Below are positions 1 through 64,000 of a stretch of 64,000 nt of DNA, piece by piece (within the stretch, counting starts at the first letter, position 1; every line of letters starts with the position of its first letter). Position numbers and translations under genes: made by a program. The stretch spans positions 1 to 64,000 of the forward strand of contig NZ_BJDQ01000004.1 of assembly GCF_005405225.1 (NCBI RefSeq), read 5' to 3'. The notes beneath the pieces were generated by a model. The model did not search any database and was not told where the DNA came from. It saw only the letters and a program-made list of their open reading frames with translations. The DNA comes from Enterococcus dongliensis (GTDB lineage: Bacteria; Bacillota; Bacilli; Lactobacillales; Enterococcaceae).

Positions 1-281
1 AGTTTGAAGATTTAGAAACAGAGAAAATGTCTTAGCAGTCTCTACTAAAATATGTCCAAGATATTGACTCAAATCCAATATATCTCTCTTTGTATATTAA
101 TTACACCCACTTTTTAGTAAACGAATTAAACTGACAGTAAGCAGCTGAAAGAATTTATACTATAGTCTCATAATTATTTTTTAAAAGCGCTTTAATTGTT
201 AGGTTTTGTCTTTTTGCTTTTTTAACTAGTTTTGGTTTCTATCATCAGCTTTAATATAAGTGTATTTTTGGAGGCGAACTT
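1..281. other. Upstream intergenic region with a cre-like core
   Basis: No convincing gene is visible here. A 10-codon frame open to the left edge stops at 33-35 and could be the tail of an upstream CDS, but it is too short to call. The palindromic core AAAGCGCTTT lies in TAAAAGCGCTTTAA at 182-195 and matches 12 of 14 positions of the palindromic catabolite-responsive element. A TATACT box at 156-161 has only a poor -35 (CTGACA, 19-nt spacing). If the cre match is real, it would act on the small ORF at 282. Confidence 0.3.
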
Positions 282-401
282 TTGAGAATATTTTGGTTTT
301 TTATATCCCTAGCATTTTTTATACTTGGACTAATAGGAAATAAATTTTTTTGGATACCTTCCATTCTTTTGATGCTCCTCGCATTTCTAGAAGATCGCTA
401 A
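282..401 (+). CDS. Small hydrophobic peptide, 39 aa, function unknown
   Basis: The frame starts with TTG seven bases after a clear GGAGG (270-274) and ends at TAA 399-401. The product is almost entirely hydrophobic: a first membrane segment around residues 3-18 (FWFFISLAFFILGLIG), a short NK turn, a second segment around residues 22-35, and a charged end EDR. This looks like a two-span membrane miniprotein. I do not recognise a family. The good SD and the membrane-like composition argue that it is translated. Small type I toxins are also hydrophobic but normally have one span. It stands alone, followed by about 100 bases before the next gene. Confidence 0.45.
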   Translation: MRIFWFFISLAFFILGLIGNKFFWIPSILLMLLAFLEDR

Positions 402-467
402 AATTTTTCCATTCTTAGGATACTTGTATCTTTATTTTTCTAATAAGACATGGGCGTCCATATCTTG

Positions 468-476
468 TGCTATACT
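468..476 (+). promoter_or_regulatory. Extended -10 promoter of the SnoaL-like gene
   Basis: TG-C-TATACT forms an extended -10 with no good -35. It overlaps a GTG at 467 that could otherwise be taken as the start of the next gene, which supports the later ATG at 500. Confidence 0.5.
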
Positions 477-499
477 TCTATAATAAGGAGATGTTCACT

Positions 500-910
500 A
501 TGATTGACAATGAAACGATTGAAAGAGAAATTAAATCAATTATTGATACATGTGATTTTTTGATTCATGAGGAACGCTTTGATGAGCTAGTAAATTATTA
601 TACAGATGATGCGATACTTGTCATTAAACCAGGAACAATCGTGCGTGGACGCAATAAAATAAAATCAGCTTTTGTTAAAATTGCTGAGTATTTCGATAAT
701 TCAATCAAACCGATTGAAGGAAAAATGCTTTACTTGATTGCCGGTGATACCGTTCTTGTACTTGCACAAACATTTTTAGAAGCTAGTGAACAGGCAAAAG
801 AAAAATCAGAATTTTCAATGGAACGTCGAGCAACGTATGTTTTCCGGAATATTGAGGGAAAATGGTTTTGTGCTATTGACAATTCCTATGGTACTGATCT
901 AGTCGAATAG
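500..910 (+). CDS. SnoaL-like / NTF2-fold protein (DUF4440-type), 136 aa
   Basis: The compact alpha+beta sequence has the layout of the SnoaL/NTF2 superfamily. An N-terminal helix (around TIEREIKSIIDTCDFLIHEE) is followed by FDELVNYYTDDAILVIKPG, the usual region of these ligand-binding barrels, then PGTIVRGRNKIKSAF, and finally strands ending in GKWFCAIDNSYG. Members may be small isomerases, ketosteroid-like proteins or simply binding proteins, so no reaction is assigned. ATG 500 was chosen because AAGGAG ends nine bases before it; the upstream GTG at 467 lies inside the promoter. The gene is monocistronic and followed by a terminator. Confidence 0.75.
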   Translation: MIDNETIEREIKSIIDTCDFLIHEERFDELVNYYTDDAILVIKPGTIVRGRNKIKSAFVKIAEYFDNSIKPIEGKMLYLIAGDTVLVLAQTFLEASEQAKEKSEFSMERRATYVFRNIEGKWFCAIDNSYGTDLVE

Positions 911-914
911 CTAA

Positions 915-947
915 AAACAGTCCTTTTACTTAAGGACTGTTTTTTTA
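915..947 (+). terminator. Rho-independent terminator after the SnoaL-like gene
   Basis: The arms AACAGTCCTT and AAGGACTGTT enclose a short loop and are followed by a T run. Confidence 0.85.
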
Positions 948-973
948 TTAACAGACCAGTACATAATTAGTTA

Positions 974-982
974 TGATATACT
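974..982 (+). promoter_or_regulatory. Extended -10 promoter of the GNAT gene
   Basis: TG-A-TATACT lies about 20 bases upstream of the SD. The nearest -35-like box (TTAACA, 948-953) is too far away, so an extended -10 promoter is the better reading. Confidence 0.45.
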
Positions 983-1003
983 TTTTGAAAAAAGGAGTTT
1001 CCT

Positions 1004-1435
1004 ATGGTCAAGTTGATTGAACATTTAGATAGTTCCGATTTAGAGACTATTTCTCAAATATGGTTGATGAGTAACTTAGATACCCATGACTTTATCGAAA
1101 AAGAACACTGGCTCAACAATTATTCTTTTGTAAAAAAAGCTTTTTCTTCCGCGACCATCTATGCCTATTACTCCGACAATAAAATTGTCGGTTTTCTCGG
1201 AATCATTAATGCGTATATTGCAGGAATTTTTATTTTGCAGGACTATCGTTCACTTGGTATTGGGACCCAATTACTTAAAGCGATTCAATCCACTCATACT
1301 AAGCTAACGCTAGATGTTTACCAAAAAAATACGCTAGCAATAAAATTTTATCAAAAGAACGGTTTTCACATTCAACAAGAAAAATTAGATATCCAAACAG
1401 AAGAGATAGAATATTTTCTAGAATGGCATCAGTGA
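1004..1435 (+). CDS. GNAT family N-acetyltransferase, YjaB-like, 143 aa
   Basis: This is a GNAT-fold acyl-CoA N-acyltransferase. The acetyl-CoA pyrophosphate loop (motif A) is YRSLGIGTQLL around residues 81-91, and motif B follows as NTLAIKFYQKNGF around residues 109-121. The N-terminal IWLMSNLDTHDFI resembles the start of E. coli YjaB-type acetyltransferases. The substrate cannot be read from the sequence. AAGGAG precedes the ATG at a suitable distance. The gene is single, with its own promoter and a following hairpin. Confidence 0.85.
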   Translation: MVKLIEHLDSSDLETISQIWLMSNLDTHDFIEKEHWLNNYSFVKKAFSSATIYAYYSDNKIVGFLGIINAYIAGIFILQDYRSLGIGTQLLKAIQSTHTKLTLDVYQKNTLAIKFYQKNGFHIQQEKLDIQTEEIEYFLEWHQ

Positions 1436-1469
1436 GACTTTCTCTATCTGATAATCCCAAGACAATATC

Positions 1470-1519
1470 AAACTCCTTTTGATACAGAGCTGCTGCTCAA
1501 GTTAGCGAAAGGAGTTTTT
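1470..1519 (+). terminator. Probable terminator after the GNAT gene
   Basis: The arms AAACTCCTTT and AAAGGAGTTT lie 28 nt apart with a small inner stem (GAGC/GCTC) and end in a T run. The loop is long for a terminator. Confidence 0.5.
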
Positions 1520-1573
1520 GTTAAGGTTAATTCACTTCTTTATAATTTATTTAAAGCAACAAATACTAAAAGA

Positions 1574-1603
1574 CAAAAAAAGATGGGCCTCCCCATCTTT
1601 TTA
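1574..1603 (-). terminator. Terminator of lepB
   Basis: On the minus strand AAAGATGGGG and CCCATCTTT form a stem followed by a U run (the A run at 1574-1580). It abuts the lepB stop codon and could also stop plus-strand transcripts. Confidence 0.8.
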
Positions 1604-2149
1604 AGCAATCATTTTTATGTGAGTCAATGGATAATAGACAAACTGTGCTTTACCTAAAATATCTTTATTTTGAACGGTCCCGAAAGAGCGACTGTCTTTG
1701 GAAACCCGCCGATTGTCTCCCAAAACAAAATATTCATTTTTAGGTAATTGTTTTTTACCGATTAATTCAGTCAATTGAAAATCGGTGGTATAAGGAGATA
1801 CTTGGTGGTCTGATCTTCTATTATTACTTAGAAACGATTCTGTCACTTTCTTACCATTAATAAAAAGCTGGTCATCCTCGTAACGAACCTCATCTCCAGG
1901 CAATCCGATTACTCGCTTGATATAAATCGTTCCATCCGGTTGTTGAAAGACAACTACATCAAATCGCTTGACTTTACTGAATTTCTCCATCAAAACCATA
2001 TCTCCTTGCGTCAAGGTTTGATCCATGGAATTTCCTGTCACAGGAACAGGAATCAATAGAAATCCTCGAATCACTACACCAACAAAAAGGGAAATCAATA
2101 GATATTTGATACCTAACCATAAATGACTTTTTGTCAGTAATTTTTTCAA
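1601..2149 (-). CDS. lepB: Signal peptidase I (type I leader peptidase), 182 aa
   Basis: A membrane serine protease that removes signal peptides of Sec-exported proteins on the outer face of the membrane. One N-terminal membrane segment spans residues 14-35. The catalytic serine is S41 in GNSMDQTL and the general-base lysine is K78 in GTIYIKRVIGLPGD. The C-terminal box GDNRRVSKDSRSFG is also present. The length matches Gram-positive S26 signal peptidases. The start is TTG, with AAGGAGG seven bases before it. It follows the S41 protease gene after 42 bases, so the two may be cotranscribed. Confidence 0.95.
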   Translation of the reverse strand: MKKLLTKSHLWLGIKYLLISLFVGVVIRGFLLIPVPVTGNSMDQTLTQGDMVLMEKFSKVKRFDVVVFQQPDGTIYIKRVIGLPGDEVRYEDDQLFINGKKVTESFLSNNRRSDHQVSPYTTDFQLTELIGKKQLPKNEYFVLGDNRRVSKDSRSFGTVQNKDILGKAQFVYYPLTHIKMIA

Positions 2150-2191
2150 TGACTTCCCTCCTTGTGATCAAAAGCTGTAGAACAGATACTG

Positions 2192-3613
2192 TTACTTGTT
2201 TTTTAATGTCTCAACGGCTTTTGCATAAGCAACGTCATTGGCTTTGATCAATGCAAATACCTTTTCTTGTAAAGCATCGATAGTTTTACCATCTAGCGCA
2301 CCTGTTGCCGGCAGATTATTTTCAGTTTGAATCTTGGCTACGGCTTCTTTAGTCGCTTCATTGAATAATTCACCTTCTGTTGGATAACCCAACGCTTTTA
2401 ACATCGTATTGATGTTTTGGACTGCATCTCCAGAATCCCCGATGCGCCAATTCGACTGTTTTGAAATTGGTGGAAGTTTGGCGTACTCAGGATAATCTGC
2501 TTCAATCGTTGGTGCTACTCCAGTGCCTTCAACTGAAGAGCCATCTGGTGTGAACCAGCGCATGATCGTTAATTGGACGTAATTGTCTTTTCCGATTGGA
2601 CTAATACTTTGAACACTGCCTTTACCAAAAGTATTTACTCCGATGATTGGATAATTTTTACTTTTTACAGCTGCTGCTAACAATTCAGCTCCATATGAAC
2701 TTTCTTGATCAATTAAAAATACTGTTGGCTCTTTAACTTTGAATCCTTGGTCGATCTTTTTACCTGCTTTATCCGTGGAGATGGTTTTTTTATTATTTGA
2801 AAATTGAGCAATAGTGTCACCATCTTCTAAGAAATAGCTGGCTACACGTTCAGCTTCAGCCATCAAGCCTCCAGAATTTTGACGCAGATCAATCACAAAA
2901 GAAGTTGCTCCTTCTTTACGTAATTTTTCTATAATCGTCCGAAACTCTAACGACGTTGTATCACGAAAATTATCAATCTGGATCGAACCGAGTGACTTAT
3001 TTTGTGAATCGAGGGCACCTTTGACTGTGTCTTCAGGGATGATGTCTCGTTCCAGAGAGACTTCAAACTTTTCACTGCCGCGTTGGATCAATAATTTGAC
3101 TTGTGTGCCTTTTTTTCCGCGAATCATACTTGATACTTGATCCAACGATTTGTCCTTTGTCTTTTGACCATCGACTTCCAAAATAATATCCTTCGCCTTC
3201 AACTTAGCATTCTCAGCAGGAGAATTTTTTACAGGTACCCGGTCGATTACTGGCAAACGATTTTCAAGTTGCAAACTGGCTCCGATTCCTTCGAAACTCC
3301 CAGCCAATTCAGCATTTAATTCTTTGGTCTCTTTTGCTGTTAAAAACGTAGATTCCGGATCTTGCAAGGATTCTGTCATGCCTTTTAATGCTCCTTGAAT
3401 CAACTGTTCCTTATCGACTTTGTCCACATAATTGGTACTGATTAGATCGTAGAGATCTTGGACATCATCTAAATCATTTCGTGTAATTTTAACAACAGAT
3501 TCGCTATCCATTGTTTGTTTCTGTTCAATAAAATGAGTCACTACCGCAGTAACCACGATAGTAAATATGATCGCTAGTAAAAAAAGCGATACTGGTAATG
3601 TTTTTTTCTGCAA
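2192..3613 (-). CDS. S41 C-terminal processing protease with PDZ and peptidoglycan-binding domains
   Basis: CtpA/CtpB-type secreted protease, 473 aa from the preferred start. It has an N-terminal membrane anchor (LPVSLFLLAIIFTIVVTAVV), a PDZ domain (GIGASLQLENRLPVIDRV onward), an S41 Ser/Lys catalytic core (Ser in SSYGAELLAA, Lys in NTFGKGSVQ) and a C-terminal PG_binding_1 domain (IGDSGDAVQNINTMLKALG). The start needs care. The most upstream ATG (3679) sits in the loop of the yozE terminator and is false. TTG 3613 has GAAAGGA nine bases before it and is preferred. ATG 3643 is an alternative without a good SD. The role is probably envelope protein processing; the substrate is unknown. Confidence 0.9.
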   Translation of the reverse strand: MQKKTLPVSLFLLAIIFTIVVTAVVTHFIEQKQTMDSESVVKITRNDLDDVQDLYDLISTNYVDKVDKEQLIQGALKGMTESLQDPESTFLTAKETKELNAELAGSFEGIGASLQLENRLPVIDRVPVKNSPAENAKLKAKDIILEVDGQKTKDKSLDQVSSMIRGKKGTQVKLLIQRGSEKFEVSLERDIIPEDTVKGALDSQNKSLGSIQIDNFRDTTSLEFRTIIEKLRKEGATSFVIDLRQNSGGLMAEAERVASYFLEDGDTIAQFSNNKKTISTDKAGKKIDQGFKVKEPTVFLIDQESSYGAELLAAAVKSKNYPIIGVNTFGKGSVQSISPIGKDNYVQLTIMRWFTPDGSSVEGTGVAPTIEADYPEYAKLPPISKQSNWRIGDSGDAVQNINTMLKALGYPTEGELFNEATKEAVAKIQTENNLPATGALDGKTIDALQEKVFALIKANDVAYAKAVETLKNK

Positions 3614-3655
3614 GGCACATTTTCCTTTCACCCTTTTTTTCATGATAGCACGACA

Positions 3656-3690
3656 GAAAAAAAAGGAAAAGCTTTCCATCGCTTTTCCTT
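3656..3690 (-). terminator. Terminator between yozE and the S41 protease gene
   Basis: On the minus strand AAGGAAAAGC and GCTTTTCCTT form a 10-bp stem followed by eight U. It overlaps the most upstream possible start of the protease frame and rules that start out. Confidence 0.85.
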
Positions 3691-3695
3691 GATAA

Positions 3696-3917
3696 TTATT
3701 TATTATTTTCTAAATATTTCTCCCAAACTTGGTCAAAAAGATCCATCGAGTCTAAATAATCGACACTTAACTCTAAGTAATCCGTAATTTCATGATAATC
3801 CTCTGATTGCTTGGGAAATGTGATATCTTTGGCTACTGCTCCTGCAAATGCTTCGACAGGATCATGAAAATCATGACCGCGTTGAGTCAAGATATAGTGA
3901 TAAAAACTTCTTCGCAT
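3696..3917 (-). CDS. YozE family protein (UPF0346), 73 aa
   Basis: Small cytosolic helical protein of the YozE/UPF0346 family. The signature start MRRSFYHYILTQRG and the acidic C-terminal helix region (YLELSVDYLDSMDLFDQVW) identify it. The biochemical role is not established. An in-frame GTG nine bases upstream is part of the SD (GAGGTGG), so the ATG at 3917 is taken. It follows the YpmS-like gene after about 36 bases, in the order ypmR-ypmS-yozE also known in other Firmicutes, and ends in a strong terminator. Confidence 0.85.
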   Translation of the reverse strand: MRRSFYHYILTQRGHDFHDPVEAFAGAVAKDITFPKQSEDYHEITDYLELSVDYLDSMDLFDQVWEKYLENNK

Positions 3918-3953
3918 TGGTTCCACCTCGATAATTGTTAGGGATCTTATGGA

Positions 3954-4565
3954 TCACTTATTGGTTTTTTCTTTTGGCAAATACAAACCAAACTGAATAT
4001 CATCCCCAACTAGATCGATATGGTTTGCTTTGATAAACATGCCATTATTTAACTTAAATTTATTTAATTTCAACACAATGGTCTGATCTTTAGGATCAAT
4101 TGCCACCCATTTTGGGAAAGTGTAACTGCGCTTGACTGTCGCCATCACTTGGCTTACCGGTAAATTCAATGTACCAATCGACAAATCACGAGCTTTTAAC
4201 TGGACATTGCCATTATCCATAACATATGGATCAAAGTAAAGATAAAATTCTACTTTCGCTCCTAAAATTTTGAACTCGCCTTTTAGCATGGCTTGGTTTT
4301 CCAGATAGAATTCGTATTTTACAGTCGAATCTTTTTGTAAGTCATTTAAAAAGTATGCCATCACTGTATTCAATTTTTTCTTATTCGTATTCATCGTTAA
4401 AACAGGTGATCCTTTAGGAACAGTCGTTTCACTACTTGGCGGCAGATTCGTTTCACGAACTGTAAAAATCCGTACCGTTGCAAATAATACACTGCCTAAG
4501 AGAATACCGATCAAAACAAGAAAAGCAATTTTCCAACCATTGATTTTTTTCGTTATTTCTTTCAT
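3954..4565 (-). CDS. YpmS family membrane-anchored protein (DUF2140), 203 aa
   Basis: A single N-terminal membrane segment (IAFLVLIGILLGSVLFATV, about residues 12-30) is followed by an extracytoplasmic beta-rich domain with the YpmS features LNTVMAYFLNDLQKD, KVEFYLYFDPYVMDNGNVQLKA (in part) and LPVSQVMATVKRSYTFPKWV. The function is unknown. The start overlaps the stop of the upstream SGNH hydrolase by one base (TGATG), with AAGGAG eight bases before, which indicates translational coupling. A further-upstream GTG is less likely. The pairing with a secreted lipase suggests an envelope lipid role; that is inference. Confidence 0.85.
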   Translation of the reverse strand: MKEITKKINGWKIAFLVLIGILLGSVLFATVRIFTVRETNLPPSSETTVPKGSPVLTMNTNKKKLNTVMAYFLNDLQKDSTVKYEFYLENQAMLKGEFKILGAKVEFYLYFDPYVMDNGNVQLKARDLSIGTLNLPVSQVMATVKRSYTFPKWVAIDPKDQTIVLKLNKFKLNNGMFIKANHIDLVGDDIQFGLYLPKEKTNK

Positions 4566-5416
4566 CACTTGCTCTCCTTCATTAACCATAACTCTTTTGT
4601 ATCTATTATTTTTTCTTGAATCGCATTTGCCATTAATTGATAGCCTAAATTATTCGGATGGAAATTGTCTTTATCATACAATACGTTGTTTTTGACTTCA
4701 GAACTAGAACTTTCACTCGTTTGTTGACTATCTTTTGTGGCAATTCCTTTATACAATAAATCGTTGACTGGGACAAAAAAACAATTGGTTGTTTCTGTCG
4801 TCAAACGCTGGGTCTCATCGTTCCAATTATCTACTACTGTCTGCATCGCTTTGATATCTGGAAAATTCAAGTAATATGGATTATAGATACCCACTACATA
4901 AATAGGTGCTTGGGGATTCAGTTTTCGAATTTCAGTTAAAAGATCACTGACATGTTCCCCGTATTTTCTGATTGAGCGGTTGAATTGATTTGCTTTTTTG
5001 GCGTTCAAATTCTTTTGAAAAGCTTGAAACAGATCATTTCCGCCAACCGTTATCGTAATAAGATCCGAACTTTTCAAACTATTTTGCACATCAGAATCTT
5101 TTTTCACTCGTTTCAAAATCTGATCACTACGTTCACCTGAAACACCATAATTGTCTTTTTCAACAGAAGCAAGTTCATACTTTTGTTGCAACGCATCAGC
5201 CACTAAGGGCACATACCCACCACGCTGTGTTTCATCTCCGACACCTTCAGTCAACGAATCTCCCACTGCCACAAAATGGACAGATTCTTTATAGTTTTGT
5301 CCTTCGTCAGAAACGACCTTGATGCGAGAATCAGCTTTAGGGATTGTGAGAAAAAGAACCAGCAATGTGGCGACCGCAACTGCTAGTGGGATTAATATTG
5401 TTGAAAATCGTTTCAT
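4565..5416 (-). CDS. Secreted SGNH/GDSL lipase-esterase, YpmR-like, 283 aa
   Basis: Extracellular or membrane-anchored hydrolase. An N-terminal hydrophobic segment (residues 4-25) acts as signal or anchor. Block I is FVAVGDSLTEGVGD with nucleophile S54. The Gly block is part of YGVSGERS, block III is TITVGGNDLF, and the C-terminal Asp/His pair is in DNFHPNNLGYQLM. This is the full SGNH set, so it should be active on an ester substrate, which is not identified. It heads the ypmR-ypmS pair and is coupled to the next gene by a one-base overlap. The SD AAAGGAG is about 12 bases from the ATG. Confidence 0.9.
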   Translation of the reverse strand: MKRFSTILIPLAVAVATLLVLFLTIPKADSRIKVVSDEGQNYKESVHFVAVGDSLTEGVGDETQRGGYVPLVADALQQKYELASVEKDNYGVSGERSDQILKRVKKDSDVQNSLKSSDLITITVGGNDLFQAFQKNLNAKKANQFNRSIRKYGEHVSDLLTEIRKLNPQAPIYVVGIYNPYYLNFPDIKAMQTVVDNWNDETQRLTTETTNCFFVPVNDLLYKGIATKDSQQTSESSSSEVKNNVLYDKDNFHPNNLGYQLMANAIQEKIIDTKELWLMKESK

Positions 5417-5435
5417 TCAGCTATTTACTCCTTTT

Positions 5436-5463
5436 ATAAAAAAACGCCTCTATCGCTAGAGGC
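5436..5463 (-). terminator. Terminator of the degV-like gene
   Basis: On the minus strand GCCTCTA and TAGAGGC form a stem with a 4-nt loop followed by eight U. Confidence 0.9.
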
Positions 5464-5471
5464 AAGTTCAA

Positions 5472-6311
5472 CTAATCTGTATAGTACATGATCGCAAAAG
5501 CACCAGGTCCCGTATGAGTCGCTACGATTGGATTCGTATGCAGTACGGGAATATGCATATCTGGAAACATTTCCTGTAATGCTTGTTTGGCCTCGTCGAT
5601 AAAATCCAGTTTTCCGGCATAAGAGATACCGATCTGTTTTACGTTGACCTTGTTCAATTCATCTTTAAACGCAGCAAACCATTTACTAAATGTTTTTTTT
5701 CCGCGCCCTTTTGCGATTGGTAATAACTCACCATTTTCAAGCTCCATTACCACACGCATATTCAATACACTAGAGATCACTCCTGCAACTCGACTGATTC
5801 GTCCACCTTTTGCGATATTGTCTAAAGAAGAAATACCGATAAATAGTTTACTGTGATCTTTTACTTTTTCGATTACTGCTAAAACATCTTCAAGCGAGGC
5901 TCCTGCTTGAGCCAATTTTGCGGCTTCAATCACTTGAAAAGCTTGCGATTGGTCGATAAAACCACAATCAATGACTGTTACATCACTGCTGCTTAAAAAC
6001 GTTGCTTGTCTTGCTGCTTCTGCCGTACCACTTAATGTATGAGACATGTGAATCGATACAATTGGACTACCATCTTTTCCTAACTCGTCATAAAGTTCCG
6101 CAAAATAACCGATCGGCGGCTGACTCGTTTTTGGTAAGTTTTTGGCTTGTGCCATCATCTCCATAAATCGTTCCCCTGTCAACTCATCATCGTCAGGATA
6201 AACGACATCATCAATCATCACTGATAATGGGATAACAGTAATATTTAATTCATCTCGCACAGATTTCTCAATTGTACAAGAAGAGTCCGTTACAATTTTA
6301 ACATTTGGCAT
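5472..6311 (-). CDS. DegV family fatty acid-binding protein, 279 aa
   Basis: DegV-fold protein. In Gram-positives such proteins (FakB) present fatty acids to the FakA kinase, so a role in fatty acid incorporation is likely. Visible features: VTDSSCTIEKSV near the N-terminus, the SHTLSGTAEAAR lipid-binding segment, FIGISSLDNIAKGGRIS, and the C-terminal THTGPGAFAIMY. The length is typical. The start MPNVKIVTDSS has AAGGA seven bases before it; a longer N-terminus with an upstream ATG has no SD. It lies 110 bases downstream of folA and ends in a terminator. Confidence 0.9.
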   Translation of the reverse strand: MPNVKIVTDSSCTIEKSVRDELNITVIPLSVMIDDVVYPDDDELTGERFMEMMAQAKNLPKTSQPPIGYFAELYDELGKDGSPIVSIHMSHTLSGTAEAARQATFLSSSDVTVIDCGFIDQSQAFQVIEAAKLAQAGASLEDVLAVIEKVKDHSKLFIGISSLDNIAKGGRISRVAGVISSVLNMRVVMELENGELLPIAKGRGKKTFSKWFAAFKDELNKVNVKQIGISYAGKLDFIDEAKQALQEMFPDMHIPVLHTNPIVATHTGPGAFAIMYYTD

Positions 6312-6421
6312 TCCGATCCTTCTTTCCATACCTAGTATCAAATTAGTTTTAGTATATCAAACCTGATGAAATAAATCATTGTTGAGACTACTTCTTTATA
6401 AATCTTGAAAAAACGACGCCG

Positions 6422-6916
6422 TTAAGCATCGATTCTTGTGTAGGTCTCAAAATAATAAGGATAAGGATTCTTTTCATCCTTTTTCCCCGCTTCACGTGCG
6501 ATTAACTGCCATTCATCCCAAGCTAACGCGGGAAAATAAGCATCCCCTTCAAAACTATCTGCAATAAATGTTCGATAGATTTTTTCACAATAAGGCAAGA
6601 ATTCAGTATAGATTGCCGAACCGCCAGCAATGAATGTCTCACCTTCATTTGCTTGATCATATGCAAGTACATCTTCTACTGTATGCATCACCAAAACATT
6701 TTTTGCTTGGTAATCTTTGTCTCGGGTCAATACGATTGTTTGACGATTCGGCAATGGGCGTCCACCCATCCCTTCAAATGTTTTTCTGCCCATCACTAAT
6801 GTGTGGTTGCTTGTTTTTTCTTTAAAAAACTGCAAATCATTAGGTAAATGCCAAGGCAGATGGTTATTTTTACCAATCAATCCATTTTCATCTTGTGCCC
6901 AAATCGCAATAAGCAT
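6422..6916 (-). CDS. folA: Dihydrofolate reductase, 164 aa
   Basis: Reduces dihydrofolate to tetrahydrofolate with NADPH and is the target of trimethoprim. The substrate loop LPWHLPNDLQFF contains W22 and the catalytic acid D27. The NADPH-binding elements MGRKTFEGMGGRPLPNR and IVLTRD and the Gly-rich FIAGGSAIY follow. Length and motifs are those of a chromosomal enzyme. AAGGAGG precedes the ATG. No thymidylate synthase gene lies next to it here, although thyA and folA are paired in many Firmicutes. Confidence 0.95.
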   Translation of the reverse strand: MLIAIWAQDENGLIGKNNHLPWHLPNDLQFFKEKTSNHTLVMGRKTFEGMGGRPLPNRQTIVLTRDKDYQAKNVLVMHTVEDVLAYDQANEGETFIAGGSAIYTEFLPYCEKIYRTFIADSFEGDAYFPALAWDEWQLIAREAGKKDEKNPYPYYFETYTRIDA

Positions 6917-6954
6917 ACAGCGCCTCCTTATAATATCCTTCTTTTCATACAGAA

Positions 6955-8829
6955 TTATTGATCTTCCATAATTTCACTCAAATATTCCCAACGCGTCATT
7001 TTTTCTTCCAACGCCTGTTCTGTCTGATCGATTTCTTTTTGTAAATCTTGTAATTTTGTAAAATCATCCCCTTGATGATTCATGGCTTCTGTCAGCTCAT
7101 CGATCGTACTTTCCAATAGTGCGATGTCATCTTCAATCGTTTCCCACTCTTTTTGTTCTTTGTAAGAAAGTTTTTTCTTTCGTTCTTTTGCCTGTGGTTT
7201 TACTTTTACAATTTTTTCTTCTTTTACAGGCGTTTGCTGTTCTAAGTAGTCAATGATTGAACCAAAATAAGAGGTGATTACACCATTACCTTCAAAAATC
7301 AATAATTTCTCGGCTACTTTATCTAAGAAATAGCGATCATGAGAAACTGTAATTACAGCTCCCGAAAACTCTTGCAGATAGTCTTCTAAAACCGTTAATG
7401 TGGCGATATCTAGATCGTTCGTCGGTTCGTCTAATAACAAAACATTTGGCTGTTGGATCAATAGTTTCAATAAATACAGTCTTCTTTTTTCTCCACCAGA
7501 TAATTTACCGATCAATGTTCCGTGCATAAAACGAGGGAACAAAAAACGTTCTAGTATTTCTGCCACACTAATTTGTGACCCATCTTGTTGTTTTACTTCT
7601 TCAGCAGCCTCTTGCAAATAGGCAATCATCCGTTTGTTAGGATCTAATGTTTCATTTTGTTGCGTGTAATACGCCAAACGAACGGTTTCACCGATTTCGA
7701 TTATGCCACTGTCTAATGGTAAACGACTAGCTAAAATATTCAGCAAGGTTGATTTTCCTGCACCATTTTTACCAGTGATTCCTAAACGTTCTTTGGTTTG
7801 TACCAACAAATCAAAGTGGTCTAAGATTACTTTGTCGCCCACTGTATAAGAGGCCTGTTTTAGTTCCAAAACTTTTTTTCCTAGACGAGTCGTTGCGATA
7901 GTCACTTCAAGCTGCTCATCGGTCTTGACTTGATGGAGATTTTCCTTTAAATCTTCAAAGCGATTGATCCGAGCTTGTTGTTTTGTGGTCCGGGCCTTTG
8001 CACCAGCTCGCATCCAAGCAAGTTCTTGCTTGTATAATTGTTTCCGTTTTCCTTCTTGTTCAGAAGCGATTCGATCTCTTTCAGCTTTTTCTACTAGATA
8101 CACTTCATAATTTCCTTGGTATTCATACAAATTTCCAAAAGAAAGTTCAAAAATCCGATTGGTCACTCGATCTAAGAAGTAACGATCATGGGTGACCATC
8201 AAAAGTGATCCCGAATAATTTTTCAAATAATTTTCTAACCATTGAATCGCATCATAATCTAAGTGGTTTGTTGGCTCATCTAGCAATAAGAGATCCGGCG
8301 CGTCGATCAATACTTGAGCCAATGCTACTCGTTTGACCTGTCCACCGGAAAGCTCACCAATTGTTTTGTCTAATGTCGTAATCCCTAACTTATTTAAGAT
8401 TGCTTTTGCTTCACTATCTGCAGTCCAAGCTTCTTGCTTATTCATCGCTTCTTCTGCCAACGTAAATCTCTGTTGATTCTCTCCATTGTTTTCATTTGAT
8501 AATTCCAACAATGCTTTTTCATAGTTGCGAACTGTCTGCATTAACGGATTGTTTCCTTGGAACACGGCATCTAAAACTAGGGTTCCCTCAGCAAAATTTT
8601 GTTCTTGTGCCAAATAACCAATACGATAGTCACTAGCTTTTTCTATCGCAGAAATGTCACCGTCACCACTGTCTTTTCCTGCTAAGATTGACAATAAGCT
8701 AGATTTCCCTGTTCCGTTGACTCCAATCAGACCAATTCGATCCTTTTCATGAATCAAAAAAGAAATACGATCAAATAATGTTTTATCACCGAATGTTTTA
8801 TACAACTCTGTTACTTTCAATTCTTTCAT
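6955..8829 (-). CDS. ABC-F ATPase (Uup/YfmR type), 624 aa
   Basis: Cytosolic tandem ABC ATPase without membrane segments; this family works on ribosomes. Domain 1 has Walker A GVNGTGKSS, signature LSGGQ and Walker B LLLLDEPTNHLD. Domain 2 has Walker A GKNGAGKST, signature LSGGEK and Walker B VLLLDEPTNDLD. The interdomain linker (VEKAERDRIASEQEGKRKQ region) is the P-site tRNA interaction motif. A basic linker and C-terminal coiled coil (about residues 560-620) place it with Uup/YfmR housekeeping factors rather than antibiotic-resistance ABC-F proteins. A hairpin with a U tract lies just upstream. Confidence 0.9.
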   Translation of the reverse strand: MKELKVTELYKTFGDKTLFDRISFLIHEKDRIGLIGVNGTGKSSLLSILAGKDSGDGDISAIEKASDYRIGYLAQEQNFAEGTLVLDAVFQGNNPLMQTVRNYEKALLELSNENNGENQQRFTLAEEAMNKQEAWTADSEAKAILNKLGITTLDKTIGELSGGQVKRVALAQVLIDAPDLLLLDEPTNHLDYDAIQWLENYLKNYSGSLLMVTHDRYFLDRVTNRIFELSFGNLYEYQGNYEVYLVEKAERDRIASEQEGKRKQLYKQELAWMRAGAKARTTKQQARINRFEDLKENLHQVKTDEQLEVTIATTRLGKKVLELKQASYTVGDKVILDHFDLLVQTKERLGITGKNGAGKSTLLNILASRLPLDSGIIEIGETVRLAYYTQQNETLDPNKRMIAYLQEAAEEVKQQDGSQISVAEILERFLFPRFMHGTLIGKLSGGEKRRLYLLKLLIQQPNVLLLDEPTNDLDIATLTVLEDYLQEFSGAVITVSHDRYFLDKVAEKLLIFEGNGVITSYFGSIIDYLEQQTPVKEEKIVKVKPQAKERKKKLSYKEQKEWETIEDDIALLESTIDELTEAMNHQGDDFTKLQDLQKEIDQTEQALEEKMTRWEYLSEIMEDQ

Positions 8830-8867
8830 CTCGAACCATCCTCAAATTTCTCTTTGTCATTGTAACA

Positions 8868-8903
8868 AAAAAAAGCCGTAAAAGAAATTTTTCCTTTACG
8901 ACT
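8868..8903 (-). terminator. Hairpin with U tract in front of the ABC-F gene
   Basis: On the minus strand CGTAAAGG and its complement near TTTTACGG form a stem with an A/U-rich centre, followed by eight U. It lies 40 bases upstream of the ABC-F start. The preceding gene already has its own terminator at 8964-8996, so this second one would stop short transcripts that begin between them. It may be an attenuator or a redundant terminator. Confidence 0.5.
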
Positions 8904-8963
8904 AATTTTTTATCTTCCTCATCACACTTGTTCAGTTCTTCATTCAACCCACACAGACTCCAT

Positions 8964-8996
8964 AAAAAAGACAAGCAGCCGAATCGGTCACTTGTC
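8964..8996 (-). terminator. Terminator of the 9006-9458 gene
   Basis: On the minus strand AGACAAG and CTTGTCT close a stem with an inner CCGA/TCGG helix, followed by six U. Confidence 0.85.
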
Positions 8997-9005
8997 TAGT
9001 TAGTC

Positions 9006-9458
9006 TTAAAATTGATCGCCATAAACTTCGTCAACTGTTTTAGTTGGGTCGATTACAATATACAAACTTTTTGTTTTTTCAGAGACTTTTGTTGATTGGT
9101 AAACATTGTCCAAACCTTCATTATCTTTATCTTTATAAGGGAAATACACAGAATCAGGATGACCAGAGCGATAAATGATTTCCATCCGTTCAATATCTTC
9201 AAACTTACGTGCTCGTTCAAACATACCCATTTCTAAACCGCCTAAGTTAATATCTGCTGTTTGGACATGATCGCCTTCTTGATAAATTTCAATCTTGAAG
9301 CCTGCACATGGATGAATTTCTACGAATTCGCTTCCATGGATTCTTCCAAAACTAGTCGTAATTTGTTTGATCCACAAATCACCAATGTATCGACGATCAA
9401 TCGTCCATGTTTCGCCATTTCTAAAATATAATTTTAGCGCTGTCATTTCTCTTGCCAT
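9006..9458 (-). CDS. Conserved hypothetical protein, 150 aa
   Basis: I do not recognise a named family. The product is soluble and beta-rich with no signal peptide or membrane segment. Features include LYFRNGETWTIDRRYIGDLWI at the N-terminus (shown in part), a central FVEIHPCAGFKIEIYQEGD, and a C-terminal LYIVIDPTKTVDEVYGDQF. The ATG has GAGGAG nine bases upstream. It is a single-gene unit between the thioesterase/cca/mazG operon and the ABC-F gene, with its own strong terminator. A cytosolic housekeeping or stress role is only a guess. Confidence 0.8.
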   Translation of the reverse strand: MAREMTALKLYFRNGETWTIDRRYIGDLWIKQITTSFGRIHGSEFVEIHPCAGFKIEIYQEGDHVQTADINLGGLEMGMFERARKFEDIERMEIIYRSGHPDSVYFPYKDKDNEGLDNVYQSTKVSEKTKSLYIVIDPTKTVDEVYGDQF

Positions 9459-9515
9459 TTTGCATTCTCCTCACTACTAATCTAAAAATAAGTTTAGCAC
9501 ACCTCGAGTAAACGG

Positions 9516-9893
9516 TCACATGTTGTGCTTTTCTGTCATTTTTTCTAAAAATGCCGCTGTTTCAACGATTACTCTTTGATGTGTTCCATTACCAATCATT
9601 TGCTCACCGACAAAGGCCTGAATGGAAAAAGAATAGCTGGTTCTCTTTACTTCAAGCAACTCTGCTTCAACAGCTACTACTGCACCCACAGCTGTTGGCG
9701 CTAAATGATTTATATTCATTTTAACACCAACGCTTGTTTGTGCAACAGAAAGTTCAGAAACTAAAAGACTTTTTGCACAGTTTTCCATCATCGCAACTAA
9801 TGCAGGAGTCGCTAGCACTTCTAAGTCACCTGAGCCCATTGCGAGCGCTGTTTGCTCCTGTTGTACTCGATATTCTTTTCTCAATTTTTTCAT
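9516..9893 (-). CDS. Hotdog-fold thioesterase, FlK-like, 125 aa
   Basis: Resembles the fluoroacetyl-CoA thioesterase-like group of hotdog proteins. The family-typical order is a beta-hairpin, then LATPALVAMMENCAKSLL (central helix with the conserved acidic residue), TSVGVKMNINHLAPTAVG, and VEAELLEVKRTSYSFSIQAF. The physiological acyl-CoA is unknown; genuine fluoroacetate detoxification is not implied. The ATG overlaps the cca stop by four bases and is preceded by AAGGAG, so it is translationally coupled in a mazG-cca-thioesterase operon. Confidence 0.85.
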   Translation of the reverse strand: MKKLRKEYRVQQEQTALAMGSGDLEVLATPALVAMMENCAKSLLVSELSVAQTSVGVKMNINHLAPTAVGAVVAVEAELLEVKRTSYSFSIQAFVGEQMIGNGTHQRVIVETAAFLEKMTEKHNM

Positions 9894-11107
9894 GGTTGCT
9901 CCTTTTTTAAAAAGTCTTCAGCAAAACGGAACAATTCCTCTTTATGATTAGCCAATTCACCAGCTACTACTGCTCGTTCTAAAGCATTCAATGTCGTACT
10001 GATCCAAGGTCCCCGAGGATAATCAAAATGTTCCATCACTTCATTGCCTTTTACAGCAAGGTCTTTTAATGAATAGATTGGCAAAAATTGATACAATAGA
10101 CGGACTTTTTCTAGATTGGGTTCTTGTTCAAAATAATATAAAAGATATTCTACAGAAAGTGCTAATTCTCGTCCCAATTGGTACAATGTCCAGCTGTCCC
10201 ATCCTTGTTTCAAACGAAGCTGTAAAGCAGGAACCATCTGAGTAACTTCTCGAATCAGTTGGTTCGAACATTTCCATTCTTTCATGAAATGACGAATATC
10301 TGCGCTGTTTAAATCAAGCATCATCATTAACAATGTCCAAGCTTGCCGCTCTGTCGGAATTGCAGGCCCACGAAGTTCTGCAAAATTTAATAAAGCTTCG
10401 CCATATTCACGTAATCCTGGACAATAAATGTAACACTCTGATTCTACAAGTGAATGCAAGCCAGCTTCTCGAGAAGAACCCATCATCAATTTGACAAATT
10501 CTACATTGATCCGTTCGACAGAAATTTTCGCTAGTAACGAATGATATTCTTGAATCGCTTCAAATGTATCTGGTTCTAAGGTGAAGCCTAATTGGCTAAC
10601 AAAGCGCAATGCACGCATCATCCGTAATGCATCCTCATGGAAACGTTCATATGGATCGCCAACTGCTCGCAAGACTTTATTGCGTAAATCCGCTAACCCG
10701 TCAAAAAGATCAATCACTGTTCCATCAATCCCCACAGCCAATGCATTGATGGTAAAGTCACGTCGCTTCAAATCTTCTTTTAATGAGCGAACAAATTCCA
10801 CATGATCCGGTCGTCGATAATCTTGATAGGTAGATTCTGTACGAAATGTGGTCACTTCATAGGTTGCCTCTTTGGTGATTACCATTACAGTCCCATGATC
10901 GATTCCTACATCAATCGTACGATGAAACAATTCTTTTACTTCAGCCGGAAAGGCACTTGTTGCAATATCCACATCATGGATGGGTTTATTTAATAAAATG
11001 TCGCGTACACTGCCTCCCACATAGTAGGCCTCATAGTTCTTACTCTGTAATTTTCGTAAAATCGGCATTGCTCCTTGAAATTCTAAAGGAAAAGCATCTA
11101 ATTTCAT
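9890..11107 (-). CDS. cca: CCA tRNA nucleotidyltransferase, 405 aa
   Basis: Adds or repairs the 3' CCA end of tRNAs. The class II nucleotidyltransferase head shows YYVGGSVRDILLN (residues 28-40) and the metal-binding pair D45/D47 in HDVDIATSAFP. The base-flipping and nucleotide-selection motifs RRDFTINALA and RMMRALRFVSQLGF are present, followed by the helical body and tail. The length is typical of Bacillales/Lactobacillales enzymes. The start overlaps the mazG stop by four bases. Confidence 0.95.
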   Translation of the reverse strand: MKLDAFPLEFQGAMPILRKLQSKNYEAYYVGGSVRDILLNKPIHDVDIATSAFPAEVKELFHRTIDVGIDHGTVMVITKEATYEVTTFRTESTYQDYRRPDHVEFVRSLKEDLKRRDFTINALAVGIDGTVIDLFDGLADLRNKVLRAVGDPYERFHEDALRMMRALRFVSQLGFTLEPDTFEAIQEYHSLLAKISVERINVEFVKLMMGSSREAGLHSLVESECYIYCPGLREYGEALLNFAELRGPAIPTERQAWTLLMMMLDLNSADIRHFMKEWKCSNQLIREVTQMVPALQLRLKQGWDSWTLYQLGRELALSVEYLLYYFEQEPNLEKVRLLYQFLPIYSLKDLAVKGNEVMEHFDYPRGPWISTTLNALERAVVAGELANHKEELFRFAEDFLKKEQP

Positions 11108-11454
11108 TCATTCTCACCTTCTGTCAAGCCGTCTTTTCGTTCAAAACGAAAACGATCACGGCGATTGAATTTCTCCATATTTCGATTAAAAACTTCCGTC
11201 AAATCGATGCCAAGAGAGTTTGCCATAATAAGTGTCACAACTAAGACATCGCCTAACTCTTCTTCCACCGTCTTTGGTTTTTCTGATGGTTTCTTCAATT
11301 TTTCCCCGTAATGATGATTGACTTCTCGAGCCAACTCGCCAACTTCTTCGGTTAAACGAGCCATTTGTCCTAGTGGGGAAAAATAACCTGTTTTAAATTG
11401 TTGGATATAATCATCAACTTCTTGTTGCATGATTCTCATTGTCTTTTCATTCAT
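11104..11454 (-). CDS. MazG-family nucleotide pyrophosphohydrolase (YpjD-like), 116 aa
   Basis: Short all-alpha NTP pyrophosphatase of the MazG superfamily, thought to remove non-canonical or excess nucleotides. The metal-binding signature is visible as LTEEVGELAREVNHHYGE followed by VEEELGDVLVVTLIMANSLG (E..E, then E..D pattern). It is first in the operon with cca and the thioesterase. AGGTGG lies upstream of the ATG. Its promoter region is shared with the divergent yitT leader. Confidence 0.9.
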   Translation of the reverse strand: MNEKTMRIMQQEVDDYIQQFKTGYFSPLGQMARLTEEVGELAREVNHHYGEKLKKPSEKPKTVEEELGDVLVVTLIMANSLGIDLTEVFNRNMEKFNRRDRFRFERKDGLTEGENE

Positions 11455-11508
11455 TAAACCACCTCAAATCTATCTTATCAAAAAACAGATTTGTTTCCTA
11501 TCATGTTG

Positions 11509-11537
11509 TTGTAACTATCTGAATTTCATGCTATGTT
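11509..11537 (+). promoter_or_regulatory. Candidate promoter of the yitT leader
   Basis: TTGTAA at 11509-11514 and TATGTT at 11532-11537 are spaced 17 nt apart, and TG at 11529-11530 makes an extended -10. The predicted start lies just before the inverted-repeat leader. Confidence 0.45.
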
Positions 11538-11544
11538 GGTTGAG

Positions 11545-11690
11545 GACCAATTTCGAGAAAACCGATCACTAAGTACTTGTTTACGGGCTTTATTTTTGAC
11601 TTTAACATAAAATCTGCCGTAGTTTTTTGTTGCTGGCCCTCATTTTTTTGCTTAATGATTATCGGTTAGTTCTCATCGAAACATCTATTC
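11545..11690 (+). ncRNA. Long inverted-repeat leader upstream of yitT (possible structured RNA)
   Basis: Two distant arms are complementary. TTTCGAGAAAACCGATC at 11551-11567 pairs with a block at 11661-11681 (ATCGGTTAG, TTCTC, TCGAAA). Inside these, CACTAAG (11566-11572) pairs with CTTAATG at one mismatch, and TACGG pairs with CCGTA. The result is an interrupted rod about 130 nt long. It begins right after a candidate promoter and ends before the yitT SD. It could be a cis-acting leader or an independent small RNA. I see no terminator at its end, and it matches no riboswitch I know. Confidence 0.4.
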
Positions 11691-11711
11691 AATTTATTTA
11701 GGAGGTGTCAT

Positions 11712-12602
11712 ATGGAAACAACTATGACTATGCGGGTTAAAGAAATTTTGTTTATTGTAATCGGTACAGCGATTTATGCCTTTGGGTTAGTTTATTTAAA
11801 CATCGCAAACGATCTGGCAGAAGGCGGCGTTACTGGTATCACTTTGATTATTCGAGCCTTATTAGGCATCGATCCAGCGTATACGACCTTGCTGATTAAT
11901 ATTCCCTTGATTTTAATTGGTGGGAAAATCCTAGGCAAACGGTCTTTTTATTATACGATTTTAGGAACCGTTTGCTTATCTGTCTTTCTATGGATTTGGC
12001 AAAGGATTCCATTACAAATTAACTTGGATCATGATTTATTTATCGTGTCTATCTTAGCAGGATTATTTGCAGGATTTGGTAGTGGTTTGGTTTATCGAAA
12101 TGGTGGAACGACCGGTGGAGCGGATGTTATTGCGCGAATCCTTGAACAAAAATTTGGTTTTACAATGGGAAAATCATTATTGGTTTTTGATATCATCGTT
12201 TTATTATGTTCTTTGACGTATTTAGATTTGAAACGAATGATGTACACCTTAATCGTATCTTTTGTTTTCAGTAAAGTTGTAGATATGCTTTCTTCAGGCG
12301 GCTACGCAGCAAAAGGTGTTATGATTATTTCCAACGAGAGCAATGTGATTGCAGAATTATTGATGAGTCATTTGGAACGCGGTGTGACTTATCTCCATGG
12401 AGAAGGCGGTTTTTCTTCAGAAGTAAAACGGATTGTCTATATCGTAGTCTCTCAACAAGAGATCAATGAAGTTAAAAAACTCGTGCATACAGTTGATGAA
12501 AAAGCCTTCATCTTAATCAGCAATGTTCACGATGTTGAAGGCGAAGGCTTTACTTATTTAAAGCCACAACGTCGGAGATTCACGCTAAAAAGAAGCACTT
12601 AA
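11712..12602 (+). CDS. YitT family membrane protein (DUF161/DUF2179), 296 aa
   Basis: Integral membrane protein with five or six hydrophobic segments in residues 8-190 (for example EILFIVIGTAIYAFGLVYL and LFIVSILAGLFAGFGSGLV). The conserved block YRNGGTTGGADVIARIL follows, and a cytosolic DUF2179 domain occupies the C-terminal third (GVMIISNES... VTYLHGEGGFS). The family is widespread in Firmicutes without a settled function; a transport role is likely. AGGAGGTG precedes the ATG. It stands alone on the plus strand behind a structured leader. Confidence 0.9.
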   Translation: METTMTMRVKEILFIVIGTAIYAFGLVYLNIANDLAEGGVTGITLIIRALLGIDPAYTTLLINIPLILIGGKILGKRSFYYTILGTVCLSVFLWIWQRIPLQINLDHDLFIVSILAGLFAGFGSGLVYRNGGTTGGADVIARILEQKFGFTMGKSLLVFDIIVLLCSLTYLDLKRMMYTLIVSFVFSKVVDMLSSGGYAAKGVMIISNESNVIAELLMSHLERGVTYLHGEGGFSSEVKRIVYIVVSQQEINEVKKLVHTVDEKAFILISNVHDVEGEGFTYLKPQRRRFTLKRST

Positions 12603-12648
12603 AAAACATGACCTCAACACAGGTAAAAACGTGTTGAGGTCATGTTTT
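12603..12648. terminator. Bidirectional terminator between yitT and ypiB
   Basis: An 18-bp perfect stem (12603-12620 with 12631-12648) has A and T runs on both sides, serving the convergent yitT and ypiB genes. Confidence 0.95.
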
Positions 12649-13192
12649 ATTTTTGAACTGTTAATTTCAAGCGATTCAATTCATCTGATAACTCTAAAAA
12701 TGCTTCCTTGTCACCGGCTTCTAGTGCTAAGTCTATCTGTTTTTTCAATAGTTCAACTTGTGCCTCTTGTTCTTGAGATTTCAAAAAATTTTCGACTTCT
12801 GAGACGATTTCTTCACTGACATTGTCATTCCATGACAAGGCTGGATTGTCCTCAAGTACCGATAAATACTGAGGATTTTGCCAAGAATTTGGGAAATTAC
12901 ATTCCAAATACAGTGGCTGTTGCCAATGCAGACGGATCTCATGAAAAATTTGATCACTGTTCGTAAATTGATGTCCTTCGATTGAAAACATCATTGGTTC
13001 TTCTTTTTGTGAGATATCCCGTAATGCCAAGCCTCGTTCTGTCTTCAAAGCTTGTTCTACGATATGGACATTTCGAAGGATCGCCTCATGATTGATTAAA
13101 TAATTTAAAATCCAAATCACTTCTCGCCGTTGAAAACTCACATTATTGATTAACCAGACAAGAAATTCTCGTTTCTCACCTACATCGATCAT
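12647..13192 (-). CDS. ypiB: YpiB family protein (UPF0302), 181 aa
   Basis: Cytosolic protein of the YpiB/UPF0302 family. It is recognised by the N-terminal KREFLVWLINNVSFQRREVIW (shown in part), the central block FHEIRLHWQQPLYLECNFPN, and the C-terminal IDxxLxxxDKExFxxL region (QIDLALEAGDKEAFLELSDEL) that binds partner proteins. In Bacillales YpiB lies next to the TPR protein YpiA, as here. The biochemical function is unknown. ATG 13192 has AGGTG six bases before it; the GTG nine bases upstream is part of the SD. Confidence 0.9.
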   Translation of the reverse strand: MIDVGEKREFLVWLINNVSFQRREVIWILNYLINHEAILRNVHIVEQALKTERGLALRDISQKEEPMMFSIEGHQFTNSDQIFHEIRLHWQQPLYLECNFPNSWQNPQYLSVLEDNPALSWNDNVSEEIVSEVENFLKSQEQEAQVELLKKQIDLALEAGDKEAFLELSDELNRLKLTVQK

Positions 13193-13205
13193 TTTCTTCA
13201 CCTCT

Positions 13206-14453
13206 CTACTCTTCTAGTAATGATTGCACCTCTAAATCTCCAGGTTCTAATTGTAAATAATTGGTCAGAACAGTTTTAGCTGCAGCTATTTGTCCATCTT
13301 CACGCAAGAAAATCCCATAGGCTTTCAAGAAATCTGGTTCGTGTGCCAACTCTTCATAGGCTTGTTGATAATGGGTCCGCGCAACATCGAAATCCTCTAA
13401 TTCATTATAGGCTTGTGCTAAATTCCATTCAGCGTAAGGATTGTCTGTTTCATCCATTTGATTGATCATTTCAACTGCTTTATCAGGCTGAGCTTCATTC
13501 AAATAAAGGTTGCTTAGCGTCAATAGCGTCTCATCTGTTTTTTCGCCGCTTTCCAATGCCTGTAATAATAATTCTTCCGCTTTTTTGCTGTCTCGCAGAC
13601 GATAGGCGATTTCAGAAGCCAGATGCAACAATTCTACTTGATACGGATTTTCTTTAATTCCCTCTTCTGCTGCTAGCAATGCTTCTTCTAACAATTCTTC
13701 TTCTTTCAAACTGTCGGCAAGGTAGTAATACCCGCTTTGATATTGCGGATCAAGTGTGATTAATTCTTGTAAATAATTAATCGCTTTTTGATAGTCTTTT
13801 AACTGATAATAAGTAAAACCTAATTGGAACAATCGATCAGAAGTACGTTCTGTTTCTAATGCTCGTTCTAAAAAAGGAATGGCTTCTTCAAGTCCGCCCA
13901 TCATACTGTAAGCTGAACCAATCCGTTCATCAATTGAGATATTTGCTAACTCTTGGATTCCTTGTTTCTGAAGTTGACCATACTCATTGATTGCCTCACC
14001 TAATTGATTAGCAGAAAAATGTAACTCTGCCAATGCAAAGGTAATCAATGGTTCTTCAGGTGCGATTGTTTTAGCCTGTAATAATTTTGCTTCACTGACT
14101 TCAGGAATGCCTAATACTTGGTACAAATCAGCAGTTACTAATAAACTTTCTAAATAATTCTCACTTTCGGGAGCAATCTTTTCTAAATAATCAAAGGCAC
14201 CATCAATATCATCATTTTCAATGGCGATTTCAGCCAATGGCAGATAAAAAACATCTTCTGTTGGAAAATCTGCTGAAAGTTTTTCCAATACTTGCTTAGC
14301 TTCCTCTAAAAAACCCAATCCTTGTAATTCTTCGGCAAAACTTGCGAGGATTTCAGGTTCGTCTTTTTTTAACGCCTCTTCAAACAATTGATTTGCTTTT
14401 GTTAGATCTTCCTCTTTTAATGCTGTGAGCATTTTTTCACTATAACTTGCCAT
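13206..14453 (-). CDS. TPR repeat protein, YpiA-like, 415 aa
   Basis: Soluble protein built almost entirely of tetratricopeptide repeats. Successive TPR helices are visible, such as AIPFLERALETERTSDRLFQLGFTYYQL and KAINYLQELITLDPQYQSGYYYLADSL (both shown longer in the genome). Such proteins are scaffolds. The ATG directly abuts the stop of the upstream AroB-like gene, and 13 bases separate it from ypiB, so the three form one tightly packed operon. A shared complex of the AroB-like protein, YpiA and YpiB is an inference from this context. Confidence 0.9.
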   Translation of the reverse strand: MASYSEKMLTALKEEDLTKANQLFEEALKKDEPEILASFAEELQGLGFLEEAKQVLEKLSADFPTEDVFYLPLAEIAIENDDIDGAFDYLEKIAPESENYLESLLVTADLYQVLGIPEVSEAKLLQAKTIAPEEPLITFALAELHFSANQLGEAINEYGQLQKQGIQELANISIDERIGSAYSMMGGLEEAIPFLERALETERTSDRLFQLGFTYYQLKDYQKAINYLQELITLDPQYQSGYYYLADSLKEEELLEEALLAAEEGIKENPYQVELLHLASEIAYRLRDSKKAEELLLQALESGEKTDETLLTLSNLYLNEAQPDKAVEMINQMDETDNPYAEWNLAQAYNELEDFDVARTHYQQAYEELAHEPDFLKAYGIFLREDGQIAAAKTVLTNYLQLEPGDLEVQSLLEE

Positions 14454-15506
14454 CTATTCTCCCCTGATCTCTGTTACGATTTTTTGATACGCTTCAAAAG
14501 TTCGAAGCAATTCTTTTTGAGTCGGTATTTTCTTGGTACCGATTCTTCCGATTTGTTCCAATCCTAAAAGTGGTTCTTCACGTGCCAAAGCGATCACTTG
14601 CTGACCATAATCTGACAGTGAGATCCCTTTTGGAACAACGATTGGAAAACCTAATCGCACCAACCATATCATAAAATTTTTAAAATTGAAATGAAGATTG
14701 CTTGTAGTAACATTCCATCCTAATTCAAACAACAAACCGAACATCGTCTTCATACTATTTGAAAGTAGCGATCCTTTTTCTGTCTGAAAAAAAGCTTTCT
14801 CAAAGACTTTGCCAAATTCCCGTAATTGTTCACTATCTGATTGATAATAGTCAATCAAAGTCTGACTAAAAGCAGAGAAAGAATGCTGTAAGAGTGCTTC
14901 ACGTGTAGGAAAATTTCGATACAAACTTTTTAGAAAAGAATAATCACTCACGACACCACAACGAATCAAAGTCAAAAGATCGACCATCTTTCCTGTCGTC
15001 TGTTGATCTGCCAACGTATGATCAAATAAGATACTCTGGGGCGCTTCTTTAATTTCCATCACTGTCATCAAGTTTTTATCAGAAACAATCTGATCAACAA
15101 AAGACAGACTTTGCGCAAAAGAACGTAATGATACAGGTAAAAAACACAATTCTGCTTGAAAAGTCGTTACGTGGTAAACAAAACCTAAAAGTTCAATCAC
15201 ACCCTCATTACCGATTCCCAAAAAAAGTGTCTCTTTTTGCCGGCTGAAACGATCAAGAAAATAGATTAGTTCTTGAAAGTTGACCATCGTATTACAGTAA
15301 CGATTATTAGGTATAATGAACCAGTCATGAGAACTTGTTTTTGGAACAAATTGACGGAGTTTTTCCGCATACAGATCATAATAACGTTGATTGCCACAAA
15401 AAAGAATCTGTTTGTTCTCTAAATTTTTTTTGCGCAACATTGATGCGACTGTTTCCCCATAAATAATCTGTGTCCTAGCTTGATTGTTCTGATACGTGAC
15501 CTCCAT
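14454..15506 (-). CDS. Degenerate 3-dehydroquinate synthase-like (AroB-fold) protein, 350 aa
   Basis: Full-length but decayed relative of AroB. The NAD-binding Gly-rich block appears as LFLGIGNEGVIELLGFV (residues 94-110) in place of the GGGxxGDxxGF pattern. The region that normally reads PTTLLAQ is LPVSLRSFAQ. KNLMTVMEIKEAPQSILFDH aligns with the usual KNL..F..P..VLID block. The Glu of AEVIKYG is lost (LTLIRCGVV). Metal and substrate ligands are therefore missing and catalysis as DHQ synthase is unlikely. It is cotranscribed with YpiA and YpiB, a location where B. subtilis carries aro genes. ATG 15506 has AAGGTGG eight bases before it. Confidence 0.7.
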   Translation of the reverse strand: MEVTYQNNQARTQIIYGETVASMLRKKNLENKQILFCGNQRYYDLYAEKLRQFVPKTSSHDWFIIPNNRYCNTMVNFQELIYFLDRFSRQKETLFLGIGNEGVIELLGFVYHVTTFQAELCFLPVSLRSFAQSLSFVDQIVSDKNLMTVMEIKEAPQSILFDHTLADQQTTGKMVDLLTLIRCGVVSDYSFLKSLYRNFPTREALLQHSFSAFSQTLIDYYQSDSEQLREFGKVFEKAFFQTEKGSLLSNSMKTMFGLLFELGWNVTTSNLHFNFKNFMIWLVRLGFPIVVPKGISLSDYGQQVIALAREEPLLGLEQIGRIGTKKIPTQKELLRTFEAYQKIVTEIRGE

Positions 15507-15541
15507 CTTGCTCACCACCTTGTTTTCTTTATTTTATACTA

Positions 15542-15574
15542 CAAAAAAACCTCCTGCAACAAATGTACAAGAGG
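15542..15574 (-). terminator. Terminator after the EF-hand membrane protein gene
   Basis: On the minus strand CCTC and GAGG close an imperfect hairpin followed by seven U. Confidence 0.6.
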
Positions 15575-15616
15575 CAACTTTCGATGCTTCAATTCTAAAA
15601 AATCAAAAAGAAATTT

Positions 15617-16285
15617 TTATGGTGTGTTAGGCTGACTTTGACTCGGTGTTTCTTCTACAGTTCCCTGTTCATTGGTTTGACTTGGTTGGACATTTTGTTG
15701 ATTTGGTTCATTTTGTCCCTGTTGTGGCGTTTGCTGAGATTGTGTTGGCTGCATCGGTTGATTATTCGCTTGTTCGTATTGCTGATTGTTCTGATTTGCT
15801 GTTTCTTCTACTTGAGAAAGTTCTTCAAAAGTCAAAAGTCCGTCATTATTTAAATCAGATTGTGAAGCACCTTCTCTAATAACCCGTTCACCATTAGATA
15901 AAACCCGCAATACAGTGACCTGTTCACCCCAAGGTGTCGTTAATACTTGACCGATACTTGTTGTCTCTGTTATTTCTGTCGTTTCAGCGGTTTCAGTTGA
16001 GGCAACAGTCGAATCGTTTAGACTAATTTGACGTTTTGGAATCATTTCCTCATCAGATGAACCATAAAAATACAATCCTACTAAGACCGCAATCAAAATT
16101 ACTGGTACCGCGACTATTAATAAAATAAAATTGCGTCGTTTTCTTTGTTTATCTTGCTGCTCTAATAATTCTTGTGCTTCTAAAAAAGCTTGTCGCCACT
16201 TCGGATCCTTTTGTCTTTGGGCAAGAAATTCATATGAATGCCAAGAATCATTTTTTTCCACATAAAATAATTTCTCTTTTGACAT
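15617..16285 (-). CDS. Membrane-anchored protein with one canonical EF-hand loop, 222 aa
   Basis: A cytosolic N-terminus (residues 1-52; WHSYEFLAQRQKDPKWRQAF, basic stretch KQRKRR) is followed by one membrane segment (53-74) and an extracellular part. That part has a Thr/Glu-rich linker, a small domain TTPWGEQVTVLRVLSNGERV, an EF-hand loop at residues 144-155 (DLNNDGLLTFEE; canonical Ca ligands D144, N146, D148, E155), and a Gln/Asn/Pro-rich tail. The family is unknown to me. A single EF loop outside the cell suggests calcium-dependent wall or surface contact. ATG 16285 follows AAGGTG; an upstream GTG is part of that SD. Confidence 0.8.
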   Translation of the reverse strand: MSKEKLFYVEKNDSWHSYEFLAQRQKDPKWRQAFLEAQELLEQQDKQRKRRNFILLIVAVPVILIAVLVGLYFYGSSDEEMIPKRQISLNDSTVASTETAETTEITETTSIGQVLTTPWGEQVTVLRVLSNGERVIREGASQSDLNNDGLLTFEELSQVEETANQNNQQYEQANNQPMQPTQSQQTPQQGQNEPNQQNVQPSQTNEQGTVEETPSQSQPNTP

Positions 16286-16413
16286 CGTCACACCTTCTTT
16301 TCTTTTTTCAGTAAGTCTTTTAATTTATTTTATCCTATGAAAGACCTGACGTAAATCATTAGCTGATCAATCAAATAAAATAACAAAATATTTATTCAAA
16401 AAGTGATGGTAGA

Positions 16414-16450
16414 CAAAAAAACCGTTGCAGCCTATAAGCTACAACGGTTT
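16414..16450 (-). terminator. Terminator of hup
   Basis: On the minus strand AAACCGTTG and CAACGGTTT enclose an inner AGC/GCT helix, followed by seven U. Confidence 0.9.
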
Positions 16451-16461
16451 CAGCAGTTTTT

Positions 16462-16737
16462 TTATTTCACTGCATCTTTTAGCGCTTTCCCTGGTTTGAA
16501 TGCAGGTACTTTGCTTGCTGGGATTTCGATTTCTTCACCAGTTTGTGGGTTACGTCCTTTGCGGGCCGCACGTTCACGAACTTCAAAGTTACCGAAGCCG
16601 ATCAACTGAACTTTCTCACCTTCAGCTAATGCTTCTTGGATAGATGAAAATACAGCATCGACAGCAGCGGTAGCGTCTTTCTTAGTTAAGTCAGTAGCTG
16701 CTGCAACTTTTTCGATTAATTCTGCTTTGTTTGCCAT
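16462..16737 (-). CDS. hup: HU family DNA-binding protein, 91 aa
   Basis: Histone-like nucleoid protein that bends DNA as a dimer. The sequence is a textbook [22 protein letters not shown], the core [20 protein letters not shown] (beta-arm with RxARxGRNPxTGE), and the C-terminal [15 protein letters not shown]. The ATG is at 16737 with AGGAGGTG upstream; four extra residues from an upstream ATG are not part of HU. A single gene with a strong terminator and a promoter region that contains two perfect inverted repeats. Confidence 0.97.
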
Positions 16738-16817
16738 GAATGAATTCACCTCCTGAGAAATGAGTATTGAAGTCTAAACATCAACCGATAACTGAGTGGT
16801 CCAGCTACCAGTAAATA

Positions 16818-16867
16818 AATATTGATTTGGTCAATATTCTGTTATAACGATAGCATAAGAACCTTAT
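16818..16867. repeat. Two palindromes in the hup promoter region
   Basis: AATATTGA-TTTGG-TCAATATT (16818-16838) and CATAAG-AAC-CTTATG (16853-16867) lie between hup and der. On the minus strand TTGCTA precedes the second palindrome, and the first lies downstream toward hup. They could be operator sites for hup control. Confidence 0.35.
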
Positions 16868-16965
16868 GTTAGCAAGGTTTTTAGCGATTAATGACACAAA
16901 ATTCATGCTTGTTTGATCATTCAGAGAAATCTGTTGTCACTAAAATAAAAGTATGATAAAATATC

Positions 16966-18276
16966 CTATTTTCTTCTTCGAGGAATTATTTTTATCGGCG
17001 TTCCTTCAAATTCAAAAGCCTTTCGAATTTGATTTTCTAAAAAGCGGGCGTATGAAAAATGCATCAGCTCTTCTTCATTGACGAACACTACAAAAGTCGG
17101 CGGCTTCACTGCAACTTGTGTCGCATAGAAGATCTTCAAGCGCTTGCCTTTATCTGTTGGCGTCGGATTGATTGCTACAGCATCCATAATAATATCATTT
17201 AAGACAGAAGATGGGATACGTAGATTTTGATTCATGCTGACTTCTTCGATCATTGTCGGGATTTTGTTTAATCGTTGTTTCGTCATTGCTGAAACAAAAA
17301 CAATCGGTGCATAGTCTAGATATGCAAATTCTTCACGAATCTCTTGTTCAAATTTTTTCATAGTATGAGTATCTTTTTTTACTAGATCCCATTTATTTAC
17401 AACGATGATGACACCACGACCTGCCTCATGTGCATAGCCTGCAATCCGCTTGTCTTGTTCACGAATTCCTTCTTCTCCATTTAAAACGACTAAAACGACA
17501 TCTGAACGGTCGATAGCCCGCATTGCACGCATAACAGAGTATTTTTCCGTATTTTCATATACTTTCCCACGTTTTCGCATTCCAGCCGTATCAATCATCG
17601 TAAATTCTTGGCCATTTTCCCCAACGAAACTTGTATCGACAGCATCACGCGTAGTTCCTTCGATATCTGAAACAATCACACGATCTTCGCCTAAAATTGC
17701 ATTAATCAAAGAAGATTTCCCAACATTTGGTCGACCGATCAAACTGAATTTGATAGATTCGTCTTCTTCGTCTTCATTATCGATAGGAAAGTGTTTCACC
17801 GCTTCATCTAACACATCGCCTAAACCAAGTCCGTGACTTCCTGAGACAGGATAAGGTTCGCCCAATCCTAGAGAATAAAATTCATAAATATCATTACGCA
17901 TTTCAGGATTGTCTACTTTATTTACCATCAAGATGACGGGCTTTTTACTACGATATAAAATTTTTGCGACCGCTTCATCTGCATCAGTGACACCCTCTTT
18001 GCCACTTGCGACAAGTAAGATGACATCTGCTTCATCAATAGCGATTTGTGCTTGTTGCTTGATTTGTTCCATGAATGGTTCATCGCCAATATCGATTCCA
18101 CCAGTATCGATGATTGAAAACTCATGATCTAACCATTCACCTTTAGCATAGATTCGGTCGCGAGTAACGCCGGGTGTATCTTCAACGATTGAAATCCGTT
18201 CACCGGCGATCCGATTAAACAATGTTGACTTGCCTACGTTTGGGCGGCCAACGATTGCAATTGTAGGATTTGACAT
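16966..18276 (-). CDS. der: Ribosome assembly GTPase Der (EngA), 436 aa
   Basis: Essential double GTPase needed for 50S subunit assembly. The two G domains begin with [14 protein letters not shown] (residue 10 region) and [15 protein letters not shown] (residue 180 region). Each has [17 protein letters not shown]-type switch motifs and an NKxD box (NKVDN, NKWDL). The C-terminal KH-like domain ends in the basic [11 protein letters not shown]. Length and order are standard. It lies between hup and rpsA as in other Firmicutes. Confidence 0.97.
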
Positions 18277-18477
18277 AACTTACCTCGTTCCTATTAATTA
18301 ATATTAATATATTTATTTTTCTAAACAGAAAGAATAAATTTGATTTTCTTAGTGTATTCCCGTTATCTGACTAAACACATTTACTCATTCAGATGACTTT
18401 TTCTTCTCATTATAAATGAATTAGCCAGCTTCAGTCAGCATACTCTTTTTCAAATTCTCTTTAGTTTAACTAAGAAA

Positions 18478-18553
18478 GCTCCTTCTTGCAAGAGAAGGAG
18501 CACTTTTCATTTATTAAATTAATAAAAAGAACACACCAACAACCTGGTGTGCT
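18478..18553 (-). terminator. Two hairpins downstream of rpsA
   Basis: CACACCA/TGGTGTG (18531-18553) is followed on the minus strand by a U-rich tract and is the likely rpsA terminator. A second hairpin, GCTCCTTCT/AGAAGGAGC (18478-18502), lies further downstream in the rpsA-der gap. The gap of about 290 bases shows nothing else. Confidence 0.65.
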
Positions 18554-18562
18554 CAATAAAAA

Positions 18563-19783
18563 CTATTCTTGATTCTCTGAATCGTCTTTCAAAGCGTCTC
18601 CTAAAATGTCTCCCATAGTAAATCCAGTATTTTCTTCTGGCAACTCATAAGATTCTTCTTCAACAGGTTCTGCTTTTGCTTCTTCTGGTTTTTCTTCTAA
18701 AGCTTTAATTGAAAGAGCAACACGATGATCTTCAGGATGTACTTCTAAAACTTTTACTTGTACTTGGTCACCTTCGTGTAAAACTTCATGCGGTGTCGCA
18801 ATGTGTTTATGAGAAATTTGAGAAATATGGACTAAGCCTTCTACTCCTGGGAAAATCTCAACAAAAGCACCAAAACTCGTCAAACGTTTCACTGTTCCTT
18901 CTAAAACAGAACCTGGAGCAGCTTTTTCTTCAATATCTGTCCAAGGACCAGGCAGATTTGCTTTGATTGATAATGAGATCCGTTCTTTTTCTGGATCAAC
19001 AGAAAGAACTTGAACTTCTACTTCATCGCCAACACTTAATACGTCAGCTGGTTTTGCTACATGGCTGTGAGAAATCTCTGACACGTGAACCAAGCCATCA
19101 ATCCCGCCAAGATCAACAAAGGCACCAAAGTCAGTCAAACGAGCAACTTGGCCTTTAATAACTTGACCTTCATATAGATCAGCTAAGATTTCTTTTTTCT
19201 TTTCTGATTTCTCAGCTTCAACGACCGCTTTATGCGATAGGATCAAGCGATTTTCAGATGGTTCGATTTCAACAATTTTGAATTTCAATGTTTTTCCAGT
19301 ATAAGCTGAAAAATCATCCACAAAATGATCGTCAATCATCGATGCTGGAACAAAACCACGTACACCTACATCAACAACTAAACCGCCTTTGACGCTGCTA
19401 GTTACCGGTGCTTCAATAATATTTCCAGCTTGGAATTCTTTTTCGATGTCTTCCCAAACTTTTTTTGCATCTAAGCGACGCTTAGAAAGGAGATAACTAC
19501 CATTTTCTTTGTCTTTTCCGATAGAAGAGATAACGACTAAATCAAGAATATCGCCAACCTTGACTTCTTCATTGATATCTTCAACAGGTAATGTTGAAAG
19601 TTCTTTTGCAGGGACTACACCTTCTACTCCTGCACCTTCAATACCAACGATAACTTGTTTATCTTCTAAGGCGAGTACCTCACCTTTAACAATATCGCCA
19701 ACTTGAACTTCATGCACACTTTCCATTGCTGCTTTCATCGAAACATTCTCATTGTCCATCGAATTTTGTTCTAAATCTGTCAT
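18563..19783 (-). CDS. rpsA: 30S ribosomal protein S1-like protein, 406 aa
   Basis: RNA-binding protein with four S1 domains. Each repeat shows the OB-fold pattern: VGDIVKGEVLALEDKQVIV; GNIIEAPVTSSVKGGLVVDV; GQVIKGQVARLTDFGAFVDL; GSVLEGTVKRLTSFGAFVEI. An acidic tail ends in GDALKDDSENQE. Four domains is the usual Gram-positive form, shorter than the six-domain proteobacterial S1. ATG 19783 has AAGGAGG before it; the eight residues upstream are not conserved. It follows cmk, as in B. subtilis (cmk-ypfD). Confidence 0.93.
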   Translation of the reverse strand: MTDLEQNSMDNENVSMKAAMESVHEVQVGDIVKGEVLALEDKQVIVGIEGAGVEGVVPAKELSTLPVEDINEEVKVGDILDLVVISSIGKDKENGSYLLSKRRLDAKKVWEDIEKEFQAGNIIEAPVTSSVKGGLVVDVGVRGFVPASMIDDHFVDDFSAYTGKTLKFKIVEIEPSENRLILSHKAVVEAEKSEKKKEILADLYEGQVIKGQVARLTDFGAFVDLGGIDGLVHVSEISHSHVAKPADVLSVGDEVEVQVLSVDPEKERISLSIKANLPGPWTDIEEKAAPGSVLEGTVKRLTSFGAFVEIFPGVEGLVHISQISHKHIATPHEVLHEGDQVQVKVLEVHPEDHRVALSIKALEEKPEEAKAEPVEEESYELPEENTGFTMGDILGDALKDDSENQE

Positions 19784-19852
19784 GCCGTTTGTCCTCCTTA
19801 CCAACAATTCTACGTAAAATACACTACATCTTCTATTTTAGATGAATCCACA

Positions 19853-19915
19853 TGAAAAATAAAGCGATTTCTTCTTTTTTTCTAAAAATTTGAAAGAAAT
19901 TCGCTTTATTTATTG
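19853..19915 (-). terminator. Terminator of cmk
   Basis: Long stem between AATAAAGCGAATTTCTT and AAGAAATCGCTTTATT on the minus strand, followed by a U run. Confidence 0.8.
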
Positions 19916-19929
19916 GAATTAGCTAAAAT

Positions 19930-20601
19930 TTAAAACCCTTTTGCCGTTATGATCTCTTTGATCTTTGTTACTACTTGTTCGATTGACATACCAGTTGTAT
20001 CAACTAATACGGCATCTGCTGCTTGAACAAGGGGTGATACCTCTCGATGTGAATCTAAATAGTCTCGTTTAGCAATGGCTTCTTTGATTGCTTCAAAATC
20101 CATTTCGATCCCTTTTTCTTGATTTTCTTTATAACGACGCTGTGCCCGTTCTTCCACGCTGGCTACTAGAAAAATTTTGACTTCTGCTTGTGGCAATACG
20201 GTCGTTCCGATGTCTCGTCCATCCATCACAATCCCGCCTGTTTCGGCCAATTGACGTTGAGCCTTTACCAATTCTTTTCGGACATTTCCGTGAGCAGAAA
20301 CTTCTGAGACAGCTGCTGTTACATCTGGTTGACGAATGGCTTGAGTGATTTCTTCTCCATCTGCAAACACTAATTGCCCTTGTCCAGCTGGTTTAAAGGT
20401 GATTGGGTATCGTTTGGTTAAATTTGCCAATGCGGATTCATCTGAAAATGCGATGTTATGTTTGATTGATAAAAAAGTCACTGCGCGATACATCGCACCC
20501 GTGTCAACGTAAATAAAATGAAAGTCACTTGCCAAAATTTTTGCTACTGTACTTTTTCCTGATGATGCTGGACCATCGATCGCAATTGAAATATTTTTCA
20601 T
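19930..20601 (-). CDS. cmk: Cytidylate kinase, 223 aa
   Basis: Phosphorylates CMP and dCMP to the diphosphates. The P-loop is [18 protein letters not shown] at the N-terminus. The CMP-binding region [18 protein letters not shown], the [13 protein letters not shown] motif and the lid region ([14 protein letters not shown]) are in order. The length is typical for the bacterial family. It sits between the LysM protein gene and rpsA and has its own terminator. Confidence 0.96.
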
Positions 20602-20625
20602 CTTCTGCCTCTTTTCAATAAATAA

Positions 20626-20649
20626 GCCGTAATCGAGATCGATTACGGC
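20626..20649 (-). terminator. Hairpin after the LysM protein gene
   Basis: Perfect GCCGTAATCG/CGATTACGGC stem with a 4-nt loop directly downstream of the stop. The U tract is weak (TTATTTATT), so it may only partly terminate before cmk. Confidence 0.6.
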
Positions 20650-20661
20650 GAAGTATTCAAC

Positions 20662-21297
20662 TTATTTAACACGTACTTGCTGACCTGGATCAAAGTAAAA
20701 ACTATCCAAAGTCATTCCATTTAATTGTAAAAATTCATCCACACTCAATCCATAACGTGCAGCGATTTGTTTGGGGCCTTCACCAGATTGGACTGTCCCG
20801 TATTGTGCATTAGCATCCGCTTGTGAACTTGAACTTGGTGTTGTTTGTTCTTGGGCTGCTTGAGATGCCGCTGCTGCTTGTTGAGCTTGTTGCTCTGCAG
20901 CTGCTTGAGATTCTGCTGCCGCTTGTTGAGCCTGTTGCTCTGCTTGTTGATCTGCTTCTGACTCGGTTGAAGCTGTACTTTCTTGTGTACTGCTTTCTTT
21001 GGTACTAGATTTTTCTGTTGAAGATACTTTTGATACTTGCGTTGTACTCTCAGGAGAGGCTGCCGGCTTATCGTTTCCACGAGTAATCCAGAAAAACGCA
21101 CCAGCTGGAATCAAAATAAGAGCTAACAACAACGCGACTAGAATCGTCAAGAATTTTGTGTTTCCGCCGCCTTTGTTACCACCACCACTACGACGAGATT
21201 GGCTGCGTGAATAATTTTCTTCTACGCTATCAGATTCATAAATGTGTTGATCCCACGGTTCATTCTTCGTATCGTTATAGCGATCTTTTCTACTCAA
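20662..21297 (-). CDS. LysM domain surface protein, EF1546 type, 211 aa
   Basis: Membrane-anchored cell-wall-binding protein. The basic, Gly-rich cytosolic N-terminus (SRRSGGGNKGGGNTK) leads to one membrane segment (FLTILVALLLALILIPAGAF), a Ser/Thr-rich linker, a low-complexity Gln/Ala stretch (about 50 residues) and a C-terminal LysM domain (YGTVQSGEGPKQIAARYGLS... LNGM). This matches the SAG1386/EF1546 surface protein family. The start is taken at TTG 21297, nine bases after AGGAGG; an ATG 30 bases upstream would place the SD inside the gene. The role in wall binding is likely; the partner is unknown. Confidence 0.88.
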   Translation of the reverse strand: MSRKDRYNDTKNEPWDQHIYESDSVEENYSRSQSRRSGGGNKGGGNTKFLTILVALLLALILIPAGAFFWITRGNDKPAASPESTTQVSKVSSTEKSSTKESSTQESTASTESEADQQAEQQAQQAAAESQAAAEQQAQQAAAASQAAQEQTTPSSSSQADANAQYGTVQSGEGPKQIAARYGLSVDEFLQLNGMTLDSFYFDPGQQVRVK

Positions 21298-21365
21298 TTT
21301 CTCTAACCTCCTAAATGCTATCGCCATGTATTATACCATAGCTCTAAAAAATGTGGTGTCGATTT

Positions 21366-22760
21366 TTAATCTTTCTTGCTATTTTTAAAAATTCTTTGAA
21401 TAATTTTTTGCCATGGCAATCGTTGATCAAGCTGTTTTTGTTTCACTGTTTTCACTATCAAACTTGCTCCATCATTGTCGCAACAAATTGGTTTTTTTTC
21501 AGGTAATGTATCCGCAAAATACTCAATTAAAAATTGACGGCGGCACTCTTTTGTAACGATGTACTCCAGCATCTTTTGTAGTTGGATTTTTTTGGTTGCT
21601 CCACGTTGACTTAATAAATCTAGCAAGCGAGCACTCTCATTAGGAAAATATTCTTCCCATTTTTTAATCAGCGGGTCTTCAAAAACAAGATCGCTGATCT
21701 TTTGTTTAATCTCAAATAATTTTTTTGATTGATTGGTTTGCTCTTGTAAAAAATGATGGATGTGTTCGTCCCCCATTTCATACAATAAAATTGCTTGACT
21801 AGGTTGACCATCACGACCTGCCCGACCAACTTCTTGCAAATAATTTTCTGGTGAATCTGGTAGGTCATAATGGATTACAAAACGAATATCTTCCTTATTG
21901 ATCCCCATGCCAAAAGCATTTGTGGCAATCAAGATTCGCAGATCACCGGCTAAAAATTGTTGTTGCAGCATCCGACGTTCTTGTCCATTGAGCCCGCCAT
22001 GATAATAAGCGATTGCCTGCTGGCCTTTGAATGCTTGATACAACTCCTCCACTGTTTTTCTCGTTGCACAATAGATGATTCCAGATCCTGCCAAAGACTC
22101 GATTAATTCTTGCAATTTTTCAAACTTATTTTCTTGATAAACAAAATAACTGATATTCGGACGATCAACGGAATAAACAAATTCTTGACCTCGTTTGTTT
22201 TTGAATAACAATTGCTGAATGTCTTTTCGTACCTCAGGCGTCGCCGTGGCCGTCAATGCCAAGACCAACGATGCTCCCGCAGCTTTGATCTCATCTGCTA
22301 TTTTCAAATATTCAGGACGAAAGTCAATGCCCCACTGCGAGATACAATGAGCCTCATCGACAACGACTAAAGCAATATTTATCACTTTCAATGCTTCTTG
22401 CACAGCGGGACTGATGAACATTTCTGGGCTCATGAAGATAAATTTATACGTATGCGCTTCTTTTAAAATCCATTGTTTTTCCCATGATGACAATAGACTA
22501 TTTAGTGCTACTGCCCGTTTTTCTCCCATACGCTGTAATTGTACTACTTGATCTTCCATCAAAGAGATCAGCGGAGAAATAATAATCACGGTCCCTTCTA
22601 AAACATACCCAGGAAGTTGATAGCACAATGACTTTCCTGTTCCTGTTGGCAACATGCCTAAAACGGATTCTCCTGTTAATAATGTCTCGATGATTTCTTG
22701 CTGACCTGGACGAAATTGATCATAATGAAATTTTTCTTTTAACACACGTGTTAAATCCAT
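21366..22760 (-). CDS. recQ: RecQ family ATP-dependent DNA helicase, 464 aa
   Basis: Superfamily 2 helicase with all core motifs: FRPGQQEIIETLL, Walker A LPTGTGKSLCYQLPG, DEAH in VVVDEAHCISQWGIDFRPEY, ALTATATPEVRKDI, and motif VI QEVGRAGRDGQPSQ. The C-terminal zinc/RQC part is short and there is no HRDC domain, as in the smaller RecQ/RecS form of Bacillales. It overlaps the ypbB 3' end by ten bases, giving the ypbB-recQ pair known from B. subtilis. GAGGAA precedes the ATG. Confidence 0.93.
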   Translation of the reverse strand: MDLTRVLKEKFHYDQFRPGQQEIIETLLTGESVLGMLPTGTGKSLCYQLPGYVLEGTVIIISPLISLMEDQVVQLQRMGEKRAVALNSLLSSWEKQWILKEAHTYKFIFMSPEMFISPAVQEALKVINIALVVVDEAHCISQWGIDFRPEYLKIADEIKAAGASLVLALTATATPEVRKDIQQLLFKNKRGQEFVYSVDRPNISYFVYQENKFEKLQELIESLAGSGIIYCATRKTVEELYQAFKGQQAIAYYHGGLNGQERRMLQQQFLAGDLRILIATNAFGMGINKEDIRFVIHYDLPDSPENYLQEVGRAGRDGQPSQAILLYEMGDEHIHHFLQEQTNQSKKLFEIKQKISDLVFEDPLIKKWEEYFPNESARLLDLLSQRGATKKIQLQKMLEYIVTKECRRQFLIEYFADTLPEKKPICCDNDGASLIVKTVKQKQLDQRLPWQKIIQRIFKNSKKD

Positions 22761-23737
22761 TGGCGTTTCCTCAAGTAATAAATTTGTGACAAACGAAAAG
22801 TCAAATAAGGCACCTCGTATTCTTGATATTGTTCATGAATAACTTGATTTTCATCCAAGTTTTCAAAAGAGAGTTTCTCAAAACGATCAAAAGGAAAATC
22901 TTCAGCTAACAGCGCCCATTCAATAAAGTGATCATTAATGGTCCCTTGTTTCAAATGACGTTCTTTTAAAATGGCATCAACAGTTTTGCCTGACAAAAAA
23001 AGAGCCCGTGTTTTCAACATACTTTGGTTGAAATTTTGCTGATCCAATGCTGCAATCAGTCTGGCTAACTCTCCTTTTTGATTCTGGGCCAAAAAAAGAT
23101 CGATTGCCCGTTGCCAATAAAGAATGCTCCATGGTTCTTTCTGCCATTTCTCCGGTAGTAATTGAAAGACCGTTTTGCCTTGAAACTCATGACCGGAAAA
23201 TTGGTTTGCTAAAAAATCAGCAACATCTGACGGTAATTGCTGTAAATTCTCAATTAATTCTGCTTGAATCCTTGCTGCTAATTCCGGGCCTGACTGAGCC
23301 AACCATTTTTTGACCTGTTGTAAATAATATGGTCGATTTTCGATTGGTACATAGTTTTTTTCTTTAAAAGAAAGATGGCTGACTACTTGAAGTGCAAAAA
23401 GAAGCAGTTGCCACGAGTTTTCCCGCATTCGACCATAACGCAGATTATTTAATCCGCTTAAATCAAAATAATTTTCTGCTAAGCGAAGTTTTCCTTGCTG
23501 TGTCAATACACCAAAGCCTTCTTCTACTGTAATCAGTCGGCTGATTTCTAATTCTTTCACGGCTTTTTGAAAAAGAGCTTCAGTTAAATTAGGCAGTGAG
23601 CCCAAGTAAGCCAAATTTTCATAAAAAAAACCATGCAGTAAGACTGAACTCGTTCTTTTGCCGACCAATAAATGATACAAGGTCGATATTCTTAACTTGT
23701 AGCCGGTCTGAAATAACGTTAAAATAAATAAAGTCAT
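22751..23737 (-). CDS. YpbB-like helix-turn-helix domain protein, 328 aa
   Basis: The YpbB family is genetically linked to recQ and fer. The N-terminal part (LRISTLYHLLVGKRTSSVL) fits the conserved YpbB region, and a C-terminal HTH-like segment lies near residues 260-290 (KTVDAILKERHLKQGTINDHF), of the kind found at the end of RecQ-like helicases. It may be a detached DNA-binding partner of the short RecQ; this is inference. ATG 23737 has AGGAGCG at six bases. The start codons of ypbB and fer are only 28 bases apart on opposite strands. Confidence 0.85.
   Translation of the reverse strand: MTLFILTLFQTGYKLRISTLYHLLVGKRTSSVLLHGFFYENLAYLGSLPNLTEALFQKAVKELEISRLITVEEGFGVLTQQGKLRLAENYFDLSGLNNLRYGRMRENSWQLLLFALQVVSHLSFKEKNYVPIENRPYYLQQVKKWLAQSGPELAARIQAELIENLQQLPSDVADFLANQFSGHEFQGKTVFQLLPEKWQKEPWSILYWQRAIDLFLAQNQKGELARLIAALDQQNFNQSMLKTRALFLSGKTVDAILKERHLKQGTINDHFIEWALLAEDFPFDRFEKLSFENLDENQVIHEQYQEYEVPYLTFRLSQIYYLRKRQWI
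23697..23725 (+). promoter_or_regulatory. Candidate fer promoter inside ypbB
   Basis: TTGTAG and TAAAAT are spaced 17 nt apart. They lie within the 5' coding end of the divergent ypbB, because only 28 bases separate the two start codons. Confidence 0.4.
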
Positions 23738-23765
23738 AGTAAACGCTCCTGTGGAAGGTGAAAAA

Positions 23766-23978
23766 ATGAAATGCGAAATCATTCCTGAACGTTGTATCGC
23801 TTGTGGCTTATGCCAGACGATTGCGCCAGAAATTTTTGATTATACTAATGAAGGGATCGTTCTTTTTGTAGGTGAACCAGAGGCAACTCATGAATTCATC
23901 CCCAAAGATCAACAAAGCGCAGTTATTGAATCTGCTAAACGTTGCCCATCTCATGCTATCTTATATCAAAACTCATAA
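23766..23978 (+). CDS. fer: Ferredoxin (single 4Fe-4S, Fer type), 70 aa
   Basis: Small electron carrier of the B. subtilis Fer type. Cysteines in CIACGLCQTIAPEIFDY supply three cluster ligands and the fourth is in AKRCPSHAI. One [4Fe-4S] cluster is expected. Its redox partner is not in the window. ATG 23766 is five bases after AAGGTG; a GTG further upstream overlaps that SD. It is divergent from ypbB, keeping the fer/ypbB/recQ neighbourhood, and ends in a bidirectional terminator shared with ribU. Confidence 0.94.
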   Translation: MKCEIIPERCIACGLCQTIAPEIFDYTNEGIVLFVGEPEATHEFIPKDQQSAVIESAKRCPSHAILYQNS

Positions 23979-23992
23979 TACCATAGTTTGAC

Positions 23993-24028
23993 AAAAAAAA
24001 TCTCAGACAGATTGTCTGAGATTTTTTG
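23993..24028. terminator. Bidirectional terminator between fer and ribU
   Basis: The perfect stem AAATCTCAGACA/TGTCTGAGATTT is flanked by A and T runs and serves both converging genes. Confidence 0.92.
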
Positions 24029-24625
24029 TTAATTAATTGAGTGGTGATGAGAAACCATTGTCTTCTTCGATAACCAAGGCAATAATTTAGCATGTAACAC
24101 TAAGAAAGCAACACTGACGATCATCCCTTTAAGAAGATTAAACGGTACAATCCCCACCAAGATATAACGACCCAATCCCATGCCCAACATTTGTCCTGCT
24201 GTCAGACCAAATGCTTTCAAGTAAAGAGGCGTAATCACAAAATAGTTTGCGATACTCATAAAGAGGGTCATTGCTAAAATTCCTAAACCTAATCCCAACA
24301 CACGTTTTGACGTGTTTTTCTTCCTAAACAATAGAAAGATTGGCAGAGTATATAACGTTGATGCAAAGAAACTGGCAAAATCCCCGATCATATTATCAAC
24401 CGAAAAACCAGTCATTGTTAAGTGTAGTAAAGATCGAATAAACGCAGTTGCGACACCTGTCAATGGTCCAAAGATAAACATATTGATCAATACCGGGATA
24501 TCACTAAAGTCCAATTTTAGAAAAGGAAACATTGGAACAATCGGAAAAGCGATAAACTGTAAAATCAATCCCATTGCTGCTGCCACTGCTACTGCTGTCA
24601 TTTTTTGTAATCTTAAGTTCTTCAT
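24029..24625 (-). CDS. ribU: ECF transporter S component for riboflavin (RibU), 198 aa
   Basis: Membrane substrate-binding subunit of an energy-coupling factor transporter. Six hydrophobic segments span residues 10-185. The family features LQFIAFPIVPMFPFLKLDFSDIP (shown in part), FGPLTGVATAFIRSLLHL and GDFASFFASTLYTLP are present. The specificity for riboflavin is supported by the FMN riboswitch directly upstream. The energising EcfA/A'/T module is encoded elsewhere. The gene is monocistronic. Confidence 0.95.
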   Translation of the reverse strand: MKNLRLQKMTAVAVAAAMGLILQFIAFPIVPMFPFLKLDFSDIPVLINMFIFGPLTGVATAFIRSLLHLTMTGFSVDNMIGDFASFFASTLYTLPIFLLFRKKNTSKRVLGLGLGILAMTLFMSIANYFVITPLYLKAFGLTAGQMLGMGLGRYILVGIVPFNLLKGMIVSVAFLVLHAKLLPWLSKKTMVSHHHSIN

Positions 24626-24685
24626 CTGAAATCCTCCATTTTGGAAACATCTTCATCGAACTATTCAAGCGAGATTTTACACAAA

Positions 24686-24719
24686 AAAACTCTATGCTTC
24701 AGAAAAAAGCATAGAGTTA
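24686..24719 (-). terminator. Regulated terminator of the FMN riboswitch
   Basis: AACTCTATGCTT and AGCATAGAGTT form a strong stem followed by seven U between the aptamer and ribU. It is the expression platform for transcriptional attenuation. Confidence 0.9.
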
Positions 24720-24744
24720 CTTGAATATAATCTTACTCAAATAA

Positions 24745-24868
24745 GCCCTATCTTCTTTATCCAGACTGTACTGTCGGTATCGGAATTACACCGATTCGGC
24801 TGCTTTCGCAGTTCGCGGACTATCACCGCCGGTCGGGATTTTCACCCTGCCCCTGAAGACGAACCTTA
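24745..24868 (-). promoter_or_regulatory. FMN riboswitch (RFN element)
   Basis: The minus strand carries the conserved RFN blocks in order: GGGGCAGGGTGAAAATCCC, GACCGGCGGTGATAGTCCGC, and finally ACCGACAGTACAGTCTGGAT. A terminator follows before ribU, so FMN is expected to switch ribU transcription off. Confidence 0.96.
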
Positions 24869-24933
24869 AATTATTTTTTACTGTAAATACACTATAACAA
24901 TTTTACTTTCAAAAAACAAGTAAATGATTCAAG

Positions 24934-25650
24934 CTATTTTGATTGATTCAACAACGTGTGAATTTCCTTTGTGTTCAAGCGACGATATTCCCCAGGACGC
25001 AGCCCTTGTAGAGTCAAATCACCATAGCGTTCTCGTTTCAATTTCTGAACTGGCAGGCCAACAGCTGCCAGCATATTTTTAACTTGATGATTGCGGCCTT
25101 CATGGATCGTCAATTCAACAATACTCGTTTCAGCTTTTCTATCAGTTGAAAGAATCTCAAACCGAGCTGGAGCTGTTTTCTTTCCTTCGATCCGAACCCC
25201 TTTGGTCAATGGCAACAGCATTCTCTTTTCTGCATAGCCTTTTACTTTTGCTACATATACTTTATCAATTTGATGTTTTGGATGGGCTAGACGTTGTGAA
25301 AAATCACCATCGTTAGTCAACAATAAAATACCTGAAGTATCATAATCCAAACGACCAACTGGATAGATTCGCTCTGGCACTTGTGTAAAATAGTCTGTTA
25401 CAACTTTACGCTTTTTGTCATCGGCTACTGCAGAAATGACTCCACGTGGTTTATAAAACAAATAATAGACAGGTTCTTCTTGATAAATCGGAACACCATC
25501 AACTTCAACAAGATCTTTCTTGCCAACTTTTGTTCCTAATTCTTTGACAACTTCGCCATTTACTCTGACTCGTCCACCAGTGATATACTCTTCTGATTTA
25601 CGACGTGATGCGATTCCGGCATGGGCGATAACTTTTTGCAATCTCTCCAT
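24934..25650 (-). CDS. rluB: 23S rRNA pseudouridine synthase RluB family, 238 aa
   Basis: Modifies uridine in 23S rRNA. An N-terminal S4 RNA-binding domain (ERLQKVIAHAGIASRRKSEE) precedes the RsuA/RluB catalytic core. The catalytic Asp lies in VGRLDYDTSGILLLTNDG, and the KVYVAKVKG and EGRNHQVKNML motifs follow. The start overlaps the scpB stop by one base (TAATG). It is last in the xerD-ribT-scpA-scpB-rluB operon, an order also seen in other Lactobacillales. Confidence 0.95.
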   Translation of the reverse strand: MERLQKVIAHAGIASRRKSEEYITGGRVRVNGEVVKELGTKVGKKDLVEVDGVPIYQEEPVYYLFYKPRGVISAVADDKKRKVVTDYFTQVPERIYPVGRLDYDTSGILLLTNDGDFSQRLAHPKHQIDKVYVAKVKGYAEKRMLLPLTKGVRIEGKKTAPARFEILSTDRKAETSIVELTIHEGRNHQVKNMLAAVGLPVQKLKRERYGDLTLQGLRPGEYRRLNTKEIHTLLNQSK

Positions 25651-26231
25651 TATTGTTCATCCTCTTCTTTAAAGCGATCATAGAACAGATCAAACGGTTC
25701 TTCATCATCTGCTAGATCTTCTTCCATTTTTTGAACATCGGGTAATTCATTTATGTCCTTCAACCCAAAATAATCCATAAAATAAGTACTTGTCCCATAT
25801 AATATTGCGCGCCCCGGTCCTTCTACGCGACCTTTTTCCTCAATCAATTGACGAGCGACTAATGTCTGGACAGCGCCACTTGATTGGACTCCTCGCAACT
25901 CATCAATCTCAGAACGTGTTACTGGCTGTTTATAAGCAATAATTGAAAGAGTCTCTAAAGCAGCCTGACTAAGACGATTAGCTAAAGGAGAACGAGCAAA
26001 TTCTTTTAATAATGGGGCAAATTCTTTTTTAGTACTTAAAATAAAATGATTGCCTACTTCTAGAATAGTCAACGCTGATGAGGCATTTTCTTCATATCTT
26101 TTTTTCAATTCAATGATATCTTGATAAATCTCTGGCATCGGCCGATCCAATGTAACAGCAAGTTCTTCTAGCCCGAGTCCTTCTTCACCTACGATAAAAA
26201 GCATTGCTTCAATTTGACTGAACTGATTCAT
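25650..26231 (-). CDS. scpB: Segregation and condensation protein B, 193 aa
   Basis: ScpB dimer, a subunit of the SMC-ScpAB condensin complex. It has two winged-helix domains: QIEAMLFIVGEEGLGLEELA in the first and ALETLSIIAYKQPVTRSEID in the second, then the conserved RGVQSSGAVQTLVARQLIEE (shown in part). The acidic C-terminal tail (EEDLADDEEPFDLFYDRFKE) is usual. It overlaps scpA by four bases and rluB by one, so all three are coupled. Confidence 0.95.
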   Translation of the reverse strand: MNQFSQIEAMLFIVGEEGLGLEELAVTLDRPMPEIYQDIIELKKRYEENASSALTILEVGNHFILSTKKEFAPLLKEFARSPLANRLSQAALETLSIIAYKQPVTRSEIDELRGVQSSGAVQTLVARQLIEEKGRVEGPGRAILYGTSTYFMDYFGLKDINELPDVQKMEEDLADDEEPFDLFYDRFKEEDEQ

Positions 26232-26974
26232 ACAACGACTCCTTTGTAAATCAAAATTGGTGCATAGGTCTCTGTTTGAGCCGCCAGTGCACGACCTTTT
26301 TTCATTAATTCTAATAACGCCATAAAGGTCGTGATCAATTCATCTTTTGTATACCGCACCAAAAGTGACTCTAAAGGCAATCCCTCATCTTCAGATAAGC
26401 CAGCTAAGCGTTGATCGATCTCTGTTACTTTTTGATCTACTGTGATTGATTCATTGACGATTGTTGTTTCCACCGGTTCTTCTTGACGTTTTCGTTTCAA
26501 AACATCGTGAAGCGCCAAAAATAGATCGATTGTATTTAACTGATTTTTCGGCAACGGGGGAATTTCTTCTTCATACTCAGAAAGATCCATAGGTGCTTTC
26601 GTATAAAACAAACTTCGCTCCTGTTCTTTTTCTGACAAGACAGAAGCAGCATATTTGTATTTTCGATATTCTAAAAGCTGTTGAACCAATGCATCTCGAG
26701 GATCTTCTCCTTCATCATCTACATAATCAAATTCTAGTTCAGGTTTGGGTAAAAGCATTTGGCTTTTGATCGACATCAACGTCGCGGCCATAACTAAATA
26801 TTCACCTGCGACTTCTAACTCTAGTGTCTTCATCGCATGGATGAAATTCAAATATTGTCCGGTCACATCGGCAATAGGAATGTCATAAATATCGATCTCC
26901 AATTGTTGAATCAAGTGCAGCAATAAATCCAACGGCCCTTCAAAAACGTCTAATTTCAAACTAATTGTTTCCAT
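26228..26974 (-). CDS. scpA: Segregation and condensation protein A, 248 aa
   Basis: Kleisin of the bacterial condensin, bridging SMC heads. The N-terminal helical domain opens with LKLDVFEGPLDLLLHLIQQL and IDIYDIPIADVTGQYL, and YLVMAATLMSIKSQMLLP follows. The C-terminal winged helix (TTFMALLELMKKGRALAAQ) is typical. GAGG lies before the ATG. Seven bases separate it from ribT upstream, and four bases overlap with scpB. Confidence 0.95.
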   Translation of the reverse strand: METISLKLDVFEGPLDLLLHLIQQLEIDIYDIPIADVTGQYLNFIHAMKTLELEVAGEYLVMAATLMSIKSQMLLPKPELEFDYVDDEGEDPRDALVQQLLEYRKYKYAASVLSEKEQERSLFYTKAPMDLSEYEEEIPPLPKNQLNTIDLFLALHDVLKRKRQEEPVETTIVNESITVDQKVTEIDQRLAGLSEDEGLPLESLLVRYTKDELITTFMALLELMKKGRALAAQTETYAPILIYKGVVV

Positions 26975-26981
26975 TTCATCC

Positions 26982-27341
26982 TCACCTGTGTTCCTGCCAT
27001 TTTGCTAAAAAGGCAGATGTAGCTGGCGTACCGATAATTTTTTGATCAGGATGCAATGCTTGTAGTTCCTCCATCATCAGCATACTGATCCCTTCCCCAC
27101 GATAAGAAGGATTTAAACTAATATCATGCAACATGAGCTCATTATTATCCAACTGACTGATACCAATGACACCTTGCACGTTATCGGAACTTTCATCATA
27201 GTAACAATACAATTGATACCGTTCATCCGCTTCGTAGGTATCGATTTCTTTTAATAAATGTTGTTGATCTTTTAAATTTTCATGAAAACTCAAGAGACCC
27301 ATCGCAATTTTTCGTTGATTTTTTCGATAGTGTGTAAGCAT
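26982..27341 (-). CDS. ribT: RibT-like GNAT acetyltransferase, 119 aa
   Basis: Short GNAT protein like B. subtilis RibT, which lies between the riboflavin genes and scpA. Visible features are the N-terminal MLTHYRKNQRKIAMGLLSFH, the beta4/5 region VIGISQLDNNELMLHDISLN, and the acetyl-CoA loop YRGEGISMLMMEEL. The riboflavin synthesis genes are absent here, matching the uptake strategy shown by RibU. The substrate is unknown. AAGGAGG precedes the ATG. Confidence 0.85.
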   Translation of the reverse strand: MLTHYRKNQRKIAMGLLSFHENLKDQQHLLKEIDTYEADERYQLYCYYDESSDNVQGVIGISQLDNNELMLHDISLNPSYRGEGISMLMMEELQALHPDQKIIGTPATSAFLAKWQEHR

Positions 27342-27356
27342 CTTATTTCCTCCTTC

Positions 27357-28247
27357 TTAAGCGCGCGGAAAAAATTCTTTATAAACTTCGGTCATTCTCC
27401 GTTTCGTAATATGAGTATAAATCTGAGTCGTAGATATATCCGCATGACCTAAAAGTTCTTGTACCGTTCGTAAATCCGCCCCATTTTCTAATAGATGTGT
27501 CGCAAAACTATGACGTAATGTGTGGGGGGTCACATCTTTCATAATTTCTGCTTTTATAACATATTGTTTCAAATTTTTCCAAATTCCTTGACGGCTCATG
27601 CCATGACCGTGATTATTCACAAACAGAAAAGGTTCATTTGGTGTTTTTTTAGTTAATAACGGACGAACCTCAGCTAAATAACGTTCCAGCCAATGAATCG
27701 CATAGTCACCTAGCGGAACGATCCGTTCTTTATCCCCTTTACCAACTGTTTGTAATAATCCCATCTCTAAGTGGATGTCCCCAAGTTTTAAACCAATCAA
27801 TTCACTGACACGCAAACCCGTCGCATACATTACTTCTAAAATAGCGCGATCGCGAATTCCTAAATCAGTAGTCGTATCAGGCGTAGCGATCAGCCGCTCC
27901 ACTTCAGCTAAAGAAAGTGTTTGAGGCAATCTTTGGGCTTTTTTAGGACTGTCGATATGTTGCATAGGGTCATGATCTGTGTAGCGTTCTTGGCGCAAAA
28001 ATTGATGGAAACGACGTAAGCTAGAAATCATTCGCGTAATTGTTGTGGAGGCTTTGCCAGACTCAGTCAAATGAGCCAAAAAGGCCACAACAATATACCG
28101 ATCAACAGCTTGCCAACTAGTCACCTTTTGCTCAGTTAAAAATGACAAGTATTGCTCCAAATCTCTTTGATAGCTGATTCGAGTATTTTCTGAAAGGCCA
28201 CGTTCGATCGATAAATAATGCAAATATTCCGTTATCTGTTCATCCAT
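27357..28247 (-). CDS. xerD: Tyrosine recombinase XerD, 296 aa
   Basis: Resolves chromosome dimers at dif together with XerC. The full tyrosine-recombinase set is present: R146 (ATGLRVSELIGL), K170, H242 and R245 (HTLRHSFATHLLENG), H268 (LLGHADISTTQIY) and the nucleophile Y277. The N-terminal SAM-like domain (LSENTRISYQRDLEQYLSFL) is intact. Its place at the head of the scpAB operon joins segregation functions. There is no integrase-type context such as att sites or phage genes. Confidence 0.95.
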   Translation of the reverse strand: MDEQITEYLHYLSIERGLSENTRISYQRDLEQYLSFLTEQKVTSWQAVDRYIVVAFLAHLTESGKASTTITRMISSLRRFHQFLRQERYTDHDPMQHIDSPKKAQRLPQTLSLAEVERLIATPDTTTDLGIRDRAILEVMYATGLRVSELIGLKLGDIHLEMGLLQTVGKGDKERIVPLGDYAIHWLERYLAEVRPLLTKKTPNEPFLFVNNHGHGMSRQGIWKNLKQYVIKAEIMKDVTPHTLRHSFATHLLENGADLRTVQELLGHADISTTQIYTHITKRRMTEVYKEFFPRA

Positions 28248-28274
28248 ATTTTCACCGCTTTCGCTTTATCATAA

Positions 28275-28318
28275 CAAAAAGTCCCTTGATATGATAGCAC
28301 GTATCTTTACAAGGGACT
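28275..28318 (-). terminator. Terminator of fur
   Basis: AGTCCCTTG and CAAGGGACT close a hairpin followed on the minus strand by a U run, between fur and xerD. Confidence 0.85.
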
Positions 28319-28360
28319 ACATAAATTAATTATAACTTAATCCAATTTTTTCAAGAAGCT

Positions 28361-28813
28361 TTATGCCTTCTTCTCTTGGCAATTTTGACAAATACCATGA
28401 AAAGTCAATCGATGATCTTTGACCAAAAAATGATAACGCGACTCTACTACTCGTTCCACATCGCCTAAAAGATCTTCTTCAATTTCTTCAATATTGCCGC
28501 ATTCAAGGCAAAGCAGATGATGATGAAAATGCTCTGCTCCTTCTTTTCGTAGATCGTAGCGCGCCAACCCATCGTCAAAACTGATTTTATTGACAATATG
28601 CAGTTCAGTTAAAATTTCCAAAGTTCGATAAACTGTTGCTAAGCCAATCTCAGGGCTTTTTTTCTTGACTAAAAAATAAATTTCTTCTGCTGATAAATGG
28701 TCCTTTTCATTTTCCAGTAACACAAGGACCGTTGCTTCACGCTGAGGGGTCAACTTGAATCCAGAATCATGAAGTTGCTTTTTCGTTTTTTGTAAGGCTA
28801 GGATTGCGTTCAA
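28361..28813 (-). CDS. fur: Ferric uptake regulator Fur, 150 aa
   Basis: Iron-responsive repressor. The N-terminal winged helix has KLTPQREATVLVLLENEKDH and SPEIGLATVYRTLEILTEL. The metal-binding C-terminal part has EGAEHFHHHLLCLECG and the structural zinc cysteines C102, C105, C142 and C145. It follows B. subtilis Fur much more closely than PerR across the recognition helix and the FHHHL block. The start is TTG with GGAGGAG upstream. Two Per-box-like palindromes lie in its promoter region, which implies control by the peroxide regulator PerR, as for B. subtilis fur. Confidence 0.92.
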   Translation of the reverse strand: MNAILALQKTKKQLHDSGFKLTPQREATVLVLLENEKDHLSAEEIYFLVKKKSPEIGLATVYRTLEILTELHIVNKISFDDGLARYDLRKEGAEHFHHHLLCLECGNIEEIEEDLLGDVERVVESRYHFLVKDHRLTFHGICQNCQEKKA

Positions 28814-28834
28814 GAGAACTCTCCTCCATCTATT

Positions 28835-28849
28835 TTATAATAATTATAA
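28835..28849 (-). promoter_or_regulatory. Perfect Per box at fur
   Basis: TTATAATAATTATAA is a 7-1-7 palindrome identical to the Per-box consensus TTATAATnATTATAA. It lies about 20 bases upstream of the fur start. Confidence 0.8.
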
Positions 28850-28877
28850 ATAAGCAGTTCGTTTTTCACCGCTTTAC

Positions 28878-28892
28878 TTAGAATTATTATAG
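28878..28892 (-). promoter_or_regulatory. Second Per-box-like palindrome at fur
   Basis: TTAGAATTATTATAG matches the Per-box consensus at 12 of 14 fixed positions. Its centre is 43 bp from the first box, about four helical turns. Confidence 0.5.
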
Positions 28893-28926
28893 TTTATCAC
28901 TTTTATTTATGCAAGGATATTCTCAA

Positions 28927-29784
28927 TTAGCTTTTTAACCGAATTTCATTTTCTTTCTGTTCAATCATTTTTTCTTTCAATAAATGACCAATTGCTCGTT
29001 TGAATTGTCCTTTACTAATCCCAAAAGCTTCTTTGATTTCTTCTGGAGCTGACTTATCCCAATAAGGCAATGAGTGATCTGCCTTTCTTTGCAACATCGT
29101 CAAGATCATTGCCGCATCATCATTGATCATTTCATAACTACGAGGTTTTAAAGACATATTCAATACCCCATCTGGACGGATCCCGATAACACGAGCTTCA
29201 ACAACTTCGCCTAATCGTGGTTCTTTATAACGTTCAGAAGGATGAACGAAGCCTATATAGAAATCTTCTGTAATCAAATACGAGCCAGCAACTTTTAATC
29301 GATAGATCGTCCCTTTTTTATTTTCATTTTGCATCTCGGCATTCCCAGCTCGACTGAGTGAGTGGAAAATTGCCTCATCAGCCAAAACACCCCACATCCG
29401 ATCTTTTTCGTCTACCCGTAAGCTGATCATTAAACGATCCCCTTTTTTCGGCCATAGTTCTTTCATGCTAGGCATTTCGTCTAATGAAACAACCATATCT
29501 TTATCAGGCAAACCGATATTTACAAAAACACCTAAATCACGCCGAACATCCGTCACCTCGCCAAAGTCAAAATGTCCGATTCGTACTTGTGGAATCTCTG
29601 TTGTAAAAATGGCTTCTTTCTTTTGATTCACATATCCAAAACCTTCCACCGATTCACCGATTTCATGGGTTTCATTCTCTTTTTTTGCAAGGCGGAAAGT
29701 CACACCATTTTTTTGGACCAAATACATTGTTTCATTTTCATCGATGATCAATCCAGTAAATACTTGCCCTAATAATTCATTCAT
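28927..29784 (-). CDS. cvfB: S1-domain RNA-binding protein CvfB (YitL) family, 285 aa
   Basis: Conserved virulence factor B-type RNA-binding protein. Tandem S1-like domains are visible (IGHFDFGEVTDVRRDLGVFVN; LGEVVEARVIGIRPDGVLNMS, shown in part). A C-terminal winged helix (EEIKEAFGISKGQFKRAIGHL) is the family hallmark. The family influences gene expression in staphylococci and related bacteria; the RNA targets here are unknown. It is a single gene between fur and the MapZ-like gene. Confidence 0.92.
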   Translation of the reverse strand: MNELLGQVFTGLIIDENETMYLVQKNGVTFRLAKKENETHEIGESVEGFGYVNQKKEAIFTTEIPQVRIGHFDFGEVTDVRRDLGVFVNIGLPDKDMVVSLDEMPSMKELWPKKGDRLMISLRVDEKDRMWGVLADEAIFHSLSRAGNAEMQNENKKGTIYRLKVAGSYLITEDFYIGFVHPSERYKEPRLGEVVEARVIGIRPDGVLNMSLKPRSYEMINDDAAMILTMLQRKADHSLPYWDKSAPEEIKEAFGISKGQFKRAIGHLLKEKMIEQKENEIRLKS

Positions 29785-29907
29785 AATTTTTCTCCTAACT
29801 CCTATTGATGTTTCTATTTAAGTGCTGATTGACTATACTTTCGACAAACAAAAATATATCAGCAGATTTTTGATTTGAACTCCTATTTTTTACGTAGAAA
29901 TTGGCAA

Positions 29908-29933
29908 AGCTGGGAAGGCGATTCTTCCCAGCT
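29908..29933 (-). terminator. Hairpin after the MapZ-like gene
   Basis: AGCTGGGAAG and CTTCCCAGCT form a 10-bp stem with a 6-nt loop. The following U tract is poor. Confidence 0.6.
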
Positions 29934-29946
29934 GCTGTGTCTTTAT

Positions 29947-31590
29947 TTAATTTGGGCCATTTCCCTTGAACCAACCAGTTTTACAGTTGATTGTAACTAA
30001 ATACATCGGCAAATCTGAATCTGAATAACCTTTTGTCAGAGAAGCACGATTGGAAGTAGCGTATAAATTGTAATAGCCCTGTCCATTCTCCACTTTGACC
30101 GGTTCTAAACTATAGCCACCTTCTACGATGTAGCCACGTGAGATACAGGTTTGGATAACTTTTTCCTTGACGCCAGGTGCCCAAGCATACGCGTCACTGC
30201 TAGTGTCACCTACCTGATCCGCTGCCGAGATGATGGTCTGTTTATTTTGTGCTTCTGCTGCTTTTTCAGCTGCCGCCTTTTCTTCAGCTGCTTTTTTCTC
30301 TTTATCTTTCAATAATTGGTCCACTTTGACCAATTCATCTTTTTGTGTTTGGATCAGTGCTTGATTTGCGACTGCTTTCACTGCATTATTGGCAGTGTTG
30401 TATTGCTCACGTGTCACTGAATCATTAATTTTGCCATCTTTTAGTAAACTATCAGTCGCCTTTTTAGCAGCTTCGATTTTAGTATACTGCCCTTTGGCCT
30501 GATCAATCGCTTGATTTAATAAGCGATCAAATGGCTCGTCTCCTGTATTACTAGTCAATTCAACTGGTGCAGCTACCTTTAATAATGGTTTTTCTACGAT
30601 TTTATCGCCATCGATCGCAGCATTAGTGAATAACTGATTGACAGCATGCTCCGCTTTTTGTTTCTCAACTAATTCATCATACGCTTTTTTCAACTCATCG
30701 TAACGTTTATTATTTTTGTACCGTGACAATTCTTCATCGATTTTACTTGTGTTCAATGCTGCTTTATCTGCGGCAAGGAATGTTTGCTGATCATCGATGT
30801 AATAACTTTCTAAATTTTCCTCAATAGCATCGAGGGCTTTATTTTCTTTTTTAACAGTCTCAATTCGCTGAGCTTCAACTTCTTTTTCATGAAAATAATA
30901 ACCGCCACCTACACCTAAAACCGCAATTGCAGCTAAGGTGATATAAAGTTTTTTATGACTTTTCTTTTGGGGGGTTCCCGAAAAATTTTCTTCAGGCAGA
31001 GAACGTTCATCATTAGACTCTTCTGATACTTCAGACTCTTCTGGTACTTCGTCTTCGATTATTGGTTCGCTCTCTTCAGCTTCAACAGCTGCTTTATTTT
31101 CAATTGACTCTGTTTTTTCAGAAATATCGGATTCAGCAGCGTGTTCTTTTTCACTTAAAGAAGGTTCTTCAAGATTTCGCTTCTCGCTTGACTCGTTCTC
31201 AGAAGCAGGTTCATTATCCAATACCTTATTTTCAGTCTGCTCACTATCACTTTTAGGCTCAGTTGGTTCCATAATTGCTTCAGCTTCTTCTGGTTGTTCT
31301 AAACCTTCCTTATGCTCCCGAATATACTGAGCTAAAATCGGATTCAATTCAGGCGTTTCTTCGATTTCTTTCTTTGATTTTTCTTCTTTCATCTTTTCCT
31401 CATTATCTTTAAACATTTGCTGGACAGATTCAATTGGCATATCTGCCAGTTTAGACCATTCTATCGTATCATTTTTATCAGTAACATCTTCATTATTTAA
31501 TTGATCAGTTAACTGCAATGAAAAGCCACACTTCGGACAAGTCGTGCATCCTTCGACTGGTTCATAACCACAGTTAGGGCATTTTTGCAA
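29947..31590 (-). CDS. mapZ: MapZ-like division-site protein with N-terminal zinc ribbon, 547 aa
   Basis: Membrane protein predicted to mark the division site. An N-terminal zinc ribbon (CPNCGYEPVEGCTTCPKCG, four Cys pairs) is followed by PILAQYIREHKEGLEQ, which matches the cytosolic MapZ signature of streptococci. A long acidic Glu/Ser-rich stretch, one membrane segment (LYITLAAIAVLGVGGGYYF, about residues 219-237) and an extracellular helical domain lead to a C-terminal domain ending YLVTINCKTGWFKGNGPN. The zinc ribbon is an addition relative to pneumococcal MapZ. The start is TTG with AAAAGGAG before it. It lies downstream of rpoD, separated by a terminator. Confidence 0.8.
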   Translation of the reverse strand: MQKCPNCGYEPVEGCTTCPKCGFSLQLTDQLNNEDVTDKNDTIEWSKLADMPIESVQQMFKDNEEKMKEEKSKKEIEETPELNPILAQYIREHKEGLEQPEEAEAIMEPTEPKSDSEQTENKVLDNEPASENESSEKRNLEEPSLSEKEHAAESDISEKTESIENKAAVEAEESEPIIEDEVPEESEVSEESNDERSLPEENFSGTPQKKSHKKLYITLAAIAVLGVGGGYYFHEKEVEAQRIETVKKENKALDAIEENLESYYIDDQQTFLAADKAALNTSKIDEELSRYKNNKRYDELKKAYDELVEKQKAEHAVNQLFTNAAIDGDKIVEKPLLKVAAPVELTSNTGDEPFDRLLNQAIDQAKGQYTKIEAAKKATDSLLKDGKINDSVTREQYNTANNAVKAVANQALIQTQKDELVKVDQLLKDKEKKAAEEKAAAEKAAEAQNKQTIISAADQVGDTSSDAYAWAPGVKEKVIQTCISRGYIVEGGYSLEPVKVENGQGYYNLYATSNRASLTKGYSDSDLPMYLVTINCKTGWFKGNGPN

Positions 31591-31772
31591 TGAAATCGGC
31601 TCCTTTTTTCAATCATATGCTTTAATCTATCATATGTTCTAAGATGTTCCAAGCAATTTTCAAGTGAATTAATTAAAAATAATAAATTCATTTGAGCGCT
31701 TACTTTGCAAGGATCTAGCTTGGACAAAAAACTTTTTATGGTCATTTTATGAATTTTAAAGAAACCTCTATA

Positions 31773-31809
31773 TAAAAAAACTCCTCGAGAAAATTCTCGA
31801 GGAGTTTTT
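31773..31809 (-). terminator. Strong terminator after rpoD
   Basis: AAACTCCTCGAGAA and TTCTCGAGGAGTTT form a long stem with U and A runs on both sides. Confidence 0.95.
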
Positions 31810-31814
31810 AAGTT

Positions 31815-32924
31815 CTATTCTAAAAAGTCTTTTAATTGTTTTGAGCGTGATGGATGGCGTAATTTTCTCAAAGCTTTTGCTTCAATTTGACGAATCCGTT
31901 CACGAGTGACACCAAATACCCGACCAACTTCTTCCAGAGTCCGTGTTCTGCCATCGTCTAAACCAAAACGTAAACGCAAAACATTTTCTTCCCGGTCAGT
32001 CAACGTATCCAAAACATCTTCTAATTGTTCTTTCAACATCTCTGATGCTGCATGTTCAGCCGGACTGGTTGCTTCTTGATCTTCGATAAAATCACCTAAA
32101 TGAGAATCATCTTCTTCACCGATTGGTGTTTCTAATGACACTGGTTCTTGTGCAATCTTCAAGATTTCACGAACTTTTTCTGTTGGCAGATCCATTTCTG
32201 CACCGATTTCTTCTGGTGTAGGTTCCCGGCCAAGATCTTGCAATAATTGACGTTGAACACGAATCAATTTGTTGATTGTTTCTACCATATGAACTGGAAT
32301 CCGTATTGTCCGAGCTTGGTCAGCGATGGCACGGGTGATAGCTTGACGAATCCACCAAGTAGCATAAGTTGAGAATTTGAATCCTTTACGATAGTCAAAT
32401 TTTTCAACGGCTTTCATCAGCCCCATGTTTCCTTCTTGGATTAAATCAAGAAATTGCATTCCACGGCCAACGTAACGTTTTGCGATACTTACAACCAAAC
32501 GTAAATTGGCTTCTGCCAAACGTTGTTTTGCTTCTTGATCACCTTGCTCAATCAACAATGCCAACTCGACTTCTTCTTCTGCAGTCAGTAATGACACACG
32601 TCCGATTTCTTTTAAATACATACGAACTGGGTCATTGATCTTAACACCAGTTGGGGCCGATAAATCTTCTTTTTGTGCGGCTTTTGCAGTTGCCTCATTT
32701 TGTTTCAAACTAGCTTTTGATGGATCCCCATTTTCATCGACAACACTGATCCCAGCATCCTCAACTTTTTGGATCAATTTATCCATCGCTTCTGCACCTA
32801 ATTCATAAGGAGTCGCTAATCGGTTAGTCAGTTCATCATAAACTACCTGTCCGAGTGGTTTCTTCTCCTTAATGAAGACCGCTACAGCTTTTTCATACTC
32901 TTTTTTGTTTTTTACCTCTGCCAT
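31815..32924 (-). CDS. rpoD: Primary sigma factor RpoD (SigA), 369 aa
   Basis: Housekeeping sigma-70. Region 1.2 ([20 protein letters not shown]), region 2 ([40 protein letters not shown]), region 3, and region 4 ([39 protein letters not shown]) are complete. The shortened region 1.1 is standard for Firmicutes SigA. It starts 22 bases after dnaG in the conserved dnaG-rpoD operon. Confidence 0.97.
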
Positions 32925-32946
32925 AAAATAAATGCCCCTTTCACTT

Positions 32947-34764
32947 CTAGGCTTGTTTCAAGCGTTTCGTCAATTCGATAATCTGAACAGTCAATTCTAA
33001 TTCTCGCTGTTGATTTCCGCTTTTTCTGGCCTCAAGCTGCTCTTTTTGTCGTTGTTTTATTTCTTCAGCAATGCCAGACTGGGAAATCACTCGCATCAAG
33101 TCATAGATTTCTTGTTCATTACTATCTGCTGACATGGATATCATAGAGATGTCGATGGCAAGTTGCTTCATCTCATTCTCTTTTAAATAGTTCAGGAAGT
33201 CTGCTAAAACAAAATTTCCATGAACCATCATATAACTATCTAAGTAAAGAAGCAATTCTTGATATTGATCGTGAATAAATTGAAATTCTGTTTGAACCAA
33301 TTGTTCACGGATGGAAGCTTCATTCATGCTACGATACAGTAACATTCGTTCAGCTTTTTCTTCCTTAGTCAAACTTTTTTTGACTGATTGAACCGGTATT
33401 GGTTCAATCGATCGTTGTTGTTGACGGCGTGTTGTTCGAAGTGTTTGCCGAATCATCTGCAACTGTTGTTTTAAGCTTTCACGGGTTAAATGAAACTCAT
33501 TTGACAACTGACCCAAATACAAGTCTTGTTCTACCGGTGATTGGACTTTGGCCAAGTCTTGCATTACGGCTTCCAAATAATTCAACCGATCAGCTTCATT
33601 TTCTAAGTTCAATCCTTTTTTTCGGTAAGACATCTTAAACGCAAAGGGCGTTTGACGACCATGTTGCAATAAATTTTGCAATTCAGTCACACCATATTTA
33701 CGTAAATATTCATCTGGATCCAATTTTTCTGGTACGGTAACTGTTGTAAGATTCAACCGGCTGTGTTCAGCTAAAACCATTAATGCACGGTCTGTTGCTG
33801 CTTGCCCGGGATCGTCTCCATCATAGGCAATAACAATTTGCCCAGTAATCCGTTCGATTGCTGCGATTTGCTGTTCAGTCAAACTTGTACCCATCGAAGC
33901 TATGCCGATTTTGATGTCTGCTTGCCAAGCGGCCAGCACATCCATAAATCCTTCAAACAAAATCGCTTCACCTTGTTTACGAATCTCATTTCGTGCTTTG
34001 TCAAAATTAAACAAGACTTGTCGTTTATTAAATAGCTCTGTTTCTGGTGAATTCAGATATTTAGGCTGATCCTTTCCAGGAAAATCCTTCGTCTTTAATA
34101 ATCGGCCCGAAAAGCCGATTGTTTTCCCTCGAAAATCATTCAATGGAAACATTACACGCTGATAAAAACGATCACTAAAACTACCATCTTCACGGCGGAT
34201 AAATAGCCCACTGCGCTCCATCAACTCAGCAGTCACCTTGTCTTGCTGCGCGATTTGAACTAAAAAATCTCGTTGACTAGGCGCAAACCCCAGCTTAAAT
34301 TCACTGATCAATTCATCACTCAATCCACGACCATGCAGATAAGCTAACGCCTCTTCGCCTACTTTTGTATTCATCAATAAATGATGATACAAATCTCGTG
34401 TTCGTTCATGCAACGCAATCAATTGTTGTTGACCGCTTGTCTGATTGACCGGCTCACTAGAAATCTCGATAGAAAGAGGAATCTGTTCCATATCTGCTAC
34501 TTTTTTTACTGCTTCAGGAAAACTAATTCCTTCTAATTCTTGTAAAAAAGTATAGACATTCCCGCCTTTGCCGCAACCAAAACAATGAAAAATCTGTTTA
34601 TCTTCAGCAACTGAGAACGATGGTGTTTTTTCTTCGTGAAACGGACAGAGTCCCAAATAATTCTTGCCGGATTTTTTTAACTGTACGTATTGTCCGATCA
34701 CTTCCACAATATTGGTTTTTTCACGAACTTCATCAATCACTTGTTGGGGAATCCTTTGTACCAA
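32947..34764 (-). CDS. dnaG: DNA primase DnaG, 605 aa
   Basis: Makes RNA primers at the replication fork. The CHC2-type zinc ribbon is C-P-F-H...C-F-G-C ([25 protein letters not shown]). The TOPRIM core has [15 protein letters not shown] and [20 protein letters not shown]-terminal helicase-binding domain of low conservation completes it. The start is TTG with GGGGTG five bases upstream, giving [11 protein letters not shown], which matches primase N-termini. Confidence 0.96.
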
Positions 34765-34917
34765 AACTTCACCCCAATTTCTAAAAATATGATAACAGCT
34801 GTAAAAAACCGCCCCAATTTATTCTTCAATCAGCGCGATTTTTTTAGACAAACTTATACAGTTATCATTTTAGCATATTTCTTTATTATTACAAGCTTTC
34901 CGCTCATTATTTCCTAT

Positions 34918-35547
34918 TTATTGGAACCGTTGAAATAACATGAGGAGTTGTTTGTTCATTTGAACAATCTCTGCATAAAACATGTTCCCGCCATTTTGAT
35001 ATAAATAACCGCCATTGTAAAATACTGATTGAACTTGCATGTAGCGATACATCGATTGTTGATCATTGCCATACCCTGGCGAAAGAACATCCCGTGAGTA
35101 CTTTTCAGCAAGCTCTACACTATTTTTCCCGCCATTTTTTTGGACATACTGAATATATTTGGTTCCAAAATTGTACGCTTGGATTGCCGTATTAAGATCA
35201 CACCCTGCGGCCTTCGCTTGCTCATAACTTTCAGCAAAATGTTTGACGCCACTTTCTATGCTCTCTTGTTGACTGCTGATTTTCCCACGACTACCATAAG
35301 CACTTTCAGAACTTTGCATCAAATCAGTGCCTTTTCCTTTGGATTCTGTATACATGATCCCTAAAATGACGTCAGTATATTCACCGATCTCTGCTTGATT
35401 GGCCAAAGTTTGAACATCACTACGATAACTATTGACTGTTTTTGTATGTTTATAGGTGCGAACTGCAAAAAGAATACCGATTATAAGCACCGTAAGAATT
35501 GCTAGTACGCTTATTATTTTAAAGAATTTTCCAATTATTTTTGCCAT
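34918..35547 (-). CDS. Membrane-anchored lysozyme-like (lytic transglycosylase) protein, 209 aa
   Basis: A single N-terminal membrane segment (KIISVLAILTVLIIGILFAV) is followed by an extracellular lysozyme-like domain with VILGIMYTESKGKGTDLMQS (the candidate catalytic Glu is in YTESKG), IESGVKHFAESYEQA and IQAYNFGTKYIQYV. This is the architecture of small peptidoglycan hydrolases such as pneumococcal Pmp23 and the N-terminal lysozyme domain of CwlT. It probably cleaves glycan strands locally. The start is uncertain: ATG 35547, or TTG 35559 adding four residues; neither has a strong SD. Confidence 0.85.
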   Translation of the reverse strand: MAKIIGKFFKIISVLAILTVLIIGILFAVRTYKHTKTVNSYRSDVQTLANQAEIGEYTDVILGIMYTESKGKGTDLMQSSESAYGSRGKISSQQESIESGVKHFAESYEQAKAAGCDLNTAIQAYNFGTKYIQYVQKNGGKNSVELAEKYSRDVLSPGYGNDQQSMYRYMQVQSVFYNGGYLYQNGGNMFYAEIVQMNKQLLMLFQRFQ

Positions 35548-35730
35548 AAATCTGCCCAACTATCTTCTTTTTTCTTCTACCCATACTACAAGAATCTACT
35601 AAACTTTTGAAAGCATTAATTGATAGCTTTATATTTAATTAATCATTCAGATTGTTCTAACTGATTGGATGATTAAATTAATGTGCAAGATACAAAAAAA
35701 TCGTTATACTAATGATTGGTAGGTGATGTT

Positions 35731-36453
35731 GTGAAAAATGAAAAAAAGACCGCTCTTATGAGTGACGGTTCAGAAATTTATTACGAAAAATATGGACAAG
35801 GTCCAGCACTTTTCTTACTCCACGGGAATGGTGGTAGCGGAAAATACTTTTCAAAACAATTAAATAGCTTTAGTAAACATTTTAATGTTTATGTCGTGGA
35901 TAGCCGCGGACATGGTCGTTCAACAAACACGCAAAAAGAAACTAGTTTTCATCTAATGGCAGAAGATCTTGCTACGATCATGGACCAAGAAAAACTGGTA
36001 CAGGCTGATTTCTTAGGTTTTAGCGATGGAGCAAATCTAGCTATGGTCTTTGCACGGTTATACCCTAAAAAAGTGGATCATCTAATTTTAAATGCCGGCA
36101 ACACTATTCCGAGTGGTGTCCGTTTGATTCCGCATCTATTGAGTTATGTACAGTATGCGATCGTCTGGGTCGGTGCATTTGTTGATACAGGTATGCGTAA
36201 CTTTTTACCAATCTTACGGCTCCTTTTTCGTGATATTGGATTATCAACAGATGATCTAGCTAAAATCGACGCTCCCACATTAGTCATTGTCGGAAAACAC
36301 GATTCAATTAAAACAAAACATTCCATGTATATCGCCCGGTCTATCCCAAATGCAAGTTTTGCAATCGTCCCAGGACAAGGGCATATGTTCGCTCGCAGAA
36401 ACCCAAAACGCTTCAATCAGGAAGTCTTACAATTTTTAATTAACGAGGAGTGA
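35731..36453 (+). CDS. Alpha/beta-fold hydrolase, 240 aa
   Basis: Serine hydrolase with an oxyanion region LFLLHGNGGSGKYF, nucleophile elbow GFSDGANLAMVF (Ser in GxSxG), acid Asp in LVIVGKHDSI and His in PGQGHMFARRN. The substrate is unknown. GTG 35731 follows AGGTGA; an upstream TTG is less likely. A TATACT box at 35705-35710 is a probable -10. The stop lies four bases before the mprF start, and the mprF SD overlaps its 3' end, so the pair forms an operon, which suggests a lipid or cell-envelope ester as substrate. Confidence 0.88.
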   Translation: MKNEKKTALMSDGSEIYYEKYGQGPALFLLHGNGGSGKYFSKQLNSFSKHFNVYVVDSRGHGRSTNTQKETSFHLMAEDLATIMDQEKLVQADFLGFSDGANLAMVFARLYPKKVDHLILNAGNTIPSGVRLIPHLLSYVQYAIVWVGAFVDTGMRNFLPILRLLFRDIGLSTDDLAKIDAPTLVIVGKHDSIKTKHSMYIARSIPNASFAIVPGQGHMFARRNPKRFNQEVLQFLINEE

Positions 36454-36457
36454 GTTG

Positions 36458-39034
36458 GTGGAGAAATCAATTACATGGTTTAAAGCACATTTAAACAAAT
36501 TAAAAATAGTTTTCTTAATCTCAGTTATCATTATCGTTTTATTCGAATTATCAACTATTGCCAAAACGATCTCAGTTGAGCATCTCGCAATTATTTTCAG
36601 CAAGATTAAGATTGGAAACATCTTATTGATGGCTTTGATTGGATCAATCTCAGTCATACCGATGATTGGTTATGATCTCACATTGAATACATTGTTAGAA
36701 CAAAAACCTAAAAAACTATATATTTTTGAAACAAGTTGGTTGGTGAACACGCTAAATAACATCGCAGGTTTTGGCGGCTTCATCAGCGCAGGGCTGCGTT
36801 CAGAATTTTACGGCAAACAGATTGCTGGTAAAAAAGTGGTCCGTGCTCTATCAAAAATTTTAGTCTTTACGATGTCAGGGTTATCTATTTACGCATTGCT
36901 CTCTTTTTTTCTTGTCATGTTTGATGATTCCAATCACTATTTGCGTCAATATTGGATCTGGTTGATTGGTGGCGGCTTGTATTTTCCCCTGATTTTTTGT
37001 TTAAGTCTTTTTGGTAAAGGAGAATATCTCGGCGATTTAAAAAGTTCTCAGCGCTGGCAACTGATTGGAACGTCCTTTCTTGAATGGAGCGGCGTGTTGA
37101 TCAGTTTTATTTCAACAGGGATTTTAATGGGTATCTCAGTTGATATCCGGGAAGTAATCCCGTTATTTATTGCAGCGACTGTTATTGGGATAGTTTCGAT
37201 GATTCCCGGAGAGCTTGGTAGTTTTGACTTAATGATGATCATTGGTTTATCTGCTCTTGGAACACCAAAAGAGACCGTAGTCGCCTGGCTTTTATTATTC
37301 CGATTATTTTATTACTTAGTTCCTTTTATCATCGGACTGATCCTCTTTTTCAAAAATCTTGGTACAACGATCAATCTGCGCTATAAAGGGATCCCAATCA
37401 GCTTGCTAAAAGAATTGGCTCATAAATTGGAGACCTTTTTTCTTTATTTTACCGGGATCATGCTTGTTTTATCTGCAACGATTCCAGAAGCCTTCAGCCA
37501 ATTATCTTTTTTACAGAGGCTAAATCCTATTCGTTCTCGTGTAATTGTTGTTTTCCCAGCAATTCTACTAGGCTTTTTATTGATTGTCACCGGTCGCGGG
37601 ATTTCTGCACGCGTCAAACGAGCGTACATTCCAACAATCACTCTTGTAACACTGACCTTCGTGTATTCATTACTGGCTGGTTTTCGGATTTCAACCGGAA
37701 TCTTTCTTGCTCTATTATTATTATTTGTTATTTTTTCTAAAAATGAATTGTTCAGAGAACAACTTGTTTACTCTGCTGAATGGATGACTATCGATGGGCT
37801 CATCATGGGCGGCTTAGGAATTTTATATATAATCATAGGCGTTTACAATAGTCCAAAAATTCATCATCGACACCATCTCCCAGATTTTTTCTTATTTCCT
37901 AGCGAACAAATCTGGATTGTCGGCTTTGTTGCAATTTTATCTGTTGCCTTCATTATTTTGTTACTAATTCATTTCTTTAAAAATAAACGGATTGAAATCG
38001 GTGAACCTTTAGATGAAATGCGAGTCCAACATATTTTACAATCCTTCGGCGGCAACCCTGACAGTCAATTGGTTTTTTTAAAGGATAAAAAGGTTTTTTA
38101 TTACAATGACGGCAAAGAAGACACTGTCTTTTTTCAAATGGCAACTTTTAACAATAAACTATTAGTAATGGGGGATCCTTCTGGTAAAAAAGCTGATTTT
38201 GAACCTGCCATAGAAGCTTTAATCGATGAAGCCGATCGTTATAATTATTTGCCAGTATTTTATGAAAACAGCGAAGAAATAGTGATGATCCTCCACGAAT
38301 TTGGCTATGATTTCATAAAATTTGGCGAACGAGCTCATGTTCATCTGCCTGATTTTACATTAAGCGGCAAAAAAATGAAGGGACAACGAGCTACTTTCAA
38401 TAAAATTCTTAAAGCCGGCTATCAATTTGATGTCATCCATCCGCCGTTCTCAGCTGAAACGCTTGCCTCCTTAAAAGAAATTTCGGATGAATGGCTCAAT
38501 GGCCGCAAAGAGAAAGGATTTTCGTTAGGTTTCTTTTCAGAAGATTATCTGCAACGTGCGTCCATTGCCATAATAAAAAACGAGACGGAAATCGTTGCCT
38601 TTGCAAACTTCATGCCTACTTATTCTAAGACTATCGGAACCATTGATTTGATGCGCTTTAGTCCAACAAAGGCTCCTAGCGGGACAATGGATTTTCTTTT
38701 CATCAATTTATTCCAATATATGCGTGATGAATTAGAGCTGGACTATTTCGATTTAGGTATGGCTCCTTTGGCTAACGTCGGGACTTCCCGTAAAAGCTTT
38801 ACGCAAGAACGGATCGCTTACCTAGTTTATAATTTTGGTTCACGTTTTTATTCCTTTGGCGGTCTAAAAGAGTACAAAGACAAATATGCGGACAAGTGGT
38901 TTCCCGAATACGTCTTGTACTCTCGAGATAGCTGGATCGGCTATGTCATGATTGCACTATTGATCACTGATAATGCCCCTGTTCAAAACACAAAGAACTA
39001 TCACGGCCTCCATCGTTTTATCTTTAGAGAATAG
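36458..39034 (+). CDS. mprF: Phosphatidylglycerol lysyltransferase/flippase MprF, 858 aa
   Basis: Bifunctional enzyme that aminoacylates phosphatidylglycerol with lysine (or similar) from aminoacyl-tRNA and flips the product, lowering the negative surface charge and sensitivity to cationic peptides. The N-terminal half has about 12-14 membrane segments (AGFGGFISAGLRSEFYGK and MIPGELGSFDLMMIIGLSALG are family blocks). The C-terminal cytosolic GNAT-like synthase has QLVFLKDKKVFYYNDGKE, RATFNKILKAGYQFDV and GTMDFLFINLFQYM. Length is standard. GAGGAG precedes GTG by seven bases; TTG directly before it is possible. Confidence 0.94.
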   Translation: MEKSITWFKAHLNKLKIVFLISVIIIVLFELSTIAKTISVEHLAIIFSKIKIGNILLMALIGSISVIPMIGYDLTLNTLLEQKPKKLYIFETSWLVNTLNNIAGFGGFISAGLRSEFYGKQIAGKKVVRALSKILVFTMSGLSIYALLSFFLVMFDDSNHYLRQYWIWLIGGGLYFPLIFCLSLFGKGEYLGDLKSSQRWQLIGTSFLEWSGVLISFISTGILMGISVDIREVIPLFIAATVIGIVSMIPGELGSFDLMMIIGLSALGTPKETVVAWLLLFRLFYYLVPFIIGLILFFKNLGTTINLRYKGIPISLLKELAHKLETFFLYFTGIMLVLSATIPEAFSQLSFLQRLNPIRSRVIVVFPAILLGFLLIVTGRGISARVKRAYIPTITLVTLTFVYSLLAGFRISTGIFLALLLLFVIFSKNELFREQLVYSAEWMTIDGLIMGGLGILYIIIGVYNSPKIHHRHHLPDFFLFPSEQIWIVGFVAILSVAFIILLLIHFFKNKRIEIGEPLDEMRVQHILQSFGGNPDSQLVFLKDKKVFYYNDGKEDTVFFQMATFNNKLLVMGDPSGKKADFEPAIEALIDEADRYNYLPVFYENSEEIVMILHEFGYDFIKFGERAHVHLPDFTLSGKKMKGQRATFNKILKAGYQFDVIHPPFSAETLASLKEISDEWLNGRKEKGFSLGFFSEDYLQRASIAIIKNETEIVAFANFMPTYSKTIGTIDLMRFSPTKAPSGTMDFLFINLFQYMRDELELDYFDLGMAPLANVGTSRKSFTQERIAYLVYNFGSRFYSFGGLKEYKDKYADKWFPEYVLYSRDSWIGYVMIALLITDNAPVQNTKNYHGLHRFIFRE

Positions 39035-39061
39035 CAACTTCATGATTGAAGTTGCTATTTT
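39031..39061 (+). terminator. Terminator of mprF
   Basis: ATAGCAACTTCA and TGAAGTTGCTAT with a 4-nt loop are followed by a T tract; it overlaps the mprF stop codon and separates mprF from the next promoter. Confidence 0.85.
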
Positions 39062-39064
39062 AGC

Positions 39065-39093
39065 TTGACACGCCCCAAAAATACGTCTAGAAT
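39065..39093 (+). promoter_or_regulatory. Consensus promoter of the leader-peptide attenuator
   Basis: TTGACA (39065-39070), a 17-nt spacer and TAGAAT (39088-39093). It is the best consensus promoter I noticed in the window. Start of transcription is expected near 39100. Confidence 0.85.
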
Positions 39094-39130
39094 AAATCAA
39101 AATAAAATTAATTAGTTTGGAGTGTTTATT

Positions 39131-39187
39131 ATGACTCAATTGATCTCTAGACAACTAAATAATTATTACTTTAGCTATTTTAGATAA
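39131..39187 (+). CDS. Aromatic-rich leader peptide, 18 aa
   Basis: ATG 39131 is eight bases after GGAG (39119-39122). The peptide MTQLISRQLNNYYFSYFR carries Tyr-Tyr-Phe-Ser-Tyr-Phe at codons 12-17 and stops at 39185-39187. A dense run of one amino acid class just before a terminator region is the mark of ribosome-mediated attenuation (as in pheL, trpL or hisL). Three Tyr and two Phe codons suggest sensing of charged tRNA-Tyr and tRNA-Phe. Segment 1 of the attenuator starts one base after the stop codon. Confidence 0.75.
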   Translation: MTQLISRQLNNYYFSYFR

Positions 39188-39347
39188 GTTTGTATTCATG
39201 CTTCATGGATACAGACCTTTCCGTTTGTATCTATGATGGCTAAAGCATTTTATGCTGATTTTTTCGCCACATAGATGAAAATCTATCGTGGCTTTTATTT
39301 ATTTCTCGAGCTCATTGTAGATTTTCTAATCTATAATGAGCTTTTTT
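39188..39347 (+). promoter_or_regulatory. Seven-segment attenuator with two terminator hairpins
   Basis: Segments: 1 = 39188-39200, 2 = 39204-39216, 3 = 39223-39240, 4 = 39266-39277, 5 = 39278-39293, 6 = 39309-39325, 7 = 39328-39342. Possible pairings are 1:2 (13 bp), 2:3 (13 bp), 3:4 (12 bp, one bulge), 4:5 (11 bp, GAAA loop, then TTTTATTT), 5:6 (about 15 pairs, one mismatch and one bulge) and 6:7 (15 bp, then TTTTTT). Neighbouring pairings exclude each other. A ribosome at the leader stop covers segment 1, allowing 2:3, 4:5 and 6:7 (termination). Stalling at the Tyr codons frees segment 1 and favours 1:2, 3:4 and 5:6 (readthrough). Confidence 0.7.
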
Positions 39348-39382
39348 AGCTGCTAAATGAACAACAAATAGGAGGGATTTTT

Positions 39383-40123
39383 ATGAATATTGTACCAGAA
39401 ATTGCAATCAAGTCGGATGGATTAGCAGCGATTGGTAGTTATACATTTTCATTATGGACAAAAAGAAAAATAGTTTTAATTAGTGATAAAAAAAGTTTTG
39501 ATATTCATGGTTCAAAAGTACTCCAATACTTAACGATTATCGGATTTGATGTTCATACACTTATTTTAGATGAAACTTATTATACTGTAACTACAGCAAA
39601 GCTCATTCATACTTTTTTGAAAAATGAGAACATAACTAAGACAGACGGAATCATCGGTTTAGGTAATGAAACACTCTGTCAATTAAGTGGTTTTGTATCA
39701 GCGACATATCTTGGTGGACTTCCATTGATTCAAATTCCAACAACTTTGATTGCCCAATTTATTGTCTGCGCGCAAAAACAAGTTTGTTTGCTCAATTCTG
39801 AAACAACATATTTACATACCGCACAAACAAGACCCGATGGTATCATGATTGATTCAACCTTGACGGATAATCTATCTAAAGAAGAGCTAACAGCCGCACA
39901 AACCTTAATGCTTAATTTAGGATTCTCACAAGATCATGTTTGTCGTCATGAATTAAGAAAAAAAGAACGGATTATTGATTATCAATTAAACTATGAATTA
40001 TTATTTGATAAATTCATAACAGATACTTTAATCAGTAATAAAAAAATAATCAATAAATCATTTAATTCCCATTTACAAAGTATCTATAATAAATTGCTAG
40101 CTCAATCAAATCATCTAAGATAA
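39383..40123 (+). CDS. Truncated 3-dehydroquinate synthase-like protein, 246 aa
   Basis: The N-terminal domain of AroB is recognisable: SDGLAAIGSYTFSLWTKRKI, TKTDGIIGLGNETLCQLSG and FVSATYLGGLPLIQIPTTLIAQ (last block shown across motifs). PDGIMIDSTLTDNLSKEEL matches the PDGVLID..TL....EL block. The NAD-binding GGGVVGD is changed to GNETLCQ, the DSSxGGK segment after TTLIAQ is gone, the Glu of GEVIKYG is lost, and the C-terminal metal-ligand domain is missing (246 instead of about 360 aa). DHQ synthase activity is therefore not expected. AGGAGGG precedes the ATG. The gene is alone in its unit behind a Tyr/Phe attenuator, so a sensor, assembly role or relic of an aro operon are all possible. 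Confidence 0.7.
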   Translation: MNIVPEIAIKSDGLAAIGSYTFSLWTKRKIVLISDKKSFDIHGSKVLQYLTIIGFDVHTLILDETYYTVTTAKLIHTFLKNENITKTDGIIGLGNETLCQLSGFVSATYLGGLPLIQIPTTLIAQFIVCAQKQVCLLNSETTYLHTAQTRPDGIMIDSTLTDNLSKEELTAAQTLMLNLGFSQDHVCRHELRKKERIIDYQLNYELLFDKFITDTLISNKKIINKSFNSHLQSIYNKLLAQSNHLR

Positions 40124-40151
40124 TAACTACCATCCCTTCTACTTTCATCAA

Positions 40152-40184
40152 AAAAGCTCAGCCAATTAACATTGACTGAGCTTT
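40152..40184. terminator. Bidirectional terminator between the AroB-like gene and dnaJ
   Basis: AAAGCTCAGCCAAT and ATTGACTGAGCTTT pair with one mismatch; A and T runs flank the stem. Confidence 0.9.
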
Positions 40185-40187
40185 GCT

Positions 40188-41348
40188 TTATTTTTTTGCA
40201 CCAAAGGCATCTTTCATTTTACCAAAAAATCCTTCTTCTTTTTGCTCACTGACTGTTTGTCCGCCAGCTTCTGCAAATGCACGTAACGCCTCTCGTTGCT
40301 TATCATTTAAGTTCTTCGGCGTAATAATCTTCACCGTAACTTGTTGATCCCCGTTTGTAGTACCGCGAAGTCTTGGTGCACCTTTGCCGCGAAGTCTGAA
40401 TTTCGCACCCGTTTGTGTACCAGCAGGTATTTTTAAGCGTACATCCCCATGGACAGTCGGCACATTGATTTCATCACCTAATGCCGCTTGAACAAAACTT
40501 AATGGTAAGGTGTAATAAATCTCCGCACCATCGCGATCAAAAATATCACTTTCTTTTACCTTAAAGACGACATAAAGATCTCCATATGGTCCACCATTAA
40601 TTCCTGCCTCGCCTTGATCAGCCAAACGCATTTGTTGTCCATCTTCTACACCAGCAGGTACTTTTACCTTAACAGTATGTGGACGTTTTTCATGTCCTGT
40701 ACCATGACATGTTGGACAAGGATCCTTAATTTCTTTTCCTGTACCATGACATACGTCACAAGTTTGACGACTCATCACACGGCCAAGCGGTGTTTGGTGT
40801 TCCACATTGATCGAACCTGAACCATGACATTTATGACAAACTTCCGGTTGTGTGCCTGGTTTTGCGCCATTTCCATTACAAGTATGACACGTTTCTTCTC
40901 GGTTGTATTTAATATCTTTTTCCACACCAAAAATGGCTTCTTCAAATTCCAAGTTGATTGAATATTGAAGATCTGCACCTTGTCTTGGTGCTTTAGGGTC
41001 AGTTTGACGTGAACCTCCGCCTCCGAAAAATGATTCAAAAATATCTTCAAATCCAAAACCGCCTGCTCCGCCAAATCCACCGGCGCCGCCGAAACCACCT
41101 GCTCCACCAGCACCAAAATTCGGATCAGTACCTGCATGACCATATTGATCGTAAGCAGCACGTTTTTGTGGATCACTCAAGATTTCATACGCTTCAGAAA
41201 TTTCTTTAAATTTTTCTTCAGCATCGGCTTCTTTATTGATATCCGGATGGTATTTTTTGGAAAGCTTGCGGTATGCTTTTTTTATCTCATCATCCGAAGC
41301 CCCTTTTTGTACCCCAAGGACTTCATAATAATCCCGTTTTGTAGCCAT
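40188..41348 (-). CDS. dnaJ: Chaperone DnaJ (Hsp40), 386 aa
   Basis: Co-chaperone that stimulates DnaK ATPase. The J domain ([23 protein letters not shown] in [10 protein letters not shown]) is followed by a long Gly/Phe-rich region, four CxxCxGxG zinc repeats ([32 protein letters not shown]) and the C-terminal substrate-binding domains. Type I DnaJ of normal length. It follows dnaK after about 150 bases that contain the dnaK terminator. Confidence 0.97.
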
Positions 41349-41452
41349 TGGCTTCCCTCCATAATTTCATAGAATCGTTAGTATTGTATCACACTCAAAA
41401 TCGATACGATACTCTTCTTCGTGTTTTTCTAAAGGAGTTGCCCATCTTAAAG

Positions 41453-41483
41453 AAAAAAGACCAAAGCGATGACTTTGGTCTTT
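41453..41483 (-). terminator. Terminator between dnaK and dnaJ
   Basis: AAAGACCAAAG and CTTTGGTCTTT pair over a 6-nt loop, with U run on the minus strand. dnaJ then needs readthrough or its own promoter. Confidence 0.85.
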
Positions 41484-41496
41484 ATCAACGAATCAA

Positions 41497-43344
<1,848 letters not shown>

Positions 43345-43377
43345 TTATTATATGATTAATTATAGTAGTTTACTTTT

Positions 43378-43938
43378 TTATTGAGCTACGATTACCATTG
43401 CTGGGCGTAATACACGGTCGTGTAACTGATACCCTTTTTGCAATACGTTGACGATCGTTTCAGCTTTCACATCAGCTTCAGCAGGAACAGTTTGAACTGC
43501 TTGATGCAAGTTTGGATCAAACGTCTCCCCTTCAGCTTTGATTTCTGTGATACCTTCTTCTTTTAAAGCAACGTTTAGACTTTCAAGGACCATTTCTACC
43601 CCTTTTTTCAGGCTGGCACCTTGATCATCGGTAACTTCTGTTGCTAAGGCTCTTTCTAAATTATCGATCGCTGGTAATAATTTTTTCCCAAGATCTTGTG
43701 AACGATAGCGAACCAATTGTTCTCGTTCATTTTTATTGCGACTAGACATATTCGCGATTTCAGCACGAGCCCGCAAAAATTTGTCTTCCATTTCGTTGAA
43801 TTTATTCGTCAATTCCTCAACTTCAGAAACTTCCGGAATATCGATATCCTCTGTTTCTTCGTCGTGTTCAGTTGTTGGTGCTTCTGCAGCCTCAACTTCT
43901 GTTAATTCTTCAACTTCTTGTTTTTTTTCTTCTGCCAC
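43378..43938 (-). CDS. grpE: Nucleotide exchange factor GrpE, 186 aa
   Basis: Exchanges ADP for ATP on DnaK. An acidic N-terminus ([20 protein letters not shown]) is followed by the long coiled coil ([20 protein letters not shown]) and the C-terminal beta wing ([37 protein letters not shown]). The start codon is GTG with GGAAG upstream. It lies between hrcA and dnaK. Confidence 0.96.
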
Positions 43939-43970
43939 TATGCTACTTCCTTTCTTTTTAGGAATCGTTT

Positions 43971-45011
43971 CTAGTGATATAAATCCAATGAACGATAATA
44001 ATCATCCAATGCATTTGTCAACTCGTATTGAAAGACTTCCAATAATCCAAAAATCTTCGAATAGGGCATTGCTGTTGGACCTAATAGCGCAATCGTCCCT
44101 CGACCGTGCCCACGAATTTCATAGTTTGCTTGGATCATACTTAAATGATCAAACAAATCATTGCCCAACTCTGTACCGATCCGAACATGGATCGCATCAT
44201 CTGACGGCAACAATAACTGGGTCAACTCGTCAGAATTTTGCATCAATGAGTACATCGACTTGACATGATTAAGATCTTGGTCTGGGTTGAAATTCAAAAT
44301 ATTCATTCGTCCGCTTACAAATACTTTATCCTCAAAGGCATCATTCAAAATGATGTCAAATAAATGTCCAATCCCTTCAGTCGTCTGAAAATAGCGATGT
44401 AAAATCATTGGAATCTCTGTTCTTAATTTTTGATAAACACTCACTAACGGTTGCCCTACTAGGCGATCATTAATAATCCGAACCATTTTTTCCAAATCTT
44501 GGCTCTCAACATTTTCAGGGATATGAAATACTTGGCTTTCAACATTTCCTTTATCAGTAACAATGATCGCCAAAATTTGTCGATCATTCAATGGAACGAT
44601 CCGAAATCCAGTCAGTGTACGATCTTTCATTTCAGGACCGAGTGAAAACGCCGTATAGCTTGTAACTTGAGAAAGCATTTTAGCAGACTGCTGAATAATG
44701 TCATCAATTTCATGAATATCTTTTTTCAACGAGCTGCGAATCTGATTTATTTCCTGACTGCTCACCTTAGTTGGCGTTAATAAATGATCCACATAATAAC
44801 GATAGCCTAAAGCTGAAGGAATTCTTCCAGACGAGGAATGGGTCTTTTCTAACAAACCTAATTCTTCTAAGGCTTTCATATCATTGCGAATAGTCGCGGA
44901 ACTTGCTTTTACGCCTTCTTCCATTAGACTTTTTGATCCAACTGGTTGCCCTGTGTGAGTAAAGTCTTGGATGATCAAGCTGAGAATCAGTTTTTGTCTT
45001 TCAGTTAACAT
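43971..45011 (-). CDS. hrcA: Heat-shock repressor HrcA, 346 aa
   Basis: Represses class I heat-shock genes by binding CIRCE. The N-terminal winged helix is [20 protein letters not shown] and [20 protein letters not shown]; then come [18 protein letters not shown] and the GAF-like and dimerisation parts with AILGP-type block ([20 protein letters not shown]). ATG 45011 has AAGGA eight bases before it. It is the first gene of hrcA-grpE-dnaK(-dnaJ), directly downstream of a CIRCE. Confidence 0.95.
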
Positions 45012-45027
45012 TCTTCTCATCCTTTAG

Positions 45028-45054
45028 TTAGCACTCTTTCTTTTTAAGTGCTAA
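45028..45054 (-). promoter_or_regulatory. CIRCE operator 1 (proximal)
   Basis: TTAGCACTC-N9-AAGTGCTAA, one mismatch from the CIRCE consensus, between the predicted hrcA transcription start and the SD. Confidence 0.92.
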
Positions 45055-45064
45055 CTCGATTATT

Positions 45065-45092
45065 AATATACCACATTCTCTATAGAAGTCAA
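45065..45092 (-). promoter_or_regulatory. hrcA operon promoter
   Basis: On the minus strand TTGACT and TATATT are spaced 16 nt apart. The promoter sits between the two CIRCE elements. Confidence 0.75.
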
Positions 45093-45109
45093 GGATTAAA
45101 AACAAAAAA

Positions 45110-45136
45110 TTAGCACTCTCTTCACGAGAGTGCTAA
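45110..45136 (-). promoter_or_regulatory. CIRCE operator 2 (perfect), also the hemW terminator
   Basis: TTAGCACTC-N9-GAGTGCTAA matches the CIRCE consensus exactly. It begins two bases after the hemW stop and is followed on the minus strand by TTTTTTG and TTTTT, so as RNA it forms an 11-bp hairpin with U run. It lies 17 bases upstream of the hrcA -35. Confidence 0.88.
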
Positions 45137-45138
45137 TT

Positions 45139-46281
45139 TTATTTGCTGATTAAAAATTGTTCAAAAACATCATTTCCCCGAAATAAACCAGTCTTGGTTA
45201 AATAAATACTAGAATCTGTTTCTGTTATCAACTTTTGGTGTTTTAATTTTTCAATAACCTCACCATAGATACTCGTTAAACTTTGACCAAAACGAGCTTG
45301 AAAAACTGCTTTCTCAACACCTAAAATTTTTCTTAAGCCTAAGAACATCTCTTCTTCAATCTGTTCTTTTGTAGATAATTGTTCTTCTTCAAGTATAGGT
45401 AAGTGATCCTCTTTCAATGCTCGTAAATAATGTTGGATCGGCCCACGATTTTTATAGCGCTTCTTTCCAAGATAGCCGCTGGCTCCTGCACCAAAACCAA
45501 AATAATTTTGATTGTTCCAGTAGATAAGATTGTGCTGACTTTCAAAACCTGGTTTAGCAAAATTACTGATCTCATATTGTTTCCTTCCAGCCTGCTCCAT
45601 CGCTTGGATTGTCTCTGCATACATCTGCGCTTCTATCTCCTGCTCAGGCAGTTGCATTTTTCCACGACGGACCCAATTCATAAACATGGTTTGATTTTCC
45701 AAAATTAGTGAGTACAATGCATAATGAGGTAGATCTAACGCCAATGCTTGTGCTACGGTATCACGAAAACTTTCTAAGCTCTGACCTGGTAAAGCGTAGA
45801 TCAAATCAATTGTTACGTTGTTAAAGTCCTTTTCTTCTAACAAACGGATGGTATCGTATACGTCTTGAGCTGTATGTTTGCGTCCAATTTTTTTCAACAA
45901 GCGATCATCAAAGGTTTGTACGCCCATCGACAAACGATTTACACCATAGTTTTTCAAAACGTCCAATTTATCCGCTGACAAATCACCAGGATTGGCCTCG
46001 ACGGTAAATTCTCCCTGATGATAAGGAAGAATCTCGCGCAAGCCGCTCAGCAATCGATCCAATTGCATTGCATTAAGAGAGGTAGGTGTCCCTCCTCCCA
46101 CATAGACAGTTTCCATATTCTCTACTGGGTTTTTACTCAAAGAAAGACGTACTTCTTTCAATAATGCTTCTATATATTCATCTACCGGCTGACCCTCAAT
46201 AAAAACTTTATTGAAATCACAGTAGTAACAAATGTGTTCACAAAAAGGAATGTGAATATAAGCTGAAGTTGATTGTGTCAT
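45139..46281 (-). CDS. hemW: Radical SAM heme chaperone HemW, 380 aa
   Basis: HemN-like radical SAM protein; the HemW group binds heme and is not a true coproporphyrinogen oxidase. The cluster motif is CEHICYYCDF (CxxxCxxC plus F instead of the HemN cysteine). The blocks ETVYVGGGTPTSLNAMQLDR, TVEANPGDLSADKL and NRLSMGVQTFDDRLLKKIGR are present, and the C-terminal domain ends near TKTGLFRGNDVFEQFL. ATG 46281 has AAAGAGG upstream; the 27 residues further upstream are not HemW. Its gene lies upstream of hrcA as in other Firmicutes. Confidence 0.94.
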   Translation of the reverse strand: MTQSTSAYIHIPFCEHICYYCDFNKVFIEGQPVDEYIEALLKEVRLSLSKNPVENMETVYVGGGTPTSLNAMQLDRLLSGLREILPYHQGEFTVEANPGDLSADKLDVLKNYGVNRLSMGVQTFDDRLLKKIGRKHTAQDVYDTIRLLEEKDFNNVTIDLIYALPGQSLESFRDTVAQALALDLPHYALYSLILENQTMFMNWVRRGKMQLPEQEIEAQMYAETIQAMEQAGRKQYEISNFAKPGFESQHNLIYWNNQNYFGFGAGASGYLGKKRYKNRGPIQHYLRALKEDHLPILEEEQLSTKEQIEEEMFLGLRKILGVEKAVFQARFGQSLTSIYGEVIEKLKHQKLITETDSSIYLTKTGLFRGNDVFEQFLISK

Positions 46282-46436
46282 TTGATTCCTCTTTCTTCTA
46301 CTAATTAGTAACAATTGGTATTCTATCACACTTGAGATTACTAAAAGTATTTGTTGAAGCAAATGAAGAGAATTATAAGAAAAAATACCAAAAAATAATC
46401 GTCATTTCTCTTTAATCAGAATGTATCATGAAAAAC

Positions 46437-47090
46437 TCACCATTTTTCTAAAGTCATTGCCATTCCCCAAAAAGCATATTCTAGCTTGCTACTAATCACA
46501 AAAGCTTCGATCATCTGTTGTTGTTCTTTTTCTGTGCTTTCCTCATATAAACGATCTAACAACACACGTTCCTTTTTGATCCCTTCGACAGCTGTTTCAC
46601 CCGCATAAGTTTCGATCCAACACTGATATACTGGGTCTGGCGAACCGACAGTAATCAAGCGCTCCCCGATTTCTTGATAAAGCCACGCACATGGCAGCAT
46701 CCCTGCAAAAGCTGTGTTGGGTGTCCCCTCAATCAATTGACGATACATATGAGAAACGTAATGATATGCAGTTGGTGCAATGGGTGTCGTCAGGATTTCT
46801 GCTTCACTGATTGCTAATTTCGAGAAAAACTCTTCTCGAATTGCTAACTCACCTTGTTTTAAATTTTCTGCATTTTTCTGCAAATGAGCTTGGACTTCTT
46901 TATCGATTGTCTGTTTTGCGATATAACCATATAATTTGCTAAAATGCTCAAGATAATAACGATCTTGCAATAAATAATAACGGAAAATCTCCGGTGCTAA
47001 ATCACCTCTTGCCAATGATTGGACAAAAGGATGTTCAAAACTTTTCTCCCAATACTTTGCCGCTTTTTTTCTTGCTAATTCAGTAAACAT
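46437..47090 (-). CDS. tenA: Thiaminase II / TenA, 217 aa
   Basis: Salvages the pyrimidine part of degraded thiamine by hydrolysing aminopyrimidines. Key residues are in place: D43 (YLLQDRYYLEHF), the catalytic cysteine C134 (GMLPCAWLYQEIG) and E204 (SSKLEYAFWGMAM). The length is standard. ATG 47090 has AGGAGG seven bases before it. It is alone downstream of a TPP riboswitch with no thiE, thiM or thiD next to it. Confidence 0.95.
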   Translation of the reverse strand: MFTELARKKAAKYWEKSFEHPFVQSLARGDLAPEIFRYYLLQDRYYLEHFSKLYGYIAKQTIDKEVQAHLQKNAENLKQGELAIREEFFSKLAISEAEILTTPIAPTAYHYVSHMYRQLIEGTPNTAFAGMLPCAWLYQEIGERLITVGSPDPVYQCWIETYAGETAVEGIKKERVLLDRLYEESTEKEQQQMIEAFVISSKLEYAFWGMAMTLEKW

Positions 47091-47200
47091 CGTTTTTCCT
47101 CCTATATAATAGTAGTTTTTATACTGCTCCATTCAAATATGTCTTCCATATTTATCTTTTCTCTAAACTAAAAGGGGCGATGTCAAACAAATGATACAAG

Positions 47201-47228
47201 AAAACCCGACTACTAAAAGCAGCCGGGG
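47201..47228 (-). terminator. Regulated terminator of the TPP riboswitch
   Basis: CCCGGCTGC and GTAGTCGGG pair over a 5-nt loop with two G-U pairs, then a U run; it lies between aptamer and tenA. Confidence 0.8.
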
Positions 47229-47234
47229 ACAAAT

Positions 47235-47322
47235 TAAAAAGCATCACACATTCCCTGCGTCAGTTCTAACTGTTTCAGGTTCAATGGGTATAATCTCAGC
47301 TTAAAAAGCACCCCTAGTGTTC
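47235..47322 (-). promoter_or_regulatory. TPP riboswitch (THI element)
   Basis: The minus strand has the conserved blocks AGGGGTGC, GCTGAGATTATACCC, TTGAACCTGA and GACGCAGGGAA in order. With the following terminator, TPP should switch tenA off. Confidence 0.95.
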
Positions 47323-47394
47323 ATTACAAAAAGTATAACATACCTTTTGTAAATAAGAGTGCTCTTACTAAGAATATTTCAGTCATGAATTTTA

Positions 47395-48237
47395 TCAACT
47401 TGTGATTGCAGTAAACATTTCTATGAATTTTTGATAACTAATTTTCCCAAGTGCAAAATCTCGACTCAATAAATAGATTTTTTCGTTCTTACTTGTTTCT
47501 CGTCCATAGATTAAACTAAGCTGCTCATCTTCGTTCCCCAAAGCATGAAGTACATCTCGTTTTGTCGCAAACGCTTCATAGTAACGAATCCCAAATCGTC
47601 TTTGAGATTTTGCATCAATATGGATCCCATCTGGATTTGCAGAAAGTTTTTCAGCACTGACAAGGTAACAATCAGCTAGATTAGTTACTACTTTTGCCAT
47701 TTCATGATTGATTTCAGCAAACTCTGTCGCACTTAACCCAAATCCATTTTTCCCAAGAAAATCAGGCAACTCACCAACGATAATAGGAAGCCTAGGTAAA
47801 TCAAGTTCCCTACGAAAATGCTCAAGAACAGCCTTCAACTTTTCTGCATAATTTTTATAACGACCATTCAGACTATCATTTTCACCTTGATGCCACAAAA
47901 TACCAATCAATTCACTAGACTCCATGGCAAATTTCGTTTCAGCCAATGCATGGCGTGTCAACAATTGATCTGCACCCCATTCATCAATAGAACTACCACC
48001 TTCAGCACAAGGAATCAAACCAAGTTTTTCATTTGGATGTTCTTGCATCCAAGCTGCAGCAAAAGACGCTGCTGGACCAATCCCAGCTACTTCTCGATCA
48101 AAATGGATGGGCTCTGCCATCATCTGCCATCGTCCATTGCGTAACATTTCTATCTTTTCATTGTAGATAGCCAGAACATCATTTATGTAACCTCGCCCCG
48201 CCATATTCGATTGCCCAATCAATAAAATAGATTTCAT
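47395..48237 (-). CDS. SGNH carbohydrate esterase (sialate O-acetylesterase-like), 280 aa
   Basis: SASA-family deacetylase for O-acetylated sugars. The nucleophile is S10 in the N-terminal LLIGQSNMAGRGYI. GLIPCAEGGSSIDEW is the Gly-block region, GILWHQGENDS is the family motif, and NPDGIHIDAKSQRRFG holds the Asp/His pair. There is no signal peptide, so it acts inside the cell, probably on an imported sugar. It is the last gene of the minus-strand sugar locus, after EIIA and a terminator-like hairpin. Confidence 0.85.
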   Translation of the reverse strand: MKSILLIGQSNMAGRGYINDVLAIYNEKIEMLRNGRWQMMAEPIHFDREVAGIGPAASFAAAWMQEHPNEKLGLIPCAEGGSSIDEWGADQLLTRHALAETKFAMESSELIGILWHQGENDSLNGRYKNYAEKLKAVLEHFRRELDLPRLPIIVGELPDFLGKNGFGLSATEFAEINHEMAKVVTNLADCYLVSAEKLSANPDGIHIDAKSQRRFGIRYYEAFATKRDVLHALGNEDEQLSLIYGRETSKNEKIYLLSRDFALGKISYQKFIEMFTAITS

Positions 48238-48291
48238 TTTTTCACCTCAAATTCTTTACCAAACTATAGCTTAATCAAATAACAATGACAA

Positions 48292-48318
48292 GAAAAAAAG
48301 ACCGCATGATAGCAGTCC
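48292..48318 (-). terminator. Terminator after the EIIA gene
   Basis: GACTGC and GCGGTC pair around a 6-nt loop, followed by seven U on the minus strand. Confidence 0.7.
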
Positions 48319-48417
48319 TTTACCTATAATGTATACACAACTTTTCAAAAATAGATTGTCTTATTTTCGAGTTTCACTTTTTTGTTTAAAACTTAATTTT
48401 TCCTATCTAATGAAAAA

Positions 48418-48885
48418 TTAAGTTAAAATCGCTGCTACTTCTTTGATTTGTATTTTGCCAGATTTTATTTGTAATTTTCTATCTTGCATTTCTGGAAAAA
48501 CAACTATCACAATATCATCTTTTTTATTTTGTGCTAAAAAGTCAAGATCTACTTGAATCAATAGTTCACCCACATCTACTTTCTGACCTTCTTGAATCAT
48601 CGAACTAAACCCATTGCCATCTAGTTCAACGGTATCTAATCCAATATGAATCAAAATATCAAGCCCATCTTCTGCTTCGAGAGTCAAAGCATGGAATGAC
48701 GGAAAAACCGATTTAATCGTCCCTTTAACTGGTGCACAGATTTTCCCATCTACCGGTTTGATCGCAAATCCTTCGCCCATCATTTTCTCACTAAAGACCG
48801 GATCGTTGACCTCTTTTAGATCAACCACCAATCCATTTACAGGTGTAGTAATCTCAGTGGTCTTCTTTTTAAATAGTCCAAACAT
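48418..48885 (-). CDS. PTS glucose-type EIIA component, 155 aa
   Basis: Phosphoryl carrier of the glucose superfamily (EIIA-Glc fold). The phosphorylated histidine is H80 in LDILIHIGLDTVEL, with the auxiliary H65 in FPSFHALTLE. The N-terminal part includes TEITTPVNGLVVDLKEV and the domain ends in VFPEMQDRKLQIKSG. The EIICB at 53420-55036 has no EIIA domain, and this free EIIA lies in the same locus, so it probably serves it. AAGGAG precedes the ATG. It diverges from the rpiR-like gene with about 130 bases between. Confidence 0.93.
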   Translation of the reverse strand: MFGLFKKKTTEITTPVNGLVVDLKEVNDPVFSEKMMGEGFAIKPVDGKICAPVKGTIKSVFPSFHALTLEAEDGLDILIHIGLDTVELDGNGFSSMIQEGQKVDVGELLIQVDLDFLAQNKKDDIVIVVFPEMQDRKLQIKSGKIQIKEVAAILT

Positions 48886-48969
48886 TCATTTCACTCCTTC
48901 GTCTATAATATATCGAATTTACAGATAACATAATAAAATACTACTTACTTTTTTTCTGAACGACTAGTG

Positions 48970-48975
48970 TATAAT
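48970..48975 (+). promoter_or_regulatory. -10 box of the rpiR-like gene
   Basis: TATAAT at 48970-48975, no convincing -35. AGGAGG (49002-49007) and ATG 49015 follow. Confidence 0.45.
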
Positions 48976-49014
48976 ACTAACGTAAAGTCTTTACCATTCT
49001 TAGGAGGTCTAGCA

Positions 49015-49744
49015 ATGGATTTAGAATTAGTTACTAAAGGAAAACACCTATTAGATAATGACCGCACAATCTTAAATAGCCGCTCATGTAAACGAATTAG
49101 ACGGCGTCTCGTTGCGAAAAATCGCTTCGACACTCTATACTTCACCAGCAACAATTGTTCGTCTGGCGCAAAAACTAGGCTTTTCTGGTTATTTGGAGTT
49201 ATTTTATTTTCTAAAAAATCAATACCAACCACACAATCAGTTCGTTGAAGCCACTGTTGACATCTCTATTCCAACGGACAAAATCGAGCCTTCTATCCAA
49301 ACGATGAAAAAGATTTATCAAGAGAACCAAGAAAAATTCATCACGATTTATGCCACTGGCTTTTCTAGCATCATCGCGGAATATCTCTATAAAAAATTAT
49401 TGGTCAATGGAATCAAGGGCCTTTTTGTTAACGCTGCAGATTCATCCGGTATTATCAATAACAACGCGGACAATATAAGCATGATGATTGTCATTTCTAA
49501 ATCCGGTGAAACACAGAAAGTTATCGAAAAAATGCAATTTTCTCAAGAAAAAAATATCCCAACAATTTTATTCACAGGCAATAGTCAATCCCGTGCAACA
49601 GAATCTGCAACAATCATTTTTGAAGTTCCTGATGACCGGCCCTTAGATAGCCAAAACATAAAATATAACAGTTTTTTTGGTAAGCTATTATTATTGATGG
49701 AATATATCGTTCAAGAATTTACTCAAAAAAATCAATTAAAATAA
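49015..49744 (+). pseudogene. Frameshifted RpiR/MurR family sugar regulator
   Basis: The ATG at 49015 has a perfect AGGAGG eight bases upstream and reads MDLELVTKGKHLLDNDRTIL, the normal RpiR N-terminus. After ILN (about 49077) this frame runs into an unrelated, unlike sequence. The next frame, open from 49076, continues exactly as expected: VNELDGVSLRKIASTL, then SPATIVRLAQKLGFSGYLEL and a SIS domain (FITIYATGFSSIIAEYLYKK, MIVISKSGETQKVIEK). The length is 730 bases, not a multiple of three (net +1 or -2). The DNA-binding helix is split from the start codon. The 3' end overlaps the convergent gntK 3' end by 13 bases. A sequencing error is the alternative. Confidence 0.8.
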
Positions 49745-51108
49745 TTGTGTGCGATTTTTTTATAAATGTCCCGATTGATTGGATCAGGCAAGAAGACTTG
49801 TTTATTCTCGTTGATACTTTTTTTAGGCTTTTCTAATAAATAGTATAGACCAAAAATCGGTTCATTTTCCGGAGCATAGTAACAAGGTGTCCCAAAAATA
49901 TCTGCTGCTAACTCTCCTAATACAGCTGTTTGGAAAAATCTGCCACTTACAGATAATTCTTCATTTTTGGCAACAAGTTCAACAAGCTGACGAATATTTA
50001 ATAATATCCCTTCAATCACACTACGGATCATATCCGCTCTAGTATGTTGCAATGTTAGATCACGAAAACCGCCTTTAATTTTATTACTCCAATAGGGTGC
50101 ACGCTCACCATTCAAATATGGCCAAAAACGTAAATTATTCGCGCTAGGAAGTGTACCCTTTAGTAATTCCGATAGTGTTTCATAAAATAGCGCTGGATTT
50201 TCTGCTAAATGATTTGCCGCCCAAGCCAAAACGATGCCACCATTATTTGAAGGAGCTCCACTTACTAGTAAATCTTCTTTTAAATAATAACAAAAATTCT
50301 GTTTCTTTTGATCTAATTGGATTTTTTTAGTGATTTGTCGAACGGCTGCACTTGTCCCAATAGTTAAACTAGCAGTTCTTCCAGTAGAATAATAACTAGC
50401 ATATGCCGCTAAAGTCCCATCACTTGCCCCAATAATTACTTGAATTTCTTTAGAAAAACCAAAGAGCGTGCGTAATTCTGGTAGCATTTCAAAAGATTGA
50501 TCTGTATCTACTAATGGGGCTAATTGATCAGTACTTATCCCAAGATAATCAAGTATTTCTCCACACCATTGTTTCTTACGTAAATCAAATAACCCAGTTG
50601 CAGAAGCCGTTGCATAATCAATAAATGGTCTGCCAGTAAAATACATCATAATCAATTCCTTGAGACCATACCAATGAGTCACTTCAGTATATTGTCTCGT
50701 CTCTTTAAAATGAAGCAATTTTGCAAACGGAGACATAGCATGGATAGGAGTCCCTGTAATTTCATAAAATTGAGCGGCTAAACGGGTCTGCTTGAAACGA
50801 TCAATTGTACTTGCTGCTTGCAGATCTGACCATAAAAAAATTTTCTTTTCTTTATTATCAGGCATCAAGCTATGCATGGCTGTACTAAAACTGATCGAAG
50901 TGATTTGTTGACGCAGCCGAATTGGAATCGATAAGATCCCTGTTGTTAAAGCACCTAGAAGTTCATCACCAGATTGAAACTTTATTTGCTCGTCACCATA
51001 TGTTTCGAGGGGTAAATCGGTTGTATAAAGTAACTCGTTTTTCTGAATCACACCTAATTTAATCGCAGTCGTTCCGATATCTATTCCTAAAAAAATTGAC
51101 AAAATCAT
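49732..51108 (-). CDS. gntK: FGGY carbohydrate kinase, gluconokinase-like, 458 aa
   Basis: ATP-dependent sugar kinase. The phosphate-1 loop is FLGIDIGTTAIKLGVI. The FGGY body includes SISFSTAMHSLMPDNKEKK, GLKELIMMYFTGRPFIDYAT, VIIGASDGTLAAYASYYSTG and NNGGIVLAWAANHL. The ASDG and NNGG features and the adjacent 6-phosphogluconate dehydrogenase fit gluconate as substrate, giving 6-phosphogluconate. At 458 residues it is a little short for the family. It is coupled to gnd by a four-base ATGA overlap. Xylulokinase or another FGGY specificity cannot be excluded from sequence alone. Confidence 0.85.
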   Translation of the reverse strand: MILSIFLGIDIGTTAIKLGVIQKNELLYTTDLPLETYGDEQIKFQSGDELLGALTTGILSIPIRLRQQITSISFSTAMHSLMPDNKEKKIFLWSDLQAASTIDRFKQTRLAAQFYEITGTPIHAMSPFAKLLHFKETRQYTEVTHWYGLKELIMMYFTGRPFIDYATASATGLFDLRKKQWCGEILDYLGISTDQLAPLVDTDQSFEMLPELRTLFGFSKEIQVIIGASDGTLAAYASYYSTGRTASLTIGTSAAVRQITKKIQLDQKKQNFCYYLKEDLLVSGAPSNNGGIVLAWAANHLAENPALFYETLSELLKGTLPSANNLRFWPYLNGERAPYWSNKIKGGFRDLTLQHTRADMIRSVIEGILLNIRQLVELVAKNEELSVSGRFFQTAVLGELAADIFGTPCYYAPENEPIFGLYYLLEKPKKSINENKQVFLPDPINRDIYKKIAHNYFN

Positions 51109-52004
51109 CCACCCTTTATAAAATCATGTCCGCCAAACTGATTGCGTAATAATGCGACAAGCTTTTCACTTATCTTATCATAATCTTCTGAAGCAAAACG
51201 TGTCATAAGCGCTTGAGTGATCACTGGCAGATTTACATTTAAGCGCAATGCTTCCTCTACTGTCCATTTCCCTTCACCGGAAGATGGAATAACTCCTGCA
51301 ATTTCTGTCATATCTGTTTGTTGTTGGTAAATTTTTTCTGTTAGTTCCATCAACCAAGAACGAATCACAGATCCATGATTAAAAACTTGCGCGACTTCAT
51401 TCATCTTATAATCATAGGGACTATGATGTAATAAATTAAATCCTTCTCCAATTGACTGCATCATACCATACTCAATTCCATTATGGACCATCTTGAGGTA
51501 ATGACCACTTCCAGCTGGTCCGCTATACATAAATCCTTTATCGACACATAAATCAGAAAATACCGGTTTTAGCAGATCAAAAATTTTTTTCTCCCCACCA
51601 ATCATCATACATGCTCCATTTTTGGCACCTTCTACACCACCAGATGTACCAACATCAAGAAAATGGACTCCTTTAGTTTGACAATATTCATAATTATTTT
51701 GACTATTTTTATAATGGGAGTTGCCTGCGTCAATCACGATGTCTCCTTTACGTAAAAAACCAAGGACATCTCGAATCATATTGTTCGTCAATTCCCCCGC
51801 TGGCAGCATCATCCAAAAAATTTGTCGCTCTGCAGTATGTTCTACGAGTTGCTCCATATCAGAATAGTAGTTCCCACCTAATTTGATTATTTTTTCAGCA
51901 ACATTCGGATTAATATCAAAACCATTTACTTGATGATGATGTCTTAATAAATTCTCAGCGATCCCCATTCCCATTTTACCTAAACCGATTACGGTAATCT
52001 GCAT
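51105..52004 (-). CDS. gnd: 6-phosphogluconate dehydrogenase (decarboxylating), 299-aa type
   Basis: Converts 6-phosphogluconate to ribulose 5-phosphate and CO2. It is the short form (GntZ/YqeC type, usually NAD-linked) rather than the 470-aa form. The dinucleotide fold starts ITVIGLGKMGMGIAENLL. The substrate motifs DIVIDAGNSHYKNSQNN, DVGTSGGVEGAKNGACMMIG and the catalytic region KMVHNGIEYGMMQSIGEGFN follow. The coupling with gntK indicates a gluconate branch. Confidence 0.92.
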   Translation of the reverse strand: MQITVIGLGKMGMGIAENLLRHHHQVNGFDINPNVAEKIIKLGGNYYSDMEQLVEHTAERQIFWMMLPAGELTNNMIRDVLGFLRKGDIVIDAGNSHYKNSQNNYEYCQTKGVHFLDVGTSGGVEGAKNGACMMIGGEKKIFDLLKPVFSDLCVDKGFMYSGPAGSGHYLKMVHNGIEYGMMQSIGEGFNLLHHSPYDYKMNEVAQVFNHGSVIRSWLMELTEKIYQQQTDMTEIAGVIPSSGEGKWTVEEALRLNVNLPVITQALMTRFASEDYDKISEKLVALLRNQFGGHDFIKGG

Positions 52005-52028
52005 TCCTGTTCCTCCTAAATTTTTTAG

Positions 52029-52081
52029 AAAAAAGGTATAACATCAACGAATCCAATTGGATATTGTTGTTATACCTTTTA
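52029..52081 (-). terminator. Hairpin between the GH4 gene and gnd
   Basis: AAAGGTATAACA and TGTTATACCTTT arms close a long stem-loop that includes an ATCCAATTGGAT palindrome, followed by a U run on the minus strand. It probably lowers expression of gnd-gntK relative to the EIICB and GH4 genes. Confidence 0.75.
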
Positions 52082-52085
52082 TAAA

Positions 52086-55036
<2,951 letters not shown>

Positions 55037-55064
55037 TTTAACTCCTTCTTTTTATGATGTGTTT

Positions 55065-55108
55065 AGTATACGAGGTGCTCTTTCAAAAATAAATAGATAC
55101 CGCTTACA
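55065..55108 (-). promoter_or_regulatory. EIICB promoter region with a cre site
   Basis: TATACT at 55065-55070 is the -10. TGTAAGCGGTATCT (minus strand, 55095-55108) matches the cre consensus TGWAAGCGNTWNCA at 13 of 14 positions, just upstream of the weak -35. Repression by CcpA is expected. Confidence 0.7.
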
Positions 55109-55128
55109 ACTTAACGTATTTCATGAAC

Positions 55129-55142
55129 TGAAACATGTTTCA
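55129..55142. promoter_or_regulatory. Palindrome upstream of EIICB, candidate RpiR operator
   Basis: TGAAACATGTTTCA is a perfect 14-bp palindrome, about 60 bases upstream of the -10. A further TTTCATGAA lies beside it. Its position suggests an operator of the locus regulator. Confidence 0.5.
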
Positions 55143-55230
55143 ATAATCGACCTAAAAGTATTTCTGAAACTAGTTAAATCTAAGGAATATTATTCATCCC
55201 TTATCTAGTGTTCTGTTTTTTCATCAGACA

Positions 55231-55257
55231 GAAAAAGACCACATCAAAACGTGGTCT
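55231..55257 (-). terminator. Terminator of the two-component operon
   Basis: GACCAC and GTGGTC with an 8-nt loop, then a U run on the minus strand, 43 bases after the kinase stop. Confidence 0.85.
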
Positions 55258-55299
55258 ATCAACACTTGCTAAAAAAAACTACTCTTTTCGTAAAAATTG

Positions 55300-56199
55300 T
55301 CAGATTCCTTTTTTTAATTTTATTAAAAGTGTGAATTTGTCATCTGATAGCTGAGCGGTCATCATGCCCCCCATTCCTTCTACTAATTTCTTAGACAAAT
55401 ATAGGCCTAATCCGCTAGCTTCGGTATTGCTTCGACTAGTATTTTCAGTGTAAAACCGTTGGAAAATTTTTTCAATATGTACTTGAGTACCTGGTTTCAC
55501 GTGATTAATAACTTGCAAAGTGACGGCATCTGACGCTTCTAAAAAAGTAACCGTCACGTGACCTTCTGCGTATCGAAGTAGATTTTGTGCGACATTTTGA
55601 ATGACTCGTGTCAGCATGATTCTATCTGCTAAAACTGTCCTGTCAGCACTGTTTGCTAAAAATTCTATTTCTATCCCACGTTCACGGAATTGTTCATAAA
55701 AAGAAAATAGAACTTCTTCCACTTCTGTTGAAAACAAAATCGGTCGAAGTTCCATTTCTTTTTGTTTAGTTTCGATGCGTGTAAGATCGTAAAATTGATC
55801 TGTCATACTTAAAAGTCTAGCGATGGCTTGTTCAATAATAGTGATATATTGTGCTCTTTTCACCGGATCTTCTGTAATAGGAAGCAGCTGTACATAACCT
55901 TTTATCGTAGTCAAAGGGGTTCGCAAATCGTGTGATAATCCAGCAATCGTCAGCTTTATGTTTTCTTCTGATTCCCGATAAACCTGTCCTTTTTTTTCCA
56001 CTTCATCTATCCAAACATTCAAGGCATCCACGACTTCTAATAAATTTTTTTCGCGAAATTCCAATGACAGACGACCGCCATAAGCTTGCCTTTCTGACAA
56101 GGTAGTAATCGTTGTTTTCAAGCGGCGAAGTTCTCGTTTCAATAAAATCACGTAAACTAATAATAAGATCAGTACGGCACTTAATAGCCAGTTAATCAA
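55300..56199 (-). CDS. Sensor histidine kinase, 299 aa
   Basis: Membrane kinase with a single N-terminal span (residues 4-20) and no extracellular sensor domain. The phosphoacceptor histidine is in LSHDLRTPLTTIKGYVQL. The N box region is VIQNVAQNLLRYAEGHV, and the G boxes read IFQRFYTENTSRSNTEASG and GLGLYLSKKLVEGMGG. Such sensor-poor kinases next to ABC transporters usually sense through the transporter. The start is TTG with GTGGGA upstream, eight bases inside the response regulator gene. Confidence 0.9.
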   Translation of the reverse strand: MINWLLSAVLILLLVYVILLKRELRRLKTTITTLSERQAYGGRLSLEFREKNLLEVVDALNVWIDEVEKKGQVYRESEENIKLTIAGLSHDLRTPLTTIKGYVQLLPITEDPVKRAQYITIIEQAIARLLSMTDQFYDLTRIETKQKEMELRPILFSTEVEEVLFSFYEQFRERGIEIEFLANSADRTVLADRIMLTRVIQNVAQNLLRYAEGHVTVTFLEASDAVTLQVINHVKPGTQVHIEKIFQRFYTENTSRSNTEASGLGLYLSKKLVEGMGGMMTAQLSDDKFTLLIKLKKGI

Positions 56200-56866
56200 A
56201 TTTAAATCCCACTCCCCATATAGTCTGAATGTAATTCACACCGGCAGACGACAATTTTTTCCGTAGATTGCTAATGTGCATGTTGACCGATTTATCACTC
56301 TCAAAGTACGGATCTCCCCAAGCATTTTCGTACAAATTCGCTCGAGAAAAAACCTTTTGAGGATGGGTCAAAAACAATTCCAATAGAGAAAATTCTCTTC
56401 CCGTTAAATGAATCTCATTTCCTGAAACAGTGACAATTCGTGTTTCTAATTCTAAAAAGATTTCCTTATAATGTAGTACGGATTCACTTTTTGCTGGTGA
56501 ATGGACCGACTGATGACGAAGCTGAATAGCTATGCGTAAAAGAAGTTCATTGATATCAAAGGGTTTTACCATATAATCATCCACACCGGCAGCTAAGAGC
56601 GTATTTTTATCAATCTGATCACCTTTAGCAGTCAAAACTATAATTGGAACTTGAGATTTTTGACGAATTTCATTTACGAAATCTTCCCCTGAAAGACCTG
56701 GCAACATGAGGTCAAGGAGAATAAGATCAACCTCATGAGAATCCAGCAAAAGTCTGCCTTCAGTACCTGAATAAGCATCTATAGTTATAAAACCATGAGT
56801 AGTCAAGACCTCTTTTAAAAGGACATGAACTGCGGTATCATCTTCAACAATCAAAATCTGCGACAT
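56192..56866 (-). CDS. OmpR-family response regulator, 224 aa
   Basis: The receiver domain has acidic pocket E8/D9/D10, phosphoacceptor D52 in LILLDLMLPGLSG, T79 and K101. The C-terminal winged helix (SLLELFLTHPQKVFSRANLY, SVNMHISNLRKKL) binds DNA. It is third in an ABC ATPase, permease, regulator, kinase operon and overlaps the kinase gene. The 13-bp direct repeats in front of the operon, 22 bp apart, are the natural candidate binding site. Confidence 0.93.
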   Translation of the reverse strand: MSQILIVEDDTAVHVLLKEVLTTHGFITIDAYSGTEGRLLLDSHEVDLILLDLMLPGLSGEDFVNEIRQKSQVPIIVLTAKGDQIDKNTLLAAGVDDYMVKPFDINELLLRIAIQLRHQSVHSPAKSESVLHYKEIFLELETRIVTVSGNEIHLTGREFSLLELFLTHPQKVFSRANLYENAWGDPYFESDKSVNMHISNLRKKLSSAGVNYIQTIWGVGFKFD

Positions 56867-56881
56867 GGCGTCACCAACTTC

Positions 56882-57664
56882 CTACTTGATATCAGATTTT
56901 TGAAAAACCATCATTCCTATAGCCGATGATACCACAATCGTCACTAAACTCACTACAATCATTTGAGGGATTTTAGCATAAATACCTGAACTAGCAAAAT
57001 CCGTATAAATAAGCCAAGTTTGGACAAACCACTCTGGAAGAAAACTAAGACTTTCATAACGATTAAATATTCCTGGAAGAAAAGCGACCAATAACGTGTA
57101 GACAAAAGTAGTAATCAAGGCAAGTGACGTATTGCGAACAATAAAAGTCAAGGCAACACTAGTAGCAGTTGCTGCTAATGTAAGTAACAGTTCTGCAAAA
57201 AAGACCTTCGTCCAAAATTCCCAAACATTGGAGAAGCCTTCAATTTGACCAAAACCAAAACACAACGTGTAAATTGATACACCTAATATAGTCAATAATA
57301 GTGTTAAAAACAACGTGATAATTTCTGCAGTCACCAATTTACTCAAATAATACTTGGTTCGGCTTCTTCCTAATGAAAGTGCATTTCTAATAGTTCCATA
57401 TTGAAATTCTTCACCAATATAAAGAGAAACAAATGCCCCAAAAATCACTAAAATAAATCCATTCGCTTTTTTAGCGATCATGATTGCAGTCGCACCATTG
57501 ATCACTGTATCTCTCCGTAAGTTCATTATTTTTCCATAATTTATATGCATGGAATAATCATTTATTGGAAGATATACTGCAAGAAAAATTACTAATCCAA
57601 GCACGAACCACATTTTTCGACTCTTTATTATCTTAAGTTTTTCTGCTGTTAATAAATTAAACAT
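56882..57664 (-). CDS. ABC-2 type permease, 260 aa
   Basis: Six membrane segments in the typical lantibiotic-immunity or ABC-2 layout: WFVLGLVIFLAVYLPINDYS, ILVIFGAFVSLYIGEEFQYG followed by TIRNALSLGRSRTKYYLSKL, ITLFLTLLLTILGVSIYTL, a central pair, and a C-terminal MIVVSLVTIVVSSAIGMMVF. It is the partner of the ATPase encoded just upstream (eight-base overlap). The substrate is not known; membrane-active peptides are usual for this group. Confidence 0.88.
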   Translation of the reverse strand: MFNLLTAEKLKIIKSRKMWFVLGLVIFLAVYLPINDYSMHINYGKIMNLRRDTVINGATAIMIAKKANGFILVIFGAFVSLYIGEEFQYGTIRNALSLGRSRTKYYLSKLVTAEIITLFLTLLLTILGVSIYTLCFGFGQIEGFSNVWEFWTKVFFAELLLTLAATATSVALTFIVRNTSLALITTFVYTLLVAFLPGIFNRYESLSFLPEWFVQTWLIYTDFASSGIYAKIPQMIVVSLVTIVVSSAIGMMVFQKSDIK

Positions 57665-58574
57665 GTGCCACTCCTCCTGTTAATTGCAAGAAATAATCTT
57701 CAAGTTTTTGTCCTTGCGCATGGACTCCTTCTACTTCAATACCCGCTTCAACCAAAGAGCGTGTTAGTAGCGGAATCTGATTGATCCCTTCAAATAGTTG
57801 AACCACTTGATTAGACTGAACATGATAATCTGTATAACCTAGCTGATCAAGTACACGCACGACTTTCTCGACGTTTGGACTTTCTATTTTGACAAATTGT
57901 CTTGACTCTCGAGAGAGTTCTTCTTTAGATAATTCCTTGATCAAACGTCCTTCGTGTAAGATTCCGTAATGAGTCGCAATCTGTGAAAGTTCATCTAAGA
58001 GATGGCTAGAAAGTAAAACCGTCATCCCTCGTTCTTTCACCAAACGTAAAATAATCTCTCGCATCTCCACAATACCTGCAGGATCCATACCGTTTGTTGG
58101 TTCATCTAAAATCAAAAATTCTGGATTAGTGATTAGCGTACTTGCTATTGCTAAACGCTGCCTCATCCCCAAAGAAAAATTTTTTGTCTTCTTCTTTCCA
58201 GTATGTTCAAGGCGCATCAATTTTAATAAATCGTCCACTTCTCTATCAGAAACACCACCGTTAGCTGCTTGGATTTTTAAATTATCCTTTGCTGACAATT
58301 CTGGATAAAGAGCAGGTGTTTCTATCGACTGCCCCATTCTGCGGCGAGCTTTTTGCAGATTGGTGGATTGAAAAAGCTCGATTTCTCCTTTATCTACTGA
58401 AATCAATCCCATGATTGTACGCATAAAAGTAGATTTTCCTGCACCATTTTCTCCAATGAGTCCATAGATCATTCCACGTTTAATCTCTAGTGAAACATTA
58501 TCGAGAGCCTTGGCCTGGCCATATAGTTTTGTCACATTCGTCGCTTTTAAGACAATATCCTTTTCAAAAGTCAT
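57657..58574 (-). CDS. ABC transporter ATP-binding protein, BcrA type, 305 aa
   Basis: ATPase of the bacitracin/lantibiotic immunity family. Walker A is LIGENGAGKSTFMRTIMG, signature FSLGMRQRLAIASTL, Walker B FLILDEPTNGMDPAGIVEMR, and the H loop is LLSSHLLDELSQIA. The C-terminal domain of about 80 residues (ESPNVEKVVRVLDQLGYTDY) is typical for BcrA-like proteins. First gene of the operon with permease, response regulator and kinase. No peptide biosynthesis genes are near, so it is likely a defence or envelope-stress module. Confidence 0.92.
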   Translation of the reverse strand: MTFEKDIVLKATNVTKLYGQAKALDNVSLEIKRGMIYGLIGENGAGKSTFMRTIMGLISVDKGEIELFQSTNLQKARRRMGQSIETPALYPELSAKDNLKIQAANGGVSDREVDDLLKLMRLEHTGKKKTKNFSLGMRQRLAIASTLITNPEFLILDEPTNGMDPAGIVEMREIILRLVKERGMTVLLSSHLLDELSQIATHYGILHEGRLIKELSKEELSRESRQFVKIESPNVEKVVRVLDQLGYTDYHVQSNQVVQLFEGINQIPLLTRSLVEAGIEVEGVHAQGQKLEDYFLQLTGGVAHV

Positions 58575-58603
58575 ATTAATTCCTCATTTCTGCTAATAAT
58601 GGA

Positions 58604-58652
58604 AGTATAGATGTACTCTATAAAGAAAGTATCTGAAACCTATAAAGAAAGT
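58604..58652 (-). promoter_or_regulatory. ABC/two-component promoter with direct repeats
   Basis: On the minus strand ACTTTCTTTATAG occurs twice (58618-58630, 58640-58652), 22 bp apart. The downstream copy covers the -35 position for the -10 TATACT (58604-58609). No consensus -35 exists, as expected for an activator-dependent promoter. Confidence 0.65.
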
Positions 58653-58752
58653 GTAAAGATAAAAAATATTGAACCTTATCCTCCATTAGAACTATCCTTT
58701 AACTAAAAAGATCAAAATCTTCGTTTACGTTAGTTAAAAATAAACCCAAACA

Positions 58753-58786
58753 CAAAAAAACAGACCTCTCATAATCGAGAAATCTG
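58753..58786 (-). terminator. Terminator of rpmE2
   Basis: CAGATTTCTC and GAGAGGTCTG pair around a 6-nt loop, followed by seven U on the minus strand. Confidence 0.85.
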
Positions 58787-58813
58787 CTAAACGTTGATTG
58801 AACAATGTTTTTC

Positions 58814-59077
58814 TTATTCCGCAGGATTTGCGTCTTTGAGACCGTATTTTTTGTTGAAACGGTCGACACGTCCGTCTGCTTGAGTGAATTTTTGACGGCC
58901 AGTGTAGAATGGATGAGAGTCTGAAGTTACTTCGACACGGATTACTGGGTAAGTATTTCCGTCTTCCCATTCAACTGTTTCTTGTGAAGTTTTTGTTGAA
59001 CCTGACAAGAATTTGAAACCTGTAGTTGAGTCCATAAATACTACTGGATGATATTCTGGATGAATTCCTTGTTTCAT
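58814..59077 (-). CDS. rpmE2: 50S ribosomal protein L31 type B, 87 aa
   Basis: Ribosomal protein linking the 50S and 30S subunits. The sequence [20 protein letters not shown] and [20 protein letters not shown] is that of L31B, without the CxxC zinc motif of type A. It ends [18 protein letters not shown] lies 11 bases before the ATG at 59077. The neighbouring rho and murA keep the order known from B. subtilis, where this position holds the zinc-binding L31. Confidence 0.95.
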
Positions 59078-59176
59078 AGTTTTTTTCGCTCCTTTGCCCT
59101 GAATCATTTGCTGGTTCAGAGTTATTTTTGCAATTTGCAACATGAATATACTATCATGAATGATTCGACAATGCAA

Positions 59177-60472
59177 TTATCTTTTTTGATTTCTACGTGG
59201 AGTTTTCCCACCGAAAGAAACATCTTTGAATGCTTTGAAAACTTCTTCGTTAGTCTTAGATTTTTTTAAAAAGTTTATAAACTGTGACGTGTATTCTAAA
59301 GAGTCTCCAATCATATTGTTTCGGATCTTCCAAATCTCTTCAAGTCGCGATGGTGTCATCAGCAGTTCTTCTTTACGGGTACCAGATTTTTTAATATCGA
59401 TTGCTGGGAAGACTCGGCGCTCGGATAGTTCACGAGATAATTGCAACTCTAAGTTCCCTGTGCCTTTGAATTCTTCATAGATGACATCATCCATTCGACT
59501 GCCAGTATCGACTAATGCTGTGGCTAAAATTGTCAAACTGCCACCTTCTTCGATATTTCGTGCTGCACCAAAGAATTTTTTGGGTTTGTAAAGAGCCGCT
59601 GGATCGATCCCTCCGCTTAATGTTCGGCCACTTGGCGGAACTACTAAATTGTAAGCACGTGCCAAACGTGTGATGCTATCCATTAAAATGACGACATCCC
59701 GTTTATCTTCAACTAAGCGCATCGCACGTTCCAATACTAATTCAGACACACGGGTATGATTTTGCGGCTGTTGATCAAATGTTGAATAAACTACATCCCC
59801 TTTAACACTGCGTTCTAAATCTGTTACTTCTTCGGGGCGTTCATCGATTAATAAAACAATCAATTCAACATCGGGATGATTGTCAGTAATGCCATTAGCG
59901 ATTTCTTTTAGAATTGTTGTTTTCCCGGCTTTAGGCGGTGCAACGATTAAACCACGTTGACCAAATCCGACCGGTGAGAAGATATCAATCATTCGAGTAG
60001 ACAAACGATTAGGCGTTGTTTCTAAGACTAATTGTTTGTTTGGATAAAGTGCTGTCAGTGCTGGAAAATGGGGACGTTCTTTGGCTTCTTCAGGATCTTT
60101 GCCATTAACACTTTCTACATGCATCAAGCCGTAATAACGTTCAGATTCTTTGGGTGGTCGAGCTTTCCCAGCCACTTTGTCCCCATTTCGCAGACTAAAA
60201 CGACGGATCTGTGAGGAAGAAATATAAATATCTTCCGCACTTGATCCATAGTTGATGGGACGTAAAAATCCGTAACCGTCTTGTCCGACGATATCTAAGA
60301 TTCCTTCCATGTAAAAAAATCCTTGTTTTTCTGCCTGTGCACGAATCACAGCCAAAGATAATTCTTTTTTATTCATCTGACTATAATAAGGAATTTTGAA
60401 ATCTTTTGCATAAGCGTAGATTTCTTTTAGCGTCTTGTTTTCAAGTTCCGCCATTGTTAAATAATCGCTCAT
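59177..60472 (-). CDS. rho: Transcription termination factor Rho, 431 aa
   Basis: Hexameric RNA helicase that ends transcription. The N-terminal RNA-binding domain has [20 protein letters not shown] and the cold-shock-like [20 protein letters not shown]. The ATPase has Walker [17 protein letters not shown], Walker [17 protein letters not shown], and RNA-contact loops ([20 protein letters not shown], in part). It starts by a one-base overlap with the murA stop (TAATG). Confidence 0.97.
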
Positions 60473-61743
60473 TATTCCGCCTCTTCCTCGTCGATCATCT
60501 CAATAGTTGCACCTAAAGCTGTCAGTTTTTCAATAATATGATCATACCCACGTAGAATATATTCTACGTTGAAAATCGTTGTTTTGCCTTCTGCCATCAA
60601 TCCAGCAATAACTAAACAGGCTCCTGCCCGCAAATCAGAGGCAACTACTTCTGCGCCATGTAATTGATTCGGGCCATTTAATACAATCAGATTACCTTCT
60701 ACTCGGGCATCTGCACCCATGCGGACCAATTCAGGAATATGATTTACACGTTTTGAATAGATTGTATCAATAATTTCTGAGGTTCCTTGTGCTTTTAATA
60801 GCAATGGAGTCAATGGTTGCTGCAAGTCTGTGGCAAAACCAGGGTAAGGAGATGTCGTAACATCAACTGTTTTTAATTTCTTAGAAGGCAGCACTTCAAT
60901 ACTATCTTCTGAGATATTCATTTCGACCCCGATTTCTTCTAATTTTGCGATGAAACTTTCAATGTGTTCGTAAATGACATTATTGACGGTCACACCTTCA
61001 CCAATAGCAGCAGCTAACGCTAAATACGTTCCTGCTTCAATCCGATCAGGAATAATAGAATGAACACAGCCGTGTAATTCTTCTACTCCTTCGATTCGGA
61101 TTTCATCGGTACCTGCTCCGCGGATTTTTGCGCCCATGTTGTTCAATAGTGTAGCCACATCAATAATCTCTGGTTCTTTTGCGGCGTTTTCAATGATTGT
61201 TTTTCCTTTGGCTTTTACAGCAGCTAACATCACATTGATTGTTGCCCCAATTGACACGACATCCATGAAGATACGATCACCAGTTAAGCCCTCTTCATCT
61301 GTTCGCAAATAAATCACGCCATGCTCATTTGTAACTTCAGCACCTAGACTTTCAAATCCTTTGATATGTAAGTCGATTGGTCGAGGACCTAAAAAACATC
61401 CGCCAGGCAATCCTACAACCGCCTCGCCAAATTTACCTAACAAAGCGCCCATAAAATAGTAGGAAGCTCGTAATGAATTGATTTTTCCATTCGGCATTGG
61501 GATTGATACGATCTTAGTTGGATCGATCACCATTTTATTATCTTCAAAAGAAACTTTTGCACCCATGATTTCTAATATCTCAATCAATGAGTGGACATCT
61601 TGAATATCTGGAACTCCTTCTAAGGTTACGGGAGAATCTGCCATAATTGCCGCTGGGATCAATGCGACAGCACTATTTTTTGCGCCGCTGATAGTAATAT
61701 TACCTGATAATGGCTTTCCGCCATGAATTTCGATTTTTTTCAT
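60472..61743 (-). CDS. murA: UDP-GlcNAc 1-carboxyvinyltransferase (MurA2/MurZ type), 423 aa
   Basis: First committed step of peptidoglycan synthesis, the transfer of enolpyruvate to UDP-GlcNAc. K22/N23 in [14 protein letters not shown] and the catalytic, fosfomycin-reactive cysteine C116 in [20 protein letters not shown] are visible. Gram-positives carry two MurA paralogues; the position between fba and rho is that of the second copy (murZ/murAB of B. subtilis). Coupled to rho by TAATG overlap. Confidence 0.95.
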
Positions 61744-61983
61744 TTATTTTCACCTAATTAATTATTTTAAAATTTATAGACCATTATCCATTTTATCATA
61801 TTATTATCGGTATAAAAAGGAAGCATTCTCAAAACTCAAGAGAAAATAAAAAGATTTCTCACACACACAACATTTTTGATTATTGAGTACACTCACTCAG
61901 CAAAATATAGTAGTATTTTTAAATATTTCTATATATTTTTTTATATTTTCTATGTATGTTTATTTATAAAATATTTATTGAGC
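61744..61983. other. AT-rich intergenic region between fba and murA
   Basis: This very A/T-rich stretch should contain the murA promoter on the minus strand. I see only a small GAGT/ACTC inverted repeat (around 61890) and no convincing box pair. No gene is visible. Confidence 0.4.
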
Positions 61984-62016
61984 ACAAAAAAGCCTCAAAG
62001 CAAAAGCTTCGAGGCT
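61984..62016 (-). terminator. Terminator of fba
   Basis: AGCCTC and GAGGCT with an inner AAGC/GCTT helix, followed by a U run on the minus strand. Confidence 0.9.
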
Positions 62017-62027
62017 AGAAAAACAAC

Positions 62028-62897
62028 TTACGCTTTGTTTGCTGAACCGAACCAGTCGATATGTTCTTCAGCATCTTTAACGATTGCAGCAACACCTGGT
62101 GCTAACAATTTACGAGGGTCAAAGCCTTTTCCTTCTTTATCTTTGCCAGCTTCGATATATTCACGAGTTGCTTTAGCAAATGATAATTGGAATTCAGTAT
62201 TTACGTTAACTTTAGAAATACCCATTGAGATAGCTTTTTGGATTTGTTCTTTAGGAATACCTGATCCACCGTGTAATACTAAAGGAACATCAGAACCTAC
62301 AGCATCAGCGATAGCTTGTAAGTGATCAAATGCTAAACCTTTCCAGTTTTCAGGATATACACCATGAATGTTACCAATGCCACATGCTAAGTAGTCGATA
62401 CCTGTAGCAACCATTTGTACACATTCATCAACGTCAGCTAATTCACCAGCACCGATGATTCCGTCTTCTTCTCCGCCGATTGAACCAACTTCACACTCAA
62501 CAGAAATGCCTTTAGCATGAGCTTTTTCAACAACGTCTTTAGCCAATTTCAAGTTTTCTTCAAATGGAAGATGAGAACCATCAAACATGATTGAAGTGTA
62601 ACCAACTTCGATACATTCTAAAGCAGCTTCGTAATCCCCATGGTCTAAGTGGATTGCAACTGGTACTGTGATACCCATTGAATCAACTAAGTTAGTGATG
62701 ATATCTTTAGCAACTTTGTATCCGCCCATGTATTTTGCAGCGCCCATTGAAGTTTGGATAAGAACTGGTGCTTTTTTAGCTTCTGCGGCTTTTAGAATTG
62801 CTTGAGTCCATTCTAAGTTGTTTGTGTTAAATCCACCAACTGCATATCCGCCTTTACGTGCAGCTTTTAAGAATTCTGCTCCTGATACTACTGGCAT
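62028..62897 (-). CDS. fba: Class II fructose-bisphosphate aldolase, 289 aa
   Basis: Splits fructose 1,6-bisphosphate in glycolysis. Zinc and catalytic motifs are present: VAIHLDHGDYEAALECIEVG, IMFDGSHLPFEENL, VECEVGSIGGEEDGI and the phosphate-binding LHGGSGIPKEQIQKAI, VNVNTEFQL. Length and sequence are the standard Gram-positive class IIA/B form. AGGAGG precedes the ATG. The gene order pyrG-fba-murA-rho is conserved. Confidence 0.97.
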   Translation of the reverse strand: MPVVSGAEFLKAARKGGYAVGGFNTNNLEWTQAILKAAEAKKAPVLIQTSMGAAKYMGGYKVAKDIITNLVDSMGITVPVAIHLDHGDYEAALECIEVGYTSIMFDGSHLPFEENLKLAKDVVEKAHAKGISVECEVGSIGGEEDGIIGAGELADVDECVQMVATGIDYLACGIGNIHGVYPENWKGLAFDHLQAIADAVGSDVPLVLHGGSGIPKEQIQKAISMGISKVNVNTEFQLSFAKATREYIEAGKDKEGKGFDPRKLLAPGVAAIVKDAEEHIDWFGSANKA

Positions 62898-62925
62898 AAA
62901 AAATTCCTCCTAAGGTTTCTATTTG

Positions 62926-62961
62926 GTTAAGCCATGCTTAACTAACGTGTTAATTCTATCA
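62926..62961 (-). promoter_or_regulatory. fba promoter and palindrome over its start site
   Basis: TGATAGAAT (extended -10, 62953-62961) sits upstream of GTTAAGC-CAT-GCTTAAC (62926-62942), a perfect 7-3-7 palindrome that begins a few bases past the predicted start of transcription. It could be an operator or a stabilising 5' hairpin. Confidence 0.5.
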
Positions 62962-63159
62962 AAGTTTCGTAATCTTTGCTACTGCTAACCATCCGATAAA
63001 ACCTTTACATTTCAACTTTTTTGTTTTTTCTATTAAATGGACCAATAAGTCTTACTAAATTTTCCTAACTTTAAATCAAGAAGGCGTTCCTCTGATTTTA
63101 AAAGTCTTCATAAAAACTTCTAACTGATCACACTAGCCTAATAAAAATATATTTCGCAA

Positions 63160-63192
63160 AAAAACTGAAAGGCACCTGGCCTTTCAGTTTTT
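63160..63192 (-). terminator. Terminator of pyrG
   Basis: ACTGAAAGGC and GCCTTTCAGT pair around a 5-nt loop with A and T runs on both sides. Confidence 0.92.
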
Positions 63193-63194
63193 TC

Positions 63195-64000
63195 TTATTT
63201 TGCTTCTTTATTTTCCAATGATGCACCGACAAAGGCTTTGATCAATGGTTGTGGGCGGTTTGGTCGCGAAATCAATTCTGGATGGAATTGACAGCCTACA
63301 AAGAATTTATTTTCAGGGATTTCAACGATTTCTACTAAACGATTGTCAGGAGAAACACCTGAGAAGACCAATCCTTTATCTTCAAATAATTGGCGGTATT
63401 GATTATTGAATTCATAACGATGACGATGACGTTCTTGAATGACTTCTTCGTTGCCATAAGCTGCTGCTGTTTTTGTCCCTTTTTTCAGCTTGCATGGGTA
63501 TAAGCCAAGACGTAATGTCCCACCTAAGTTTTCAATATTTTCTTGATCTGCCATCAAGTCGATAATATTGTTTGCTGTATCTGGAACGGTTTCAGCTGAA
63601 TCGGCTTCGCCTAATCCTGCTACGTTACGGCCAAATTCTACACAAGCCATCTGCATTCCTAAACAGATTCCTAAAAACGGCACATCATTTTCGCGAGCAT
63701 AACGGATTGCTTCGATTTTTCCTTCGATCCCTCGATCACCAAAACCACCGGGAACTAAGATGCCGTCCACACCTGCTAATTTTTCTGCCACATTTTTATC
63801 AGTCACATCTTGTGATTGAATCCATTCAATCTCGATATCTGAATCAAACGCAAAACCAGAATGTTTTAACGCTTCTACTACTGAAATATAGGCATCTGGT
63901 AATTCAACGTATTTACCTACTAAAGCAATCTTGACTTTTTTCTTAAGATTCAAGACTTTTTCTTCTAATGCACGCCATTCCGTCATATCAGCTGTTGGCA
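63195..64000 (-). CDS. pyrG: CTP synthase, C-terminal part (runs off the right edge)
   Basis: Makes CTP from UTP with glutamine. The window holds the end of the synthetase-glutaminase linker ([20 protein letters not shown]) and the whole class I glutamine amidotransferase domain. The oxyanion [12 protein letters not shown], nucleophile Cys in [16 protein letters not shown] and the His/Glu pair in [16 protein letters not shown] are present. The frame stays open beyond 64000 (PTAD before the internal Met), so that Met is not the start. Confidence 0.96.

Follow-up and report, generated by a model that had tools for sequence, protein, structure and literature searches.

In proteobacteria, leader peptides such as those of pheL, trpL and hisL contain codons for the end product of the pathway, and the position of the ribosome on these codons picks either a terminator or an antiterminator; in hisL, the stems alternate along a chain. 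Ribosome-mediated attenuation also occurs in Firmicutes, as described for Rli60 of Listeria (branched-chain amino acids, with four segments drawn; PMC5864092), ilvD of Staphylococcus aureus (branched-chain amino acids, in another genus; PMC5794164) and hisS paralogs of bacilli (histidine, in other genera; PMC2965389).

RNAs resembling the one described here have been reported under other names. In Enterococcus faecium, sRNA_2410 (Rfam RF02863) was detected by RNA-seq and Northern blotting as a 195 nt RNA with two transcripts and annotated as an sRNA gene, and the terms "leader" and "attenuat" are absent from the main text of that report (PMC5593968). The trpB motif (RF04312), which has more than 900 members, was presented as a strong riboswitch candidate, with the possibility of an attenuator left open (PMC11109978). 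Likewise, a riboswitch was proposed for the gbs2033 and gbs1262 elements of Streptococcus agalactiae, the former being located ahead of an ABC transporter and, in E. faecium, of aroFBC-tyrA; for two elements of such description, RNA-seq showed that a single transcriptional start site gives rise to both a short RNA and a long transcript, and the main text does not contain the term "leader peptide" (PMC4448216). In the literature searched, such elements are termed sRNAs or riboswitches, and no report that was found names a leader peptide.

The locus in E. dongliensis

The window, a stretch of 64,000 nucleotides from contig NZ_BJDQ01000004.1 of Enterococcus dongliensis, contains on its forward strand a region (39065–39382) that comprises a promoter, a Shine-Dalgarno sequence, a leader ORF and seven segments. 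The sigma-70 type promoter TTGACA-17-TAGAAT (39065–39093) matched the consensus at 11 of 12 positions; since the promoter scan of 38900–40250 returned 6 promoter-like sites against a mean of 7.0 in shuffled sequences, it is only the strength of this promoter that stands out. Direct reading revealed a Shine-Dalgarno GGAG (39119–39122), followed by an 18-codon leader ORF (39131–39187) that reads MTQLISRQLNNYYFSYFR and then stops, with its Tyr and Phe codons at 39164–39172 and 39176–39181. Segment 1 (39188–39200) begins directly after the stop codon, where a ribosome at the stop would mask it. Further downstream lie segments 2 (39204–39216; partner 1 or 3), 3 (39223–39245; partner 0, 2 or 4), 4 (39266–39277; partner 3 or 5), 5 (39281–39292; partner 4 or 6), 6 (39308–39323; partner 5 or 7) and 7 (39328–39343; partner 6).

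An earlier note on this DNA had pointed out the promoter, the Shine-Dalgarno sequence, the Tyr/Phe-rich ORF and the complementarity of every pair of neighbouring segments, all of which were found again at the same positions, the latter through single-helix energies of –14.5 (1:2), –16.7 (2:3), –12.5 (3:4), –14.6 (4:5), –4.6 (5:6) and –21.0 kcal/mol (6:7). The helices between neighbours consist of standard pairs throughout, apart from one C/U mismatch within 5:6 that was left unpaired; the weakness of this 5:6 helix counts against the attenuator reading. Hairpin 4:5 with the U-run TTTTATTTATTT forms terminator T1 (39266–39304), and hairpin 6:7 with its U-run forms terminator T2 (39308–39347). 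A consensus terminator scan listed 6:7 as well as 1:2; it did not list 4:5, which has a bulge in its stem. Moreover, the last leader codons constitute an eighth segment (S0, 39169–39186) that pairs with the 3′ part of segment 3 (39228–39245) over 17 pairs at –16.2 kcal/mol when no ribosome is present. This S0:S3 pairing, which the earlier note lacked, adds a third, ribosome-free state.

The gene behind the attenuator (39383–40123) encodes an AroB-like pseudoenzyme of 246 aa with a 3-dehydroquinate synthase N-domain (PF01761, 8.8e-12). The features that we take to define AroB are the glycine motif GGGxxGD, a GGKTxVN loop and a C-terminal domain with a His motif. This protein does not meet them, as it has GNETLCQL where GGGVVGDL is expected, has lost the GGKT loop and lacks the C-domain.

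Covariance models placed RF02863 at 39171–39329 (65.8 bits, gathering score 61), which identifies the window copy as the same RNA as sRNA_2410, with a model that begins inside the leader ORF. Many amino-acid genes of Firmicutes are under T-boxes (PMC2494555), which might suggest that uncharged tRNA-Tyr or tRNA-Phe is sensed here without translation. However, no match to RF00230 at gathering score was obtained within the window, even though FMN and TPP riboswitches were detected there, and the T-box reading was rejected as having virtually no chance of being correct.

A family of elements before aromatic genes

Searches yielded 64 copies in all 20 genomes of the genus, located before aroE, aroF, aroK, aroC, an AroB-like gene or TrpX-type transporters. 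The aromatic leader was intact in 63 of these copies (Tyr and Phe codons in 54, Phe only in 5, Tyr only in 4), the remaining copy having an N in the leader. Among 92 loci of other genera, an aromatic leader was present in 89, compared to 23 of 2730 shuffles. The earlier note had named absence of the peptide from related genomes as grounds for refutation, and the leader has thus withstood that test. Downstream genes sorted as TrpX-type substrate-binding proteins (63 of 92), aroE (18) and aroF (3), and the eight unsorted loci comprised five TrpX-type genes by eye, one prephenate dehydratase gene, one SBP_bac_3 protein whose substrate is unknown (L107) and a locus running off its contig (L124). 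Family searches support a shikimate kinase, a chorismate synthase, a prephenate dehydratase and a transketolase (a single example in each case), two DAHP synthases, and also aroE and TrpX; other targets were assigned by sequence pattern. The switch is not peculiar to the AroB-like gene and belongs to a family with many targets.

For the analyses below, a set of 153 elements was used that excludes L014 (N in the leader), L156 (a contig-end fragment) and L147 (same locus as L096), the latter two still being counted among the 92 loci, L156 with its start corrected. Leaving out L124, whose segments were not parsed, gave 152 elements, and pairing statistics were obtained from 137 distinct elements. 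The contig scan used a fixed two-base gap, which favoured streptococci, and the set is without those E. faecium and S. agalactiae loci that have names.

That the element might be an independent trans-acting small RNA, as its E. faecium and Rfam annotation has it, finds support in its detection as a discrete RNA (PMC5593968). Nevertheless, the copies examined sit before genes, nearly all of them aromatic, and have a leader ORF, and a terminated leader is itself expected to resemble a small RNA. We regard an independent sRNA as extremely unlikely, without excluding an additional trans role of the terminated RNA such as that described for rnTrpL (PMC8546594).

The earlier note had called two terminators behind one leader peptide unusual. 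Both are indeed present, yet this arrangement is the rule for aro genes of the genus, where 33 of 34 aro-type copies contained U-runs after both 4:5 and 6:7. None of the 25 transporter copies of the genus contained the first U-run, leaving only the second terminator, so that 4:5 would merely relay the signal to 6:7 in these copies. Across the 152 elements, a U-run followed 6:7 in 151. Termination at T1 and T2 was considered as a source of the two bands seen for sRNA_2410 on Northern blots (PMC5593968), but this idea was dropped because the best RF02863 matches precede TrpX-type genes, with a 4:5 hairpin that has no U-run.

Conservation and covariation of the pairings

In the 137 distinct elements, neighbouring segments paired far better than shuffled letters, whereas the non-neighbour pairs 1:4, 2:5, 1:6, 2:7, 3:5 and 4:6 did no better than shuffles. 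Pairs 3:6, 4:7 and S0:S5 did exceed shuffles, and the ability of S0 to pair with segment 5 counts against the attenuator reading. When each segment was offered partners from 25 other elements, its own partner exceeded their median in 109 (1:2), 105 (4:5), 124 (5:6) and 137 (6:7) of 137 elements, but only in 59 (2:3), 62 (3:4) and 66 (0:3). It should be noted that 4:5 and 6:7, as opposed to the other pairs, were located via their pairing.

Within class I, 98.7% of cells were paired in the 2:3/4:5/6:7 state, and 62 cells had changed on both sides, compared to 16 in shuffles. The alternative 1:2/3:4/5:6 state revealed only 3 pairs and 4 cells altered on both sides. For 0:3, 99.9% of cells were paired in A1, and no S0:S3 pair within class I had changed on both sides, while outside class I the single cases L036, L044, L062 and L112 retained S0:S3 pairing despite altered letters. 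Because 2:3, 3:4 and 0:3 are nearly invariant, no compensatory evidence is available for them. Compensating pairings in relatives, whose absence would likewise have spoken against the switch, were thus found mainly for 6:7, 4:5 and 5:6, with a few for 1:2, and could not be judged for 2:3 and 3:4.

The nucleotides of the leader stretch TTT AGC TAY TTT AGA hardly vary, as demanded by S0:S3 pairing. This conservation bears on whether the nascent QLN...FSYFR peptide could instead arrest the ribosome in response to the free aromatic amino acid, without counting charged tRNA. In favour of such an arrest peptide, a [Q/K]LN motif was present in 109 of 129 distinct Tyr/Phe leaders despite its Leu codon being written in four ways (CTG 78, TTG 21, CTA 6, TTA 4), as well as in 20 of 49 Trp leaders, and the Ser and Arg of the leader are nearly invariant. 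However, the stretch just mentioned is kept in its nucleotides, Tyr and Phe interchange at all five aromatic positions (almost evenly at the first, with Y 56 and F 48), and Trp substitutes for them in the sister family treated below. An arrest peptide therefore seems quite unlikely.

Folding with the ribosome at different positions

With plentiful charged tRNA-Tyr and tRNA-Phe, the ribosome would reach the leader stop and cover S0 and segment 1, upon which 2:3 would form and leave 4 free for 5 (T1) and 6 free for 7 (T2), ending transcription. A ribosome waiting on the Tyr/Phe codons would leave segment 1 free, so that the 1:2, 3:4 and 5:6 hairpins could block both terminators and the gene would be read. 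If the leader were not translated at all, S0 is predicted to pair with 3 around hairpin 1:2, which would allow 4:5 to form and again end transcription.

Minimum-energy folding up to segment 4, with ribosome masks whose fixed distances rest on an assumed ribosome footprint, yielded 0:3 in 130 of 152 elements without a ribosome, 2:3 in 150 with the ribosome at the stop and 3:4 in 141 with the ribosome at the first Tyr/Phe codons. The full three-way pattern appeared in 120 elements, including the window copy, and was missing in 32. A stall at the last Tyr gave 3:4 in only 112 elements and 2:3 in 40, and 3:4 formed without any ribosome in 17. At full length, equilibrium folding favoured the terminators whatever the ribosome state, which counts against the attenuator reading unless antitermination is a kinetic effect; the order of folding in time is inferred. 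Whole-leader thermodynamic folding with blocked stretches consequently cannot test antitermination, which is why folding was restricted to segment 4. Blocked folding, which the earlier note had proposed as a check, does switch up to segment 4, but always gives terminators at full length.

The Trp-type sister family

RF04312 shares the leader ORF, segments 1–3 and terminator 4:5 with the present family, but has Trp codons in place of Tyr/Phe, its model stops at the first terminator, and segments 6 and 7 were not seen by eye in the loci examined. The window copy itself remained below the RF04312 gathering score (39.5 versus 59 bits), and a different locus of the same genome scored 63.2 bits. A Trp leader was present in 50 of 50 RF04312 loci examined. 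With the ribosome at the stop, 2:3 formed in all 50; when the ribosome was halted at the first Trp codon the outcome was less clear, segment 2 pairing upstream in 38 and with segment 3 in 12. As far as sequence can tell, RF04312 is a sister of the RF02863 family, and it probably equals the gbs1262 element. The gbs2033 element also sits before transporter and aro genes, and we infer that it belongs to the present family.

In a quick tree of the substrate-binding proteins, a single branch (support 100) separated the 24 with Trp leaders from the 82 with Tyr+Phe leaders and the 7 whose leaders have Phe only. Leader-type labels changed 4 times on this tree, compared to a shuffled mean of 28.8. The tree raised long-branch warnings (L277, L115, L267 and others). 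Of the 30 Trp loci that had long flanks, 24 contributed a protein to it, and 4 Tyr-only loci were lost to the search pattern. Within these bounds, leader codon type appears to follow the transporter.

These results bear on the proposal that an aromatic amino acid, or a precursor of one, is the direct ligand of the RNA. A riboswitch has been put forward for gbs2033, gbs1262 (PMC4448216) and the trpB motif (PMC11109978), and conserved hairpins do lie ahead of terminators. Yet an ORF with a Shine-Dalgarno sequence and matching codons precedes nearly every copy (89/92 and 50/50), the codons swap among Tyr/Phe, Phe, Tyr and Trp on one scaffold, and alternating neighbours suffice as a switch; moreover, PMC11109978 itself does not exclude an attenuator. 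A metabolite riboswitch is accordingly considered very unlikely.

Discussion

The element contains a short ORF with regulatory codons ahead of the switch, which is translatable although its translation was not shown, has mutually exclusive hairpins of which one is an intrinsic terminator, and has codons that agree with the pathway of the downstream genes. What the earlier note had observed is thus confirmed and is larger than it stated, and its interpretation as an attenuator is supported. We conclude with high confidence that the element is a ribosome-mediated, leader-peptide transcription attenuator of an aromatic amino-acid regulon, built as a relay of five or seven segments. The window has one copy of this switch, which is widespread among lactic acid bacteria and related groups. 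The ribosome on the Tyr/Phe codons probably decides whether genes for aromatic synthesis or import are on or off; we know of no starvation data, and both termination in vivo at the window copy and induction by Tyr/Phe shortage remain inferences. Compared to pheL, trpL and hisL, which serve as parallels in mechanism only, the element has seven segments, a single leader is followed by two consecutive terminators, and the leader codons double as a pairing segment.

Taking both Rfam families together, it seems likely, though well short of settled, that RF02863 and RF04312 belong to a single homologous family of aromatic leader-peptide attenuators in Lactobacillales, with outliers elsewhere in Bacilli, whose scaffold swaps its codons (Tyr+Phe, Phe, Tyr or Trp) and thereby announces the substrate of the transporter. 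A relay hairpin would have been added to this scaffold and, in this genus and for biosynthetic genes only, a second terminator in series. The outcome would be a switch with seven segments and two gates, and its regulatory codons would at the same time act as a strand that pairs and thereby shuts the gates in the absence of leader translation.

On this reading, two orphan RNA families acquire a mechanism. For RF04312, which was published as a riboswitch candidate, the ligand hunt could be ended or confirmed via a single start-codon mutation. If true, TrpX-type transporters that now share an annotation could be told apart by substrate (Trp, Tyr or Phe) from their leader codons, and the two terminators in series offer a clean system for asking what a second gate adds. 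The findings further suggest that many Lactobacillales, a group usually described via T-boxes, may rely on classic attenuation to control how aromatic amino acids are made and taken up.

Organization of the window element

The window element is flanked by an mprF-type phosphatidylglycerol lysyltransferase gene on one side and dnaJ on the other. A TTGACA-17-TAGAAT promoter, an SD with an 18-codon leader ORF (MTQLISRQLNNYYFSYFR) and, directly 3′ of the leader stop, seven segments (S1 at 39188-39200 to S7 at 39328-39343) precede an AroB-like gene (39383-40123, 246 aa). These features, described in the earlier note, were all recovered, and the six pairs of neighbouring segments were indeed all capable of forming. 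The list of segments nevertheless proved incomplete, as the final leader codons (S0, 39169-39186) can also pair with S3 (17 pairs, -16.2 kcal/mol). Under the proposed switch, a ribosome at the stop would favor 2:3, 4:5 (terminator T1) and 6:7 (terminator T2), while stalling on Tyr/Phe codons would favor the antiterminating 1:2/3:4/5:6 register.

Using cmscan, positions 39171-39329 matched the RF02863 family ("Enterococcus sRNA 2410"; 65.8 bits, gathering score 61), and the match of this copy to RF04312 (trpB motif) was weak (39.5 bits, gathering score 59). Elsewhere in the window, FMN and TPP riboswitches are present on the reverse strand (24746-24864 and 47234-47325; Rfam, gathering score).

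Alternating pairing and covariation

Segments could be parsed in 152 of 153 elements, and duplex energies were determined over the 137 distinct ones. Mean energies of neighbours ranged from -10.9 (5:6) to -17.6 (2:3), with -15.1 for S0:S3, compared to -3.8 to -7.4 for shuffled partners. Only 0:3, 1:2, 2:3, 3:4 and 5:6 are unbiased in this comparison, because pairing itself served to locate 4:5 and 6:7. The non-neighbour pairs 1:4, 2:5, 1:6, 2:7, 3:5 and 4:6 were no better than shuffles in these 137 elements; 3:6 (-7.2), 4:7 (-7.2) and S0:S5 (-9.8) did exceed them, and the odd and even segments show mutual resemblance. Moreover, the own partner surpassed the median of 25 partners from foreign elements in 109 (1:2), 105 (4:5), 124 (5:6) and 137 (6:7) of the 137 elements, with lower counts for 2:3 (59/137), 3:4 (62/137) and 0:3 (66/137) because these segments are nearly invariant.

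Pairs were counted in 41 class I elements (alignment A1). The 2:3/4:5/6:7 state was 98.7% paired, and 10 of its pairs (7 of them in 6:7) had changed on both sides, in 62 cells (shuffled means 5.6 and 16). The ribosome-free state was 98.6% paired with 11 such pairs, none in 0:3, and slid controls were 30 to 50% paired. The conservation of compensating pairings, which the earlier note had made a check of its reading, held in these 41 elements above all for the termination register; the 1:2/3:4/5:6 state was 98.1% paired with both-sides changes in only 3 pairs and 4 cells. Given these pair counts and own-partner tests, the termination state is well supported by covariation, and the support for the putative antitermination state consists of conserved complementarity and, in the larger collection of elements, the own-partner result for 5:6.

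Ribosome position and choice of fold

The RNA up to segment 4 was folded under a ribosome mask in 152 elements, with mask positions set at fixed distances that assume a ribosome footprint reaching ~14 nt beyond the A site. Without a ribosome, S3 paired with S0 in 130 elements and with S4 in 17. A ribosome at the stop made S3 pair with S2 in 150/152, and one at the first Tyr/Phe codons made it pair with S4 in 141/152 (112 when the last Tyr is where the ribosome stalls). All three choices were made by 120 of the 152 elements, including the window copy. The previously claimed choice of register by ribosome position was seen only in the predicted folds of these partial transcripts; at full length T1 and T2 both prevailed under every mask. 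Because full-length folds yield the terminators whatever the mask, the decision would, by analogy with other attenuators, have to be taken while RNA polymerase passes.

Distribution, leaders and targets of the family

The organism's own genome holds three RF02863 copies: the window copy, one before aroE and one before a TrpX-type SBP gene. Scanning the genus yielded 64 matches in 20/20 genomes, all inspected individually. The predicted aromatic leader was conserved across the genus: 59 of the 64 end in an aromatic block (e.g. QLNNYYFSYFR; 54 with Tyr and Phe, 5 with Phe only), four end in RYYVSYY (Tyr only), and one is interrupted by N. The leader indeed stands before the AroB-like gene, but the proposed control is not confined to it, as the switch also precedes TrpX-type SBP, aroE, aroF, aroK and aroC genes (sorted by sequence pattern; for aroF, aroK and aroC, Pfam confirmed a single protein of each).

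At E up to 0.001, RF02863 matched 101/105 genomes of the family (95 above gathering score), 215/395 of the order sample (99 above) and 0/14 control genomes. At 1e-4 it matched 34/398 of the class sample (10 above gathering score), 29 being Lactobacillales. All five outside carry aromatic leaders, with no SD recognised in L250; three stand before aroF, one before a TrpX-type SBP gene and one before a transketolase gene. The last (L251, G548:C39:158093-158268) has a leader with Tyr, Phe and Trp (QLNRYYYFGWFS); transketolase supplies erythrose 4-phosphate for aromatic synthesis.

A further 92 loci were inspected (L065-L156, of which L096 and L147 coincide). In 89 of them the leader follows an SD and its block contains four or more Tyr/Phe, versus 23/2730 dinucleotide shuffles; the three misses (L127, L130, L136) have the leader, but their SD was not found. 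Targets were TrpX-type (63), aroE (18) and aroF (3). The eight left unsorted by script were five TrpX-type genes by eye, prephenate dehydratase (L112), an SBP_bac_3 of unknown substrate (L107) and a contig end (L124).

Several peculiarities were observed among the leaders. The QLN before the aromatic block (window 39152-39160) recurs as [Q/K]LN in 109/129 Tyr/Phe leaders and 20/49 Trp leaders, with synonymous, varied Leu codons. In nine loci from some of the genera (L099, L106, L122, L123, L125, L126, L131, L133, L135) the leader continues into segment 1 (..FSYFRYCL and similar, stop 9 bases later); segment 1 is partly coding there, because the usual stop is passed. The S. pneumoniae locus L180 (leader MNQNFYFSYFR, SD not recognised) has additional bases 3′ of T2, and in the Streptococcus loci L127 and L128 the distance from the leader to the start of the transporter gene exceeds that in L130 by ~105 bases. 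These extra bases are perhaps a small repeat element.

One or two terminators

With a U-run defined as 6 of 8, 4:5 is followed by a U-run in 42 and 6:7 in 151 of all 152 elements. Within the genus, leaving out the four Tyr-only copies and L014, 33/34 aro-type copies and 0/25 TrpX-type copies have the first U-run; the aro-type exception is an aroE copy (L035) with TTTTTCAA after 4:5. These counts place biosynthetic genes of the genus behind two serial terminators and transporters behind one, in whose copies 4:5 would be retained merely as a relay. Several aroE copies from other genera have no U-run after 4:5 (e.g. L101, L103, L110, L141, L143).

A probable tryptophan sister family

At E up to 0.001, RF04312 matched 137/246 Lactobacillales genomes (48 above gathering score) and 1/14 controls (Lactococcus lactis, below gathering score). 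In a phylum sample it matched 2/299, both Lactobacillales. Its weak matches include RF02863 elements, the window copy among them. In the 50 loci inspected (30 from the scan and 20 chosen from the next in the list), an SD-preceded ORF with Trp among its last nine residues was always present (90/2000 shuffles), and 38/50 leaders have two or more Trp (typically QLNxxWQNWRR; 5/2000 shuffles). Masking to the stop gave 2:3 in 50/50, and a stall at the first Trp freed S2 in 38/50. In a quick tree of 113 SBPs, one branch (support 100) separates the 24 that have Trp leaders from the other 89, whose leaders are of the Tyr/Phe or Phe type. Some Trp leaders precede a PLP enzyme (L259: PF00291), which we take for TrpB. 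In the organism's own genome the Trp copy (C2:43464-43567) and the aroE copy share a strand, the former ~3 kb upstream of the latter.

The degenerate AroB-like gene

Similarity of the AroB-like protein to 3-dehydroquinate synthase is confined to the N-domain (PF01761, 8.8e-12), and its score against TIGR01357 is 61.6 bits (cut-off 305). The synthase's glycine motif and GGKT loop are gone, as is the entire C-domain, confirming that the gene is degenerate. It recurs in seven other genomes of the genus (8/20; 54-64% identity), in 8/8 behind the attenuator leader, and an AroB-type match is present elsewhere in 20/20 genus genomes. The protein is a conserved and probably non-enzymatic paralogue of unknown role; that it regulates the pathway is a guess.

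Separately, in four species (L227-L230; G010, G012 = E. pallens, G004, G005) the reading frame of aroB in the aro operon breaks at one shared position, a run of A reached after ~280 aa, beyond which the homologous C-terminal region is encoded in the -1 frame. Because the site is common to diverged genomes, programmed frameshifting or slippage seems a better explanation than error.

Relation to published elements

The E. faecium sRNA 2410 was described as a 195-nt RNA with two transcripts on Northern blots (PMC5593968), in the main text of which the words "leader" and "attenuat" are absent. Rosinski-Chupin et al. 2015 (PMC4448216) describe two 5′-UTR elements upstream of paralogous S. agalactiae ABC transporters, each with one TSS from which a short RNA as well as a long transcript arises; the gbs2033-type element occurs also upstream of E. 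faecium aroFBC-tyrA, and a sequence resembling the gbs1262-type element has been described elsewhere too. From these neighbours we infer that the gbs elements belong to RF02863 and RF04312. Narunsky et al. 2024 (PMC11109978) present the trpB motif (>900 members) as a strong riboswitch candidate, without themselves ruling out a classic attenuator. In the literature searched (open-licence PubMed Central only), neither a leader peptide, nor RF02863-RF04312 kinship, nor tandem terminators were reported; an earlier hint in Panina et al. 2003 (aromatic regulation in low-GC Gram-positives; cited by PMC2494555) cannot be excluded.

Taken together, the window element meets those defining features of a classic leader-peptide attenuator that sequence can test and very probably works like one; that the ribosome's position selects the fold was shown for partial transcripts only, and a starvation response is inferred. 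RF02863, until now a name without a mechanism, is best read as a family of such attenuators.
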